This document shows positions 1 through 64,000 of a stretch of 64,000 bases of DNA, one piece after another (position 1 is the first letter of the stretch; each line of letters begins with the position of its first letter). The stretch is taken from assembly GCA_947459425.1 (NCBI GenBank), contig CANHDJ010000005.1, forward strand, positions 1 through 64,000. Reading direction: 5' to 3'. The translations under genes and the position numbers were made by a program. Under the pieces are notes generated by a model that was not told the DNA's origin, searched no databases, and worked only from the letters and a program-made list of their open reading frames with translations. The DNA is from Ignavibacteria bacterium (GTDB taxonomy: Bacteria; Bacteroidota; Ignavibacteria; Kapaibacteriales; UBA4661).

Positions 1-1
1 G

Positions 2-139
2 GAGCGGTGGAACAACACCCTTCGGCAACGAGTGGGGCGTTATGTCCGCAAAACCCTCTCGTTTTCCAAACGAGACTTTTGGCATCAGATTGTAACCGAA
101 ATGTTTATTATTACTTACAATCTCTCATGTATTACTTGA
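2..139 (+). mobile_element. C-terminal fragment of an IS1-family (InsB-like) transposase, truncated by the window edge
   Basis: Frame 2 reads ERWNNTLRQRVGRYVRKTLSFSKRDFWHQIVTEMFIITYNLSCIT*, matching the IS1 C-terminal pattern (N-LRQ--R--RK-LSFSK). The ORF-track call 7..255 is a different frame. Confidence 0.65.
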
Positions 140-179
140 CCACTACCGTTTTTTATTGTCATAACAGGAGGAACACACC

Positions 180-584
180 ATGGGACGCAAGATTTTATCA
201 GTATTGGCAGGTCTTATTGCTGCAATGGCGACATTTTTCATTGTTGAGCAGTTAGGACATTCCATCTACCCGGCACCCGCAGGGCTTAATTTCGAGGACG
301 CGGCAGCAGTGAAGGCGTTTATGGACAACCGACCAATAGGGGCGTATTTGCTTGTTCTTGGCGGATGGCTGCTTGGAACGTTGGAAGCGGGCTTTATTGC
401 ACAAAAAATCTCGCGTGAGACCGCTAACACCATCCCGTTTATTCTGGGAGGCATTTTAACGGCTTCGGCGGCACTTAATTTCTTTCTCTTGCCGCATCCC
501 GTCTGGTTCGTGATTGTTGGCATTATCGTCTTTGTTCCCATGGCTCTTGTGGGTTGGAAACTTTCCCAACGCTTTGGCTCATAA
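180..584 (+). CDS. small membrane protein, about 4 TM segments
   Basis: ATG preceded by AGGAGG; hydrophobic segments throughout the 134 aa protein. Confidence 0.75.
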   Translation: MGRKILSVLAGLIAAMATFFIVEQLGHSIYPAPAGLNFEDAAAVKAFMDNRPIGAYLLVLGGWLLGTLEAGFIAQKISRETANTIPFILGGILTASAALNFFLLPHPVWFVIVGIIVFVPMALVGWKLSQRFGS

Positions 585-673
585 TCTTGTCATTTTTTGC
601 TTACTCTAAAACTCAACATTCAAAATTCAACACTATCTCATAACCCAGTATTTGCGCCCATTTCACCGCTATT

Positions 674-1906
674 ATGAAATCATCCCCCAGTACCAATCTT
701 GAATCGCTTCTGGCAAGTGCACAAAAGCAGGAACGGCGTATCGTCGGGCTTATGAGCGGTACGTCGCTTGATGGTCTAGATATTGCGCTTTGCCGCATCT
801 CTGGCTCTGGCGGCGAGACAAACGTTGTGGTGGAGCGCTTTAGAACCGTTTCCTACTCCGACGATATTAAAAATGCAATTCGCAGTGTTTTTGCCAAAGA
901 GCAGGTTGATTTTCAGTACCTTACGCTGCTTAACGCATGGATAGGGCGCTTGCATGGCGGTATGGTCGCCGAGAGCCTTCGGGCGTGGGATATTGACCCC
1001 GACGAGATAGATTGCATCGCCAGTCATGGGCAAACCGTCCTGCACGCGCCGCGCTCACTGCATAAAAAGTACGATTTTCCCGAAGGCGGATTCCCGAATG
1101 CAACGCTTCAAATCGGCGATGGCGACCATGTTGCCGTATCCTCCGGAATTATCACGTTGAGTGATTTTCGCCAAAAACACGTTGCCGCAGGTGGTGAAGG
1201 CGCTCCGCTAGCGGTGTATGGGGATTATTTCATGTTTTCTCAGCAAGGCGAAAACCGAATCATGCTCAATTTGGGCGGTATTGCGAATTTCACTTATCTG
1301 CCCGCAACGCTTGATGCGGGAGCGATTTTCACCACCGACACCGGTCCCGGAAACACAATGCTGGACGCTTACGCACGGCGAATGTACGGCAAAGCCTTCG
1401 ATAGCAACGGTTCTATCGCATTAGCAGGGCGCTCAAGTGAACGACTATTGGCGGCACTTAAAAATCATCCTTTTTTCGATGCGCCTTTTCCGAAAACAAC
1501 CGGACCGGAACTCTTCAACATGGCGTATTTAGACGGGGTTGCCGCCGATCACCGTGTTTTTCTCAGCGCTATGCCCGCAGAAGATGTCATGGCAACGCTT
1601 GTGCGCTTTTCGGCAGAAACGGTTGCCGATGCTGTTAAACGCTCGTTTCCTTCGGGTAACGAAAAATTCCGTGTCTATATGAGCGGTGGCGGGGCGCACA
1701 ATCCAGCATTAGTGGCGGCTCTCAAGGAATGTTTGCCCGATGCTCAATTCGGCACGACAGACGAACTTGGCATTGCGGGTGATGCCAAAGAAGCGGTACT
1801 GTTTGCGGTTTTGGCAAATGAAACACTCTGCGGCGGGCGCACCTATTTCGGCGACCGTCAGGGCGTACCAACGGTTTCGATGGGCAAAATCTCGTTTCCC
1901 GAATAA
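674..1906 (+). CDS. anmK: anhydro-N-acetylmuramic acid kinase
   Basis: GLMSGTSLDGLDIALCRI, SHGQTVLHAP, NLGGIANFTYLP, DTGPGNTMLDA motifs. Confidence 0.95.
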   Translation: MKSSPSTNLESLLASAQKQERRIVGLMSGTSLDGLDIALCRISGSGGETNVVVERFRTVSYSDDIKNAIRSVFAKEQVDFQYLTLLNAWIGRLHGGMVAESLRAWDIDPDEIDCIASHGQTVLHAPRSLHKKYDFPEGGFPNATLQIGDGDHVAVSSGIITLSDFRQKHVAAGGEGAPLAVYGDYFMFSQQGENRIMLNLGGIANFTYLPATLDAGAIFTTDTGPGNTMLDAYARRMYGKAFDSNGSIALAGRSSERLLAALKNHPFFDAPFPKTTGPELFNMAYLDGVAADHRVFLSAMPAEDVMATLVRFSAETVADAVKRSFPSGNEKFRVYMSGGGAHNPALVAALKECLPDAQFGTTDELGIAGDAKEAVLFAVLANETLCGGRTYFGDRQGVPTVSMGKISFPE

Positions 1907-1930
1907 AAGACTCTGAAGAAAAGGACAATT

Positions 1931-4075
1931 ATGCAACGACGTATTCTCACCATTGCTTTGAATTTATGCGTGCTGGCGCTGTTCCCCGTTCTGATGTCGG
2001 CAAAAGCATCGTTCTCGGATTCTACCGCAACGCAAAATGCCCCCGACGAGCGTATGGATGCGAGAGCGGGGATATTTCTCGGTGGCAATTTGAATCGCCC
2101 ACGAGTGAATTTCTACGAAATTCCGGGCTTGGAGGGCAATAAAACGGCGTTTACCGAAGGAATTGGCTTCGGTCCTCATGCGGGCTTCATCGGTGAATTG
2201 CCGATATTTCCTTGGTTGCATCTGGATGCACGGGCAAGCATTTTTCAACAATACCAGACCTTGCGCTCAGAGCCGGAAATTATTCCCGTCGGTTCGCTTG
2301 ACGGCAATGCCGACGTTGGGCAAGTTCAGCGTTTACTGGAAGCGCGGCTGGCAACGGCAGGTTTACAGCTTTTTCTGGGCATTTCGCCCGTACAGAACTT
2401 GAATATTTTTCTAGGGGCGCGGGGCGATCTTTTTTTTGAAAAGCGCTATTCGCAGGTGGAATCGCTCTTAGAGCCGAATTATGGGCGCTTTGCCGATGGA
2501 CTGCCGAATGAGCAGTTTCGCAAGCGCAACCCGCAATCGGGCGTACTTCCTAGCGTTCGGGCGCTCGGCGTGGCAAATTTGAGTATTGCGCTCATGGGCG
2601 GAATTGGCTACGAACTTCCCGTCAATGCCGCACAATCACTGACGATTGCCCCTGAAGTTTTTGTTTCGCGTGGGCTGACGAATGTTATTTCGGCGCAAGA
2701 TGTGACAGGGCGCGATATTGTCTGGCAAATTGATAATCTTCATGCAAGCCTCGCTTTTCGCTGGTATCCAGCCCGCGCAGCTCGCTTCAATGCCGAGGCG
2801 TACCAACTCAAAAAACTCCAAACCCTCGAAAAAGAAATTGCTCAAGAGCGTAAGAAAATCCAGACAGAATTGCAAGAATTGCGAACATCAGGGATTTCGG
2901 TCAAGCTGGCAGAAGTCAAAGCTGTTTTGCAAGACGGCAAACAGACCATCACGAATCCAACGCTGCGCGTCGAGGAATTTCGCGCCTCCAAGCAACAACA
3001 GCTTTTGCCGTGCATCTTTTTTAATGAAAATTCGTCGGTTATCCCGGGACGCTACAAACGCTTGACGGCAAATGAGCGCCTCAATTTTCGGATAGAATCG
3101 CTGGAGAAAGCCAAGCCACTAGAAATATATTACACGATACTCAACATCATTGGAAAGCGCATGGAATCGAATCCTGCGGCGGTTATTTTTCTGACGGGTT
3201 GCAATAGCAATATCGGTACGGAACAAGGCAACCAGCGCCTCTCCGAACAACGTGCGCAAACGGTGAGTGATTATCTGCAAGATGTTTGGAAAATTCCTTC
3301 TAAACGCATTGTTGTTCAAAAACGCGATTTGCCGGAAAAACCCTCGCAAACCTCATCAACACTGAATGCCGAAGAAGCGCAAGCCGAAAATCGCCGCGTT
3401 GATATGAGCAGCACCACGCCGGAAATCTTTGCGCCTATTGTCTTGGAAACGGTACAACTCACCGTTAATCCGCCGACCTTAGTGCTGGGATTGAGTATTA
3501 TTGCCGGTTCGGGCTTAAAACAATGGTCGTTGGAGATAAGCAGTTTCGAGGGGCGGGAAGAGCGCATCCTTCATTCCTTCGTCGGCGGCAACACCTATCC
3601 GCAGCAATATACGTGGAATCTTGATGCCGACCAGCGCAATATTCCTTCTGCTCCGGGCAGTATGGACATTCATTTGGACATGACGGACGTGGATAACCGC
3701 GATGCCGAATCGCCGATTGTTTCTGTTCCGGTGGAAGTTATCAAATACGCCGACAAAAAGCGTAATAAAGCGCCCGACAAGCGCATCAGCACCTATCTTC
3801 TCGGCTTTTTCGAGAATGATTCTCAGTCAGATGCTCTTTTGCAACGCATCAAAACACAACTCACTCCCCAAGCAAGTGTTGCGTTGGATTCGTATTCCGG
3901 CGCAGCACAAATGCAAGTGTTCACGCAGAAACTCGGCGTTCAAAATATCCGCTCTACTTTCTCGAAAGAGGCACAAGACCGCACCTTGAGTTTGCTCAAA
4001 TTCGATACCTCCGTGCCGGAAGGACGCTTTCACAACCGCGCAGTCCGCGTGGAAGTACAAGAAGCGGTGCAGTAA
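1931..4075 (+). CDS. OmpA-family outer membrane protein with a large N-terminal barrel-like region and an additional C-terminal region
   Basis: Signal peptide; OmpA-like block [32 protein letters not shown]...AENRRVDM. Confidence 0.8.
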
Positions 4076-4130
4076 GGCACAAGTATTTTATAGTTACCTT
4101 GTTTTTTTGAACAATTATTTCCCTACAACC

Positions 4131-4451
4131 ATGATCGTAACAACAACAGGAGAAATCCAAGGCTACCGTATCAAACGCTATTTGGGCGTGGTAACAGGCG
4201 AGGCAATCGTCGGCGCAAATATGTTCAAAGATATGCTTGCCGGAGTACGCGACATTGTTGGCGGGCGCTCCGGTTCGTATGAGAATGAACTCCGCAAAGC
4301 ACGGGAAATCGCCTTCCAAGAGATGGAAGATATTGCGATTCAACTTGGCGCAAATGCCGTCGTTGGCGTAGATTTGGACTACGAAGTTCTAGGGCAAAAC
4401 AACGGAATGCTGATGGTCAGCGTCAACGGCACTGCCGTTATTATTGAGTAA
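4131..4451 (+). CDS. YbjQ/UPF0145 family heavy-metal-binding-domain protein
   Basis: [34 protein letters not shown]...[16 protein letters not shown] is typical of the family; the 4107 start in the track is TTG, ATG at 4131 is preferred. Confidence 0.85.
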
Positions 4452-4455
4452 CACG

Positions 4456-4971
4456 ATGACACCACCCCGTCAAACTTCGGTCACACCAACATCCTCGCCG
4501 ATAATTTCCGACCAACTCCAGCCCGTGCGCCGCATTGCGCGTGTGCTGGACGACCTTATTCGTATTCCGGGAACAAACATTGGGATAGGCATTGACCCTT
4601 TGCTGAATCTCATTCCGGTTGCTGGTGATGCCGCAGGAACTGTTATGAGCGCATATCTGCTCGTAACTGCCGTTAAAATGGGCGTTCCGAAGCGGATTTT
4701 GGCGCGAATGGTTCTGAATATCAGCATTGATGCTCTTGTTGGGGTAATTCCATTCGTGGGGCAGGCGTTTGATTTTATTTGGAAGGCGAACAACAAAAAT
4801 ATGGTTCTTTTGGAGCGCTACGCAACCAACCCTTCGGGAACAGCAAAATCAAGCGGCATAGCGGTTATGGTGATTCTGGTGTCGTTGGTGCTTGTGCTTG
4901 TCGGCACTCTTGCTTTTGCGTATTGGCTACTCACGCTGCTGTCGTCGTGGCTGAATCTGCCGCTCTGGTAG
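4456..4971 (+). CDS. DUF4112-type membrane protein
   Basis: RIPGTNIGIGIDPLLNLIPVAGDAAGTVMSAYL...MVLNISIDALVGVIPFVGQAFDFIWKAN. Confidence 0.8.
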   Translation: MTPPRQTSVTPTSSPIISDQLQPVRRIARVLDDLIRIPGTNIGIGIDPLLNLIPVAGDAAGTVMSAYLLVTAVKMGVPKRILARMVLNISIDALVGVIPFVGQAFDFIWKANNKNMVLLERYATNPSGTAKSSGIAVMVILVSLVLVLVGTLAFAYWLLTLLSSWLNLPLW

Positions 4972-4984
4972 AAGAAAACAACCG

Positions 4985-5033
4985 TATAGAAAAAAGCCTG
5001 TCAGCTATCGTAACTGACAGGCTTTTTTCTATA
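4985..5033. terminator. bidirectional Rho-independent terminator between convergent genes
   Basis: 20 bp inverted repeat TATAGAAAAAAGCCTGTCAG / CTGACAGGCTTTTTTCTATA with a 9 nt loop. Confidence 0.9.
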
Positions 5034-5046
5034 ATAGTTGTTCCGA

Positions 5047-5934
5047 TTATATTTCCGCAACGGCGCGTTCAATCAAACGGCGACCAACGGTCTGAACGCC
5101 TGTGTAATCGAAGTAATTCGTCGTTGCATCCAAAAAGCCCGCAACATAATCCAGTTTATCATCCGAAACTTCGATGAAGTTCTTCAAACTGCTGACAACA
5201 CCTTCTGGCGTGATATTTTTGGACGAAACAAAATTGCCCATCCAGCCTTTGATGCTGTTGAATCCTTGCTGCACAAATCCTAACTGCCCGCCAACGTCAC
5301 CACCCGGAATCATGGACGAAACAGCGCTGAATGCAGGGTTTTTGCTGAGGTCATCGGGAACTAAGCCGGAAATAAACTCTTCCATTTTGCGCAAGAAATC
5401 CGGTCCGAGTGGAATAAGCCCGTCGAAGCAAGTCAAAGCCGCCAAACGCATGATGGATTCTTTACCATAATCGCCCACAGCGCCCATAAATTCTGCTACG
5501 CCGTCGCCGGGAATACCGTTGATTTTGGCGTAGGCAATAATTTCAGCCGCAACTTTGATAGAAAAATCAATCGCTTGCGCTTTGTCGGCTTTGGGCGTGA
5601 TTTTCTCAAGAAAACTCAAGAAAGAAACGCTTTCGCCGATTTTGTTCGCTAATGCTGCTGCACCAAGTTTGCCGCCGATACTGTTGGCAGTCTGGTAGAG
5701 CCAGACGGCGCGTTGGTAGCCTTCTGCGGGGTCGTTGTAGAGCGTGATAGCGCGTTCGCCGATTTGCTGTACCATTCCGGGATCGCTTTCGCCCGTCACC
5801 AGCGTAATCATGCTGTCAAAGCTGGTAATATTTTGCCATTCGCCCGGAACGATGTAATCAAGCGCCCGGAGCGACATAACCGTTGCGCCGCTTTGGGGCA
5901 ACTCATTGATAAGTTCAAAAATAGGTTTGCTCAT
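5047..5934 (-). CDS. hypothetical protein, 295 aa
   Basis: Long ORF between a convergent terminator and the next gene; no family recognised. Confidence 0.75.
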   Translation of the reverse strand: MSKPIFELINELPQSGATVMSLRALDYIVPGEWQNITSFDSMITLVTGESDPGMVQQIGERAITLYNDPAEGYQRAVWLYQTANSIGGKLGAAALANKIGESVSFLSFLEKITPKADKAQAIDFSIKVAAEIIAYAKINGIPGDGVAEFMGAVGDYGKESIMRLAALTCFDGLIPLGPDFLRKMEEFISGLVPDDLSKNPAFSAVSSMIPGGDVGGQLGFVQQGFNSIKGWMGNFVSSKNITPEGVVSSLKNFIEVSDDKLDYVAGFLDATTNYFDYTGVQTVGRRLIERAVAEI

Positions 5935-5988
5935 CGTAATTGGTAGTGTTTGAATATGGAAGAGAAATGAATTGTGTGATGTGGCAGA

Positions 5989-6513
5989 TTATTTCATTGC
6001 CGCCAAGCCTGCCAAATTGACCTTATTGAGCCATTCTTCGCGGTTTGCTTTGGTAAAGGATACGTCGCGGGAAAGCACTTTTACTTGAAAGCGCCCGCCG
6101 ACAAGCACTGCCGTTGCGGTGCTGCCTTGATCAACCGCCGGGAAGCCGCCAATTTTCTTGGTGGCAGTCTTGAATTTATCGGCTGCTTGGGGATTATTCG
6201 CAACATCGGAAATGGCAATCATGGCTAAGTCCTTGCCACCTTTTTTCAATTTATACTCTGCAAAGCCCGTCTTTTCTTGGCTGGCAATCATTTCAAAGCC
6301 CGATTCAGTTTTCGGAAAGAACTTGTTAAACGAACCGCCTTCTTCGGGCGTTGGCAGTGCGCCGGATTTTTGTGCTTCTTTTTTCGCTTCAATCGCCTCT
6401 TTGCTTTTTTTGTCTGCCTCCGACCAACGCGGGTCTTCTTTTTTTGAACACGCGGTCAGACTAAGGACAAAAGCGCATAAAAGCAGCGCTGTACGGAATA
6501 GGTATTTATTCAT
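5989..6513 (-). CDS. hypothetical lipoprotein
   Basis: MNKYLFRTALLLCAFVLSLTACSKKE lipobox; start moved from 6573 to the signal-peptide Met. Confidence 0.75.
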   Translation of the reverse strand: MNKYLFRTALLLCAFVLSLTACSKKEDPRWSEADKKSKEAIEAKKEAQKSGALPTPEEGGSFNKFFPKTESGFEMIASQEKTGFAEYKLKKGGKDLAMIAISDVANNPQAADKFKTATKKIGGFPAVDQGSTATAVLVGGRFQVKVLSRDVSFTKANREEWLNKVNLAGLAAMK

Positions 6514-6603
6514 GGAAGGATAGAAAGGGGGTGGAAGAATACTATTTTTACCAAAGCGTCGCAATCTACACAATGCCTTTTGGACAGCAAAGTTTTTTTC
6601 TGT

Positions 6604-7206
6604 TTACGTGCTTTGGTAAGCAGCAAAGAGGGTGGCAAAGTGTTGAAGCGCCCGCCCGCGATGGCTGATGCGGTGCTTTTCAGCAGCGCCCATTTCGGCG
6701 AATGTTTGGTCGAATCCGTCGGGAATGAAGATGCAATCATAGCCGAAGCCACCCGCGCCACGCTCCGATTCTGTGATACGCCCTTCGCAGACACCCTCAG
6801 CAAAGGCAACCCGCAAATCGTCGTGATAGCAAATCACTGCACGGAAGCGGGCTGTACGCTGCTCCGGCGGCACACCCTTGAGCGCCGAGAGCAGTTTTGT
6901 GCGGTTTTCGGCGTAACTGGCATTTTCTCCCGCATACCGCCCCGTGTACACGCCGGGCGCACCGCCAAGAGCATCCACTTCCAAACCCGAATCATCAGCA
7001 ACGCAGGTGTGGTGCGTTGCAGCGAATATTGCCACTGCTTTGATATACGCATTTTCTTCCAATGTTGAGCCTGTTTCTACTATTTTTGTCGGGAAGGCTG
7101 AAATGGCACTTGGGAGGAGAATTGTTGCCAAATTTTCCGCTTGGAGAATATCCTGCATTTCCTGTGCTTTGTCGGGATTGTTCGAGCCTATCAGCAGTGT
7201 TATCAT
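6604..7206 (-). CDS. rdgB: non-canonical purine NTP pyrophosphatase (RdgB/HAM1 family)
   Basis: LLIGSNNPDKAQEMQDIL, VADDSGLEVDALGGAPGVYTGRYAG, GFGYDCIFIPDGFDQTFAEM; start moved to 7206. Confidence 0.92.
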   Translation of the reverse strand: MITLLIGSNNPDKAQEMQDILQAENLATILLPSAISAFPTKIVETGSTLEENAYIKAVAIFAATHHTCVADDSGLEVDALGGAPGVYTGRYAGENASYAENRTKLLSALKGVPPEQRTARFRAVICYHDDLRVAFAEGVCEGRITESERGAGGFGYDCIFIPDGFDQTFAEMGAAEKHRISHRGRALQHFATLFAAYQST

Positions 7207-7351
7207 GGTATTACAAGATTGCAAAAATTTCGTGAAAGTTAAAGAAGACATACTGAGAATGGTCAGAAGGTTGCATATCCAGCACCCGCCCGACGGCAGC
7301 GTACTTGCACTCTTCAGCCGCCGGACGGGAAGATGTTTTCGACCTTCTTCA

Positions 7352-9019
7352 CTATATTGACGAGTCTTTATCGACGGTTTCGGCATCAATCACGGCGACA
7401 ATGTGTGCCGTTGCGCCTTCTTGCGCATTCCCCACCGCGACAATCTGCCGCATTTGCCGCGACAACGCCTCAAAACCGACCTTTGCAACAAAGTACAAAT
7501 ACGGCAATGTGCGTTCCTGCAATCCACCATCGGGATACAGCAACGACGAGGCTTTGCGGGCTTTGCTGAGAGTGGTTTCTTCCAGCCGTTTTTGTGCTTT
7601 GCGCACTTTTGCTTCGAGGTCGCTCACGCCTTGCAAGGCTTGATTTTTCATGCGGTCGGCGCTTGGAGCAAGCGTTGGGTCGAGGTCGGCGATGTGGGGC
7701 TGCACATTGGCAAATGCTTGTTCGATAGCGGCTTTTGCCGCGTCCAGTGCCGCCGCCAAGGGCTTATTTTCCTGCTCTTGCATGATGGATTTTTCTACGT
7801 CCTCGTATCGGCGCATGAAAAACGACGGTTCGACCTTGAGTTTGGCACAAAGCTGTTCTGTGCGAGAATCCATCAGCGTTGCGGAATGCCGCGCCAGTGT
7901 TGCCGACTGTTCCACGCCAAAGATTGGGTACAGTTCCTGAATTTGCGCCAAATACGCAATTTCGCCCGGACCGCCAATGTATGCGGCATTCGGGAATATC
8001 GCATCTTGGACAATCGGGCGCAACAGCACCGATGGGCTGAAGCGATCCGGCTCGTTTGCCGCCAACGCGAGGAGTTCTGCTTTGGAAAAGATTATCTCAC
8101 CCGCTTGAAAACGATCGTTTCCTTCGGCAACATTGATTTTATGCCGTTTTCCGTCGGTATGAAGAAAAAGATTTACCGCCGAAGCCTGTGCCTGTCCGTG
8201 ATAGCCGCGCTCGGCAAGGAATGATGATGCTTGCGCAACAGTTTCCGCCGTCAAACCTGTATTTTCAAGTTCCTTCTGAACAACCTGCTTAAAAAGCCCG
8301 CGTTTGCGCAATTCTACTGCCGACACAAACAGAATGCCACTCGCGCCCAAGGTCGCTTGCAGAATCTGCACAAACGCCTTCACAACAGGTGTTCCGGGCG
8401 TATAAGCCGTGCGCAAAAGTTCGGCAACCTCATGGCTATATTCCGCATTTGGAAGCGCTTCAATAGCTTCATCAAGACTTGCCGTAATAGCGCCATCGTA
8501 GGCGGCATCTGCTGCCGCGACACGCTCCGGCATGAGATTCCATGCGGACTTCAGCGTGAGCGCGTCGCCCTGCTGATTCAGCATTCCAATTTTCGCAATT
8601 TCCTCAATATCATGGTCGTTGTCTTCAATCCAAAAAACGGGAACAAATTGTAAGCCTTTATGCGTGGAAGCGAGATTCTGTGCGGACTGCACGGCAGTCC
8701 ATGCTTTGAGCATCGTATAAAGCGCACCACCCAAATAACCGACTTGCTGACCCGTAATGACGGTGAGACTGGTTTCGGCAGCAAGGCTTTCGAGTTGCTC
8801 ACGCTGTTCCGCCGTTAGCTGAATCGAAGACATTGTTGCGGCAATAGCCTCAATAAACAAGGCACGGTGCGGTGCGGAAGCCGACCGCGCCGTAAGATTT
8901 GCTGTATCAGAAAAAAGTCGGGTATTCGCTTGAAACCGTGAGTGAATATGCTCTTTTTGGTTGATAAAATCCGTAAAGAGCGCAGAAAACCCCAGTGAAG
9001 GAAAAGAAAGTGTAGTCAT
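7352..9019 (-). CDS. bshC: bacillithiol biosynthesis cysteine-adding enzyme BshC
   Basis: VITGQQVGYLGGALYTMLKAWTA, FVPVFWIEDNDHDIEEI; ATG at 9019. Confidence 0.9.
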   Translation of the reverse strand: MTTLSFPSLGFSALFTDFINQKEHIHSRFQANTRLFSDTANLTARSASAPHRALFIEAIAATMSSIQLTAEQREQLESLAAETSLTVITGQQVGYLGGALYTMLKAWTAVQSAQNLASTHKGLQFVPVFWIEDNDHDIEEIAKIGMLNQQGDALTLKSAWNLMPERVAAADAAYDGAITASLDEAIEALPNAEYSHEVAELLRTAYTPGTPVVKAFVQILQATLGASGILFVSAVELRKRGLFKQVVQKELENTGLTAETVAQASSFLAERGYHGQAQASAVNLFLHTDGKRHKINVAEGNDRFQAGEIIFSKAELLALAANEPDRFSPSVLLRPIVQDAIFPNAAYIGGPGEIAYLAQIQELYPIFGVEQSATLARHSATLMDSRTEQLCAKLKVEPSFFMRRYEDVEKSIMQEQENKPLAAALDAAKAAIEQAFANVQPHIADLDPTLAPSADRMKNQALQGVSDLEAKVRKAQKRLEETTLSKARKASSLLYPDGGLQERTLPYLYFVAKVGFEALSRQMRQIVAVGNAQEGATAHIVAVIDAETVDKDSSI

Positions 9020-9160
9020 AAAGCGGGAAGCAAGAAGTGGAAAGATGGTATGCAAAAAGGTTTGCGCTCAAGAAAGACGCAAGTATGCGCTGCTATGTTG
9101 CAAGGACGCGGTAAAAATACGCACAAATTTGGTGACTACAGCCAAAAAGGTTTTGCCCTT

Positions 9161-9197
9161 TTTGATGTAGCCCGCTCAAACGCAGGGCTACATCAAA
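9161..9197. terminator. stem-loop downstream of the M3 peptidase gene (terminator-like, no strong U tract)
   Basis: TTTGATGTAGCCC-11 nt-GGGCTACATCAAA perfect 13 bp stem. Confidence 0.5.
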
Positions 9198-9217
9198 GTT
9201 CTTCGTTGGGCATCATA

Positions 9218-10933
9218 TCAAACAGCTTGCGCATCCAGCCACGATGAGGCTTCGGCGACAATCCCCGTCATTGTGGAGCGCTCAAACGGTGAATCCAAAT
9301 GCGCTGCACGAACAATCTCCAAAAACGGCATACTTCCGCCAATCCGACAGATGGCGATATAATCCTGAAGAGCGCTTGCATCCTTGTTTTGATGGCGCTT
9401 CCAGAACTGCAAAGCACATAATTGTGCCAAGGCATAGTCAATGTAGTAAAATGGGTAAAGATAGACGTGCAGTTGTGTTTGCCAAAGTGCGCCGGACTCG
9501 TTAAATGGCGCATTGGCATACTGCCGCCAAGGAAGGTAGGTCGATTCCATTCGCTTCCACTCTGCTTTGCGCTCGGCGGGCGTGGCTTCTGGGTTGGTGT
9601 AAATCCAGTGCTGAAATTCGTCAATCGCACAAGCATACGGCAAGAAAGTGACGGCTTCTTCAAGATGGGAATAGCGAAATTGCGGGGTTTTTTCACCAAA
9701 AAATTTCTCCATCCAATCCCACGTCAAAAACTCCATGCTCATGGAGTGAATTTCACACGCTTCCATCGTGGGCCAATAATAATCCAACAACGTTTGTTCA
9801 CGGCTGCTGCAATAGACTTGGAAGGCGTGTCCCGCCTCGTGAGTCAGTACACGAATATCGTCTGCTGTACCGTTGAAATTGGAGAAAATAAACGGCACAC
9901 CAAATGCCGGAAAATTCGTGCAATAGCCGCCCCGCGCCTTATTCGGACGGGTGGTCAAGTCCATATAGCCGCCTTCAATCATCATGGCAAAAAATTTGCC
10001 CGTTTCGGGATGTAACTCATTGTACATCTTTTGCGCATCAGCAATGATGCCGTCTTCCGGCGCAGAAGGTTGGGGATTGCCGTTGGGGAAATTCAAGGCT
10101 TCATCAAACGAGTAAAAATCCGACAAGCCGCTTAAACCCAAGCGTTTTGCCTGTTTTTCGTGTTGCTTCAGCGCTAGTGGCACAACAACATCCCGCACCG
10201 CAGCACGGAATTTTGCTACGTCTGCCGCACCATATTCAATGCGCCCCATCTGCATATACCGATATTCCACAAAGTTTGCGAAGCCCGTTTTTTGAGCAAT
10301 TTCATGGCGAAGTTTGACAAAACGGTCAAAAAGCGTGTCCAGTGTATCGGCAATCGCCGTCAGCGCTTGCTGCTGCGCCTCCGAGGCCTCGCGGCGCGTT
10401 GTGCGGTCGGGGTCTTCGGCAAATTTGCGAATACCGGAAAGATTGTATTTTTCGCCGCGAAAGGGAATTTCTAATTCTGCCAGAAGCGCCGTGTATTCTT
10501 GCCCGGCGTTGGCTTCGTCCACGAGCAGAGGCTTGATTGCGGGGACAAATGTTTTTGTGGCATCTTCCAACCGACGGAGAAAAAGCCCGCCATATTTTTG
10601 CTCAATAGCACTGCGGAATGGTGAGCGCAAAAGCCGCTTTGTGACTTCTTCGTTCCATTCCGTTACCGTCGGGCTGTTGTCGGTATAAAATTGCTTTTCG
10701 GCTTTGACCGCCTCGTCTTTGACGTTTTGCGTGAAGTGTGTCTCGGTGAGGTTTTCCATCGTTGTGTAGTTCGTGCGAAGCGCATTCCAGTCGTCAACAG
10801 CGCGTAAAACCTCGTCTGCGGAGACGGCAGCGTCAAGTTTTGCCCAAATCACGGCGAAATGCTCTTGAAGTGCCGTCAAATCAGGGCGTTGATAGGGTAA
10901 ATCGCTAAATTTTATGGTTGGTAATTGTGCCAT
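9218..10933 (-). CDS. M3-family oligoendopeptidase
   Basis: VLTHEAGHAFQVYCS zinc motif and overall M3 organisation; start moved to MAQLPTIKFSDLPYQ at 10933. Confidence 0.92.
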   Translation of the reverse strand: MAQLPTIKFSDLPYQRPDLTALQEHFAVIWAKLDAAVSADEVLRAVDDWNALRTNYTTMENLTETHFTQNVKDEAVKAEKQFYTDNSPTVTEWNEEVTKRLLRSPFRSAIEQKYGGLFLRRLEDATKTFVPAIKPLLVDEANAGQEYTALLAELEIPFRGEKYNLSGIRKFAEDPDRTTRREASEAQQQALTAIADTLDTLFDRFVKLRHEIAQKTGFANFVEYRYMQMGRIEYGAADVAKFRAAVRDVVVPLALKQHEKQAKRLGLSGLSDFYSFDEALNFPNGNPQPSAPEDGIIADAQKMYNELHPETGKFFAMMIEGGYMDLTTRPNKARGGYCTNFPAFGVPFIFSNFNGTADDIRVLTHEAGHAFQVYCSSREQTLLDYYWPTMEACEIHSMSMEFLTWDWMEKFFGEKTPQFRYSHLEEAVTFLPYACAIDEFQHWIYTNPEATPAERKAEWKRMESTYLPWRQYANAPFNESGALWQTQLHVYLYPFYYIDYALAQLCALQFWKRHQNKDASALQDYIAICRIGGSMPFLEIVRAAHLDSPFERSTMTGIVAEASSWLDAQAV

Positions 10934-10994
10934 AGTGTGAAGTGAAAATGAAAAAAGAGAACAGATGTCGCTACATTTCAATCGGAAATATCGC

Positions 10995-11996
10995 CTACGC
11001 CAAAACCCGCGCCACATCAACCGAAACATCAAGTTCCGCCGTTGCTGCGCTTAACATCACGCCTTTGAGCGGCGCAACGTCGGCGTAATCGCGCCCCCAG
11101 CCAACGGTTAAATGCTGGTTGCGGACAAGATGATTATTCGTCGGGTCGAACTCGACCCAGCCCAGCGACGGCTCAAAGACTGCTATCCAAGCGTGTGAGG
11201 CATCCGCACCGACAAGGCGCTCTTTGCCTTCGGGGGGAATTGTTTCGATATAACCGCTCACATACCGCGCCGCTAATCCCAATGAACGCAAGCATCCAAG
11301 CGCTAGATGGGCAAAATCTTGGCACACACCTTTTCGCTCGCGCAGCACCGTTGCAATCGGCGTACTGATGGTCGTAAAGCCGGGAACATACTTAAAATCA
11401 GCATGAATACGCCGCACAAAATCACGCACGGCTTCCAAAAGCGGTCGCCCGGGCGCAAACGATGGCAAAGCGTAATCGCGTAATTCCGCCGAAATACCCG
11501 CAAATGCCGATGGAAACACGTATTGCGCCGCATCCAGCACCATTGCAGACGTATTCGTATCCACCACCAGCCCAATAAGCGGGAATTGCATCATTTCGGC
11601 AACCCGCTCCCACGCTTCGCTAGAGGACAAAAAATCATCACTAACGGGCGCATAACACAGCCGCTCAATGACGCTTGATGCCGTCACGGTCAAGGTCTCA
11701 TGCGGCTTTTGGAGTGCAAAATAGAGAACTTCATTACCGAAAAAATCAACGTGGGTGCGCTCGTCGTCGGGACGAGGCAGAATTTGCAGGGAACTGGTGA
11801 TGCAGCGCTGCTCTAAAAGCGGCGTAGAATAGGAGCGCGGCGTAAGCAACGCCTCATTCTGGCAAACGTTCACGGTTCCTTGATAGGTGTATTCGGTCAG
11901 ATGCACAATGCGAAAGCGCTGCGAGGAAATAGATGCCCCAAACGCTGTGTGCGGGTCGGTCAAATCAGGCTGTATGAGTGTTTCTTGTGTGTTCAT
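10995..11996 (-). CDS. transglutaminase-family protein (bacterial N-terminal region plus transglutaminase core)
   Basis: FRIVHLTEYTYQGTVNVCQNEALLTPR; GVCQDFAHLALGCLRSLGLAARYVSGYIET; DASHAWIAVFEPSLGWVEFDPTNN. Confidence 0.92.
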   Translation of the reverse strand: MNTQETLIQPDLTDPHTAFGASISSQRFRIVHLTEYTYQGTVNVCQNEALLTPRSYSTPLLEQRCITSSLQILPRPDDERTHVDFFGNEVLYFALQKPHETLTVTASSVIERLCYAPVSDDFLSSSEAWERVAEMMQFPLIGLVVDTNTSAMVLDAAQYVFPSAFAGISAELRDYALPSFAPGRPLLEAVRDFVRRIHADFKYVPGFTTISTPIATVLRERKGVCQDFAHLALGCLRSLGLAARYVSGYIETIPPEGKERLVGADASHAWIAVFEPSLGWVEFDPTNNHLVRNQHLTVGWGRDYADVAPLKGVMLSAATAELDVSVDVARVLA

Positions 11997-12125
11997 AGCA
12001 GTAAAGCAGATGGGCGGAATTGATGGACAACCAAACTATACGGAATATGAGTGAAGTATGTTTTTATGCGGCTTCTACGATTCATTCCTTGTATGTTATC
12101 CCTTCCTTATTGTTTTTCCTCGCGC

Positions 12126-13277
12126 CTACACCGTAATCTTCCTTCTCCGCGCCAAAACTGCCCTCACGCCTGTAACAGTGCTTCCTTCAGGCGATTCCTC
12201 CACCCAATATGCTTGGTCATACAAATTCACCGTTGGGCAGATATGATAGGGTACGCCATAGAGTGCGTCGCCAACCTGCAATCGCTCCCAAAGCGCATTG
12301 TTGCTGATGCGGATGACGCTGTGTTCTTCGCTTTGTCTCAAAAGCTCATAGCTTTCGAGGTTCAAAAAACGAATGCGTTTCTCAATCGGATTTTCCGCAG
12401 CCACGGCTTTGTGTCCCATATCTACCGAAATTAAGCCCTGAAGCGGTTTTGAGATGATGCGCGTCAGAACAAGTCCAGCGTATTCGTACTCCTGTTCTGG
12501 CAAAATTTCAGCGTAGCCCCAATCCCACAGTACGCACGTTCCCGGGCTGCGAAACCGCTCCCAATGGGCGCTGTGAACCGAAAATGCCGGAGTGCCGCCC
12601 GCAATCACCATCGGCGGCGTGCCATGCCAAGCCGTGATTTCTTTGCAGAGCGTCTCAACATCGTGGAAGCCTGATTCTATCGTGCTTTTGCGCTCCTCAA
12701 AATTTTCTTGACGAATATGTCCGTCGTAGGCGTGCAAGCCGTGAAGTCGCAGGTGGGGCAGCGCGGCAATATGCTTGTACAACGCAAGAGTGCTTGCGCC
12801 GAGCGGTGTGCCGGAACGATTCATACCGTTATTCACATCCAAAAGCACGTCGCTATTTGCCTCGTGCGCCGCAAAAAAATCACTGTGTTGCTGTGCTGTG
12901 TGGGCGTTGTCGAGTAGTGAAGCAAAAAACACGTCGGGGTATTGTTGCTTGAGAGCAAGCAGTCGTGCGGTTTTTGGGGGAACAAGTTGGTGCGCAATCA
13001 CCACATATTTCGCCCCCGTCATCGCCAGCATTTCTGCCTCGGCAATCGTCGCACACTTGAAGCGCGAAATGCCCGCTTGTAGCATCATTTCGACAACGGC
13101 GGGCGTTTTATTGGTCTTGATGTGCGGTATCAGACGCTCTGTTCCATGCGAACGCTCAATCATTCGTGCGATATTGCACCGCACTCTGTCCGCGTACATT
13201 AACAGCGAGGGAGAATCAAGTGTGTCAACGTTTTGGATGGTGTACCAATCGGAAGTTGCCTCTGGAGTAGTCATCAT
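12126..13277 (-). CDS. D-threonine aldolase / alanine racemase-fold PLP enzyme
   Basis: TLDSPSLLMYADRVRCNIARMI...PHIKTNKTPAVVEMMLQAGISRFKCATIAEAEMLA. Confidence 0.88.
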   Translation of the reverse strand: MMTTPEATSDWYTIQNVDTLDSPSLLMYADRVRCNIARMIERSHGTERLIPHIKTNKTPAVVEMMLQAGISRFKCATIAEAEMLAMTGAKYVVIAHQLVPPKTARLLALKQQYPDVFFASLLDNAHTAQQHSDFFAAHEANSDVLLDVNNGMNRSGTPLGASTLALYKHIAALPHLRLHGLHAYDGHIRQENFEERKSTIESGFHDVETLCKEITAWHGTPPMVIAGGTPAFSVHSAHWERFRSPGTCVLWDWGYAEILPEQEYEYAGLVLTRIISKPLQGLISVDMGHKAVAAENPIEKRIRFLNLESYELLRQSEEHSVIRISNNALWERLQVGDALYGVPYHICPTVNLYDQAYWVEESPEGSTVTGVRAVLARRRKITV

Positions 13278-13789
13278 TATTGAATGTCTGCGTGAAAAAT
13301 ATCTTCAACCTTGAGCGGCTCGCGCAAAAAACGATTCGTCAATACTTCCCCTTCATGCCGCACAAAACGTCGCTCTTTCGTGCAAACAGTGATGCTCTCG
13401 TTTGCCGGCTCGACAATCCAACATTCTTCCACGCCGCTTTCCAACATACCTTGGCACTTTTTGACCATTGCGCCGATGGTTTGTCCGGGGCTGATAATTT
13501 CAATGGCTAGTAAGGGCGGCAATGAATCCGCCGCTGCATTCGCAAAGAGGCTTTTTGGTGTTAGATGATACAGGCTCACGTCTGGCGTGTAACGCTGAGT
13601 TAGCCCTTGAAAGGTAACAGGCGGGCTAGCCTGATACTCCGCTTTGAGCAATGTTCTGAGCAGCAATAATATCTGCAACTGTAAATAACCGTGCATTCGT
13701 GTTGGCATTTCGTCGTCCTCCTCTTCTTCGGCAAGTGATATTTCATGTTCCAGCTCAAGAACATCGTCGTCATATTCTTCGTAAGCCAT
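13277..13789 (-). CDS. Uma2-family putative endonuclease
   Basis: YTPDVSLYHLTPKS, PLLAIEIISPGQT, CWIVEPANESITV (PD-(D/E)XK-like Uma2 pattern). Confidence 0.85.
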   Translation of the reverse strand: MAYEEYDDDVLELEHEISLAEEEEDDEMPTRMHGYLQLQILLLLRTLLKAEYQASPPVTFQGLTQRYTPDVSLYHLTPKSLFANAAADSLPPLLAIEIISPGQTIGAMVKKCQGMLESGVEECWIVEPANESITVCTKERRFVRHEGEVLTNRFLREPLKVEDIFHADIQ

Positions 13790-14010
13790 AGCCGTTCTCC
13801 ATTCTGGTAATGATAATGAGGTTATTAGAAACAGCAATCTACAACCAAAAGCACTTTCCTGCAAGCGCGGAAGAGCGCATATTCAGGCAATCGCATGAGT
13901 TTTTGGGAATGGCTTAAAACCTCAGTATTCCAAACACTGGTTTGCAACCCATTGTTCAGCAGAGCAAGGATTGATGCGGGGTTGAAATTTTCAGGTGACT
14001 GCCCTGCGGT

Positions 14011-15297
14011 TTATCCTTTCACTAATGGAAGACGTTCTCCGCTCCATCCGGGAAAAAGTTTCGCGCTGTCGGCGATACCAAGATGTTTGGCGGAGATTTC
14101 GGCGAAAATAGCACGGAAGTCCGTCGTTACGGGGACATCACGCCCATCGGCGAGGTTTTCCGGCGCAAGAAGTGGCAAATTGCCATGCACCTTGCCACCA
14201 TCCAGATGATTGCCCAAAACAAACAAACACGAACCACGACCATGATCCGTTCCGCCGGAGCCATTCTCGCGGACAGTGCGCCCAAATTCGGTCATCGTCA
14301 TGAGAACAACATCGCTTTGGTGCGCTTCAATATCGCGCCAAAATGCGTCAATCGCGTCGGCTAAATCCTGCGCTCTTCGTGCAAATACGCCTGCGACAGT
14401 GCCTTGTTGCACGTGCGTATCCCATCCGCCCGATTCGGCAAAGGCGATTTCCAAGCCAACATTGGCTTTGATAAGTTGCGCGATTTGCTTCAAACTCTCG
14501 CCAAGCGGCGAAGTTGGATAATTCACCCCTTTTGCAGGTGTATAACTTTTGAGGTTTGCCTCGGATAAAATTTTCATTGCATCAAAACTCTCTTGCCCCG
14601 CCCCGCGCAAGATTTTCTGCGATGTTTGTTCGTACAGCGCCTCAAATCCCTTGCCGGAACTATTTGCCAGCGCCAGTGTTGATGCGCTATTCCCGCCGCC
14701 ACCAACCCGTACACCAAAATCCTCCAAACGAGCAATAGCCAACGCCGGAGCGTCGCCATAGAGCGAGCGGGGCATAGCGGAGGTCATCGCAACGCTGCTA
14801 AAGGGCGTAATGTCTGCTTTTGAGGCACTGTGCAGAAGGCTACTGGCGCGGTTAAGCCAGCCGGAGGGCGTACCTTTGCGGTCGGGAGTACCGGTCTCCA
14901 TGTAATCTTGTGCGTCAAAATGGGAGCGCGTCGTGTTCGGCGAACCCATGCCATGCACGATTGCCAGCCGTTGTTCGCGGTACAGACGCTCCAAAGCACC
15001 AAGTGAAGGGTGCAGCGCGAATTTACCATCAAGGTCAATCAACTGCCCTTTATTTTTGCCGATGCTCATTGCCAGACGAGGACGCGATGTTGCCAGATGA
15101 GGGTCAGCGAAGGGCGTAACAGCCATCAAACCATCCATAGCGCCGCGTTGGAAGATAGTGACGAGTGTTTTTCGGCTTTTGAACGGGGTCTGTGTGACCG
15201 AGGCAGCCGCACGGGTCAGAAAAAGCGGCGTTCCCGCCGTTCCAAGTGCAACAACCGCCATGCCGCTTGATTTCAGGAATGTTCGTCGGTTTATCAT
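14011..15297 (-). CDS. DUF1501-domain protein with Tat-like signal
   Basis: MINRRTFLKSSGMAVVALGTAG; ESGGWDTHVQQG; TMTEFGRTVRENGSGGTDHGRGSCLFVLG. Confidence 0.92.
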   Translation of the reverse strand: MINRRTFLKSSGMAVVALGTAGTPLFLTRAAASVTQTPFKSRKTLVTIFQRGAMDGLMAVTPFADPHLATSRPRLAMSIGKNKGQLIDLDGKFALHPSLGALERLYREQRLAIVHGMGSPNTTRSHFDAQDYMETGTPDRKGTPSGWLNRASSLLHSASKADITPFSSVAMTSAMPRSLYGDAPALAIARLEDFGVRVGGGGNSASTLALANSSGKGFEALYEQTSQKILRGAGQESFDAMKILSEANLKSYTPAKGVNYPTSPLGESLKQIAQLIKANVGLEIAFAESGGWDTHVQQGTVAGVFARRAQDLADAIDAFWRDIEAHQSDVVLMTMTEFGRTVRENGSGGTDHGRGSCLFVLGNHLDGGKVHGNLPLLAPENLADGRDVPVTTDFRAIFAEISAKHLGIADSAKLFPGWSGERLPLVKG

Positions 15298-15397
15298 GGT
15301 TCAATCTCCGTTGGATGGTTAATCTGTTTTTTCGTTAGACACGGTACCACGCCGAAAGATTCATCGCAAAGGAAGATACTCGTTTTTGAGGTGTTGA

Positions 15398-15434
15398 CAA
15401 AAAAAACCGCTTTGGCAGATAGTCCAAGAGCGGT
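15398..15434 (-). terminator. terminator downstream of the small membrane protein gene
   Basis: Minus strand ACCGCTCTTGG-loop-CCAAAGCGGT followed by T8. Confidence 0.75.
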
Positions 15435-15459
15435 AGTGCGAGGCATAGACGAAATTGTA

Positions 15460-15630
15460 TTAGACGGAGGACAAGGAAAACGTCACCCAGACCAGTAAAA
15501 ATGCCGTCAGAAGAATCAATCCTACGGCAAAGTGCGATTGTAAGCGCTGTCGGGGCGGCGGCATCGGCTCGTGATAGCCTTTGGGGGCAAGCGGCTGTTG
15601 TTCGGCAGTATCGGCAAGAGTTGGTATCAT
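15460..15630 (-). CDS. small single-TM membrane protein, 56 aa
   Basis: MIPTLADTAEQQPLAPKGYHEPMPPPRQRLQSHFAVGLILLTAFLLVWVTFSLSSV; GGAG Shine-Dalgarno 7 nt before ATG and its own terminator. Confidence 0.65.
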   Translation of the reverse strand: MIPTLADTAEQQPLAPKGYHEPMPPPRQRLQSHFAVGLILLTAFLLVWVTFSLSSV

Positions 15631-15847
15631 GGTGAATCTCCAAGAATCATGCGTTTTGAGGCATTGAATTACTCTGTTTACCAATGGTTTTGAGTGTGGA
15701 GATACGATAGCAATAAGAGGAAAGTTGCAATAAAAAAAACATGATGCTCCTTCTGCTTGATACGAAAAAAATATTGGTACATCGTGCGGGAATGACGTAT
15801 TTTCAGGGTGTTCACTGCTCATTTTTCCTTTTCTTTGAGAACATTCT

Positions 15848-16627
15848 ATGTCCGAAATACTTGTACCTGCAAACACCACAGAACCTCATATTTCCTCGCT
15901 CCATACGGAACATTTGGTCAAAATCTACAAACAACGAAAAGTTGTACAGGGCGTGTCCCTGTCGGTCAAACAAGGTGAAGTCGTGGGGCTTCTGGGACCA
16001 AACGGGGCGGGCAAAACGACCTCATTTTACATGATTGTTGGCGTGGTGCGCCCAAGCGAGGGAAAGGTCTTTTTGGACGACACCGACATTACCAAAGTGC
16101 CAATGTACAAGCGGGCGCGGCTGGGATTGGGTTATTTGCCCCAAGAGGCATCGGTTTTTCGCAAAATGACGGTCGAAGAAAATATTTTGGCGGTATTGGA
16201 GTTACAAAACCTCAAAAAATCGGAGCGAAAGGAGCGATTGGAGCAGCTTTTGGAGGATTTAAGTATTACCCATATTCGCAAAAGCAAAGGTTTTATGCTC
16301 TCCGGCGGAGAACGTCGCCGTTGCGAAATAGCACGTGCGCTCTCAACAAACCCCAAGTTTATCTTGCTTGATGAGCCTTTTGCGGGCATTGACCCGATTG
16401 CGGTGGAGGAAATTATCGGTATTGTGCGATCGCTCCGGCATCGTGGTATTGGAGTGCTGATAACCGACCACAATGTTCACGAAACGCTCTCCATTACTGA
16501 CCGCGCATATATTTTGATTGATGGCAATGTTTTTTATTCCGGCACTGCCGAATCTATTGCCGAGAACGAGGAAGTCCGTCGGCGCTATTTGGGTGCGACC
16601 TTTAAGCTGGAGCGATATGGCGAATAG
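15848..16627 (+). CDS. lptB: LPS export ABC transporter ATP-binding protein LptB
   Basis: [65 protein letters not shown]. Confidence 0.95.
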
Positions 16628-16645
16628 CGGACAAAACGGGCGTTC

Positions 16646-17947
16646 TCAGGGAAATGCAACCGTACCGACTTCCATAAATTTTCCTCCGGCAATGCGCCAG
16701 ATAATGTAGGTTCCGTGCGTAACATCGCCTTTTGCATCAAACTCCACCGGACCGCTTGCTCCCTCGTAGTTGATGGCTTTTCCTTGTTTGAGAGCATCTT
16801 TTGCTTTCGCAAATTCCCCAACGTTCACGGTCACGCTTCCTTTACCTGCACGGGAAATGGAGGACATTTGTTTGGCAATCTCGGAGGGCTTTGTCGAAGC
16901 GGCTTTTAATGCGGCCAGGGCAAAGGTGTAAATCGCATCATAGCTTGTGGCAGCGTAGGAATTTGTTGCTTCAACATCCAGTAAATTTGCCAGCGAAATA
17001 TTCGCAAGGTCGGAGGTTTCCGCGCTGCGCTGGCTGAACTCTTTGAACTTTGCAAAAAACGTGTCATAATTTGCATACTTCATCGGGTGAACATATGACA
17101 AACCCTCCATGCCCTCAATCATTGGCAGGTCTGCCGATAGCAAAAAATCGTTGTTGTAGTTGCCATCGCAGCCGAAGATAAACGGTTTGTAGTTTGCCGT
17201 CACATAGCCTTTGGAATCATTCATAATTTTTGCACCATCGTCGTTGTAGCTCACCAGATAAATAGCCGATGGCTTTTGTGCATAGAGCGAATCCAATTTT
17301 GCCTTAAAATTGAACGTATCGTAAGAAGCGACATCGGGATAAGCAATGGAAGCAACAATTTTTCCACCCGCTTTTTGAAATGATTTTGCAAACGAAGCAG
17401 CTAATGCCGATCCGTAGGCGTTGTTAATCGCAATAATTCCAACGGTTTTGTGCTTTTTCTTTTGCAGAAGGTCTGCCGCGACGTGCGCCTGAAATATATC
17501 GGAAGGAATCGTGCGCCAAACCAAATTATTATCAATAACATCGCCAATACGCGGAGAAGACGATGCCGCCGTCATCAGCATCACACCTTTGGAAACGGCT
17601 ATTTGTGCAGCACGGAGCGTATTACCGGAGCCACTCCCCGAAATAATGCACGTCGCCCCGGCAGCAATGAGCCGATAGATGGTACTATCCATACTTTGCG
17701 GGTCTTTAGCGTTACCGTATTCGACTTGCATAGCAAGATTTTTTCCATTGATTCCCCCGGCAGCATTGATTTCTTCCACTGCCATACGCATACTGCGTAC
17801 CGACGACACGCCCGACGGCGTTGCTGCGCCCATTGAAATACCAATTAGAACAGTATTTGCCGCAGTAGTTTGTGCCGTGCTGAAGGAAACGGACAAATAA
17901 GAGATGATAAGCGTACTTATCGTAAGGTAATAGTGTGAAAAGCGCAT
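16646..17947 (-). CDS. branched-chain amino acid-type ABC transporter substrate-binding protein
   Basis: Signal peptide at 17947; IGISMGAATPSGVSSVRSMRMAVEEINAAGGINGKNLAMQVEYGNAKDP periplasmic binding protein pattern. Confidence 0.88.
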   Translation of the reverse strand: MRFSHYYLTISTLIISYLSVSFSTAQTTAANTVLIGISMGAATPSGVSSVRSMRMAVEEINAAGGINGKNLAMQVEYGNAKDPQSMDSTIYRLIAAGATCIISGSGSGNTLRAAQIAVSKGVMLMTAASSSPRIGDVIDNNLVWRTIPSDIFQAHVAADLLQKKKHKTVGIIAINNAYGSALAASFAKSFQKAGGKIVASIAYPDVASYDTFNFKAKLDSLYAQKPSAIYLVSYNDDGAKIMNDSKGYVTANYKPFIFGCDGNYNNDFLLSADLPMIEGMEGLSYVHPMKYANYDTFFAKFKEFSQRSAETSDLANISLANLLDVEATNSYAATSYDAIYTFALAALKAASTKPSEIAKQMSSISRAGKGSVTVNVGEFAKAKDALKQGKAINYEGASGPVEFDAKGDVTHGTYIIWRIAGGKFMEVGTVAFP

Positions 17948-17991
17948 GATAACTGAGGGAAAAATGAAGAAATACATCATCGTACAAACAA

Positions 17992-18031
17992 CAAGAGGAT
18001 ATTGCGGATAAACGCAATACCCTCTTGGAGT
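17992..18031 (-). terminator. stem-loop after the PorQ-like gene
   Basis: CAAGAGGGTATTGCG-6 nt-CGCAATATCCTCTTG with a T-rich tail on the minus strand. Confidence 0.7.
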
Positions 18032-18055
18032 AAACATACAAAAAAACAGGTTGGT

Positions 18056-19075
18056 TTACAAGCGAACATTCAACGACACGCGGTGGACATCGCCCGGCAT
18101 ACCCAACGCCATCAGCGCATAATCAATCGAAAATTTTTCGAGAACGACACCAACCCCACCCGAAAAACCCGCCAAACGTGGTTGCGCATCCGCCGCAATC
18201 TCGCGTCGGCGCTGATTGTCGTAACCAAGACGCACCCGCACCGCGCTGCCAAAATAAAACTCCCCACCAATCGCAAAATTGAGAAAACGGTCGGTAAAAA
18301 CGGGAACATTGTCGGCAAGCCGCGTCAGCGTAAGATTCAGCAAGAGTGGGAGTCCTCGCAGACGATGATTGACACCCAAGCGTACATCCAGAGGCAGTGC
18401 TTCCTGTGCGCCTTTCACCGTTGCGACCTGCACCCCGGCATTCAATACGGAAAGTCCGATATTCGTATTTGCCTTCGGAATTCGATAGAGCATTCCTGCG
18501 TCCACCGCCACAGCGCCTGCCGATACGTTATCCAGCCTATTGTTCACATATTTTACGGCAACGCCATAGAACCAATTAGAATCCAGTTCGTTTGCATAGC
18601 CGAGCGAAATCGCTATATCGCCTCCACCAAAAGAAGCGCCAGAGACCGTGCCATTGCGGTCGAGGCGCTGAAATGAGCCATAATTCACATAATTCACCCC
18701 CAACGCAACCGAGCCTTTTGCGGCTGGGGAGCTAGACTGTACGCCAAGTGTTTGGAGCGATGTGTTATAAACAACAAAGCCCGAATTGATGTCCTGCACG
18801 TGCTTGAAGAATGTTACACTCAGTTGGTTGTCCTCTGCCGAAGCAATTCCGGCGGGATTGTAGAAGAGCGAAACGGGGTCGTCGTGGATAGCCACAAACG
18901 AACCAGCAAGAGCAGCAGCACGGGCGCTGGCATCATTGCGCAAAAACGAGTATAAACCACGTTGGGCAAACAGAGAGGAACCAAAGCATCCCCAAAAACA
19001 AACGGCAAGCAGCACCAAAACGAACTTCTCGCCATTGCGAGAAAATATGCGGGTATTCAACATGAAACCATCCAA
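18056..19075 (-). CDS. porQ: PorQ-like (PorV/PorQ family) outer membrane protein associated with type IX secretion
   Basis: YSFLRNDASARAAALAGSFVAIHDDPVSLFYNPAGIA plus C-terminal barrel pattern. Confidence 0.75.
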   Translation of the reverse strand: MDGFMLNTRIFSRNGEKFVLVLLAVCFWGCFGSSLFAQRGLYSFLRNDASARAAALAGSFVAIHDDPVSLFYNPAGIASAEDNQLSVTFFKHVQDINSGFVVYNTSLQTLGVQSSSPAAKGSVALGVNYVNYGSFQRLDRNGTVSGASFGGGDIAISLGYANELDSNWFYGVAVKYVNNRLDNVSAGAVAVDAGMLYRIPKANTNIGLSVLNAGVQVATVKGAQEALPLDVRLGVNHRLRGLPLLLNLTLTRLADNVPVFTDRFLNFAIGGEFYFGSAVRVRLGYDNQRRREIAADAQPRLAGFSGGVGVVLEKFSIDYALMALGMPGDVHRVSLNVRL

Positions 19076-19223
19076 AATAATGGAACATTGAGAGATTACG
19101 GAGCAGAATGAGCGTAGAGAAAACGCACAATGTGCTGAGAATCAAGGGTGCATAGACGAAAAGGGAAATGTGATACGAGAATTGTAGGCTCAAGAAGCAT
19201 GAAATCTAACGACGAAGGCAGTA

Positions 19224-20207
19224 TTACTGCGCTTTACGAATATTCGTTGCAAAGGTAGTTTTTCCTTCACTATCAAGAAACTCAATGTACAGACGCGATT
19301 GCGTAACGGCAATATAATGAAATCCGCCGTTAGTAGCGGCAAAAATTGTGTTCGTGCCGTAGCCCGTATCTCGCCCGCTACCGCCGCCGCCAGAGATAAG
19401 GCAATAAAAACGGTCTTCTGGCGCTTTCAAATATTGCAGATCGTGGTCGTGTCCATTCACATACAAATCCACGGTAAACTCGTCCAGAAGCGGCTTAATG
19501 TTCTCAATCATATAATCTTGGTCGCCGTAGCCGCCGTGTGAACGAATCATATGATGCCCGACGACAATTTTCCATCGTGCCTTGGAAACGCTCAATTCGC
19601 CCCGCAACCACGTATTCTGCTTGCGTGTGAAGGCAGTGTCCTTGCGGTTAAGTGGGTCGGTGTCAATCGCAATAATATCCAGCGTCGTTCCGTCTTTTGC
19701 CATTGTGCCGAAACGATAGTAACGGTCGGGCATATTCCAACGTGGATTTTTCTGATGATAATCTATTTGCGCTTGAAAACTGCCCCGGTGGTCGTGGTTG
19801 CCCAAAACCACATACCAAGGCAGCATGAGTTCTGCACATGAATAAATATCCTCAAATTTTGTTTTCCATTGCGGGTCGTCCACCGATGCAACGCCACTGT
19901 TGTAGATATTATCGCCTGTGCTGAGAATAAACATGGGCTTTTCTTTACCAGCTTTAGCGCACATCTGCTCTGCAATGCGCTTTTGCAGCGATGCCCCTGT
20001 TCCCCAATCACCAACAACCAAGAGTCGCACGGCTGAGGAGTCGACAAAGGTTTCAGTTTGAAATGGCGGGACAGGCTTTGCGTTGGCGACGGTTTTCGGT
20101 GCGCTTGAGAGCGACGAAAGCATCATTGGCAGTTTAACATTGCAAGCCGTTATCGACAGGAGAACCGCCCAAAGAAGGAAAAACGCCAAAAGACGATAAT
20201 AGTGCAT
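19224..20207 (-). CDS. metallophosphoesterase, purple-acid-phosphatase-like lipoprotein
   Basis: VVGDWGTGASLQ, STGDNIYNSGV, VLGNHDHRG, VGHHMIRSHG, NGHDHDLQ. Confidence 0.9.
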   Translation of the reverse strand: MHYYRLLAFFLLWAVLLSITACNVKLPMMLSSLSSAPKTVANAKPVPPFQTETFVDSSAVRLLVVGDWGTGASLQKRIAEQMCAKAGKEKPMFILSTGDNIYNSGVASVDDPQWKTKFEDIYSCAELMLPWYVVLGNHDHRGSFQAQIDYHQKNPRWNMPDRYYRFGTMAKDGTTLDIIAIDTDPLNRKDTAFTRKQNTWLRGELSVSKARWKIVVGHHMIRSHGGYGDQDYMIENIKPLLDEFTVDLYVNGHDHDLQYLKAPEDRFYCLISGGGGSGRDTGYGTNTIFAATNGGFHYIAVTQSRLYIEFLDSEGKTTFATNIRKAQ

Positions 20208-20262
20208 TCGTGCCGTGAAGAGTTGATAAGAAAGACGAGGAATAGCCCCAAGAAGCGTATGA

Positions 20263-20619
20263 TTACTGATACCGAACCAAACGCCCACGAAGAACACGGA
20301 TAATCATTTCCGGTCCCGGCGGCGAGGCAAAACGAGCATCAGCTTCACCAATAATCACCGCATTTGCGCCACGCAGCCGCGATTCGTAGATCAGTTGCTG
20401 CTCCATCGCTGGTGTAATCACGGATTCAGTTGTTTCGAGCAGAATTTCACCCATAAACACATACTTCGCTGCGACAATATCTTTTTCCGCATAGACAACA
20501 TCAAGGGTCGGAGTAGGCGGATACATCCTGCCAACGTGATGCAAACGCACGACGGCGCATCCTGTCAGCAAAACAGCCACCACGACAAGTGTTAATGAGG
20601 TTTTGAAAAATCTTTGCAT
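20263..20619 (-). CDS. small lipoprotein
   Basis: MQRFFKTSLTLVVVAVLLTGCAVVR lipobox. Confidence 0.75.
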   Translation of the reverse strand: MQRFFKTSLTLVVVAVLLTGCAVVRLHHVGRMYPPTPTLDVVYAEKDIVAAKYVFMGEILLETTESVITPAMEQQLIYESRLRGANAVIIGEADARFASPPGPEMIIRVLRGRLVRYQ

Positions 20620-20664
20620 TGCGCTGCTGGGAAAATATCAGGTAAATACGCTATCGGAAATCAT

Positions 20665-22179
20665 TTATCGGCTAACAGTGAGCATAATGTTTTGTTGCTG
20701 CTCCCCAGCGAAAAGCCGACACGAGTACATACCCGTTGGGAGGGCATCGGTAATGATGTTCAAGGATTGATCGCCCGCACCTTGCGTTTCACGAAGACTC
20801 ATTACCGTTTGTCCGAGAAGATTGACAACATCAAGGCGAATATCACTTGCCGATAAAAGCCTGTACTGGAGCGTTGTTTGAGCCGATGCAGGGTTTGGAG
20901 AAATAGTCATTGTGCCTTGCAGAGCGCTTGGTGGTGGGGCGTTCACGGATGTTGCAAGACGGGAAAAAGGAACAAGTGCAGGATCGCCGAGAAGTGCAAT
21001 CCGGCGTACGATGTCGTCCTGCGGCGGCATTCCAACAGTGTACATCTCACTTTTTGCATTGAGAATTGCCGTGCCGACATCAATGCTCTTGGTGAAAATC
21101 TCCCGAAAGTACAAACGGATAAAGAAGCCATTATCGAGATAAGTGGAATACCCCGATGAAGCAATAGTCAAGGCAGCACCGCCGTTATCCAGAAGCATCA
21201 TCGCCTCGACAATAGACGGTTTGCGGGGCGCGTCATAATTCTGGCTGCATCCGAGCGTAACCATCATAAATGGCTTGCCATTGCGAGCGAGGTTATTCCC
21301 AACATCATCCGTTGTTAAAATGCTATACTTTGACCATACTTCCGGCGCTCCATGCCCATAATACATGACTATTGGCTTATTATCGCTCATCGCATTTGTC
21401 ACTTGTCGCCGGGCGTTGGGCTGTGTTGCAATAGTTTGATAATTGACAACATTCATATTCATCGGCTTTTTGACACTATATCGCAGAAAATTATCCAAGA
21501 GAAAAACTTGACTATCAAAAACTTCATTGTCTTCGGCATCTAAAATAACCGTTGCGCGAGTACTGAGGTCGAATCCCAAGCTATTACCACTCTCCTCAAA
21601 AAGCCGTGTTTTTGCCAGTACTCGACGAATTTCCGCCGACGTGCGCCCGGGAATACGCCCAATAGCCGCTTGTGGTCGAGTGGTAAACTCTTGACGATAC
21701 TTATTAACGACATACCATTCATCCATCGGGATAGAATCTTCATGAAAGATAAAGGGCGGCCGCGTGAAAAGATCAATCCCAACTTTAACGCGGTAGGCGG
21801 GCAGAAGATTCGTGCTACCAACAAGCATCACGCGACTTGGTGCGGGTTTTGACCAAAACTGGAGTGTATAGCCAATGAACGTCCGAATAGCTTCGGCTTG
21901 CGACTGCGGCAAATTTTTTGTGGAATCGCCAAATTCACGGTTAATGTCTTCGATGGTAACAATGCGTGTTCGCAGTGCCGGATGGGTTGCCGTTGTTCGA
22001 GAGCGCCATTCTGCGTGTGCCTGAAGGTCACTGGCAAATTGCGAGGGGGTAATAATGAGGTAGTCAACGCGGCTGTCGGTGCGCAAAAGCGACTCCGACG
22101 AGGTGATAAGTTGGGAGTAAGCAAAAACAGGAAAACAAACGAAGCCAATAATGGTGATGATGGACATCAAATGCCGCAT
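20665..22179 (-). CDS. C25 (gingipain-type) cysteine peptidase with C-terminal type A sorting domain
   Basis: YYGHGAPEVW (His) and MMVTLGCSQNYD (Cys); C-terminal SPNPASAQTTLQYRLLSASDIRLDVVNLLGQTV...TGMYSCRLFAGEQQQNIMLTVSR. Confidence 0.88.
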   Translation of the reverse strand: MRHLMSIITIIGFVCFPVFAYSQLITSSESLLRTDSRVDYLIITPSQFASDLQAHAEWRSRTTATHPALRTRIVTIEDINREFGDSTKNLPQSQAEAIRTFIGYTLQFWSKPAPSRVMLVGSTNLLPAYRVKVGIDLFTRPPFIFHEDSIPMDEWYVVNKYRQEFTTRPQAAIGRIPGRTSAEIRRVLAKTRLFEESGNSLGFDLSTRATVILDAEDNEVFDSQVFLLDNFLRYSVKKPMNMNVVNYQTIATQPNARRQVTNAMSDNKPIVMYYGHGAPEVWSKYSILTTDDVGNNLARNGKPFMMVTLGCSQNYDAPRKPSIVEAMMLLDNGGAALTIASSGYSTYLDNGFFIRLYFREIFTKSIDVGTAILNAKSEMYTVGMPPQDDIVRRIALLGDPALVPFSRLATSVNAPPPSALQGTMTISPNPASAQTTLQYRLLSASDIRLDVVNLLGQTVMSLRETQGAGDQSLNIITDALPTGMYSCRLFAGEQQQNIMLTVSR

Positions 22180-22365
22180 ACATATTCAATAAAAATGGGA
22201 ACAAATTTCTTGTAGAGACAGCAAATTTACGGAAAAAAATCCTGACTCCAGCACAAGAAAGAGAGAATTTTTTGGGACGCTTTCAGAATATTGGATAAAG
22301 AGAGAAATCAAAAAAAGCCGTAAATTAGTGTTCTTACTGTCTTGCAATGCCTCAACCATATTTTA

Positions 22366-22388
22366 CAAGGGCGAAACCGTCGCCCTTG
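22366..22388 (+). promoter_or_regulatory. 5' leader stem-loop upstream of the antitoxin-like gene
   Basis: CAAGGGCGA-AACCG-TCGCCCTTG perfect 9 bp stem, followed by the AAGGA Shine-Dalgarno of the gene at 22410. Confidence 0.5.
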
Positions 22389-22409
22389 AGTTTTAAGGAA
22401 AACAACATT

Positions 22410-22577
22410 ATGAATGGCATATCCTATCTTGTTGACGACCAAGGACAACGTTCAGCCGTTGTCATAGACCTTGCCGTTCACGGTGAGATATGGGAAGATT
22501 TTTACGATGCTCTCACCGCAAAAGAGCGTCAGCATGAGCCGTTAGAATCATTAGAAGATGTTCTCAAGGAATTGTAA
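22410..22577 (+). CDS. small RelB/Phd-like putative antitoxin
   Basis: MNGISYLVDDQGQRSAVVIDLAVHGEIWEDFYDALTAKERQHEPLESLEDVLKEL has the usual length and EPLESLEDVLKEL tail; AAGGA upstream. Confidence 0.6.
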   Translation: MNGISYLVDDQGQRSAVVIDLAVHGEIWEDFYDALTAKERQHEPLESLEDVLKEL

Positions 22578-22636
22578 CAGCCGGATGTGGAGAAATGATG
22601 GAATAATCGTTCACCGAAGAGAAAAACTGACCGCTC

Positions 22637-23572
22637 ATGAAGCACACACCGCTAACACAATCACCCAACAACCGTACTCTCACACTCTCCGAGCTAGAAC
22701 GTCAGCAATTACGCGGCTCTCTGACCACATTGTCCGCTTCTGCACAGGTTGACGAGGTGCTGGGAAAAATTTTCCATCAGACTTGCCAAACTGCGCTTAC
22801 ACACTTGCCTTCAGCCTTTGTTGATGTGCTTATCCTCGACCCGCCCTATAATCTGACCAAATCTTTCAATGGCGAAACGTTTCGTGCCAAAAACAGCACG
22901 GATTACGCTGCATGGATGGATTCGTGGCTTCAACCAATGATACGGCTTTTGAAACCGACCGCAAGTGTGTATATTTGTGGTGATTGGAACTCGTCGGCAA
23001 GTATCGTTGCTGTTGCAGAAAAATATTTGTACATTCGCAACCGCATTACGTGGGAACGTGAGAAGGGACGCGCTGCAAAAGCAAATTGGAAAAATTGTTC
23101 GGAAGATATTTGGTTCTGCACGGTGTCGAAAAGCTACACCTTCAACCCAGATTCCGTGAGCCTCAGAAGGCGCGTCCTTGCTCCTTACCGCGAGAATGGT
23201 GTGCCGAAAGATTGGCAGGAAAATGGCAACGGCAACTTCCGCGACACCGCACCCTCGAATCTTTGGACAGACCTCAGCGTTCCGTTTTGGTCAATGCCCG
23301 AAAATACCCGACATCCCACGCAAAAGCCGGAAAAACTTATTGCAAAACTGCTCTTGGCAAGCAGTAATGCGGGCGATGTCGTACTCGACCCCTTTGCCGG
23401 CTCTGGCACAACGGCAGTCGTAGCGAAAAAACTGGGACGGCAATTTTTGGCAATAGAGCAGGAGGAAGAATACTGCCTCCTTGCGCTCAAGCGTCTGGAA
23501 TTGGCTTCGGAAAACGCTTCAATTCAGGGATATGAAGATGGCGTGTTTTGGGAGCGCAATACGAAACGATAA
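22637..23572 (+). CDS. beta-class site-specific DNA methyltransferase
   Basis: LILDPPYNLTKSFNGE (motif IV) before DVVLDPFAGSGTTAVVAKKLGR (motif I); HPTQKPEKL. Confidence 0.93.
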   Translation: MKHTPLTQSPNNRTLTLSELERQQLRGSLTTLSASAQVDEVLGKIFHQTCQTALTHLPSAFVDVLILDPPYNLTKSFNGETFRAKNSTDYAAWMDSWLQPMIRLLKPTASVYICGDWNSSASIVAVAEKYLYIRNRITWEREKGRAAKANWKNCSEDIWFCTVSKSYTFNPDSVSLRRRVLAPYRENGVPKDWQENGNGNFRDTAPSNLWTDLSVPFWSMPENTRHPTQKPEKLIAKLLLASSNAGDVVLDPFAGSGTTAVVAKKLGRQFLAIEQEEEYCLLALKRLELASENASIQGYEDGVFWERNTKR

Positions 23573-23613
23573 ATATTCTGAAAAAACGGCTTCATTTTTT
23601 ACTGCAAACAGCT

Positions 23614-23856
23614 ATGCAATTCATCATTAGCGATTATATCAATGCGGCAATGGCAGCCGCACATTTTGACAAACTTGACGACGGTAGCTTTGCAGGGCGC
23701 ATACCATCATGTGCAGGAGTCATTGCATTTGGCTCATCGCTGCGCGAATGTGAGCGCGAATTACATTCTACGCTCGAAGACTGGTTGTTGCTAGGGTTCA
23801 GACTTTCTCATTCCTTGCCAGCTATTGAAGGGATAGCGCTAAGTTTTGCAGCTTGA
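23614..23856 (+). CDS. HicB-family antitoxin-like protein
   Basis: FDKLDDGSFAGRIPSCAGVIAFGSSLRECERELHSTLEDWLLLGFRL. Confidence 0.75.
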   Translation: MQFIISDYINAAMAAAHFDKLDDGSFAGRIPSCAGVIAFGSSLRECERELHSTLEDWLLLGFRLSHSLPAIEGIALSFAA

Positions 23857-23898
23857 TTTTTTGTACGCCATTATTCCTACGTCATTCTTTCTTAATTT

Positions 23899-24903
23899 AT
23901 GGAACTTTCTCCCAACGATGTGAACGAACACGACAACGATCATAACGAGCAGTCACAACCGACATCGCAGCGCACTGACGCTGCCAGCGAGAATCTGCCG
24001 CGTCCCGACTTCCTTGCGCTCACGCGCCGTGAGCAGATGAACGCTGTCGAAGTGCTGCTCTTTGCCTCCGAAGAGCCGCTTTCTGCTTTGGCGCTCTACG
24101 ATATTCTCGTATTCGGCGAGGATTCGGAGAAAAAAAATGCCAACAAAAGCACAAAAAATGGTACGATACAGCACGAACCAATGAATGGCAAAACAAGCAA
24201 CGGCACAAGTAACGAGGCATTGTCCGATATATCCACAACCGAACCCAATAGCGAAATACTCAAAATTGCCTATTTGCAAGCGCAGCCGCCGGACGGCTTT
24301 ATTGATGCGGATTCGCTGGAAGAGAGTTTTGCGTTTGATGACGACAATTCCGCCAAAACCGCCAAGCCGGACTCCTTGATTATGAGATTGATTGACGATT
24401 TGAACGAGGAATTAGAGGCAACAGGGCGAGTATTCCGCGTGATTGAGGTTGCCCGCGAAGGCGCGAAGGGCTTCCAATTTGCCACCAAGACCGAACATGG
24501 TGAGCTTCTGGCGCGTCTGGTCAAAGCAAAGTCGAAGAAACGGCTTTCCAAAGCGGGTTTGGAGACGTTGGCAATTATTGCATACCGCCAGCCTGTCTCG
24601 AAGCCGGAATTGGAGGTTATTCGCGGTGTAAGCTCGCATGAGATTATGAACCGCCTTTTGGAAAAAAATCTGATTACAATTGTTGGGCGAAGCGAATCCG
24701 TCGGCAAGCCGCTTCTCTACGGCACAACCGATGAGTTTTTACGTCTTTTTGGGCTACACAGCATCGCTGATTTGCCCAAACCCCGCGAACTCGAAGAACT
24801 GATGGCAGAACGTGCCGATATTCTGGAGACCGCACAAAATCTTCTGCCAAATAACGACACACCAGAAGAATCCTCAATCAGTCAGCCACCAACCAACAAC
24901 TGA
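23899..24903 (+). CDS. scpB: SMC-Scp complex subunit ScpB with an internal low-complexity insertion
   Basis: VEVLLFASEEPLS; KKRLSKAGLETLAIIAYRQPVSKPELEVIRGVSSHEIMNRLLEKNLITIVGRSESVGKPLLYGTTDEFLRLFGL. Confidence 0.93.
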   Translation: MELSPNDVNEHDNDHNEQSQPTSQRTDAASENLPRPDFLALTRREQMNAVEVLLFASEEPLSALALYDILVFGEDSEKKNANKSTKNGTIQHEPMNGKTSNGTSNEALSDISTTEPNSEILKIAYLQAQPPDGFIDADSLEESFAFDDDNSAKTAKPDSLIMRLIDDLNEELEATGRVFRVIEVAREGAKGFQFATKTEHGELLARLVKAKSKKRLSKAGLETLAIIAYRQPVSKPELEVIRGVSSHEIMNRLLEKNLITIVGRSESVGKPLLYGTTDEFLRLFGLHSIADLPKPRELEELMAERADILETAQNLLPNNDTPEESSISQPPTNN

Positions 24904-25029
24904 ACAACAACCGAACAACGTGGTGAGAGCGGGCTTTCGTAACGCTTGCCGTCTTTTTCTTCTCACGCAAATTTTTCTCACGCATTGGCACTTTTTCTCA
25001 AAGAGCCTTTTTATTGAAAGCAAGCATTT

Positions 25030-27150
25030 ATGCCTCGTCCAACACGCCCTAAATCCGCACCGCGCTCTGCCTCTGGTGTTCGCTCCTCTGGCGGCGGCGC
25101 ACGTGCGTCGTCGGGAACGCGCTCGTCGTCTTCATCGTCTTCATCGGGTCGCCGCCCTTCGTCTCCACGTCCTTCGTCCTCTCGTCCCTCTTCTTCTCGT
25201 TCATCATCGGGACCCCGCTCTGGAAGCGCTTCTCCACGTGGTCGCTCCGAAGGACGCAGTGAATCACGCTCCGAAGGTCGTTCCGAAAGCCGCAGCGAAT
25301 CACGTTCCGAAGGCTCTTGGAGCAAAGGACGCGATAGAGCATCATCGCCCTCCACCGCACCGCAACGCGCTTCTTACGGGAAGCCCGCAGGAAAGGCATT
25401 CAAACGCCCCGGCGGAAGACCTGCTGGCAGCCCCGGAAGCCGCTCTGCATCTGGATTCAGCAAATCATCATCGCCTCGCGGCAAATTCGGACAAGAGCGT
25501 TCTTCCGAAGAGCGTGGTGAACGGCGGTTTTCGAGCGAACGTCCAGAGCGAAAATTCTCTAGCGAGCGACCAGAGCGAAAATTCTCTGGCGAACGACCGG
25601 AACGCAAATTCTCTGGCGAGCGACCTGAACGCAAGTTCTCCGGCGAACGACCAGAACGCAAGTTCTCCGGCGAACGACCAGAACGTAAGTTCTCTAGTGA
25701 ACGACCGGAACGCAAATTCTCTAGCGAGCGACCGGAACGCAAATTCTCCGGCGAACGTCCGGAACGCAAATTCTCTAGCGAGCGTCCAGAACGCAAGTTC
25801 TCTGGCGAACGTCCAGAACGCAAGTTCTCTAGCGAACGTCCAGAACGCAAATTTTCAAGCGAACGTCCTGAACGCAAATTCTCTAGCGAACGACCTGAAC
25901 GCAAATTCTCCGGCGAACGACCTGAACGCAAATTCTCTAGCGAGCGACCGGAACGTAAGTTCTCTAGCGAGCGACCGGAACGTAAGTTCTCTAGCGAGCG
26001 ACCGGAACGTAAGTTTTCAAGCGAACGTCCTGAACGCAAGTTCTCTAGTCCTGCATCAGGAAAGCCTTCAAGAACAGGTGCAAAACCGTATTCAGCAGAT
26101 TCGCCACGCACAAGCACAGCACCGCGTCCCGTCCCCAAAACTGCGTATAGCAAAACTGCCAAACGCGCAACAGCAGAGGCTTCCGAGACTGTTGCCGGAA
26201 CAACGTCTGCGGTGATGCGATTGAATAAATTTCTCGCCGATGCGGGTATTTGCTCACGCCGACAGGCGGATGAATTTATTGAGCAAGGACACGTCAAAGT
26301 TAATGGTGAAGTTATTACCGAACACGGCACTCGTGTTCACCTTTCCGACCTCGTAACGGTCAAAGGTGAACCAGTGAATGCGGAAAAGCATCTCACCTAC
26401 ATCGTCCTAAATAAGCCGAAAGATTATATCACCACAACAAGCGACGAAAAAGGGCGTAAAACCGTCATGGAACTGATCCCGATTCATTCGCGGGTCTATC
26501 CCGTCGGGCGACTCGACCGCCATACAACAGGCGTTCTGCTCTTTACCAATGATGGCGACATGGCACACCGACTCATGCACCCCAGTTACCGCGTCTCGCG
26601 GATGTATGCGGCGTACTTGAATAAGCGCTTAACAACAACCGATGCAAAGAAAATAGCGGGTGGCGTGGAAGTAACGGTAGATGATGGCGAAAGCTACATA
26701 AGCGGCGAATGTAACGTGCTCATTGACCCCGAAGATCCACACTCAGCGCTTATTGAGCTTGCTGAAGGCAAAAACCGCGAAGTACGGCGTATTTTCGAGA
26801 TGCTGGGCTATGAAGTCGAAAAACTTGACCGCCGCGAGTATGCGGGCATACCGACACGCGGCTTGGCACGGGGCGAATACCGCCATTTATCGACGGCAGA
26901 AGTTCATGCACTCGAAAAACTTGTTGGCTTGGATAGCCGTCACGAAGCAGAAACTACTGCGGCAAAAGGACGCAAACCCCGCATCGGCGCACGTCCGTCA
27001 GGCAAAGAAGCTGGGGAAAAATCCGGCGGCAAAACCGTTGGGCGCGGCGCAGGAAAAACCTACGCCAAAACTCCGGCAAAAATCTACGGGAAACCCGAAC
27101 GCAAACCACCAACAAAAACCTCTACCAAACCTTACGGCAAGCGAGGATAG
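25030..27150 (+). CDS. RluB/RsuA-family pseudouridine synthase with a long SR-like and repeat-rich N-terminal extension
   Basis: S4-like MRLNKFLADAGICSRRQADEFIEQGHVKVNG; catalytic VGRLDRHTTGVLLFTNDG; GKNREVRRIFEMLGYEVEKLDRREYAG. Confidence 0.93.
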   Translation: MPRPTRPKSAPRSASGVRSSGGGARASSGTRSSSSSSSSGRRPSSPRPSSSRPSSSRSSSGPRSGSASPRGRSEGRSESRSEGRSESRSESRSEGSWSKGRDRASSPSTAPQRASYGKPAGKAFKRPGGRPAGSPGSRSASGFSKSSSPRGKFGQERSSEERGERRFSSERPERKFSSERPERKFSGERPERKFSGERPERKFSGERPERKFSGERPERKFSSERPERKFSSERPERKFSGERPERKFSSERPERKFSGERPERKFSSERPERKFSSERPERKFSSERPERKFSGERPERKFSSERPERKFSSERPERKFSSERPERKFSSERPERKFSSPASGKPSRTGAKPYSADSPRTSTAPRPVPKTAYSKTAKRATAEASETVAGTTSAVMRLNKFLADAGICSRRQADEFIEQGHVKVNGEVITEHGTRVHLSDLVTVKGEPVNAEKHLTYIVLNKPKDYITTTSDEKGRKTVMELIPIHSRVYPVGRLDRHTTGVLLFTNDGDMAHRLMHPSYRVSRMYAAYLNKRLTTTDAKKIAGGVEVTVDDGESYISGECNVLIDPEDPHSALIELAEGKNREVRRIFEMLGYEVEKLDRREYAGIPTRGLARGEYRHLSTAEVHALEKLVGLDSRHEAETTAAKGRKPRIGARPSGKEAGEKSGGKTVGRGAGKTYAKTPAKIYGKPERKPPTKTSTKPYGKRG
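25537..26049 (+). repeat. 19 tandem copies of a 27 bp in-frame unit encoding ERPERKFS(S/G)
   Basis: Counted directly from the translation; unit example GAACGACCGGAACGCAAATTCTCTAGC. Confidence 0.95.
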
Positions 27151-27191
27151 AGATTCGATAAGCGAAAAAACTCTTCTCACCTAAAAACCGA

Positions 27192-27250
27192 AACGGCGCA
27201 ATGCAAAGCGAAATTTTCGCTGCATTGCGCCGTTCTCATTTTTTTAATGC
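27192..27250. terminator. bidirectional terminator
   Basis: AACGGCGCAATGCA ... TGCATTGCGCCGTT then CTCATTTTTTT. Confidence 0.88.
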
Positions 27251-27269
27251 TTTTTTGTCCGCAAACTTT

Positions 27270-29468
27270 TTAGCGCGTAACGCTAAATTTCTGTGCTGCC
27301 GTTCCGTTTGATGTCGCCACTTGCACCATGTACAAACCTTGCGACAAATTGCTTACATCCATACGGAATTCGTAGATGCCTTCTGATTGTTGAACGCCAT
27401 TTGCCAAGACCGCTACAAGGTTGCCCAGTGCGTCGTGGACGCGAATTGTTACGCGGTCACTGCTTGGGAGATTGTAGCGCACGGTGGCTTGAATTGTGGC
27501 AGGATTTGGAAAGGTCACGATATTAAGCGACGTGGTAGCAGGTACTCTGTCGTCAGCAACACGGGAGGTCGGACCACCGGCGCGGTACGGGAAGTTTACG
27601 GGGTCGTAGGTAGCCCAGCCCAAATCCCAACGATTGGTAATGCCCGAAGCCGTCACGTCAAACGCGCCTTGATAGGGAACACGGGTGAAAAAACTATCAT
27701 CAATACGAACACTGCTTGTAGCGGGGCGCTCAAAGGAGGCGCGAGTCAAGATGGAAGCATTTGCAAGCGGGCGTGGGTCGAAATTGCGCTGCGTAGCAGG
27801 TGAGCCATCAGTATTGGTGATAACTACATCTCGCCCAAATGCAGAGCCAACTTCATCATACAAATCCACCAAACCACTTTGATTGATAACGCGATTGCCA
27901 CGTGTTGCATCCAAAAACCATGCTGATGTGAGGGCTGCGGGAATTGGATTTGCAGCCGTACCGCCCGGAGTGATAAGAGCAGCGCCTTTTACGCCATACC
28001 ACGTGTTATTGCGAACAAGAAGCGAATCGGTAACAGCAGCATTGCCTGTGCGGTCAGCTTGCAACTCGAATCCGGCGCGGGGCCAGCCGATAAAGACGGA
28101 ATTAACGATGGATTGACGCGAGTTACGGCGAGTCTGCGCTGCACTGCCATAACTTGTGTTCCACTGATTTGCGCCTGAACCGCCGGATTGCGCCGTGTCC
28201 GATACAGGACCAATGACCGTACAGTTAGAAAAAATTGGGCTGGTCAAGGGGAGATTAAATGAACCGCCCGCATCATTATCGGATTCAAATGCCTGAGATG
28301 TCGATTGGTCGGCAGTTTGTGAGCCGCGAACAATCAAGCCAAATTGAACACGCCCCGTAAAACCGAAGTCTGTATCAAAGTCGTCGTCGATTGCATTCTG
28401 AGAAATGAGATATTTTGCATCCACATTTCCGCCAAACCATTCGATACCGTCATCATTCGCAAACGATGATTGCACCCAACGAATGACGGTGCGGCGACCA
28501 ACGCCACCAAGCGTGATACCGTTCAATTCCTCATTAGGGAATGCAGCGATACCGCCAAATTCCACACGAACATATTCGAGAACACCCGAACTGTCATTAT
28601 CATCCGAGCCGCCATACCAACCACGAACACGGCTGTCATCGCCGATACCGCCTTCAAAGGCAACCGAACCGCCGCCACCGGAGGTCGTATTGATGCGGGC
28701 GCGACCTGCTATGAGCAAACCGCCCCAATCACCGGCGCGACGCTGACCGCTAACGGCGCGGCTTGTAAAGACAATCGGCAACTGGCGTGTACCTTGCGCA
28801 AATAAAATGCCGCCGCGATTCACACAAAGAGCGGAGTTTTGCCCAACGGTGTCGCCAACAACGATGGTTCCCGGCTCGATGCGCAATACGGCTGCCGAAT
28901 CCACAAAAACATAGCCATCCAAACCGTAGATTTTACCCCGACTGAGCGTTACCGTGCGTCCAGCGGTGATATTGCCCGTAAGCGTTGAATCAACGGTCAG
29001 CGCCGGAGGAGCCGCCAAAACGGTAAATCTATTGGAAACAGCCGTGCGCGAGGTATCGGCGGTATTGACCAAACGCAAATACCCATTGTCGGTTTGTGCG
29101 GTGAGCCGTATCGTAAGCCGAGAAATACCGCGACCTGAGCGACTACCAGCGCCCGGAGCGATATTGCCCACAGCGCCATCGGTGTGAATAAGCGGCTCTG
29201 AACGAAGAGTGGAGGTGTTACGCACTAAAATTGGTGTCCAGGGACCGTTCGCACCTGCGGAGGAAAATTCGATACGGTAGGTTGTATTTGCTGGCGAACC
29301 GGTGGTATCCCAACGGAGTGAGTACGTGATACCAAGACGCAAGGTATCAAGACGTGCCGTCGTTGCATTCGCCACGACAGTAAGATTAGTCGGTTGTGCA
29401 AGGGTAGTCGTTGTTGAAAAAGCAACAACAGCAAAAAGGCAAGCTAATCCGGTAAGTATTCGCTTCAT
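27270..29468 (-). CDS. secreted protein with C-terminal type A (T9SS-like) sorting domain
   Basis: Signal peptide; C-terminal FPNPATIQATVRYNLPSSDRVTIRVHDALGNLVAVL...LSQGLYMVQVATSNGTAAQKFSVTR. Confidence 0.85.
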   Translation of the reverse strand: MKRILTGLACLFAVVAFSTTTTLAQPTNLTVVANATTARLDTLRLGITYSLRWDTTGSPANTTYRIEFSSAGANGPWTPILVRNTSTLRSEPLIHTDGAVGNIAPGAGSRSGRGISRLTIRLTAQTDNGYLRLVNTADTSRTAVSNRFTVLAAPPALTVDSTLTGNITAGRTVTLSRGKIYGLDGYVFVDSAAVLRIEPGTIVVGDTVGQNSALCVNRGGILFAQGTRQLPIVFTSRAVSGQRRAGDWGGLLIAGRARINTTSGGGGSVAFEGGIGDDSRVRGWYGGSDDNDSSGVLEYVRVEFGGIAAFPNEELNGITLGGVGRRTVIRWVQSSFANDDGIEWFGGNVDAKYLISQNAIDDDFDTDFGFTGRVQFGLIVRGSQTADQSTSQAFESDNDAGGSFNLPLTSPIFSNCTVIGPVSDTAQSGGSGANQWNTSYGSAAQTRRNSRQSIVNSVFIGWPRAGFELQADRTGNAAVTDSLLVRNNTWYGVKGAALITPGGTAANPIPAALTSAWFLDATRGNRVINQSGLVDLYDEVGSAFGRDVVITNTDGSPATQRNFDPRPLANASILTRASFERPATSSVRIDDSFFTRVPYQGAFDVTASGITNRWDLGWATYDPVNFPYRAGGPTSRVADDRVPATTSLNIVTFPNPATIQATVRYNLPSSDRVTIRVHDALGNLVAVLANGVQQSEGIYEFRMDVSNLSQGLYMVQVATSNGTAAQKFSVTR

Positions 29469-29529
29469 GAAATCTCCAACAAGGTGATGAAAAAACGATA
29501 AAACTTTTGCGCAAAAATATCACTGTCAT

Positions 29530-29571
29530 ATTACGTGAATATTACGACGATATTAAATGCGCGTAATGTTG
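29530..29571 (-). promoter_or_regulatory. shared upstream element, copy B (Pho-box-like direct repeats)
   Basis: Minus strand CAACATTACGCGCATTTAATATCGTCGTAATATTCACGTAAT: TTAATAT, GTAATAT, GTAAT spaced 11 bp. Confidence 0.6.
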
Positions 29572-29601
29572 ATAAAATCTCGTCGTTAGCAAACTTTACT
29601 C

Positions 29602-29640
29602 CATAAAAAAGGGCGTATTTCCTCTCGAAATACGCCCTTT
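29602..29640 (-). terminator. terminator after the TonB receptor gene
   Basis: Minus strand AAAGGGCGTATTT-CGAGAGG-AAATACGCCCTTTTTT. Confidence 0.88.
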
Positions 29641-29659
29641 GAAAAGAGTCAATATTCAA

Positions 29660-32506
29660 TTATTGAAAACGATAACTAAACCCAAGTGAGAATGTTCGTC
29701 CGCGAATATTCGATGCTACGCGGGTACCGATTTGCTCCCAGACGAGTGCTTGATTGAGCAAATCACGAATAAGGAACTTTACTTCGGCATTGCCTAAGGG
29801 CTGCACAACAGAAATATCCACCACATCGCGCGGAAGCTCGTACACGTGCGGCGATACACCTTGTGTTTCGTACAAACCAAGCTGGGCAACCTGCACAATG
29901 CGCTGACCAAAACGGTTGTAGGCAACATTAAGCGATGTGCCGACTTCGGGATGCGTGTAATACAAGCCCGCATTGATGCTGTATGGCGACTGTCCCCACA
30001 TTTGGCGGGTTTCTGTGAGTGAACCTTGCGAGACCGTCAGAACGGAGTTTATCAGGGCAACATTCGCATTGAAACCGACGGTATTGAGTGCATCGGCAAT
30101 AAAGCCGAGTGATTTGCGGAATTCGATTTCTACGCCGTAATTAGAAGCAACGCCCTGCGCATTGGTAAACGTCCGCGCAATAACGCTTCCGGGCTGGATG
30201 GTTTCTTCAATCGCATTCTCGAAGGTTTTGTAGAAACCGCTCACAGCAAATACTTCACCCGGATTCATAAACCATTCATAACGAACATCAAAATTGTTAA
30301 TCAGCGAGCGCACAAGATTCGGATTACCAGCCATGCGGCTTTGCGATTGGAAATCAAAGAAGGCAAATGGCGCAAACTCTCGAAGCGAAGGGCGAGCAAG
30401 CGTCCGCGTTGCCGAAAGGCGGATATTCATGTCATTGGTGACTTTGTACACCAAATGAAGCGACGGTAAAATATCCGTAAATGCAGGCGCACGGTTCACG
30501 GGTTGTCCTTGGTCAGAAAAGCTAAAAAGTCGTTGCACGTTGTTTTCAACACGCAAACCACCGATAACACGCAAATTCATCGTGCCGATTTGAAACGGTG
30601 CATCCCCCATGACATATCCTGCGTGCAAGGTTTCATCTGCGCTGTACGCATCACTCAATTTAGAATCTTCCGAGATTCCCAAGCCATCTCCGCGAAAATT
30701 CTCGCTAGAAAGCAAGGATGCGGGAGATTGTGCCAAATTGATGTCGCTGGGAATATCGGTGATAATAGCGCGGGTAAGAATCATTGTCAATGAGCGGGCA
30801 TTGAAGGTGCGATTGCGGCGCTCAAAAAGGTACCCGACTTTGACTTTGATATTATTTTCCAGTGGAAGTGTCGCATTGAACATCCCGGTTAATAAATCAT
30901 CGGTCAAGCCGGAATAGAATCGCCCTGCCACCGTACCATCGCCTTGCTGCGTTGCGGGAATATCCGCACGGAACTCGTCGTTTGTTCCAACAGTGCGCGA
31001 GTAGCGCAGACGGCGGAAATCCGGCTCGTCGCGGCGCGAGGTTGAATAGCCAATTTTCCAATCAATCAAAGAGTTACTAAGCGCACTCAAGGTGTGTTCG
31101 CCGCCTAGCTGACCAGAGTACAGGGTTTTCTCGACAAATTGTGCGCTATAAAAACGTCTGTCACGATTTTGCCCCACATCTAAGCCCTCCAAGGAGACAA
31201 CCTCGTTGTCAGCAGAGCGATTGTAAATATTTTTGAATGTGATAGACGATGATGAACCAATTTTGTACGCAATATTGAACAAGCCGCCCCAGCTTACGGA
31301 CTGCGTTGCTTGTTGTCCGGCGGTTTCAAACTGCACCCGACCATTGGAAAGAATACCGTCGCGCTCAATGGTGTTAATTTGGTAGCCATTGCCGTAGCTC
31401 AGATTCGCCACGATGCCGAGTTCGTCGTCACCAATTTGAATCGGGGTTGCAAAGGACAACCCCACGCCTGTATTCACAGGTGCTGCAATACGGTTCGATT
31501 TCCAGACGTTGCTATTAAGCGACTTGCTGGCATCAATCCATTCCCCAGCGCCATCAAGATCATTCGGGTCTCCGGCACGGCTCAGAAGTTTTGTCATGGC
31601 TGTACGGTTCGCAGGAATGGATGTGGGCAAACGGCGCGTACCATCGTCAATACCCAACCAATCCAAGCGCCCGCCCTCGTAGGTGTCAAACTGCCCACTG
31701 CGCAAGGAAACATTGTCGTTGTATGCGGTGGAAACAGAGGCTTTGAAAAAGGTTTTTTCGGGAAAGTCAATGGTGTTTAATTGAACCAAACCACCAGCAA
31801 AGTTGCCCGGAAGGTCGGGGGTAAAGGATTTGGCAACGTTGGCATTTTGTAAAAATTCGGAGGGAAACATATCGAAAGCAAACGCTTTTTTGTCCGGTTC
31901 GGTGGACGAAAGCGATGCGCCATTGAGCGTGGTATTGCTATATCGTTCACTCACGCCACGCACATAGACAAACTTTCCTTCGACCAAGGTAACGCCCGGT
32001 ACACGCCGCAAAGCCTGACCTGCGTCACTATCGGGTAATTTCTTGATTTCCGCCTCACTAATTCCGTCGCTCACCTGAGCCGCATTTTTGCGTTGGGAAA
32101 GAATGGCGGCTGCGTTATCGTTAATGCGTGAGGATTGGACAACAACTTCTTCTGTTTTCTTAACAGCAGATTCCATAACGACGTTCAGCGAAACGCTTTG
32201 TCCGTCGCTGACCACAACACCTTCAAAGGTTCTGGGCTTAAAGCCGATGTAGTTGAAGCGCAGGGAGTACGTGCCAGCAGGAACGCCTTTGATGCTGTAT
32301 GCACCTTTCACATCAGCAATTGCGCCCTTTTTGCTATTCAACACTTGAACAGTAGCACCGCGCAATACCTCACCATTTTCGCCATCGCGGACGGTGCCGG
32401 AGATTGTACCACCTGCTGAAGGTGCTTGAGCAAAAACAGACGGGGAATCGGCAATAACACTCGCCAAAGAAAGGATAACAACGCAGAAACGCAGTAACAA
32501 GCGCAT
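29660..32506 (-). CDS. TonB-dependent receptor with N-terminal carboxypeptidase-like regulatory domain
   Basis: GGTISGTVRDGENGEVLRGATVQVLNSKKGAIADVKGAYSIKGVPAGTYSLRF, plug region RVPGVTLVEGKFVYVRGVSERYSNTTLNGA, terminal Phe-containing strand FSLGFSYRFQ. Confidence 0.93.
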   Translation of the reverse strand: MRLLLRFCVVILSLASVIADSPSVFAQAPSAGGTISGTVRDGENGEVLRGATVQVLNSKKGAIADVKGAYSIKGVPAGTYSLRFNYIGFKPRTFEGVVVSDGQSVSLNVVMESAVKKTEEVVVQSSRINDNAAAILSQRKNAAQVSDGISEAEIKKLPDSDAGQALRRVPGVTLVEGKFVYVRGVSERYSNTTLNGASLSSTEPDKKAFAFDMFPSEFLQNANVAKSFTPDLPGNFAGGLVQLNTIDFPEKTFFKASVSTAYNDNVSLRSGQFDTYEGGRLDWLGIDDGTRRLPTSIPANRTAMTKLLSRAGDPNDLDGAGEWIDASKSLNSNVWKSNRIAAPVNTGVGLSFATPIQIGDDELGIVANLSYGNGYQINTIERDGILSNGRVQFETAGQQATQSVSWGGLFNIAYKIGSSSSITFKNIYNRSADNEVVSLEGLDVGQNRDRRFYSAQFVEKTLYSGQLGGEHTLSALSNSLIDWKIGYSTSRRDEPDFRRLRYSRTVGTNDEFRADIPATQQGDGTVAGRFYSGLTDDLLTGMFNATLPLENNIKVKVGYLFERRNRTFNARSLTMILTRAIITDIPSDINLAQSPASLLSSENFRGDGLGISEDSKLSDAYSADETLHAGYVMGDAPFQIGTMNLRVIGGLRVENNVQRLFSFSDQGQPVNRAPAFTDILPSLHLVYKVTNDMNIRLSATRTLARPSLREFAPFAFFDFQSQSRMAGNPNLVRSLINNFDVRYEWFMNPGEVFAVSGFYKTFENAIEETIQPGSVIARTFTNAQGVASNYGVEIEFRKSLGFIADALNTVGFNANVALINSVLTVSQGSLTETRQMWGQSPYSINAGLYYTHPEVGTSLNVAYNRFGQRIVQVAQLGLYETQGVSPHVYELPRDVVDISVVQPLGNAEVKFLIRDLLNQALVWEQIGTRVASNIRGRTFSLGFSYRFQ

Positions 32507-32578
32507 ACAACAAGGGTAAAAGTGATGAAAGTGTTGGAAGTATCGTGTCTTTGAGACGTGCAAAATTAGCTCTGCTAC

Positions 32579-32621
32579 ATTACGTGAATGTTACAAGCCA
32601 TGTTAAATTCTGGTAACATTG
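32579..32621 (-). promoter_or_regulatory. shared upstream element, copy A (Pho-box-like direct repeats)
   Basis: Minus strand CAATGTTACCAGAATTTAACATGGCTTGTAACATTCACGTAAT aligns to copy B along its length with a 1 nt gap. Confidence 0.6.
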
Positions 32622-32783
32622 CCGCAAAACAATACCCCGACGCGATAGTAATTATTTGCGATGCTGCCTATTTTGAAGCCGATTTCTTTAGAGTTTGCGC
32701 ATCTGCTCGTTTTTTGGCATTTTGGGAGTTTTGTATCTCTACGCTAACCAAAAAATTTCTTATTCCTCATTCATCACAACAAT

Positions 32784-33770
32784 ATGATTGCATTTATCAC
32801 TGGCGCAACGGGCTTCGTGGGAAGTTTTGTTGCCGAAGAATGTTTGCGGCGCGGGTACACCGTGCGCTGCCTTACCCGTGCTACAAGCAGTTTGCAATGG
32901 CTCGAAGGCTTACCAGTGGAGCGGGCTGTCGGGTCATTGACCGATAGCGCTTCGCTCGAAAAAGCGGTTGCCGGAGCAGATATTATCATTCACATTGCCG
33001 GTTTGACGGCTGCTCGGAACCGCGAGGAATTTTTTCAAGGAAATCATGTTGGCACAAAGAATCTTTTGGATGCCGCCCTGAAAGCCGCACCAAATCTAAA
33101 GCGTTTTCTGCATTTAAGCAGCTTGACCGTTTGTGGTCCGGCACAGTCGCTGGAGCGCCCGACTTTGGAATCCGACCCCTGCAAGCCGCTTACCGCCTAC
33201 GGTGAAAGCAAAAAAGAAGCAGAAGATGAAGTGAATGCCCTCAAAGACAAACTCCCTATCACAATAGTCCGCGCACCCGCTATTTACGGGCAGCGCGACA
33301 CCGCAATTTTTGATTATTTCAAAGCCGTCAATAGCGGAGTTTCGGCACTCATTGGTTTTGACGATAAACGCCTCAGCCTTGTTCACGTCGAAGACCTTGC
33401 TCGTGGGATTGTTGACGCGGCGGAATCGCCCGCAACCATCGGTGAAACCTACTTTATCGCCGATGAGCCGTTTTATTCATGGGTAGAAATCACCGATGTT
33501 ACCAAACGAGCGTTAGGGAAAAAAGCAATTCTCACCATTCGACTCCCCCACGCAGCCGTGATGGGCGTTGCAGGTATTTCCGAGTTTTTTGGAAAATTTT
33601 CTGCAAAGCCACCAGTCTTTAACTACGAAAAAGGTGTGGATTTTGTTCAAAAATATTGGATAGGTTCGACGGAAAAAGCACGGCGCGACTTTGGCTACGA
33701 ATCACGCTTGGGGCTGGAACACGGTATTCCGAAAACAATTCATTGGTATAAAGAACACAAATGGTTCTAA
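32784..33770 (+). CDS. NAD-dependent epimerase/dehydratase (extended SDR)
   Basis: MIAFITGATGFVGSFVAEECLRRGYTVRCLTR; YGESKKEAE; TIVRAPAIYGQRD. Confidence 0.92.
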   Translation: MIAFITGATGFVGSFVAEECLRRGYTVRCLTRATSSLQWLEGLPVERAVGSLTDSASLEKAVAGADIIIHIAGLTAARNREEFFQGNHVGTKNLLDAALKAAPNLKRFLHLSSLTVCGPAQSLERPTLESDPCKPLTAYGESKKEAEDEVNALKDKLPITIVRAPAIYGQRDTAIFDYFKAVNSGVSALIGFDDKRLSLVHVEDLARGIVDAAESPATIGETYFIADEPFYSWVEITDVTKRALGKKAILTIRLPHAAVMGVAGISEFFGKFSAKPPVFNYEKGVDFVQKYWIGSTEKARRDFGYESRLGLEHGIPKTIHWYKEHKWF

Positions 33771-33888
33771 GAGGCGACTCAAAAAATGAACAAAGTCGTA
33801 TATTGCGGTCGATGAATATGAGAATGTGGCTACGTCGCATCGGTTCGATTTAACTTCCTTTTACCGTTTCGCTTGCAAAAGGCTTGTT

Positions 33889-34299
33889 ATGCTGCTATAC
33901 AAGAAAACCCCAACACTTTCGATATATTATTCCTACGAACTCTACGCGGCACTTGCTCTCTGGCAAGGCAATATGACGGGCGCAGATATTCAAGAGTCGG
34001 CAGATTCTATCGAAGATGTTCTGCGCGAGTACAAAACGGTGAAATTGGTAACATATTCCGTTCCCGTCCGCATTATTGACCGCAAAGCCGCACAGTATCT
34101 TGCTGTGGAGTGGCTTCCGCGTGTAGCGGGAACGGTACTGCAATATTGGGCAGATGTTGTGCCGCGTCTTTCCCTCACATCACCTTCTGACGTGCCGGAA
34201 TCCCTAGACAACGTTGTCGAAAGCCACGATATTCCCGGCATCACCATTGCTCAGTTTGGAAATATTGAAGTTGCTAAAAAGTGGATTCATCAGAAGTAA
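33889..34299 (+). CDS. hypothetical protein, possible STAS/SpoIIAA-like fold
   Basis: ORF with ATG at 33889 followed by a terminator; fold assignment weak. Confidence 0.6.
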   Translation: MLLYKKTPTLSIYYSYELYAALALWQGNMTGADIQESADSIEDVLREYKTVKLVTYSVPVRIIDRKAAQYLAVEWLPRVAGTVLQYWADVVPRLSLTSPSDVPESLDNVVESHDIPGITIAQFGNIEVAKKWIHQK

Positions 34300-34383
34300 A
34301 TCTTGCACGTAAGATTTTGAATACAAAAGGATTACACCAAACCTTTAACAGACTCAGGATAAAATCAGCAACGCCCTGCTGCG

Positions 34384-34421
34384 AAAAACGCCCGTATTTT
34401 CAGAAAATACGGGCGTTTTTT
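34384..34421. terminator. bidirectional terminator
   Basis: AAAAACGCCCGTATTTT-CAG-AAAATACGGGCGTTTTTTT. Confidence 0.92.
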
Positions 34422-34464
34422 TACGCTTTACTCCATCATTTTGGCGCGTCCAATCGGCACATTA

Positions 34465-34923
34465 TCAGAAAAAGAATTCAATACCAAGCCTTGCGCTGGG
34501 GAACGACACGGATAATGACGGCAAGACCTCTCCTTGGAATCCAAATTCAATGGGGTCTATTTGCGCCAGCACAGCAGCATTTGGGCTAACACTGTAACGC
34601 AGTCCGAGCGAAGCGCCCAGAAAGCCTTGCTCACGGTAGCCCGTCGTGGCGGGGCGAAAATTATAGGAAAGCGCCGCGAATGGTGCAATACCGCTTGCTG
34701 CCAAAGGCAGAAGTACACGCCCAAATGCTCCAAACCCTCGCGTCCCGGCGGACAAACCCGCATGAATATTGGGCGAAACGGTATAGACAGCATACAGGGA
34801 TTGACTTGAACCAATAGCGATACCAGCACCCAAGCGCTGTTCGGTCTGTTGTGCCTTTGCGGTGCAGCAAAGAGCGCTCACCAGCAATGCTAGAAGGCAC
34901 GCTCTGAACATCGAAGTTTTCAT
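34465..34923 (-). CDS. small outer membrane beta-barrel protein
   Basis: Signal peptide MKTSMFRACLLALLVSALCCTAKAQ, alternating barrel strands, terminal FF. Confidence 0.7.
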   Translation of the reverse strand: MKTSMFRACLLALLVSALCCTAKAQQTEQRLGAGIAIGSSQSLYAVYTVSPNIHAGLSAGTRGFGAFGRVLLPLAASGIAPFAALSYNFRPATTGYREQGFLGASLGLRYSVSPNAAVLAQIDPIEFGFQGEVLPSLSVSFPSARLGIEFFF

Positions 34924-34951
34924 AGAAATTGGGTAAGATGTGGAAAGAAAT

Positions 34952-34973
34952 ATCCCTTGAATTCAAGGGGTCA
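34952..34973 (+). repeat. left copy of TTGAATTCA-centred palindromic repeat
   Basis: ATCCCTTGAATTCAAGGGGTCAG; core CCCTTGAATTCAAGGG is a perfect 16 bp palindrome. Confidence 0.7.
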
Positions 34974-35037
34974 GCAATACTTAAAATTTGCTAATCAGGA
35001 ATAATTTCTTATTTTCCTCACAATCAATGTAGCACCT

Positions 35038-35049
35038 CTTGAATTCAAG
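35038..35049. repeat. partial internal copy of the same palindrome
   Basis: CTTGAATTCAAG, perfect 12 bp palindrome. Confidence 0.6.
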
Positions 35050-35089
35050 CCTCTCCGAGAATATATTAGAACCTGAGGATTAAATATTT

Positions 35090-35488
35090 ATGGCAAAAGA
35101 GTCACGATTTACGATAGATGATACCTTTTTCCAGTCTATCAAGATCTTTCTAAACCCGGTTATCCCAAGCAACGATATTATTCAATATGCACTCAGCCTA
35201 TTTCAATGGGCTGTGGGTGAAATACGCCAGGGCAACAAAATTGGCTCGCTCGACAAAGATGATGTTTTACATGAAATTACTATGCCCTTTCAGAGTAATA
35301 TTGTCGTTCAGTCCTATGAAGAAAGAAGAGATCAAACAAATGATAATGAAAGAGAATCGGCTTCCAACGAAAATTTCGATCAACTTGTTGATAAAATGCT
35401 TGACATTCTAGATAGGGATAATAAACAATTTTCCCAACATCTCAACTTGTATGAGGAACTTCGAGCAATAAGAAAAAAAAAAACATGA
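35090..35488 (+). CDS. hypothetical protein, possibly an RHH-like small regulator
   Basis: DIIQYALSLFQWAVGEIRQGNKIGSLDKDDVLHEITMP resembles RHH-associated small proteins; ATGA overlap with the next gene. Confidence 0.65.
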   Translation: MAKESRFTIDDTFFQSIKIFLNPVIPSNDIIQYALSLFQWAVGEIRQGNKIGSLDKDDVLHEITMPFQSNIVVQSYEERRDQTNDNERESASNENFDQLVDKMLDILDRDNKQFSQHLNLYEELRAIRKKKT

Positions 35489-35679
35489 CCGAACTCGGTT
35501 TGGCTATTGTAACGAAACTTACTTCTGACATTAGGAAAAAAATTCCAGAGATTCTTGAACAGGAATACATTACTCTAGAGGTTCGTAAGCAACTATTTTC
35601 ATTTTTTAGATATTGCGATATTCCCGCCGAAGAAGAAAAAAGATATAGAGAACAAATCAACAAAATGCCCATCAAATAA
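35485..35679 (+). CDS. hypothetical small protein, 64 aa, translationally coupled to the upstream gene
   Basis: ATGA overlap; follows an A11 tract. Confidence 0.6.
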   Translation: MTELGLAIVTKLTSDIRKKIPEILEQEYITLEVRKQLFSFFRYCDIPAEEEKRYREQINKMPIK

Positions 35680-35691
35680 CTATCGCTTGTT

Positions 35692-36153
35692 ATGGCGAAA
35701 AGCATATCTTTAGAGGAACGAATTGCTAAGGTATTTACGAGTACATTCCAGCCTCATGTAAAAAAATCACTTTCCGAACATGGTGTAGGGCTTGCCAAAT
35801 GGGTACTCGTTATTATCTCTGTCTGCATACTTATTTTTACATCCATTGTTGCATTTCAAGAATTTGAACATAGAAATACCATAGACAATATCGCATCTAA
35901 AGCACCAGTGTCCCCAACAAATCTTATACTTCAGCAACAACTACAAGGTAAGTCGGACGCTTTGCGGGACGCAACTACTCGTGACAGTCTAAAAATCCGC
36001 CAGACAATAGACCTCCTCACAGCACTAGAAACACAGCGTAAATCAAGCCGAGATTTTTGGTTCACTGTCATTCAACTTACTCTACTCAACCTACTCCTGC
36101 CTACCTTAACAGCTATATTAGGCTATGTCTTTGGACGCGATAAAGGTGACTAA
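35692..36153 (+). CDS. hypothetical membrane protein with TM segments near both ends and a central helical region
   Basis: WVLVIISVCILIFTSIVAF and VIQLTLLNLLLPTLTAILGYVFG hydrophobic segments; 12 nt after the previous gene. Confidence 0.7.
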   Translation: MAKSISLEERIAKVFTSTFQPHVKKSLSEHGVGLAKWVLVIISVCILIFTSIVAFQEFEHRNTIDNIASKAPVSPTNLILQQQLQGKSDALRDATTRDSLKIRQTIDLLTALETQRKSSRDFWFTVIQLTLLNLLLPTLTAILGYVFGRDKGD

Positions 36154-36210
36154 AAAAAGAGTGAGAGTAACGGAATTTTTTCGATTTCGATACTCATACA
36201 ATGAAAAAAT

Positions 36211-36232
36211 AATCCTTGAATTCACGGGCTTC
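36211..36232 (+). repeat. right copy of TTGAATTCA-centred repeat, same orientation as the left copy
   Basis: AATCCTTGAATTCACGGGCTTCAG versus TATCCCTTGAATTCAAGGGGTCAG. Confidence 0.65.
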
Positions 36233-36271
36233 AGTGTAAAGGAAAACAGAGACAAATGCTGAGGAAACAAC

Positions 36272-37090
36272 CTATTTGCCAGCCGCAAAACGCTCCGCAT
36301 GGAGAAGAATAGTAGTTTCAATATCGGATGAAGGTTGTAGAATCCCTGTTCCTATTTCTCCTTGGGTAAACTGGTATAACGACGAAAATGAGCCGGGAGG
36401 TTCGCTGCGAATAGCGTCATTAAATTTCGTGTCATTTGCCGCCAGCAAAAGAGAAGCCAGCAACCACAAGCCATCACCCGTTCCGATAAGAACTCTGTCA
36501 TAGTTGTACTGAGTCTTTTCCCGATGTTTTGCGATAACCTTGGCTGCAAGTTGGCGTTTTTCTAGTGTGTTGAGCCTCTTCAAAAAAGACTCTCGCGTGA
36601 GTGCTAATTCTATTGAAGCCAGTTGGGCTTGAATTTCGTAGGCATCTTCGGTAGCAGCCGATTGTATCACGGGTGAACACGCCGCCTCAAGTCTATCATA
36701 TCGCTCCATCATGGTTTGGTAGGCATCGGGGCGTTGCTCCAATGCTTGCCACGTATTCATGGTAAAAAATTCTTGTCTGCCTCGTGCTAAGGATTTCCGC
36801 AACTTCAAACTTGCTTGCGTATGAGGATTTGCTAAACAACTTTCCAAAAGCCCTCGTGTGGACATTGGGGGAATAAGGCTATCGGGGATATTCGTCGGAA
36901 TCGCCGTTATTCCGTGTGGTCGTAGCGGCGCATAGATGTAGCGGTCGGCAGTGTTGTAGGTGTATTTTGCCTTACACTCTTCGAGTGAAGGCATCTGTAT
37001 TTGTTGTATGGTACCGCACGAGGCAGAGACTAACGCCACAAGACTAACACACACACGGCATACTGTTCTGGAATACAGAAATTGTACCAT
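36272..37090 (-). CDS. hypothetical lipoprotein
   Basis: MVQFLYSRTVCRVCVSLVALVSASCGTIQQ lipobox; start moved to 37090. Confidence 0.75.
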   Translation of the reverse strand: MVQFLYSRTVCRVCVSLVALVSASCGTIQQIQMPSLEECKAKYTYNTADRYIYAPLRPHGITAIPTNIPDSLIPPMSTRGLLESCLANPHTQASLKLRKSLARGRQEFFTMNTWQALEQRPDAYQTMMERYDRLEAACSPVIQSAATEDAYEIQAQLASIELALTRESFLKRLNTLEKRQLAAKVIAKHREKTQYNYDRVLIGTGDGLWLLASLLLAANDTKFNDAIRSEPPGSFSSLYQFTQGEIGTGILQPSSDIETTILLHAERFAAGK

Positions 37091-37453
37091 GATTATCTCC
37101 TTTCGGTAAACGTTGTTGTTCGGTTGTACATTTTCACTCAACTATTGAGATTGTCCATTGTAGCCCATTCTAGTATTTGTCTGAATAACACACAAATCTA
37201 CATCGTTTTGTCTATGCCAAACAATGGGAAAGGTATGAAAGTGTAATTTTGCGGAACGAATATGTCATTTGGGGCGTATTTTTTTCTCAATGCCAATCTA
37301 TATCATCAATACAGCATATGTGCAATCATATTCGCTACGCTGCCGAAAGGCTTGCGTCACCTTGCAAGACACGCTACAAACACAGTTACCTCTTGGATCT
37401 GCATTTCGGGATATGAGATTATCCACGATGTAATCTCGTCAATCACATGGTGA

Positions 37454-38659
37454 TTATGCACGGTTCTCCCGCAAAGCCCTCGTCAATACTTGCACCTCCG
37501 CCCGTTCCTGCTGCCGAATAATACTGACCGTCTCGCCTGCGCCTAAACTCTCAGACGCACTCATCATGCGCCCTTCACGCTCAATAAGCGCAAAACCTTT
37601 GCTCAAAGGAGCATACGGATGCAGCGATGCGAGATGCTGACCGAGCGCACGCAATCGCTGACTCTCCTGCATGAGCAAACGTGGAACGGTAGTATTCATG
37701 CGGGTTTGATAATCGTCAAGTAATTGTTGTTTGTGGCGAAGTTCATCGGGGAATCGCGTGAGAGCGCTTTTTGTTGCGAGAAATCCAATGCGCTGCTGGA
37801 GCATACTCAATCGCTGCTGTACCGTGCGTGTCAAATATGCCTCTGTCCCTTGTAAGGCGCTCCATATCTCGTTTTGGTCGCGCACGGCAAGTTCGGCGGC
37901 GGCGGTCGGCGTGGCAGCACGAACATCGGCAACAAAATCCGCAATCGTGAAATCAATTTCATGCCCAACGGCAGATATAATGGGCTTTTCGGAGGTAAAA
38001 ATCGCTTCGGCAACAATTTCCGTATTAAACGCCCACAAATCCTCAATCGAACCGCCACCGCGCCCGACGATAAGCAGGTCGCAATCGGTGGCATTCAATT
38101 CGGCAATCGCACGGGCAATATCCTCTGCCGCACCCTCGCCCTGCACCAGCGTCGGACGCACGAGTACGTGTGCTGCGGGCATACGCCGCGCCAATGTTGC
38201 GATAATATCCCGCACCGCCGCTCCTGTCGGCGAAGTCGCCACACCAATTTTCAGAGGAAAGCGCGGAAGCGACTTTTTATGCGCCGCATCGAACCATCCA
38301 CGCTCATAGAGCGCACGTTTGAGTGCTTCAAATGCCAGTTGCAAATCACCCGCTCCGAGTGGCTCCATTGCCCTGCACTCAAGCTGTACTGCGCCTTGCG
38401 GGGCGTACATGGTGATTTTGCCCTTCGCAATGACGCTCATACCGTTGGTGGGCGTAAAACGGAGCGGACTGCTGCGCCACATCACGGCTTTTAACTGCGC
38501 ACCGCTATCTTTCAAGGAAAAATATCGATGACCTGATGAGTGATTGACAAAATTTGAGATTTCACCCCGCACAATCACTGTGCTGAAGCCACTTTCGAGC
38601 GTTTGTTGAATAGATCGGGTAATATCGCTGACCGAAAATATGTGGTCGGAAGTTGTCAT
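37454..38659 (-). CDS. xseA: exodeoxyribonuclease VII large subunit
   Basis: VRGEISNFVNHSSGHRYFSLKDSGAQLKAVMWR; VATSPTGAAVRDIIATLARR; IVGRGGGSIEDLWAFNTEIVAEAI; SAVGHEIDFTIADFVADVRAATPTAAAEL. Confidence 0.96.
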   Translation of the reverse strand: MTTSDHIFSVSDITRSIQQTLESGFSTVIVRGEISNFVNHSSGHRYFSLKDSGAQLKAVMWRSSPLRFTPTNGMSVIAKGKITMYAPQGAVQLECRAMEPLGAGDLQLAFEALKRALYERGWFDAAHKKSLPRFPLKIGVATSPTGAAVRDIIATLARRMPAAHVLVRPTLVQGEGAAEDIARAIAELNATDCDLLIVGRGGGSIEDLWAFNTEIVAEAIFTSEKPIISAVGHEIDFTIADFVADVRAATPTAAAELAVRDQNEIWSALQGTEAYLTRTVQQRLSMLQQRIGFLATKSALTRFPDELRHKQQLLDDYQTRMNTTVPRLLMQESQRLRALGQHLASLHPYAPLSKGFALIEREGRMMSASESLGAGETVSIIRQQERAEVQVLTRALRENRA

Positions 38660-38702
38660 AAAATGCTGTCTGAAAAGTGAGAGTGATTCACGATTTTGCG
38701 AA

Positions 38703-38745
38703 AAAATAATGTATTATTTTGACATTGCCCACCTTTTGTTATATT
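38703..38745 (+). promoter_or_regulatory. promoter with overlapping 18 bp palindromic operator candidate
   Basis: AAAATAAT-GT-ATTATTTT (38703-38720) overlapping TTGACA (38719-38724); TATATT at 38740-38745. Confidence 0.45.
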
Positions 38746-38827
38746 GCGCCTGATGCACGGTACAGAGGATACCGAATCTGTGTGATTACCCCACTCGTTC
38801 CACTACTACCATTTTTTGGAGGTTTGT

Positions 38828-41083
38828 ATGTTAAAGGTTATACGCTTCTGCCTTTTTTGTTTTGTCTGCGCATTCATCGCAAGCACCAATCTTCTTGCAC
38901 AGCAGACCAGTTCTACTCCAGCAACCTCTACGGAGAAACTAGAGGAATTATCGCTTGAGGATTTGCTCAATGTGGAAATTAGCGTTGCATCCAACGTTAT
39001 TTCCGATAAAGATAAACAGCCCGTGTCTGTGACGACGATTACCCGCCGCCAACTGGAGCTTTCGGGCGCTCGCACGTTGGCTGATGCCTTGATGCTTTTT
39101 GTTCCCGGATTTTTTGTGACCGAAGACCAAGACGACGTGATTATGGCGTTTCGCGGTCTTGCGCCGGACAATAATTCCAAAGTTATGTTGCTTATCAATG
39201 GGCAAAACATGAATACGGAATTTTTCTGGGGACCTCCCTACGCGATTTTGACAAGCTCGAATTATTCCTACATTGAGCGCGTCGAGGTTATTCGCGGTCC
39301 CGGGTCGGTTACGCTTGGTCAAGGTGCGCTTTTGGGGGTTATCAATATTGTCACCCGCAAAGGCTCGGATATGAAAAATGACGGTGCGGGCATTGAAGCC
39401 TCCGTTTCTGCTGGTGCTGATAATTTCTTGCTTGCGAATGTTTCCACGCAAGTGAAAGTCGGTGATATTAAAGCTGCATTTTCTGTTTCGCGCAATGCCT
39501 ACGGCGGTCAGGAATATCGGAACGAAGGCAATGCCCTTCGCCCAAATGAAGGTGTTGCTGGCGGCACGGTCTTTGGCATGGGACACCGTTTGAAGCGCAA
39601 TGATAATATCGTTCTGCAAGGAAGCGTTGAATACAAAGGGCTTGAAATCAACGCTCTCTACGCGGATTCTCAGCAAGATTTATACAATTTCTACCGCGAC
39701 CGCGAAGTCTTTGGGCAGACACTCGCCTCACTTTCCGCGTCGTACCGTTTTGAACTCAGCAAAGATGTAAAATTGAAAACAAGCGCGTCGTTTATCCAAG
39801 ATGACATTCGCTTGGCTTCGCTAACGGGAACAACCATGGGCGGCACCCGCGAAGACCGCTATGGCGCTTCTGCGGTCTTGACGGTGGATAATCTTTGGAA
39901 GGGCAATAAACTTGCCGTCGGCGTGGAATATCGTCTTTTTGAGATGGGCAAACAGAATCGTGCCGGAAATAATTTTATCGCAAATGCTATCGGCTTCAAT
40001 CCTCGCACGATTAACCAAACCCAAACAATGGGCTATCGTCAAAATATCAGCGTTATTTCTGCATTTGTTGAAGATTTCTTCAGCGTCAATGAGCAGTTAG
40101 ATATTTTTGCGGCTGCGCGTTTTGACAGCCATACCGGTTGGGGGACAAATATTGCGCCCCGCGTTGGAGCGCTTTTCACGGCATCCAAAGATCTTCGTTT
40201 CCGCGCAAGTTACCAAATGGGCTTCCGAGGCGGCGTGGGCTTGGTCTATGGCGGCGGGTACCGTAATGACGGGTATTTGAGCTCAGCAAATTTTGGGAAT
40301 ATCGAAGCAGCACGCATTCCGGGTGAACGCAATCGCGCAATCGTACGCCCCGAAATTATGAACAGTATCGAACTTGCCGCGAATGTCAATATCATGCAAA
40401 ACTTGAAATTGGATGTCGTTGGTTTTTACAATTCCGTCAACGGTGTTTTGGACGTGGGCGTAATTTACCGCGACCGCGTGAACCCTATGAACCCTCAGCC
40501 CAACCAGTTTAATATGGTTCCCATCGGCACGGATGTTCCCGGTGATTGGAATGGGTATTGGTTCTTCAAAAATGCTCTTGGCAGCATCAACCAATGGGGT
40601 GCGGAAGCAACGCTTTCGTACTCAAGCGATATATTCAATGTGAATTTGAGCCATTCGCTTGTGCAGATTGCATCCGTTTCGGCAGAGCAGGACGACGATG
40701 CCCGCAAAGGCAACAGTATGTATCTTGCCGAAGACAAAGACACCAAACGCATCCGCCACAAAGTGTATCCCGAAAATGTTACGCGGCTCAATGTTCTGGC
40801 AACGCCATTCAAAGGCTTGGATATAGCGCTTAACGGCATACTGTACTCCAGTTGGCTCGCGCCTGACGGTTCAATTGGAAGCAGTGCTTTGCTCTTGAAT
40901 GCAGGCATAAGTTATGACATTCTGCCGAATATTGAATTTTCGGTGAATGTTGCCAATGTCAATATCGACCGAGAAATACCACTCTCCCCAATGAATGCTA
41001 ATGCGGGCGGTGCCGGATTACAGCCTGGTGCTCCGGCTATTGAGAGAAGAACATTCTGGGCGCGTTTGCGAGTACATTTCTAA
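38828..41083 (+). CDS. TonB-dependent receptor
   Basis: Signal peptide; LEELSLEDLLNVEISVASNV, plug SNYSYIERVEVIRGPGSVTLGQGALLGVINIVTRKG, terminal F; GGAGG upstream of ATG 38828. Confidence 0.93.
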   Translation: MLKVIRFCLFCFVCAFIASTNLLAQQTSSTPATSTEKLEELSLEDLLNVEISVASNVISDKDKQPVSVTTITRRQLELSGARTLADALMLFVPGFFVTEDQDDVIMAFRGLAPDNNSKVMLLINGQNMNTEFFWGPPYAILTSSNYSYIERVEVIRGPGSVTLGQGALLGVINIVTRKGSDMKNDGAGIEASVSAGADNFLLANVSTQVKVGDIKAAFSVSRNAYGGQEYRNEGNALRPNEGVAGGTVFGMGHRLKRNDNIVLQGSVEYKGLEINALYADSQQDLYNFYRDREVFGQTLASLSASYRFELSKDVKLKTSASFIQDDIRLASLTGTTMGGTREDRYGASAVLTVDNLWKGNKLAVGVEYRLFEMGKQNRAGNNFIANAIGFNPRTINQTQTMGYRQNISVISAFVEDFFSVNEQLDIFAAARFDSHTGWGTNIAPRVGALFTASKDLRFRASYQMGFRGGVGLVYGGGYRNDGYLSSANFGNIEAARIPGERNRAIVRPEIMNSIELAANVNIMQNLKLDVVGFYNSVNGVLDVGVIYRDRVNPMNPQPNQFNMVPIGTDVPGDWNGYWFFKNALGSINQWGAEATLSYSSDIFNVNLSHSLVQIASVSAEQDDDARKGNSMYLAEDKDTKRIRHKVYPENVTRLNVLATPFKGLDIALNGILYSSWLAPDGSIGSSALLLNAGISYDILPNIEFSVNVANVNIDREIPLSPMNANAGGAGLQPGAPAIERRTFWARLRVHF

Positions 41084-41107
41084 AGCCAGACTTTCTCGCC
41101 TAATACA

Positions 41108-41163
41108 ACAAAAAGTGAGCGTTTATGAGGCATTGCCTCGCAAACGCTCACTTTTTTGTTTTT
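41108..41163. terminator. bidirectional terminator
   Basis: AAAAAGTGAGCGTTT ... AAACGCTCACTTTTTT. Confidence 0.9.
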
Positions 41164-41207
41164 TGAAATGTTGGACGGACGTGCGGAGCGCTCAAACTCA
41201 GCGCGTT

Positions 41208-42080
41208 CTATCTCCGCTCCCGTGCTTTGAAGAAGGTACGAAGTGGTGTGATGTAGGATTCTGCCGTGCCGAGCCGCACCACATCCACGCCGCTTTTGGC
41301 AAAAGCATTTGCCAACGTCATTTCGTGATTCGTCCACCACGTGCGGTATCCGGCACGGGCTTCGGGATTAGAAGTGTCCACCCACGCCAATGCGCCCGTC
41401 TCAGCGTCCTGCACCCGCATCATCCCGACATCCGGTAGCGTTGCTTCGCGCTCATCAAAAATACGAATTGCGACGAGGTCGTGTTTTTTGGCGGCAATGC
41501 GCAAGGCGGTCTCAAAACCGCTATCTAAAAAGTCGGAAATCAGGAAGGCAATGCTGCGTTTTTTAATGGCGCTCGTCAAGTATTGAAGCGCTTCAGCAAT
41601 GTTGGTGCGATTGTGCTGTGGCGTAAAATCAATCAATTCCCGAATAATGCGGAGAATATGCGACTTCCCTTTTTTGGGCGGAACAAATTTCTCAATGCGG
41701 TCACTAAAAAAGATAAGACCGATTTTGTCATTATTTTGAATTGCAGAGAACGACAAGACAGCACATAACTCGGTAACGAGGTCTTTTTTGAATTGCTTAT
41801 TTGTGCCAAAATCCTTCGAGGCGCTCACATCCACAACAAGCATAACGGTTAGTTCGCGCTCTTCTTCAAAAACCTTCACAAACGGCTCATTGAAGCGGGC
41901 AGTAACGTTCCAGTCAATCGTGCGAACATCGTCTCCGGGCTGATATTGACGCACTTCGCTAAATGCCATACCACGCCCTTTGAAAGCGCTATGGTACTCA
42001 CCGGAAAAAATCTGGTTCGATAAGCCTCGTGTTTTTATCTCAATGCGGCGGACTTTTTTTAGAAGTTCGGATGCTTCCAT
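41208..42080 (-). CDS. DUF58-domain protein
   Basis: YHSAFKGRGMAFSEVRQYQPGDDVRTIDWNVTARFNEPFVKVFEEERELTVMLVVDVSAS. Confidence 0.95.
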   Translation of the reverse strand: MEASELLKKVRRIEIKTRGLSNQIFSGEYHSAFKGRGMAFSEVRQYQPGDDVRTIDWNVTARFNEPFVKVFEEERELTVMLVVDVSASKDFGTNKQFKKDLVTELCAVLSFSAIQNNDKIGLIFFSDRIEKFVPPKKGKSHILRIIRELIDFTPQHNRTNIAEALQYLTSAIKKRSIAFLISDFLDSGFETALRIAAKKHDLVAIRIFDEREATLPDVGMMRVQDAETGALAWVDTSNPEARAGYRTWWTNHEMTLANAFAKSGVDVVRLGTAESYITPLRTFFKARERR

Positions 42081-42123
42081 GAGGAAAGAATGAAGTGTAG
42101 TTGTGTTGTTACCCTGTTACCCG

Positions 42124-42903
42124 TTAAAATACGCTGACAAGTTCGATTTCAAATATTAACGTCGAATTTGGCGGGATAGAACCTTGCGCACGGCTTCCAT
42201 AGCCGAGTAAGGACGGTATTCTCAAACGACGCTTGCCGCCGACTTTCATACCGAGTACGCCCACGTCCCATCCACGAATCACGCTGCCCGCCCCAAGGCG
42301 GAAGGAGAACGGGTCTGCTCCTGCGGTTGTGGCATCAAAGATAATATTATTCGTCAAGCGCCCAACATAGCGAACATTGGCGGTATTGCCGAACTTTGCT
42401 TCTGTTCCTGTTCCGACCGTTATATCCTCAATCACAAAAAGCTCGGTATTCGTCAGTTTTACGTCATAAATAACTGTTGAATTTGGCGGGATATTGCGCT
42501 CTTGGCGATTTCCGTAGGCAAGGCGCGGCGGAATCGTAATGGTACGCTCTCCGCCAACACGCATCCCGCGCAAGCCTTTATCTAAGCCGGGGATAATCGA
42601 AAGATTATCAACCAAAACTTTGGTGGCAACGCTGGATTGCGTAACGGTACCGTTCAGAAGGCGTTCACTCAGAACAATATCAATTTGTGTAACAATGGTG
42701 GTATCCACCGAAATAGTTGCCCCCGTGCCAATCACTCTATCGGTAATAATCAATTCCCCACTTGTATCAAGCGGCGGGTCGGTCGGAAGGCAAGCGGTAA
42801 AAGCAGAAGCGCAATAGAGCGCCGCGAAAAATAGTGCAAGACGATATGCGTATTGGCGAGCAGTGCGAATAATACCGTCTTGAATGGGCGCAAAGGAAAT
42901 CAT
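42124..42903 (-). CDS. lipoprotein with two tandem FKBP-type peptidyl-prolyl isomerase domains
   Basis: GLDKGLRGMRVGGERTITIPPRLAYGNRQERNIPPNSTVIYDVKL and RGWDVGVLGMKVGGKRRLRIPSLLGYGSRAQGSIPPNSTLIFEIEL. Confidence 0.92.
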   Translation of the reverse strand: MISFAPIQDGIIRTARQYAYRLALFFAALYCASAFTACLPTDPPLDTSGELIITDRVIGTGATISVDTTIVTQIDIVLSERLLNGTVTQSSVATKVLVDNLSIIPGLDKGLRGMRVGGERTITIPPRLAYGNRQERNIPPNSTVIYDVKLTNTELFVIEDITVGTGTEAKFGNTANVRYVGRLTNNIIFDATTAGADPFSFRLGAGSVIRGWDVGVLGMKVGGKRRLRIPSLLGYGSRAQGSIPPNSTLIFEIELVSVF

Positions 42904-42959
42904 GGTACGAGCAAAAAAATGAATAAAGTGCCTATTAGTGCGGTCTTAGCGCTTTCTTC

Positions 42960-44855
42960 TTACTCATCATCACTCATTTCTGCTGCGGGGAGTTCGATGA
43001 AAAATGATGCGCCATGACCATAGTCGCTTTCGCACCAAACCGTGCCGCCCATTGCCTCCGCCATTTTTTTGACGATAGACAAGCCTAAGCCCGTGGAATG
43101 TTCGCCGCCGGTTGGTTGTGCAGAAAGACGTGCAAATTTACCAAAAAGTTTTGCTTTATCCTCTTCTGTTAATCCTGGACCTTCGTCTTTGACTTCGCAG
43201 CGCACTCGCTTTGTGCCATTCATTGAGCATCGTACCCAAACATTTTTGTTGTGCGGCGAGTATTTAACGGCGTTGGAAATAAGATTGTCCAAAACTTGAA
43301 TCGTCGCATTTTGGTCGGCAAAAGTGTGAAGCAAGCCTTCTTCTGCCTCGAAATTCAGGACAATATCTTTCGCCTGAGCGCGTTGCAGATAATTGTCGCA
43401 GAGTGCTTTGACAATCATCGTGAAGTCGAAATCGCAGAGATACACCTTGATTGCACCACGCTCAATGGCGTTAATATCCAACAGATTCGTAATCAATTCA
43501 AACATCCGTCCGGCAGAACTGAGAATATCATTCGACAATTCCTTAATCTCGTCGTGGCTGATAGCCGTGTGTTCGTCGTGCAGCACTTTTGCCAGCATCC
43601 GAATACCGGAGAGTGGATTTTTCAAGTCGTGTGCTACGATACCGAGAAACTCATTCTTTTCATTGTCAAGCTCGACCAAATGCTTGTTCAACTGCGTAAT
43701 TTCAGCGCGGGTGCTTTCGGTTTCAGCAAAAGCCGTTGCCAGATAGGAATAGGCGTAAATATTGTCAATCGCCGTAGCAGCATACGTCGCAATGGTGCGC
43801 ATCATGTCAATCTGATATTTGGAATACGCATTGATATTAGCGCTTTGTACCGTCAAAACGCCAACAGCACGGTTTTTCACCACCAACGGGAAATAGACTA
43901 ACGACTGCGCGTGTGCTTCTTCCGCACGAAGGCGCGGCACATATTGGCTATAATCCTTCGGAACATTATTCATCACAATTTCCAGACGCTCATTCATACT
44001 TTTCACGGCAAGGCTAGTCTCGTCCTCCAAAGAAATCGGAACGTGGTAGCTTTGATGACCATTAACCATAAAAAGAAGGTATTCAATCGTATTGTCCGCA
44101 TCCCGCGCTACACCAAGTCCGAAGGTCGAAACGTCCAAAAGTTCGCAGACGCTTTGGTACATCGCACTCAAAATGGTCTCGTAATCCAGCGTCGAAGTGA
44201 TTTTCTGCCCCATCGCACTGAGCGTAGAGATGTCTTGATTGATTTTCTGCATTTTATCGTTGAGGTCGCGCAGGGAGTGGTTCATCACTTCCATTTCTGC
44301 CGCCGCATTCGCCAAACGCGAGTAGGAATTGAGGTTGTCAATCGCCACTGCTGCGTATGAGGCGATCGTCCGCAAAATGCCGATATGAATTTCTGCGTAA
44401 GCATTCGGCTGGAAGGATTGCACGGTTATCAAACCGATAGGCTCATTTTTGGCAATAAGCGGGAAATACATTTGCGAGGGAGCTTTGCACTCTTCGGGGC
44501 GCAATGTTTCGACATAATTGCGGTATTCTTCGGCATAGTTCTGCACAATGACTTCTTTGCTATTGTCAATAGCCCACACCGCAAAGCTGGTTTTTTCTTC
44601 CATCACCGCAGAGGGCATATACTCGAACTTTCCTGCTTCGATGTAGTATTGATACTCGATTTCGCCCCATTCGCGGTAAATAGCTATGCCAAAAATATCC
44701 GCCGGCATCAGCTCTTCGATGTTTTTGTGGACGGTGTTCAGAATCGTCTCCAAATCAAGGCTGGAGGTGATACTTTGACCAATTGCACCAAGTTTAACAA
44801 TATCAATGCTCGGACGTTGCGCGTCAAGCGGAGAGGAAGAAACGGAAGCGCTCAT
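42960..44855 (-). CDS. sensor histidine kinase with two GAF domains
   Basis: Two GAF-like repeats (SITSSLDLETIL..., KITSTLDYETIL...), FLGIVAHDLKNPLSGIRML H box, VLDNLISNAVKYSP N box, GLGLSIVKKMAEAMGGTV G box. Confidence 0.94.
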   Translation of the reverse strand: MSASVSSSPLDAQRPSIDIVKLGAIGQSITSSLDLETILNTVHKNIEELMPADIFGIAIYREWGEIEYQYYIEAGKFEYMPSAVMEEKTSFAVWAIDNSKEVIVQNYAEEYRNYVETLRPEECKAPSQMYFPLIAKNEPIGLITVQSFQPNAYAEIHIGILRTIASYAAVAIDNLNSYSRLANAAAEMEVMNHSLRDLNDKMQKINQDISTLSAMGQKITSTLDYETILSAMYQSVCELLDVSTFGLGVARDADNTIEYLLFMVNGHQSYHVPISLEDETSLAVKSMNERLEIVMNNVPKDYSQYVPRLRAEEAHAQSLVYFPLVVKNRAVGVLTVQSANINAYSKYQIDMMRTIATYAATAIDNIYAYSYLATAFAETESTRAEITQLNKHLVELDNEKNEFLGIVAHDLKNPLSGIRMLAKVLHDEHTAISHDEIKELSNDILSSAGRMFELITNLLDINAIERGAIKVYLCDFDFTMIVKALCDNYLQRAQAKDIVLNFEAEEGLLHTFADQNATIQVLDNLISNAVKYSPHNKNVWVRCSMNGTKRVRCEVKDEGPGLTEEDKAKLFGKFARLSAQPTGGEHSTGLGLSIVKKMAEAMGGTVWCESDYGHGASFFIELPAAEMSDDE

Positions 44856-45038
44856 AAAACGGTGAACCAACGGTGAAACATGAAGGAATGAACACAATTA
44901 CGCTGCATACAAATAGCCATGAATAACGGCTAGGAAATATACAGAGAAATCAGAGTAAATCCTACACTTTCCATGCCAAACTTTTGAGAAAATATCTTTG
45001 GGCAACGATTGGGTATCGGCTGCCATCGGTTATTAACG

Positions 45039-45080
45039 CAAAAACGGCTCTGGAAGGTCGTTTCCAAAGCCGTTTTTTTG
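45039..45080 (-). terminator. terminator
   Basis: AAAAACGGCTCTGGAA-GGTCG-TTTCCAAAGCCGTTTTTTT, one mismatch in stem. Confidence 0.8.
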
Positions 45081-45098
45081 GAGGAAATGCCGAAAAAA

Positions 45099-46094
45099 TT
45101 ACGGGCGCACCGTCAACTGCAATGCCCGCGATTGTCCAATAAACAAGCCAATACCTTCGCCCGTCACGTTCCAAAGCGGATTTTGCCCACTATTCCCAAA
45201 AGGGCTACCGTTAGGGCTGTTGCGAGCTTGGGTTGTGATAAAATTCAGCAAAGCGTCGTCATGCGCAATCACCCGAATTATACTAACGGTTGTCGCCGTC
45301 GAAAGCGCGAAAATAATGGGTTTGAAGACTGAATCGCCGCGCAAGAAAAATCGCGTTTGCGATTGAATATTCATCGGCATATTTGCAGTGCTTCCGCCAA
45401 GCAAGGTGTTGGTATTTACCGAAATCTGATTCGTCGTCGAAAGGCGGCTCACGGTGTCTCGTGCAACAAATGATTCAATGCGATATGCCTCGCCCTGACG
45501 CGCTAACACTGGCACAATCACGGTTGCTAACATCGAAGGTGCAATGCCGGAGGCAGGAAATGAGCGCTCTCGCGGCACAACATACCGAAACGGCTCCGGT
45601 CGCCAGACAACACGCGCATCGGCGGAAAGTGTCGGTTCGGCAGGAATTCGCGTTGTTGCGGTGGCTTGTTTGCCATTCCAAGAAACTTGTAAGGTATAGC
45701 TCTTGCCAACCTGCACCGTAAGTCCGGGAGCCTCGTACAGACTGGGCTGGTTAGCAAGATTGAAATTAAGGCTATCTATCGTTGTTGTCGGCGCAACACG
45801 TGCTTGTAAACGAAGCGGATACGATGTGCCGTCCACCGTGATAGATGCTTGTGCATTCTCAACACGGCTTCGTTCCACGTTGAATGTGTCCAAAGGCGGC
45901 AAGGTGCGTGTGATTTGGATGTTTTTTATTGGCTCACCCCCGATGAGCGACGCATAGATAACAATTTGTTCTCGGTATGTGAGTTCCACACCTGTTACCG
46001 TTGTTGGCATACAACTTTGCAGCACCCATGCGCCTACAAAGAACGCAACGACGCAGACAAGCGTAATAGTAATATTTCTGAGAAACAATTTCAT
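45099..46094 (-). CDS. DUF4249-type lipoprotein
   Basis: Lipobox LQSCMPT, YASLIGGEPIKNIQITRTLP, adjacent to a TonB receptor as usual for the family. Confidence 0.75.
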   Translation of the reverse strand: MKLFLRNITITLVCVVAFFVGAWVLQSCMPTTVTGVELTYREQIVIYASLIGGEPIKNIQITRTLPPLDTFNVERSRVENAQASITVDGTSYPLRLQARVAPTTTIDSLNFNLANQPSLYEAPGLTVQVGKSYTLQVSWNGKQATATTRIPAEPTLSADARVVWRPEPFRYVVPRERSFPASGIAPSMLATVIVPVLARQGEAYRIESFVARDTVSRLSTTNQISVNTNTLLGGSTANMPMNIQSQTRFFLRGDSVFKPIIFALSTATTVSIIRVIAHDDALLNFITTQARNSPNGSPFGNSGQNPLWNVTGEGIGLFIGQSRALQLTVRP

Positions 46095-46147
46095 ACAATC
46101 AATATCAAAAAGGGTTCAAAAATGTATCGTGGTGGTAATGCAAAAAA

Positions 46148-48577
46148 TTAAAACTTAAAACCAATGCTGAGTGTTGGAATGATACCGAACAGCACCGTTT
46201 GCTGGACGCTTGGAATCAAGACATTGGCAGAACGCGCTGTTACGCCTTCCATTGGCACAGGCGCAGTGACGGCTTGTCCATAGCGGACAGTCCATTGAAA
46301 CGGATTTTGACGGTTGTAAGCGTTGTAAACACTAAGTGCGGCATTGAAAGGAAGATTAAACCACGTGAAAAAGTGCGTGATGTTCACATCAAGTTTGTGG
46401 AAATCCGGCAGACGGAAGCCGTTACGCTCGGTGTAGTTCACCCGAACACCCTGAATAAGCGGGTTCGTCTGCTGAATACCACCGACCGTTGGGAAAGAAT
46501 ATTGCGCTGAGGGCATCGTAAATGCTTGTCCGGTGGCAAATGTCCATGTAGCACCGATTTCCCAATCATCGCTGATTTTATACGTCCCAACAAGGGAAAT
46601 ATCGTGGCGGCGGTCGAAACGTGGGAAATATGGCTTCCCATCGTTCAGTTCAGCAAACGTGCGGGTTGCCCATGAAAGCGTGTATCCAAGCCACCCTGTG
46701 AAAGCACCCATGCGCTTTTCCAAGAAAAATTCCACACCGTAAGCATCGCCTATGCCTTCGGTCAAAACGGCTTCCGTCGGTGTGAGCAAGCCAAAAGGCG
46801 CATTATCTCTAAATTCATAGAGATTGCGCATAAATTTGTAATAGCCTTCTACGCTGAAAAAATATTCACCATTAAAGAGCTTTGTTTCCGCGCCAAGCAC
46901 GTACTGAACAGCATTGGCGGGCTTGATATTGTTGGTTGCAGGAAACCACGTATCGGTCGGCAGAGCAACGTCGTTGCGAATAACCAGATGCAAAAACTGA
47001 TTTGCTACGGCAAAAGCGGCTTTGAAGGACAATTCATTCAAAATAGTGCCGGGCGTTTCGTCCTCGAAAACATTATAGGAAAACGACGCTCGTGGTTCAG
47101 GCAAAAAACGGTCTCCACGTTGGAAATACGCCATTCGCAGACCCAAATTTGTTGAAAATTGCGGTGTAATCTGCCATTCGTCTTGTGCATAAACAGAGGC
47201 TTCGAGAGCATCAATCGTATTGGCTGCGCCCAAGGCAGAAAGTGCTTGCTGGAAAGGGAGGCTTTTGGATTCGACCAGTGTGGTAAAGCGGTGGAAGGTC
47301 GCATCGAAGCCAAATTTTACGTTATGCTCTTCTGCTGGGAAATACTGTGCATCGCCGCGTAGTGTGAAATCTCGAATTTGGGAAAATGTTGTGAAGCCGA
47401 CTTCGTTTGCACCCGACCCAAAACCAATATTGATGCCATTGCGGTAATCGGTATAAATCGCAGAAAAATTTGTGAAGAGCGAAGGATTGACAACGTGCGC
47501 CCAGCGAATATTTGCCGTCGCATTGCCCCAATCAATACCGAATTTTAGCGCTGCATCGCCATCTCCTGCTGTTGAGGACAAAACATCATTGCCAAAATAA
47601 CCACTGGCATAAATGCGGTCATTTTCGGAGATTTTGTAATTGATTTTTGCGTTGACATCGTAAAAATAATAATTGAGGCTGCTTTGGTTGCCGCTAATCG
47701 CAGAACTGAGCGCCAAAAGTGGGTCTAAGTACGTGCGCCGCCCCGAAACCATAAACGAAGCATCCTCACCAATCGGACCTTCGACCGTTGCCCGCGCCGC
47801 AATCAGGCTCAAGTTTGCCGTACCGCTAATTTTCTCTTTTGTCCCTTCTTTCATGGTCAAGTCAATAACACTCGAAAGCCGTCCGCCGTATTCTGCCGGA
47901 AATGCTCCTTTAATCACGCGCACATCACGAATAGCATCGTTATTGAACACGCTCAAAAAACCGCCTAAGTGCGAGGGATTATAGACAATCACACCATCCA
48001 ACAGCGTTAAATTTTGGTCAGGCGACCCGCCGCGCACATACAAACCGCTTGAAAGCTCGCCGCCAGACTTAATACCAGGCATATACTGAAGCATTCGGAA
48101 CACATCCGCCTCGCCGCCAATCGTGGGAAGTTTACGCACCATCTCTGCTTTGAGCGCAACGGCACTGATGCTGGCGGTGGATTTCGTTTCGCGGTCAGCT
48201 TGGACGGTTACCTCTCCGGCGCTGACATTTGCTTGCTTCATAGCAATATTGACGCGAATACTCGCATCTGCTTTATCAATAACGATGGGCTTGACAAATG
48301 TTTTCAACCCGACACCGCGAACAATCAGGAACCACGAGCCTTGTGGCGCTCCGGCAATCGAATAAAACCCGTACTTATTCGTCCGCGCCCCCCGCAATAT
48401 CGCCGATGCGGACGAAGCCTTGTCGTCTTTCGACAAAATGACATTGACACCAATGACCGCCTCGCCCGATACAGCTTCGCTGACCGTGCCGGAGACAACG
48501 CCATTTTGCGCCCATATCGGCGCAGTAAGAAGAAAAAAGATACTCGCAAGCGCAAGACCTCGTTGCAAAAACATCAT
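46148..48577 (-). CDS. TonB-dependent receptor with carboxypeptidase-like regulatory domain
   Basis: NGVVSGTVSEAVSGEAVIGVNVILSKDD; LPTIGGEADVFRMLQYMPGIKSGGELSSGLYVRGGSPDQNLTLLDGVIVYNPSHLGGFLSVFN. Confidence 0.94.
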   Translation of the reverse strand: MMFLQRGLALASIFFLLTAPIWAQNGVVSGTVSEAVSGEAVIGVNVILSKDDKASSASAILRGARTNKYGFYSIAGAPQGSWFLIVRGVGLKTFVKPIVIDKADASIRVNIAMKQANVSAGEVTVQADRETKSTASISAVALKAEMVRKLPTIGGEADVFRMLQYMPGIKSGGELSSGLYVRGGSPDQNLTLLDGVIVYNPSHLGGFLSVFNNDAIRDVRVIKGAFPAEYGGRLSSVIDLTMKEGTKEKISGTANLSLIAARATVEGPIGEDASFMVSGRRTYLDPLLALSSAISGNQSSLNYYFYDVNAKINYKISENDRIYASGYFGNDVLSSTAGDGDAALKFGIDWGNATANIRWAHVVNPSLFTNFSAIYTDYRNGINIGFGSGANEVGFTTFSQIRDFTLRGDAQYFPAEEHNVKFGFDATFHRFTTLVESKSLPFQQALSALGAANTIDALEASVYAQDEWQITPQFSTNLGLRMAYFQRGDRFLPEPRASFSYNVFEDETPGTILNELSFKAAFAVANQFLHLVIRNDVALPTDTWFPATNNIKPANAVQYVLGAETKLFNGEYFFSVEGYYKFMRNLYEFRDNAPFGLLTPTEAVLTEGIGDAYGVEFFLEKRMGAFTGWLGYTLSWATRTFAELNDGKPYFPRFDRRHDISLVGTYKISDDWEIGATWTFATGQAFTMPSAQYSFPTVGGIQQTNPLIQGVRVNYTERNGFRLPDFHKLDVNITHFFTWFNLPFNAALSVYNAYNRQNPFQWTVRYGQAVTAPVPMEGVTARSANVLIPSVQQTVLFGIIPTLSIGFKF

Positions 48578-48690
48578 GGAATAACCTTCAGTGAAATGAA
48601 TGGTGGTGAAAAATGGTTCAGACAGAAGAAGCCTTCAGAAAAGGCTTGGTTACAGTTTTATACGGAATGTTTTGTCATCAACGATGGCGG

Positions 48691-49197
48691 TTATGAACGT
48701 TTGATAGTCAACGATTTTACTTGTCGAACCCAGCGACCATTGCGTTTTTCGTGGGGAACGATGATGCAGAGCGCACCAGCATAGTCGTCAAGCGGTTTCC
48801 CATCACGTTTATCAGCAAGTAAAACAATATTTTCCGTGACAAGCGGATCAAGTTCCGGCAAAGCAAACACGACTTTGTAGCCGTCGAGTGCTTCCACAAC
48901 GAGATATTTTGAAAGCTCGGAATGTTTAAGATCTGCACCAAATTTTACTCCCCCACGACGTAAAACCTCGTGAAGCTCAACGCCTTCAAACGTGACCATT
49001 GTTGTTGATTTGTAATTTTTCGCGCTGACTTTTTTGCGTGGCATTGTTTCTAATACCTTGTAGTCGAGCGCGAGACGAGGTATTCCATCGCCTTCAATAA
49101 TGAGCGAATCGCCTGTAGCCGCAAGTAATGAGGTTGTCTGGATTTCAACGGTAAAAAACAGCACAAAAGAGAATGCAAGCCAGAGAAAAGACTTCAT
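48691..49197 (-). CDS. secreted molybdopterin-oxidoreductase-fold-like protein
   Basis: VTFEGVELHEVLRRGGVKFGADLKHSELSKYLVVEALDGYKVVFALPELDP ... IIVPHEKRNGRWVRQVKSLTI. Confidence 0.7.
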   Translation of the reverse strand: MKSFLWLAFSFVLFFTVEIQTTSLLAATGDSLIIEGDGIPRLALDYKVLETMPRKKVSAKNYKSTTMVTFEGVELHEVLRRGGVKFGADLKHSELSKYLVVEALDGYKVVFALPELDPLVTENIVLLADKRDGKPLDDYAGALCIIVPHEKRNGRWVRQVKSLTIKRS

Positions 49198-49433
49198 CGG
49201 GGTTTCATGGTGTGTTCATGAGTAAGTATTTATACCAATAGAAACGATTAAAGTTGTACGATATTGTACGAATACACTGCTTTTTTTGTTCAATAGCGAA
49301 TTACACCACTAATGCCGTGATATTTCAAACCGATTTTTCCCATCATGGTTTGTGTTCGTGAGAATTTTTTTTTGAGCATATTTGTAAAAAAGAATCACGA
49401 GCAATCACCTTTCCAACGATTCGACAAGCGTTC

Positions 49434-50225
49434 ATGGAACACATTCAAACTCTCTCGACTCTGCGCGGACGACTGGTTTTGCGCGATATTGTCCGCGAAT
49501 TGCGGTATGAAAAACAGGTCAGCAGCATCACGACATTGCTGACGTGCTGGCGGCTTTGTTGCTTCGAGCGCGAGGTGTACAGGTACAGCAAGCGCCAAGT
49601 GACGGTAATACACAAACTTGGGCTGTTTCGCGGAACATCACTCTGGTTGCAGGAGGTCGTCAATCGATTCTATTTTTCGACCATCAATTCTCTGGTGTAT
49701 TTGGGAGCCGCTATTTTGCTCGTGGTCATCTCCGGCTATCGCTTCACCGATCGCGTCGATACGAAATTGGTGATAGCTGGCGTGGGGTTGGAGGCACTTA
49801 TGCTGGTTATTCTTTTTGTCGTCATGTTTTTCTCGCCGTCGGACGATATTGACATGGAGGATGTCGCTGCCGAAACCGAAGATTCCAGTGAAATGCGCGA
49901 ATTGATTGGCGAAATCGGTGATATTGCTACCGACTACGCATCCGCCGGAGTCCGCTTGGAATCTATTGCGGTGGCACTCGCCGATGTAACCGCACGGCAG
50001 GACGAGCTTTTGGGAGCAGTCAACGACGTAGCCCGCGCCGTCTCCTTTGCCGCCAACCCGCAACCGGAATTTATCGAAACTATGCGCCAAACGAATCTTA
50101 CGCTGCAAGCCTTTCACCTCAACGTCCAAGCACTCGTCGAAGCCACGCACACGCTTCGGCGTGAGGAAATACAACGCGCTGTGCGTGTTGAAGTCGAGCG
50201 GATGTTGGAGCAGCGTATTCGCTAA
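49434..50225 (+). CDS. hypothetical membrane protein with two TM helices and a helical C-terminal region
   Basis: LVYLGAAILLVVISGY and LEALMLVILFVVMFF. Confidence 0.65.
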   Translation: MEHIQTLSTLRGRLVLRDIVRELRYEKQVSSITTLLTCWRLCCFEREVYRYSKRQVTVIHKLGLFRGTSLWLQEVVNRFYFSTINSLVYLGAAILLVVISGYRFTDRVDTKLVIAGVGLEALMLVILFVVMFFSPSDDIDMEDVAAETEDSSEMRELIGEIGDIATDYASAGVRLESIAVALADVTARQDELLGAVNDVARAVSFAANPQPEFIETMRQTNLTLQAFHLNVQALVEATHTLRREEIQRAVRVEVERMLEQRIR

Positions 50226-50312
50226 TCATAACGACAATGCGCAGAGACAGCGCATAGCTCAAATGGCGTAATGAAAGCACCATAAAAACCCAAACACTGG
50301 CTATTTTGCTAT

Positions 50313-50361
50313 AAAAAAATGGCGTAACTGCTTCAACGTGAGCAATTACGCCATTTTTTTG
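50313..50361. terminator. bidirectional terminator
   Basis: AAAAAAATGGCGTAA ... TTACGCCATTTTTTT. Confidence 0.9.
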
Positions 50362-50386
50362 AGTACGAAGAAAACCAGACCGTTTT

Positions 50387-50635
50387 CTACCCTTTCAACA
50401 TCCGATAGCCACCCAACAACACCAATGAGCCAACGATTGCCAGACCAAAGCTGCGAAGATTGAAGCCCGAAATATCGCCAAAGCCCAAAAATGTGCCAAT
50501 CCAACCGCCCAGAATGCCACCGGCAATACCGATGATGCTCGTAATAATCCAACCGCCCGGATCTTTGCCTGGCATAATCCATTTTGCCAGCGCCCCAGCT
50601 ATTAAGCCAAAAACAATCCAAGAAATAATACCCAT
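50387..50635 (-). CDS. GlsB/YeaQ/YmgE family stress-response membrane protein
   Basis: MGIISWIVFGLIAGALAKWIMPGKDPGGWIITSIIGIAGGILGGWIG. Confidence 0.92.
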   Translation of the reverse strand: MGIISWIVFGLIAGALAKWIMPGKDPGGWIITSIIGIAGGILGGWIGTFLGFGDISGFNLRSFGLAIVGSLVLLGGYRMLKG

Positions 50636-50686
50636 TACGTCTCTCCTCTGAATAAAAATGAAACAAAAACCGTTGCTCAACGGGTG

Positions 50687-51292
50687 CTATAAATTACGCA
50701 ATTTCTCTCGCCAATTTCCCACAAAACCGATAACACGCCGCAAATAACCGATAAGTTTGGGAATAATGATAAATGCCGCAACAACGCCGACGACAACAAC
50801 GGCAATCATTACCATCGGATAGTACACCGCCAGCGATACGCCGCCGATTGTCAGCACGTCCTCTGCTGCGCTGACGGCGATATTGGAGACGGGTTCGGGA
50901 CTGGTGTTGATGGCAGCACGGGTGGTGGCTTTGGTGGTGTGCGACGTTAATGCCAAACCACCGCCGATAAGGAGCGCAATCGTCTGAATTGTTGAATCAA
51001 ACGTCGTGACACTCGCCGCCGCCAATACCGCACCCGCCGGAACACGAATAAAGGTGTGAATGGCATCCCACGCCGTATCAACGGCAGGAATTTTATCGGC
51101 AACAAATTCTACACAGTACATCGCTCCGGCAATACCAATAACCCACCAATTCGTCAAAGCGTCCAAACTGCCCGGCAAAGGAACGTGCGCAAAACGTCCC
51201 AACAAGCCAAGCGTGGCGACTGTTGCGTAAAGATTCACGCCAGAAAGCCACGATGACCCCATTGCCATTGCCAATGTACTGGTTGTGTCCAT
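50687..51292 (-). CDS. DUF4126-type membrane protein
   Basis: GSSWLSGVNLYATVATLGLLGRF...VEFVADKIPAVDTAWDAIHTFIRVPAGAVLAA. Confidence 0.88.
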   Translation of the reverse strand: MDTTSTLAMAMGSSWLSGVNLYATVATLGLLGRFAHVPLPGSLDALTNWWVIGIAGAMYCVEFVADKIPAVDTAWDAIHTFIRVPAGAVLAAASVTTFDSTIQTIALLIGGGLALTSHTTKATTRAAINTSPEPVSNIAVSAAEDVLTIGGVSLAVYYPMVMIAVVVVGVVAAFIIIPKLIGYLRRVIGFVGNWREKLRNL

Positions 51293-51343
51293 GATACTTA
51301 CGAGATGGAATGAAGAAAAGGCGGTTTTATCAATCTGGTCTTT

Positions 51344-52579
51344 TCAATAAAAGAAATGAACTTGAAGATTCCACCGCGTGGCAGTAACGCGCTCATTGTC
51401 GTAGAAACGCCATTCGGGGCGGAGTTCGATGTAGGGCAGCGGAAACCACTGCACCCCAACGGTCAGATTATTAGCAAAAGTCGTATTTTTTTCATTGATG
51501 TTGACCAATGACTCTGTGCGCCCTTGTTCATAGCGCACGTAGGGATAGAGCCACGCAAAGGGGCGATAGGTCAGTTCCAACGTCCAATTGCGGGCAGAAA
51601 AACTCTTGCTAACATCCGCTATCAGATACTCACCCATCAGCGAAAGTTTATCCGTCAAGCCTACGCCCGCAAATATACTCAGCATTTGGAGATTACCATT
51701 CGCCAAAATCGACGAGCCGAGGTAGGAATTCAGAGCATGATCTTCGGTGCGAAGCCAGAATTTTACCCGTCCCGTTAGTGTTGGCGAGCGGAGTTGACGG
51801 GCAAAGGAAGAATCCGGCGCGATGGTATTGCCGATAATAGAGCCAAACGAACCATCACGGTATTCCGTATTGATAGCCGATAAATTTTGCGGTAAAAATG
51901 CGCCTACCGAGAGCGAAAGCCATTGCAAGCCGTCATATTGCAGTTCTGCACCCCAATCCGCATACATCGGCGGAATGAGCGGTTTTGGAAAAGCACCCGC
52001 CACCTGACGAATGAGCATGGTGTGGTCGTCGTAGCGAACACCAATGGTGGGCTGGAAATGCCCAACACGCAAGAGCGGCAGTGTAATGCCGGGCTGAATC
52101 AGCGCTGAAGCCGTCCAACCGGATTGCCCCCGATACGTTCCCCGTGCAGACTCCCATAACGAAGCCGCATCGAAGCCGCCTTCTAGGGTCAACCACTCCA
52201 ATCCATTCAGTTTTAATGCGCCGTAGAGCGCTAATTGCATCGGGAAAAACTTTCGAGGCGCAGCATCTCGTATAGGTGAGCGAGTCATCTGCCCACGCAA
52301 ATCCATGCCAATCGTAAGTTGCCCGTCAATATAGCTATTCGATTCGCCATCCAACGCATAGAGTTCGCGCAGAAGCGGAATATCCTTCGGATTCAGCATT
52401 GATGCGTCTTTGGCGACATACCAGCCCAGTTCGCTGCGAATGCCGCCACCTTGTGCGTTCACGTGGCACGTCAAGCAGCGATTTCCAGTTAATAAGGAAA
52501 ATTGAGGAAGAGCCGCAAGAGGAGGTACTTCCAACGTACAGAGAATGAGAACTATGCAAAAACGGGCAAGAATATTCAT
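51344..52579 (-). CDS. outer membrane barrel-like protein with N-terminal CXXCH haem-binding motif
   Basis: Signal peptide then LLTGNRCLTCHVNAQGGG, followed by barrel-like strands ending WNLQVHFFY. Confidence 0.8.
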   Translation of the reverse strand: MNILARFCIVLILCTLEVPPLAALPQFSLLTGNRCLTCHVNAQGGGIRSELGWYVAKDASMLNPKDIPLLRELYALDGESNSYIDGQLTIGMDLRGQMTRSPIRDAAPRKFFPMQLALYGALKLNGLEWLTLEGGFDAASLWESARGTYRGQSGWTASALIQPGITLPLLRVGHFQPTIGVRYDDHTMLIRQVAGAFPKPLIPPMYADWGAELQYDGLQWLSLSVGAFLPQNLSAINTEYRDGSFGSIIGNTIAPDSSFARQLRSPTLTGRVKFWLRTEDHALNSYLGSSILANGNLQMLSIFAGVGLTDKLSLMGEYLIADVSKSFSARNWTLELTYRPFAWLYPYVRYEQGRTESLVNINEKNTTFANNLTVGVQWFPLPYIELRPEWRFYDNERVTATRWNLQVHFFY

Positions 52580-52611
52580 GGCGATTCGTTGTTAAAAGAG
52601 AATGGGAAAAA

Positions 52612-53562
52612 CTATTTGCCTTGTGTACGACCAATAACCTGTTCACGCTTCGTTATCGGCTCGACGGTGTAGCCTTGCTTACGCAGAAGCATTATCACGC
52701 CATTGTCTCCAACCAAATGCCCCGCACCGACAGCAAAAAATGTCGGCTTTGCCGTCATCATTTTTTCAATGCGTGGCAGCCATAATTTGTTTCTGGCATC
52801 AAGAAGCGTCTTGGTATATTCCTTGCTGCTAGGTTGGCTGGCAAGTAGAGGCTCGCTGGCAAGGGATTGCATTGTACCAATGATGTTTTCTGCTTTGTAC
52901 TCTTGTGCCGCTCTTCGTAAATCTGCTTGGATTTTCTTCCAATATGGTATCATCGCAACGATACTTTGTGTGAGAAGAGAATCAAACTTGGGTGCCGTTA
53001 CCCCAAGTTTTGTGCGGTCTTCGGTGGTTTCTAGTCCGGTAAATTCATGGTTATAGCCGCGTGTTTCGTTATCGCGTCTCGAAACCCCAATAACAACGTC
53101 CTCCGCACCTGTTTTCATGCAATCAAGCATCTTTCCTATCATTCGACGTACCAGAAGTGGCGGGCGGGTCTTTGTCCAGATACTATCAGGGATGAAAAGC
53201 GTTGTCGTCATAAAATGTCGGAGGCGCTGATAATCCTTTTCCTCTAGCCAGCGCTTATAGCTATCGGTATCGGTGAGCATATATTGCTGTAGCGCATTGG
53301 TCATATCTTGCTTATTAAAAAAATCCATTTCAAAGGCGATGCGTTGACATTTATTCATTGCCTCAATAGTCTGCCCACGCAAGATGAAATCCTGCACGCA
53401 AATCAGATGAATAGTGCCGTACAAATAAGAAGGCTGTGTCAATTTCTTGCCCGAAATTCGCCATAACAGCGAGTTCTCAAGAGGCTTTTGAGCAGAGAGA
53501 GTGGTATGCAATAGCATCATTGCCAAGACAATAATGAGTAGTTTTATCAAGTGTTTACGCAT
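52612..53562 (-). CDS. TraB/GumN family protein
   Basis: SLLWRISGKKLTQPSYLYGTIHLIC; KPTFFAVGAGHLVGDNGVIMLLRKQGYTVEPI. Confidence 0.9.
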   Translation of the reverse strand: MRKHLIKLLIIVLAMMLLHTTLSAQKPLENSLLWRISGKKLTQPSYLYGTIHLICVQDFILRGQTIEAMNKCQRIAFEMDFFNKQDMTNALQQYMLTDTDSYKRWLEEKDYQRLRHFMTTTLFIPDSIWTKTRPPLLVRRMIGKMLDCMKTGAEDVVIGVSRRDNETRGYNHEFTGLETTEDRTKLGVTAPKFDSLLTQSIVAMIPYWKKIQADLRRAAQEYKAENIIGTMQSLASEPLLASQPSSKEYTKTLLDARNKLWLPRIEKMMTAKPTFFAVGAGHLVGDNGVIMLLRKQGYTVEPITKREQVIGRTQGK

Positions 53563-53584
53563 AAGCAGTGGCAAAGGAAAAATT

Positions 53585-54757
53585 TTACAAACCAATCGCC
53601 TGAAAAATAACCGTAAAAATTGCATCCAGCAAAATAATTAAAAATATACCACTCACCACTGCCGATGTCGTAAAATGCCCAACACTCTCAGCACCGCCGC
53701 GCACCTGAAAACCGCGCATACAGCCGACAAGAGCAATCACCGCGCCCAACACGACACTTTTCAGCAAACCGCTTGCTAAATGTGCAACGGTGAGTGCAAC
53801 TTTTGTTTCGTTCAAATACCCACTCACACTGAGTTTTAGCGCTCCAATGCCAATGAGCAAACCGCCAAACATTCCGGCAATATCAGAAAACAGCACCAAA
53901 AGTGGCATCACGCAGACCACCGCCACCACACGCGGCATCACAAGGAAACGCATAGGATTGAAACCCATCGTGGTGAGTGCGTCAATCTCTTCGGCAACCT
54001 GCATCGTGCCAATTTCGGCAGCAAAGGCAGCACCGGAGCGCCCTGCAACGATAATTGCCGTCATAAGAGGTGCTAATTCTCGTGCCATCGAAATCGCAAC
54101 CATGTCCGCTAGGTATATTTCCGCACCAAACTGTGCAAGCTGCATTGCGCCTTGATAGCCGACAATAACGCCCATCAAAAAACCTACCAAAGCAACAATC
54201 GGCAGAGCGCTCACTCCCGCTTTGGTGACTTGTGCCGGAAAATCACTCCAACGAATGGAGCGTGGCGCACGAATCAAGTACGTCAGATTGATAAAAAATT
54301 CACCAAAAAACTCAACAAAAAATCGCACGTCCGCCCAGACTTGAAGCGTCGCCTCGCCGACGCTTTCCACGTAGCGGTGGAGCGATGTTTCTGCTGGCGG
54401 TTCGACGTGCTTTTCGAGTAAAGGGCGCTCCAAAAGCGTGATAAAATCTTGCATTTGCTCATGAATATACTGTACATCCAGCACAATTCCACGCTCTTTG
54501 CAAAAACGCTTTGCCGTTGCCAGCCAAATAACCACGTAGGAGTCATATTCTTCCACTGCTGCCATATCCACTGTAAGACGCTTGTGAGCGGATGCTTCCA
54601 AGCCAGCAAACAGAAGTATTTGTGCGGCTTCGTAGGCGCTGGCATCACTGAGCGTACAACGCCCTTCGGTAATACGGCAGTAGGTATAGGTTTGGAACTG
54701 CTGCACATCCAGCAGCGAGGCAGTTTTTGTGGAGGCTTGTGGTGATGAGGTGTTCAT
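53585..54757 (-). CDS. MlaE-family ABC transporter permease with N-terminal STAS-like domain
   Basis: GVSALPIVALVGFLMGVIVGYQGAMQLAQFGAEIYLADMVAISMARELAPLMTAIIVAGRSGAAFAAEIGTMQVAEEIDAL. Confidence 0.92.
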   Translation of the reverse strand: MNTSSPQASTKTASLLDVQQFQTYTYCRITEGRCTLSDASAYEAAQILLFAGLEASAHKRLTVDMAAVEEYDSYVVIWLATAKRFCKERGIVLDVQYIHEQMQDFITLLERPLLEKHVEPPAETSLHRYVESVGEATLQVWADVRFFVEFFGEFFINLTYLIRAPRSIRWSDFPAQVTKAGVSALPIVALVGFLMGVIVGYQGAMQLAQFGAEIYLADMVAISMARELAPLMTAIIVAGRSGAAFAAEIGTMQVAEEIDALTTMGFNPMRFLVMPRVVAVVCVMPLLVLFSDIAGMFGGLLIGIGALKLSVSGYLNETKVALTVAHLASGLLKSVVLGAVIALVGCMRGFQVRGGAESVGHFTTSAVVSGIFLIILLDAIFTVIFQAIGL

Positions 54758-54774
54758 GGTGGTTCGGGAATACA

Positions 54775-54812
54775 AAAGCCCGTCGTTCAGGGGAAAACGG
54801 GCTTTCTTGTTA
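54775..54812 (-). terminator. terminator
   Basis: AAAGCCCGT ... ACGGGCTTT with short T tail on the minus strand. Confidence 0.6.
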
Positions 54813-54829
54813 TGGTATTGTGCATATCA

Positions 54830-55519
54830 TTAAAAGCCCACGCGAAGGAAAATACTCGCAGAGCCTGTCGCATCGGCAAACACTTTTACCGGGTCATCAC
54901 CCGTCAGGCGGAGTAACAAAAAGTGTCCCTGTGTCCGCAAGCCAATATCAACCATTTTCGACAAGGGAATAACATAATCAATTTTCAGATGCCCGCCAAA
55001 CACCAAGCCATTACTATATGCGTATGCCGAAGGCGGATAGGTGCGAAGTGCGGGAAGCGAGTCAAGTCGTAAGGGGAGAGATGGTAGCGCCGTTCCGACA
55101 GTCCCTTGCCAGCGAAATTGAAATGTCGCGCCCGCACCAAAACGAAATCCCGATAAAAAGCCGCTACTGAATGGCGCAAGCATCACCGTACCATCAATAG
55201 TTGAATAATTCCGAAAGAATATGGAGTAGTCAGAAACACTGCTTTGCGATGGTGGACTGCCGAAGGCGACAGAATACGCGGATTGCTGAAAGGAGAGTTC
55301 CATTTCCACACCTTGAAGAATTGACCGCGTGTAGGTTGCCGACAAGAGCGCCGATGAGCCGCCGCTAGTAGCACCAAGAACACCAAGCGCAACACCAAGC
55401 CGATTGGAGACCTCGCTTTGCGCAGCACCCATGTTTTGCAAAGGATTGGTTTCTTGCGCTGCAAGAGGCAGCAATGCGCCAAGCAGCATCAAACCTGAGA
55501 GAAAAGCACGTTTGAGCAT
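54830..55519 (-). CDS. hypothetical outer membrane protein
   Basis: Signal peptide MLKRAFLSGLMLLGALLPLAAQ, barrel-like strands, terminal ASIFLRVGF. Confidence 0.7.
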   Translation of the reverse strand: MLKRAFLSGLMLLGALLPLAAQETNPLQNMGAAQSEVSNRLGVALGVLGATSGGSSALLSATYTRSILQGVEMELSFQQSAYSVAFGSPPSQSSVSDYSIFFRNYSTIDGTVMLAPFSSGFLSGFRFGAGATFQFRWQGTVGTALPSLPLRLDSLPALRTYPPSAYAYSNGLVFGGHLKIDYVIPLSKMVDIGLRTQGHFLLLRLTGDDPVKVFADATGSASIFLRVGF

Positions 55520-55565
55520 AGTTTTTCAAAAAGATGATTGGAAAGGTTTCTATTTCACAAGCAAT

Positions 55566-55613
55566 AAAAAGAGCCTTGTTTGTACATTAAAAAATGCTTC
55601 AAACAAGGCTCTC
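55566..55613 (-). terminator. terminator after sucC
   Basis: Minus strand AGAGCCTTGTTT ... AAACAAGGCTCTTTTT. Confidence 0.85.
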
Positions 55614-55633
55614 ATAGCTATTGACGGGACTGT

Positions 55634-56875
55634 TTAGAGTTTATCCACCGTCTCTTTAACTTTCCGGGCTGCTTCTTCCAGCGTCGAACCTACGGAGAAC
55701 GTCAAACCGGATTTCTCCAAGATTTGACGCGCTTCTACGGCATTTGTGCCATCCAAGCGAATAATACACGGCACATTCAAACTCACTTCTTTCGAGGCTT
55801 GGATAATACCGTTAGCCACACGGTCACAGCGCACGATACCGCCGAAAATATTGATAAAAACAGCTTTCACATTCGGGTCGGAAAGCATGATGCGGAATGC
55901 GTTGGAGATGCGATGAACATTCGCTCCACCCCCTACGTCCAAGAAATTCGCGGGTTTGCCACCAGCGAGCTGGATTACGTCCATCGTCGCCATTGCCAAG
56001 CCAGCGCCATTGACCATACAACCCACGTTACCATCAAGTTTGATATAGTTCAAGTCGTATTTGGAAGCCTCAATCTCAAGCGGCTCTTCTTCTTCGAGGT
56101 CGCGGAGTTCGGCGTAATCAGGGTGGCGGTAGATAGCGTTGTCGTCGAAGGTCACTTTTGCGTCGAGAGCGATAAATTTATCGTCGCCTGTGCGCACAAG
56201 CGGGTTGACTTCAAGCATTGCGCAGTCCATTTCCTCGTAAGCGCGGTAGAGTTTTTGAATGAAATCGACAAAACTTTTGAGTGCATCGCCCGCAAGCCCA
56301 AGTCCCATGCCCAAACGACGTGCTTGGAATGCGCGAAAACCCGTTACGGGGTCAACATATTCGCGGAGAATTTTTTCGGGATGATGTTCTGCGACTTCCT
56401 CAATCTCCATGCCGCCTTCGGTAGAAGCCATGATGAGGTTTTGTGAGGTTTGGCGGTCAAGCAAAATGCTTAAATAATACTCTTTGGCAATGTTCATGCC
56501 TTCTTCGATGAACATTCGGCGAACGATTTTTCCTTCGCTACCGGTTTGGATCGTAACAAGTTTATTACCAATAGTTGCTTTTGCAATTTTGTACGCACGG
56601 TCAGCAAGGTTCCCTTCCAACAGCACCGATACACCGCGAACCTGCTTGCCGTCTATTTCTTGAGCCGCGCCGGAGGCAACATCATGCACAACGCCCTTGC
56701 CGCGCCCGCCAGCATGAATCTGTGATTTGATCACAATGACTTTATGCCCTTTTTGGACGAATTCTTTGAACGCAATCTCCCCTGCCTGCTCAGGCGAATG
56801 GACAACATGACCCGTCGGCACAGGAACGCCATATTTGCGGAGCAGCGCTTTTGCTTGGTACTCGTGGATATTCAT
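55634..56875 (-). CDS. sucC: ADP-forming succinate-CoA ligase subunit beta
   Basis: MNIHEYQAKALLRKYGVPVPTGHV; IHAGGRGKGVV; NGAGLAMATMDVIQLAGGKPANFLDVGGGA; FINIFGGIVRCDRVANGI. Confidence 0.97.
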   Translation of the reverse strand: MNIHEYQAKALLRKYGVPVPTGHVVHSPEQAGEIAFKEFVQKGHKVIVIKSQIHAGGRGKGVVHDVASGAAQEIDGKQVRGVSVLLEGNLADRAYKIAKATIGNKLVTIQTGSEGKIVRRMFIEEGMNIAKEYYLSILLDRQTSQNLIMASTEGGMEIEEVAEHHPEKILREYVDPVTGFRAFQARRLGMGLGLAGDALKSFVDFIQKLYRAYEEMDCAMLEVNPLVRTGDDKFIALDAKVTFDDNAIYRHPDYAELRDLEEEEPLEIEASKYDLNYIKLDGNVGCMVNGAGLAMATMDVIQLAGGKPANFLDVGGGANVHRISNAFRIMLSDPNVKAVFINIFGGIVRCDRVANGIIQASKEVSLNVPCIIRLDGTNAVEARQILEKSGLTFSVGSTLEEAARKVKETVDKL

Positions 56876-56974
56876 AGCTTGTTACAAGAAGTTTGAGTGA
56901 AAAAAATTTATACGAATTGCCGTTGTAAGGAATGGAAGCAAGAATTGACAAGGCTTTGAGGCTTCGGAAGCCAT

Positions 56975-57016
56975 AAAAAAACCGAAAAGACTTGCAAATT
57001 TACAAGTCTTCTCGGT
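56975..57016 (-). terminator. terminator
   Basis: Minus strand CCGAGAAGACTTG-loop-CAAGTCTTTTCGGTTTTTTT. Confidence 0.85.
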
Positions 57017-57055
57017 GATTTCAAACTATTTCGGCAGCAAAGGGCAAATGTTTTC

Positions 57056-57994
57056 TTATTTCTGCTCTTTCACCATCAATTTCATGGTCTCATAATCAAC
57101 ACCCGTGCGGCGAAGAAACTCGCGGTAGGAATCATTGAAGATTTCTACATCGCCGCCTATTGTTGCTGCATCTTTGTACGCCGTCATTGCGCGGTACGTC
57201 AAGCCGTTTTGCTCGTAGAACGCACCCAGCATCAATTTATCCAATGCGCCAGCTTGTGTGCCTTGCTCTTGACGCAATGCCTGAAGCTGACCGCTCAAGG
57301 ATGCCGTTTCTGCCTCGTTCATCACGTAGAAGCAATAGCTTTCCGCAGGAACTTGCGCGTTGGTCTGCGTGACGCTCCAGTAGTAGCAACGGTCTTTTTC
57401 CAAATTCAACGCTTTCAAATTCACTGCCAACTGTGTTTCGGTCAATTCTTTTTTGAAGCGAACGGTTTGGCTTGCGTCGGTGATGGTGAAAAGATAGTTT
57501 GCTGGTTTGCCATCTACCGAACCGTGCCACGTAAAGGTCATTTCGTCATCAATCGTTTTGGTGGTGCGTGGCGAAATAAGGCGGAGTTTGTTGACGTTCA
57601 GCGACATTTCCACGCTTGCGCTCTTGATATTTTTGCCTTCCTCAGCGCCTTTGACCGAATTAACAACGAAACCAACAAGTTTGTCCATCCCATTAGATTT
57701 TTCGGAAACATTTTTCAAGAGGTCTTTCACCATGACAGAGCCTTCGCTGCGGAGTTCGACAGCTTTACCGCTTTTGTGAACCAAGCCGAGATAGACGGGT
57801 CCCTCCATACTGAGCAAATCGGTCGAGGTTAAGCCGGAGCCAACGGTGACGAGTTTCTGTGTGCGCTTGAGCGTGATTTTGCCTTTGCAAGCAATCACTT
57901 TGAAAATTTCATCGCCTTGCGAGAACGCGAGAGCGGGGAGCATAACCGCGAAGGTCATAGCGAAAGCGAGGGTTTTGAATGTGCGTGTCATCAT
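57056..57994 (-). CDS. FecR-like-domain secreted protein
   Basis: Signal peptide at MMTRTFKTLAFAMTFAVMLPALAFSQ; FKVIACKGKITLKRTQKLVTVGSGLTSTDLLSMEG...VELRSEGSV. Confidence 0.65.
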   Translation of the reverse strand: MMTRTFKTLAFAMTFAVMLPALAFSQGDEIFKVIACKGKITLKRTQKLVTVGSGLTSTDLLSMEGPVYLGLVHKSGKAVELRSEGSVMVKDLLKNVSEKSNGMDKLVGFVVNSVKGAEEGKNIKSASVEMSLNVNKLRLISPRTTKTIDDEMTFTWHGSVDGKPANYLFTITDASQTVRFKKELTETQLAVNLKALNLEKDRCYYWSVTQTNAQVPAESYCFYVMNEAETASLSGQLQALRQEQGTQAGALDKLMLGAFYEQNGLTYRAMTAYKDAATIGGDVEIFNDSYREFLRRTGVDYETMKLMVKEQK

Positions 57995-58188
57995 GACAAT
58001 TCCTAGAAATGAGGATGGTGAAAAATATATTTGAGTCGTTGTTGAGAGAATATCTTCGCCGTGTAAAAGGTTGTTGGAGAAGATACTTGTACAAAAGTAA
58101 CAGTTTCTTTGCAGATGCACAACAAGTTTGGGGCGAAACGACATGGAATAGGGGTAATCTATAACTGCCGAGTAGCGATATTGTTGGT

Positions 58189-59409
58189 TTACATTTGAAC
58201 GCGCTGCTCTTTCCGCAAGGTTTGAAGCGGGTAGAACGTCCCGCGCCAGGCAATTCCGCCCTTGCGCGTAGTTTGCCACGCTGAACGCAGCATCAGAGCG
58301 ATGGTCAAAAGGAAGGAGAGCGGCATCGTGGCAAAAAATATCGGCTCAAGCGGCAGCCGTTTTCGCATCACCAAGGTCGCCAGTAGTGGCAACACAAAAT
58401 GGACACACAGCACCAGACCGACCAGAACCATGTTTCCATGCGCCCAAAGCGCCCACAACGCCGCAAGATAAGGCAGCAGCACCATCGCGGCAATCTGCGA
58501 CACCCGCCAGAGCATCACGCGCCAGCGATAGCGCCCGAACCCCGCAAAGAAATTTTTCTCAAAGCCGTGCGCTATCTCGCCAAAGGTGGCATACCACTCC
58601 AAATGCAGCACCCCGACACCGTTTGCGGCATCGCACCGCGCACCGGAGCGTTTCATCATCATTCCCAGACCAAGGTCGTCAATAACTTCCATTTTAAGCC
58701 ATTCAAAACCCAACGTTTTCCGAAAAGCGCTTGTACGCACGAGATTAAAAGCGCCCACTCCGACAAATGCCGATGATTGTGGATTGCGGAGGCTTCGCAA
58801 GCGCAGGCTAAAAAGAAACAGCGATGCAAATCCCGCAATAGTGACCGACACCAACCACTGCTGCCAAACATTGGAAGAAGCGGGCTTGCGGGTTTCGGGA
58901 ACAACGACAAGATGGTCGAGGTGTTGCGCTTCAGCAAGGGAAAGGGCAAGCGTGAGAGCATCGGGCGCAAAGTGAATATCGGCATCGGTAAAAAGCAAAA
59001 ATTCACCAGAAGCCTCTTTGGATGCGGTGTGCAGGGCATGAACTTTGCCAAGCCAGCCATCAGGAAGCACTGCGATATGCAACGGCTTAACGCGCTTGTC
59101 GTGAAACGCTATACGGTCAATAATCGCGCCTGTCCCATCGGTCGAACGGTCGTTGACAATAAGAAACTCCACATCGGGATAATCGGTGGCAAGCAAGGAT
59201 TGGAGAGCCTTTTCGAGAGTTTTTTCTTCATTACACGCCGCGACGATGACGCTGAGGCGTGGCAATACTATTGGTTGGGCGAACGCATTTTGGCGCAAAT
59301 TCTTGAGCGAAAGTCCGTTTATGCCAACGATGGTAAAAAAGACAAACCACGCTGCCAACGCCAAGAGAACAAGAATCGTTGGTGAGTCGAGTGTGAAGGG
59401 AAAAAGCAT
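58189..59409 (-). CDS. family 2 glycosyltransferase (membrane-associated, HpnB-like)
   Basis: [61 protein letters not shown]; several TM helices. Confidence 0.88.
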
Positions 59410-59575
59410 TTGCGAAATGGGTGGTGGTGAGAAGAGAGCAAAATTTTTCGTAAATGCGAAAACCTTTGCGCAAATTTCTGAAAAAGCGCGTAACTTGCAA
59501 ATCTCTTGCGCACAGTGCGCTTTCACATCAACGATAATCCACTTCATTTATTTCAAATTTCGCATACCTACCGTT

Positions 59576-60502
59576 ATGAAAATTACTGTTATCGGCGCAG
59601 GAAATGTCGGCGCAACCGCCGCTCAGAAAATCGCTTACGATGGACTCGCTCACGAAGTTGTCATCGTGGATGTGGTCGAAGATTTGCCGCAGGGCAAGGG
59701 CTTGGATATGTTTCAAGCAATGCCTGTTATCGGCTCGGACACTCGCGTTACCGGCACGAACTCCTACGATGCAACCGCAGACTCAAACATTGTGATTATG
59801 ACCGCCGGACTCGCCCGCAAGCCCGGTATGAGCCGCGACGACTTGTTATTCAAAAATGCAGAAATCGTGAAATCCTGTATCGAACAGGCGTACGCGAAAT
59901 CTCCCAATGCGTTTTTTATCGTCGTTTCCAATCCGCTTGATGTAATGACTTACGTTGCGCTGAAAGCTACGGGGCTGCCACGCCATAAAGTTTTAGGCAT
60001 GGCGGGCGTGCTGGATTCGGCTCGTTATCGCACGTTTATTGCGATGGAACTTGGCGTTTCGGTCGAGGACATCAACGCATTTGTTTTGGGCGGACACGGC
60101 GATACGATGGTTCCGCTCCCACGCTTCACAACGGTTGCGGGTGTGCCGCTTGCCGAACTTATGCCACAAAACCGCATTGACGAAATTGTCAAGCGCACTG
60201 CCAACGGTGGTGCAGAAATTGTCGGCTTGCTCAAAACAGGCAGCGCGTACTATGCGCCATCGGCATCGGCAGTCGAAATGGCAGAATGTATCATCAAAGA
60301 CAAACGCCGCATTCTTCCAAGTGCCGTTTGGCTTGAAGGCGAATATGGTCAAAAAGATGTTGTCTGCGGTGTGCCGATTGTCATTGGCAAAAACGGTATG
60401 GAACGCATTTTTGAAATCAAACTTTCTGCCGACGAGCAAGCTGCTCTGAATAAATCGGCAGACGATGTACGCTCAAATATGGCAAAATTGACTAATGTGT
60501 AA
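59576..60502 (+). CDS. mdh: malate dehydrogenase
   Basis: [91 protein letters not shown]. Confidence 0.97.
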
Positions 60503-60582
60503 TTGATTGTCTCCAAGCCTTGCAAGTATCGTCTTCTGATGCGCCTTGCAAGGCTTTTTTCGTTCACTTTTCCCCTCCTTTT

Positions 60583-61404
60583 ATGAAATTCTTCAAAATT
60601 CTCGGCGCTTTCGCAATCCTTGCTATTGCGATGGCAGCCTGTACCCCAACGGCACCTACCGGTGAACAATTTGGCTTCAAAACAGGTGACTACACTGTTT
60701 ACCAGAAAGTGACCTTGGACAGCGCCAACAATCCGATTCGTGATAGCGTTTTTCGCGTAACAAGCACAGTGATTGCAACAAACCGTTCTATTGGTGGTCA
60801 AAATGATGCCGTGTTGGTGATTGACTCAACATTTGATCGTGGTTCGACAACACGCCTTGCGAGTCTTGATTCCAGCTATTACCGTGTTGCCAATAACGAG
60901 ATTTATTGGTTTTTTGATACTGGTGCGATCGCTCAGTTTTTGGGCGGCTCAGGCAGTTTTAATCTTGCCGGGGTAAGTTTAACGGGATTTCAATCGCAAT
61001 GGATTAAACTCGGTGATCTAAAAGATGCCGCAAGCTCACAAGATTTCTCGACAACATCATTTAGCGCGAATATTAACGTCCAACCTGTTGGCAGTATTGG
61101 TATTGCCGCGACGATTGGCGGAAAAGGTCTCGGAAAAACAAGCCTTTCTCTGAATAACACCACCTATAGTGTTCATCGGCAATCCCAGACTATTGGTCTT
61201 CGACTAACGATACCTCTTCTTGGTAATCTAACCATTCCGACTATTCAGAGTGAGTATGATTACGGTATTCCCTCAGAAAACAGCACACCACGTACACTGC
61301 TGCGCCGTCAAATCAATACGGTTGTCTTTAACGTCCCCCTTGTTGGTCCAAGTGTATTTAATGGAGAGCGTAGAACGCTTGTGTCGTTTACGCCCGGAAA
61401 ATAA
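60583..61404 (+). CDS. hypothetical lipoprotein
   Basis: MKFFKILGAFAILAIAMAACTPT lipobox. Confidence 0.75.
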   Translation: MKFFKILGAFAILAIAMAACTPTAPTGEQFGFKTGDYTVYQKVTLDSANNPIRDSVFRVTSTVIATNRSIGGQNDAVLVIDSTFDRGSTTRLASLDSSYYRVANNEIYWFFDTGAIAQFLGGSGSFNLAGVSLTGFQSQWIKLGDLKDAASSQDFSTTSFSANINVQPVGSIGIAATIGGKGLGKTSLSLNNTTYSVHRQSQTIGLRLTIPLLGNLTIPTIQSEYDYGIPSENSTPRTLLRRQINTVVFNVPLVGPSVFNGERRTLVSFTPGK

Positions 61405-61424
61405 TTATTCGCCGATAGTCTCAG

Positions 61425-61473
61425 AAAAAATCCCGCTTGCAGAGCATGATTGCATCTTCAAGCGGGATTTTTT
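61425..61473. terminator. bidirectional terminator
   Basis: AAAAAATCCCGCTTG ... CAAGCGGGATTTTTT. Confidence 0.9.
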
Positions 61474-61490
61474 GCTGATTATGGTGTGCA

Positions 61491-62381
61491 TTACTCAATT
61501 TGAAAACCTATTCCAACATAGCTATCACGCTGCTTGTAGAACATTCCATGCAGACTCACGCCGTCGTACCAATATGCCGACAGCAAGACACCATGCCCAA
61601 ATTTCTCGCCAATTTTCACGCCGATTTGGGCGCTTTGCGCAAGGCTTGTTGCGCCGCTCACGGTCAATATTTTTGCATCGTATCCCGCGCAAAGACTGAG
61701 CCAATGAAGCCCTAGAAGTGGTATCGTGGCATCTACGCCTAGTTGGGGTATTGCCGTACCGAAAAAATCGGGAATGGAGTGAAAAAGGAGGCTTGCACCC
61801 GCATAAAACCTCACTGTGCCAAATGAAGTTGCCGGGGAAAACGCGGCAACAGCATCCACAAACTCGCGGCTATAGACAAAGGTTTCCTGATATTGCGGAT
61901 AGCCGTCCACCAAATGCGCCGAAATATGGGCAACCCGCAAACGCCCCGAAAGCGAAGAACCATCGGCAAAAGGCGCTTTGACACTGGCATTGACACCAAA
62001 AAAGAAATCAGTGGTTTCGACAGGAAAGCGAAAATTTATCTCCGAGCGGAGGCGCGTAAAGGTGAAAAAGTCTGCTCCTAAGCGCACTTCGGGCGCTGTC
62101 TGCGCTGTGTCCGTAGGTAGAACATTTCCACGATTGAATACGAAAAGGTCAATCGAATGCCCAATATCCAAACGCAAGGCAGGACGCGGTGTTTGCGGCA
62201 GAACGCTGACCAATCCGCCCATACGTGATTCGATGATATTTGCCCGAAGCGGCTGAAAAAGCAGCCCTCGCGGAACCCATGATGGGCGTTCCGGTGATGG
62301 ACGCTCTGTTGCATCTTGGCTTTGCAGAGCGCTTGGAATCAGGGCGCAGCAAGCAATAAACAGAAAAATACTGATACGCAT
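61491..62381 (-). CDS. hypothetical outer membrane protein
   Basis: Signal peptide at 62381, barrel-like strands, terminal YVGIGFQIE. Confidence 0.7.
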   Translation of the reverse strand: MRISIFLFIACCALIPSALQSQDATERPSPERPSWVPRGLLFQPLRANIIESRMGGLVSVLPQTPRPALRLDIGHSIDLFVFNRGNVLPTDTAQTAPEVRLGADFFTFTRLRSEINFRFPVETTDFFFGVNASVKAPFADGSSLSGRLRVAHISAHLVDGYPQYQETFVYSREFVDAVAAFSPATSFGTVRFYAGASLLFHSIPDFFGTAIPQLGVDATIPLLGLHWLSLCAGYDAKILTVSGATSLAQSAQIGVKIGEKFGHGVLLSAYWYDGVSLHGMFYKQRDSYVGIGFQIE

Positions 62382-62498
62382 AGATTGATGATGATGAAAG
62401 TGGTACAGAAATCGCCCCGCAATATACCACGTCTCAGGAAAAAAGCCATGCACGGCGGGATGTTCAATTATTGGTTAATCAATGGAAGTGCCACGAAA

Positions 62499-62541
62499 AC
62501 AAAAACCCGTCGAGCAGCAAAAAAGCCGCCCGACGGGGTAA
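62499..62541 (-). terminator. terminator
   Basis: Minus strand CCCGTCG ... CGACGGGTTTTTGTTTT. Confidence 0.75.
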
Positions 62542-62565
62542 TATCTGAATAGTTACATTTCTTCC

Positions 62566-63678
62566 TTAAAACCATACCCCAAGGCTAACTACGCCTTCAA
62601 GACGCGAACTCGTTGGGCGGTCAGACGCATCACGGAAGAGTGTGTATTTGTTTTCTAGTGTCAGCGCTCGCACTTCGGCTCTAATGTACGAATTCGCAAC
62701 AGGGCGATACTCCACCGATACAGAGTACCCTGTTCCACGAAGTGCGGGCGTAATAATGCCAACATCACCATTTGCGCCGTTCGCATTCGCAACGTATTCA
62801 AAGCGCCCGGAGGCAAAAACACTCGGTGTAATCGCATATCGCAGCGCTAAAAAACTTGCTAGATATGTACCCCATTGGCGATTCAGTGTTGGCATTTCCT
62901 CAAGAGCATAATCTACTTCTGCCCGCACCGTTAGAGCATCCGAGGGCTGGTAGGTGAGAACAAGGTCATTGTAAATGCGTGTTGCTTCGGGTGTTCCGGT
63001 GGGCTGTTCGTTCCCGGCAATGCCAGTAAGAAGTGCGGAAAACTGGGATGACGGTGTGATACCAAAGAACCAACCGATGGATTTGTTGGCGTTATTATCC
63101 TCAAAAATACCGTAGCCATTCAGAAGATGGATTTGAGCCTGAATCAGGCTTCCCTCATACGAAAGTCTTGCACCAGCTTGATAGAATGGTTCGTTGGTTG
63201 TGGCAAAAGAGTAGAGTGTAAACCAGTTATCTTTCGGCAGGAGGCTCTCTCCGCCAATGTGCGTCATAAAAAAGCCGCCATCGAACCACAGTTTATCAAC
63301 GATGCGAAAGCCGCCATTTGCCTGTTGGAGCGTATTGTAGCGGGTGAGCGGCACATATGCGGAATTGCGCAAATCACCATATGCAACAGTAAGTGCTGCC
63401 CGATAATCCTCGTGAGCAACCGTCCCAGTAATCTGCGCCGTGTTCAGGTTAAATTGATTGCGGACATACCCCAAAAACGAGAATTGACGCGCTCCCGTGG
63501 GCTGTCCTTGCAAGACTGTTGCGTCATTATCAAAGGCGTAATAAGCATCAACATACCCCGAAAAGGTAATCGTTGGCGGCGTTGGTTTTTTGTCCTGCGC
63601 CCAGATTTGTTGCCCCATTGTCGAAGCAACCAAGAGTAGTAGAGCGGCTTTCAAGAAATAGTATGGGAATCGTTTCAT
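62566..63678 (-). CDS. outer membrane beta-barrel / porin-like protein
   Basis: Signal peptide; ITFSGYVDAYYAFDND; barrel strands; terminal LEGVVSLGVWF. Confidence 0.82.
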   Translation of the reverse strand: MKRFPYYFLKAALLLLVASTMGQQIWAQDKKPTPPTITFSGYVDAYYAFDNDATVLQGQPTGARQFSFLGYVRNQFNLNTAQITGTVAHEDYRAALTVAYGDLRNSAYVPLTRYNTLQQANGGFRIVDKLWFDGGFFMTHIGGESLLPKDNWFTLYSFATTNEPFYQAGARLSYEGSLIQAQIHLLNGYGIFEDNNANKSIGWFFGITPSSQFSALLTGIAGNEQPTGTPEATRIYNDLVLTYQPSDALTVRAEVDYALEEMPTLNRQWGTYLASFLALRYAITPSVFASGRFEYVANANGANGDVGIITPALRGTGYSVSVEYRPVANSYIRAEVRALTLENKYTLFRDASDRPTSSRLEGVVSLGVWF

Positions 63679-63870
63679 ACGTTCATCCTCAAGTAGTAAA
63701 TACAAAAAGTTAAAATAGTTTAGTTTTAAGCGGCTGCAATCTACTTTTTTTAACAATAAAAGTCAATAAAAATTAAAAAATTCTATAAACTTTGTAAATA
63801 CGACGAAGAAAAAGTATGGTAAAAATCTACTGGATAGCGGAGAAGTAGCTTGAGTGGAAGGATACCTGAA

Positions 63871-64000
63871 TGATTACAGTAAATGTTTGTGAACTACACG
63901 ATCAAACCCCGTATTTGTGCGGTGTACGAGCGACTTACTTTCACTTTTGCTGCATTTGTCAATATTACGGTCAAATTCCCATTGGCATCGGTTTCCACGT
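63871..64000 (+). CDS. start of an ORF running off the right edge
   Basis: MITVNVCELHDQTPYLCGVRATYFHFCCICQYYGQIPIGIGFH, open to the window end; family unknown. Confidence 0.3.

Follow-up and report, generated by a model that had tools for sequence, protein, structure and literature searches.

Simple excision of bacterial insertion sequences (IS) is rare. The Escherichia coli element IS30 is reported to lack precise excision; it makes deletions and inversions, and it inserts next to its own ends (PMC9333248). For IS3-family elements, IEE-promoted excision yields both simple losses and deletions of flanking DNA (PMC9397093). We analysed a 64,000-nucleotide stretch of an Ignavibacteria bacterium genome (the window), in which three small genes lie among copies of a 12-bp palindrome, CTTGAATTCAAG. 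A previous inspection of this DNA, the sequence-only reading, had proposed that the palindromes may mark the ends of one mobile cassette. We lean towards a different explanation, in which an IS30-family element was lost by deletion from one palindromic tip to the other and left the solo palindromes as scars, and those without matching flanks are rearrangement joints. If true, the lineage would have dozens of exact 12-bp scars with their target duplications intact, from which past insertions and losses of the IS could be counted and which would be markers for synteny breaks. This would also explain how short palindromes come to bracket accessory genes without being cassette ends.

Distribution and flanks of the palindrome

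The 3.4-Mb draft genome that contains the window has 12 exact copies of CTTGAATTCAAG, versus 0.22 expected and none for a reversed-pattern control. The palindromes picked out by the sequence-only reading are therefore real and far above chance. Six congeners carry 18-89 copies, a seventh has one, and one other family member has 20; the 21 genomes examined from other families of the order have 0-1. The 12-mer is a lineage-specific interspersed repeat, and the majority of its copies are solo, isolated and mostly intergenic. The 12-bp core is the sole repeat: among the first 67 copies, those without an adjacent IS end have random flanks, with complementarity at chance level. The direct repeat of 22-24 bp described earlier shrinks to this core, the rest being chance similarity, as the sequences around other copies are neither related nor complementary. 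Likewise, the 'same orientation' ascribed to the copies has no meaning for a palindrome. A literature search found no paper on this palindrome, and the matches returned were unrelated by title.

An exact 3-bp direct repeat surrounds 36 of 107 solo copies, where 2.06 are expected when flanks are swapped between copies (binomial P ~2e-34); palindromes of the genomes G004, G006 and G007 are hardly represented in this sample. None of the 107 has flanking matches of 4 bp or more. One site in the window's own genome (L026, contig C37) has an empty counterpart: it reads TAGGGA-CTTGAATTCAAG-GGATG, versus GAGGGATG in the collinear sequence of G002, the closest relative. Because G002 has only the un-inserted GGA there, the comparison of GGA-CTTGAATTCAAG-GGA with a lone GGA means that this site gained the 12-mer plus another GGA. 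Alignments of G001 and G006, which are more distant, are too poor at this site to inform on it. The palindrome, then, is a unit of 12 bp that was inserted and duplicated 3 bp of its target. We also sought a second element family adjoining solo palindromes and found none. In G001, two palindromes lie within ~25 bp of each other (L215:740-790, contig C173), each with its own 3-bp duplication (CTG for one, TCT for the other), which suggests that one was inserted beside a scar already present.

An IS30-family element with palindromic tips

Roughly one-sixth of the sampled copies (21/128) run on into TTRYAAGTGCGAA. These extended copies are the ends of an 1184-bp element or of internally deleted versions of it. 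An intact copy in the congener G005 has the palindrome at its two tips and the terminal inverted repeats CTTGAATTCAAGTTRYAAGTGCGAA at both ends (L068:11931-13114, contig C174). Its transposase (L068:11984-13099) belongs to the IS30 family NF033563 (E = 5e-91; 305 bits versus a cut-off of 80). IS200/605-like hairpin ends and integron attC-like sites had been considered for the TTGTAAG extension and were dropped once the IS30-family transposase was found. The complete copy has a ~96-bp tandem duplication in the N-terminal helix-turn-helix region of the transposase gene (L068:12094-12289), and a second, partial IS30-family copy lies 8 kb away.

In G001, an IS copy has AGG directly outside both palindromes. 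It was reconstructed from two contig ends (C258 for the 5' flank, C138 for the 3' flank), joined through synteny with G006, where the two flanks are adjacent. At that place G006 has a solo copy with slight decay, AGG-CTTGAATTCGAG-AGG. For two IS copies both ends could be read on a single contig, and neither has a 3-bp duplication (L099, ACG/AAA; L085, GTT/TCT). At none of the sites seen did one strain carry the IS while another had a clean scar that kept the same duplication and was otherwise unaltered. An IS30-family transposase at E<1e-20 was absent from the window's own genome and from G004, G006 and G009, all of which carry palindromes.

We propose that an IS30-family element that has resided in this bacterial family would have CTTGAATTCAAG as its last 12 bp at either end and would insert with a 3-bp target duplication. 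Since both tips carry the same palindrome, they would form a pair of 12-bp direct repeats. A deletion from one to the other would then remove the IS and leave a solo palindrome between the duplicated 3-mers. IS copies could also recombine with one another or make adjacent deletions, leaving palindromes without matching 3-mers at the joints. This reading is supported by the duplications around the solo copies, the empty site at L026, the palindromic tips of the IS and the AGG-flanked copy in G001, as well as by the lack of another flanking element family. A further point in its favour is that a palindrome variant in the window, CTTGAATTCACG, is identical to the 3' tip of IS30-family copies in G007.

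Synteny also fits the scar reading. In a raw count, of the seven solo sites of the own genome that could be compared, five (L022, L023, L029, L031 and the leftmost copy in the window) are only 6-34 bp away from a point where synteny with relatives breaks. As to the other sites, L026, with its duplication, is collinear, and L034/L122 is an old copy common to this genome and G002. Unmatched palindromes beside breaks are consistent with rearrangement joints. Elsewhere in the window, at 18040, homology to contig C657 of G002 stops where an IS30-family MITE of G002 starts, and non-collinear sequence follows in the window, a further break adjoining an IS30-type end. On contig C9 of the own genome, a clean 947-bp stretch missing in G002 (L033:2322-3268) lies ~110 bp from a palindrome variant, CTTGAATTCAAT.

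Several observations weaken the scar reading: no paired IS and scar site was seen, L099 and L085 have no 3-bp duplication, MITE outer halves vary, some genomes have palindromes and no transposase, and E. coli IS30 is reported to lack precise excision (PMC9333248). Some of these would be expected if another, undetected element or mechanism inserted the palindromes with their 3-bp duplications, and the IS30-family element merely targets them. We regard this as unlikely, yet as a contender to be taken seriously. The IS would enter the centre of the palindrome (CTTGA-AT-TCAAG) with a 2-bp duplication, its own tip TCAAGTTG recreating the palindrome on both sides. In line with this, the hot spots at which E. 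coli IS30 inserts are nearly palindromic, and its duplications there are 2 bp long (PMC9333248). The outer palindrome half of the MITE copies is variable (CTTGAA, CGTGAA, CGTGGA, GGTGAA, AGAGGA) and the inner part, TTCAAGTTGTAAGTGCGAA, does not change, a pattern easier to reconcile with a target than with a terminus. Palindrome-rich genomes without transposase and IS copies without a 3-bp duplication point the same way. However, two different copies in G007 share the same unusual outer half (CGTGAA at IS 3' tips, GGTGAA in MITEs), the 3-bp duplication of the G001 copy lies outside the palindromes, and no other element family adjoins the solo copies.

It seems rather improbable that the 12-bp palindrome moves as a minimal unit with a 3-bp duplication, without excision of a longer element. 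Such units might be abortive or junction-only products of the IS30-family transposase, seeding sites that recruit IS copies and gene-bearing rearrangements.

The three-gene segment and its palindromes

Three palindromes lie around the genes of interest in the window. Copy 1 (CTTGAATTCAAG, 34956-34967) is 6 bp from the left synteny break and is flanked by TCC and GGG, with no 3-bp duplication. Copy 2 (CTTGAATTCAAG, 35038-35049) is located 40 bp upstream of the first gene within an exact 3-bp duplication (CCT/CCT); judged from these flanks, it is a simple 12-bp insertion scar. Copy 3 is the variant CTTGAATTCACG (36215-36226), flanked by ATC and GGC, again with no duplication. According to the scar reading, copies 1 and 3 would be joints of an IS-mediated rearrangement that placed the AT-rich three-gene segment here.

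A blastn comparison of the window with contig C528 of G002 showed homology over 30768-34950 (96%) and again from 37454 onward (92-93%), where xseA is the right neighbour in both genomes. The segment 34951-37453 is absent from the collinear G002 locus, which has 282 unrelated bases in its place. The sequence-only reading had confined its cassette to 34952-36232; G002 lacks the whole segment and the right break, at 37453, is away from copy 3. A lipoprotein-like gene (271 aa, 36275-37087, - strand) lies in this segment outside the proposed cassette and has no match in the 12 relatives searched, so the segment specific to this genome exceeds the cassette and reaches beyond copy 3. What holds of the earlier proposal is a lineage-specific, AT-rich segment, missing at the syntenic place in G002, with a palindrome 6 bp from its left break. 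Because the segment is low in GC and 98 relatives lack genes 1 and 3, we favour its gain here over its loss in G002. The segment was probably joined through IS-related breakpoints.

The three + strand ORFs are present as claimed between 35090 and 36153, and all are orphans. Gene 1 (132 aa) occupies 35090-35488, gene 2 (64 aa) occupies 35485-35679 and overlaps the stop of gene 1 with its start (ATGA), and gene 3 (153 aa) occupies 35692-36153. Their region is indeed more AT-rich than its flanks, with 34-37% GC versus a mean of 49%, and is the lowest-GC 1250-bp stretch of the window. None of the three proteins matched a family above cut-off in Pfam, NCBIfam, PHROGs or PADLOC, and none has a homologue in IMG/VR. 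Genes 1 and 3 have no homologue among the 99 relatives searched, plasmids, phages and the PDB, and one pattern-based scan of GTDB genomes found none for gene 1. The ribbon-helix-helix (RHH)-like N-terminus of gene 1 was recognised by eye only, and a single-sequence structure model (mean pLDDT 44), too weak to place a fold, did not confirm it. The corresponding model of gene 3 is all-helical with moderate confidence (pLDDT 65), likewise too weak to place a fold. Two hydrophobic stretches of gene 3 (~34-56 and 122-145) were called by reading the protein sequence. The defence or toxin-antitoxin role that had been suggested for the trio is not supported: these searches found no recognisable toxin, antitoxin or defence domain and no homologue. 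As far as its sequence tells, the trio is a lineage-specific, AT-rich segment with no detected homologue. Our least bad guess, held with low confidence, is that it may be an accessory module built around a small membrane protein.

The trio could be one of several mobile gene cassettes, or collapsed composite transposons, that end in palindromes, though we consider this quite improbable. Close palindrome pairs are commoner than under random spacing. In several genomes the members of such a pair enclose accessory genes (an MNT-HEPN pair, a HEPN gene, a methyltransferase, a formyltransferase with a PIG-L-like pair), and the trio has a synteny break at its left end. Conversely, the outer 3-mers are unmatched both in the trio (TCC/GGC), which therefore did not arrive as a single unit bounded by copies 1 and 3, and in all four other pairs compared (L022, L065, L066 and L139), whereas single copies often have matching 3-mers. 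The members of another pair, L067, each have their own duplication, indicating independent insertions. The palindromes are mostly isolated, and on the right the synteny break with G002 does not coincide with copy 3. The sequence-only reading had itself held that many unrelated intergenic occurrences of the repeat would speak against cassette ends, and the repeat has turned up at dozens of unrelated, mostly intergenic sites. Pair clustering would instead be explained by insertion next to existing ends, as in IS30 (PMC9333248), or by a preference for AT-rich, dispensable DNA.

The gene content around some palindromes can be described individually. In G009, a pair of MNT-like nucleotidyltransferase and HepT-like genes, a known toxin-antitoxin layout, lies exactly between two solo palindromes (L065:2384-3287, contig C58). 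On contig C4 of the own genome (L022:2451-3588), a solo palindrome on one side and an internally deleted IS30-family copy on the other enclose a methyltransferase gene; this insert is missing in G001 and G006, and in G002 its place is taken by another, shorter one. In G002, a 33% GC stretch encoding two SHOCT-domain proteins adjoins an IS30-family MITE and a solo palindrome (L069:523-2640, contig C205).

Finally, the palindrome is very unlikely to be the operator of a dimeric regulator with the copies as its regulon: it is palindromic, mostly intergenic and often 20-70 bp upstream of a start codon, but it has exact 3-bp target duplications, ranges from 1 to 89 copies between congeners, and occurs between convergent genes and within an ORF.

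Comparison with described systems

The suggestion that the repeats are REP-like elements was nearer the mark than the cassette, in that REPs are also palindromic, dispersed, mostly intergenic and IS-associated; the data instead point to scars of an IS30-family element. REPs are 21-65 nt long (PMC1525189), whereas here conservation stops at 12 bp, there is no loop, and 3-bp duplications are found. Excision footprints of Tc1/mariner elements and Stowaway MITEs are similar in keeping the target duplication with a few terminal element bases. In contrast to those, the palindrome described here is fixed at 12 bp and bacterial, and would probably result from deletion between tip repeats, not from staggered cutting. 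IEE-promoted IS excision in E. coli shares simple IS loss and deletions of IS-flanking DNA (PMC9397093), but is described for IS3-family elements. E. coli IS30 resembles our element in its NF033563 transposase family and its terminal inverted repeats, as well as in its ties to palindromic sequence and its insertion next to existing ends. A target duplication of 2-3 bp may be a further likeness, given the AGG outside one reconstructed copy and its lack in two others. Unlike in IS30, the tip itself is a perfect 12-bp palindrome here, and dozens of solo tips with 3-bp duplications remain in these genomes.
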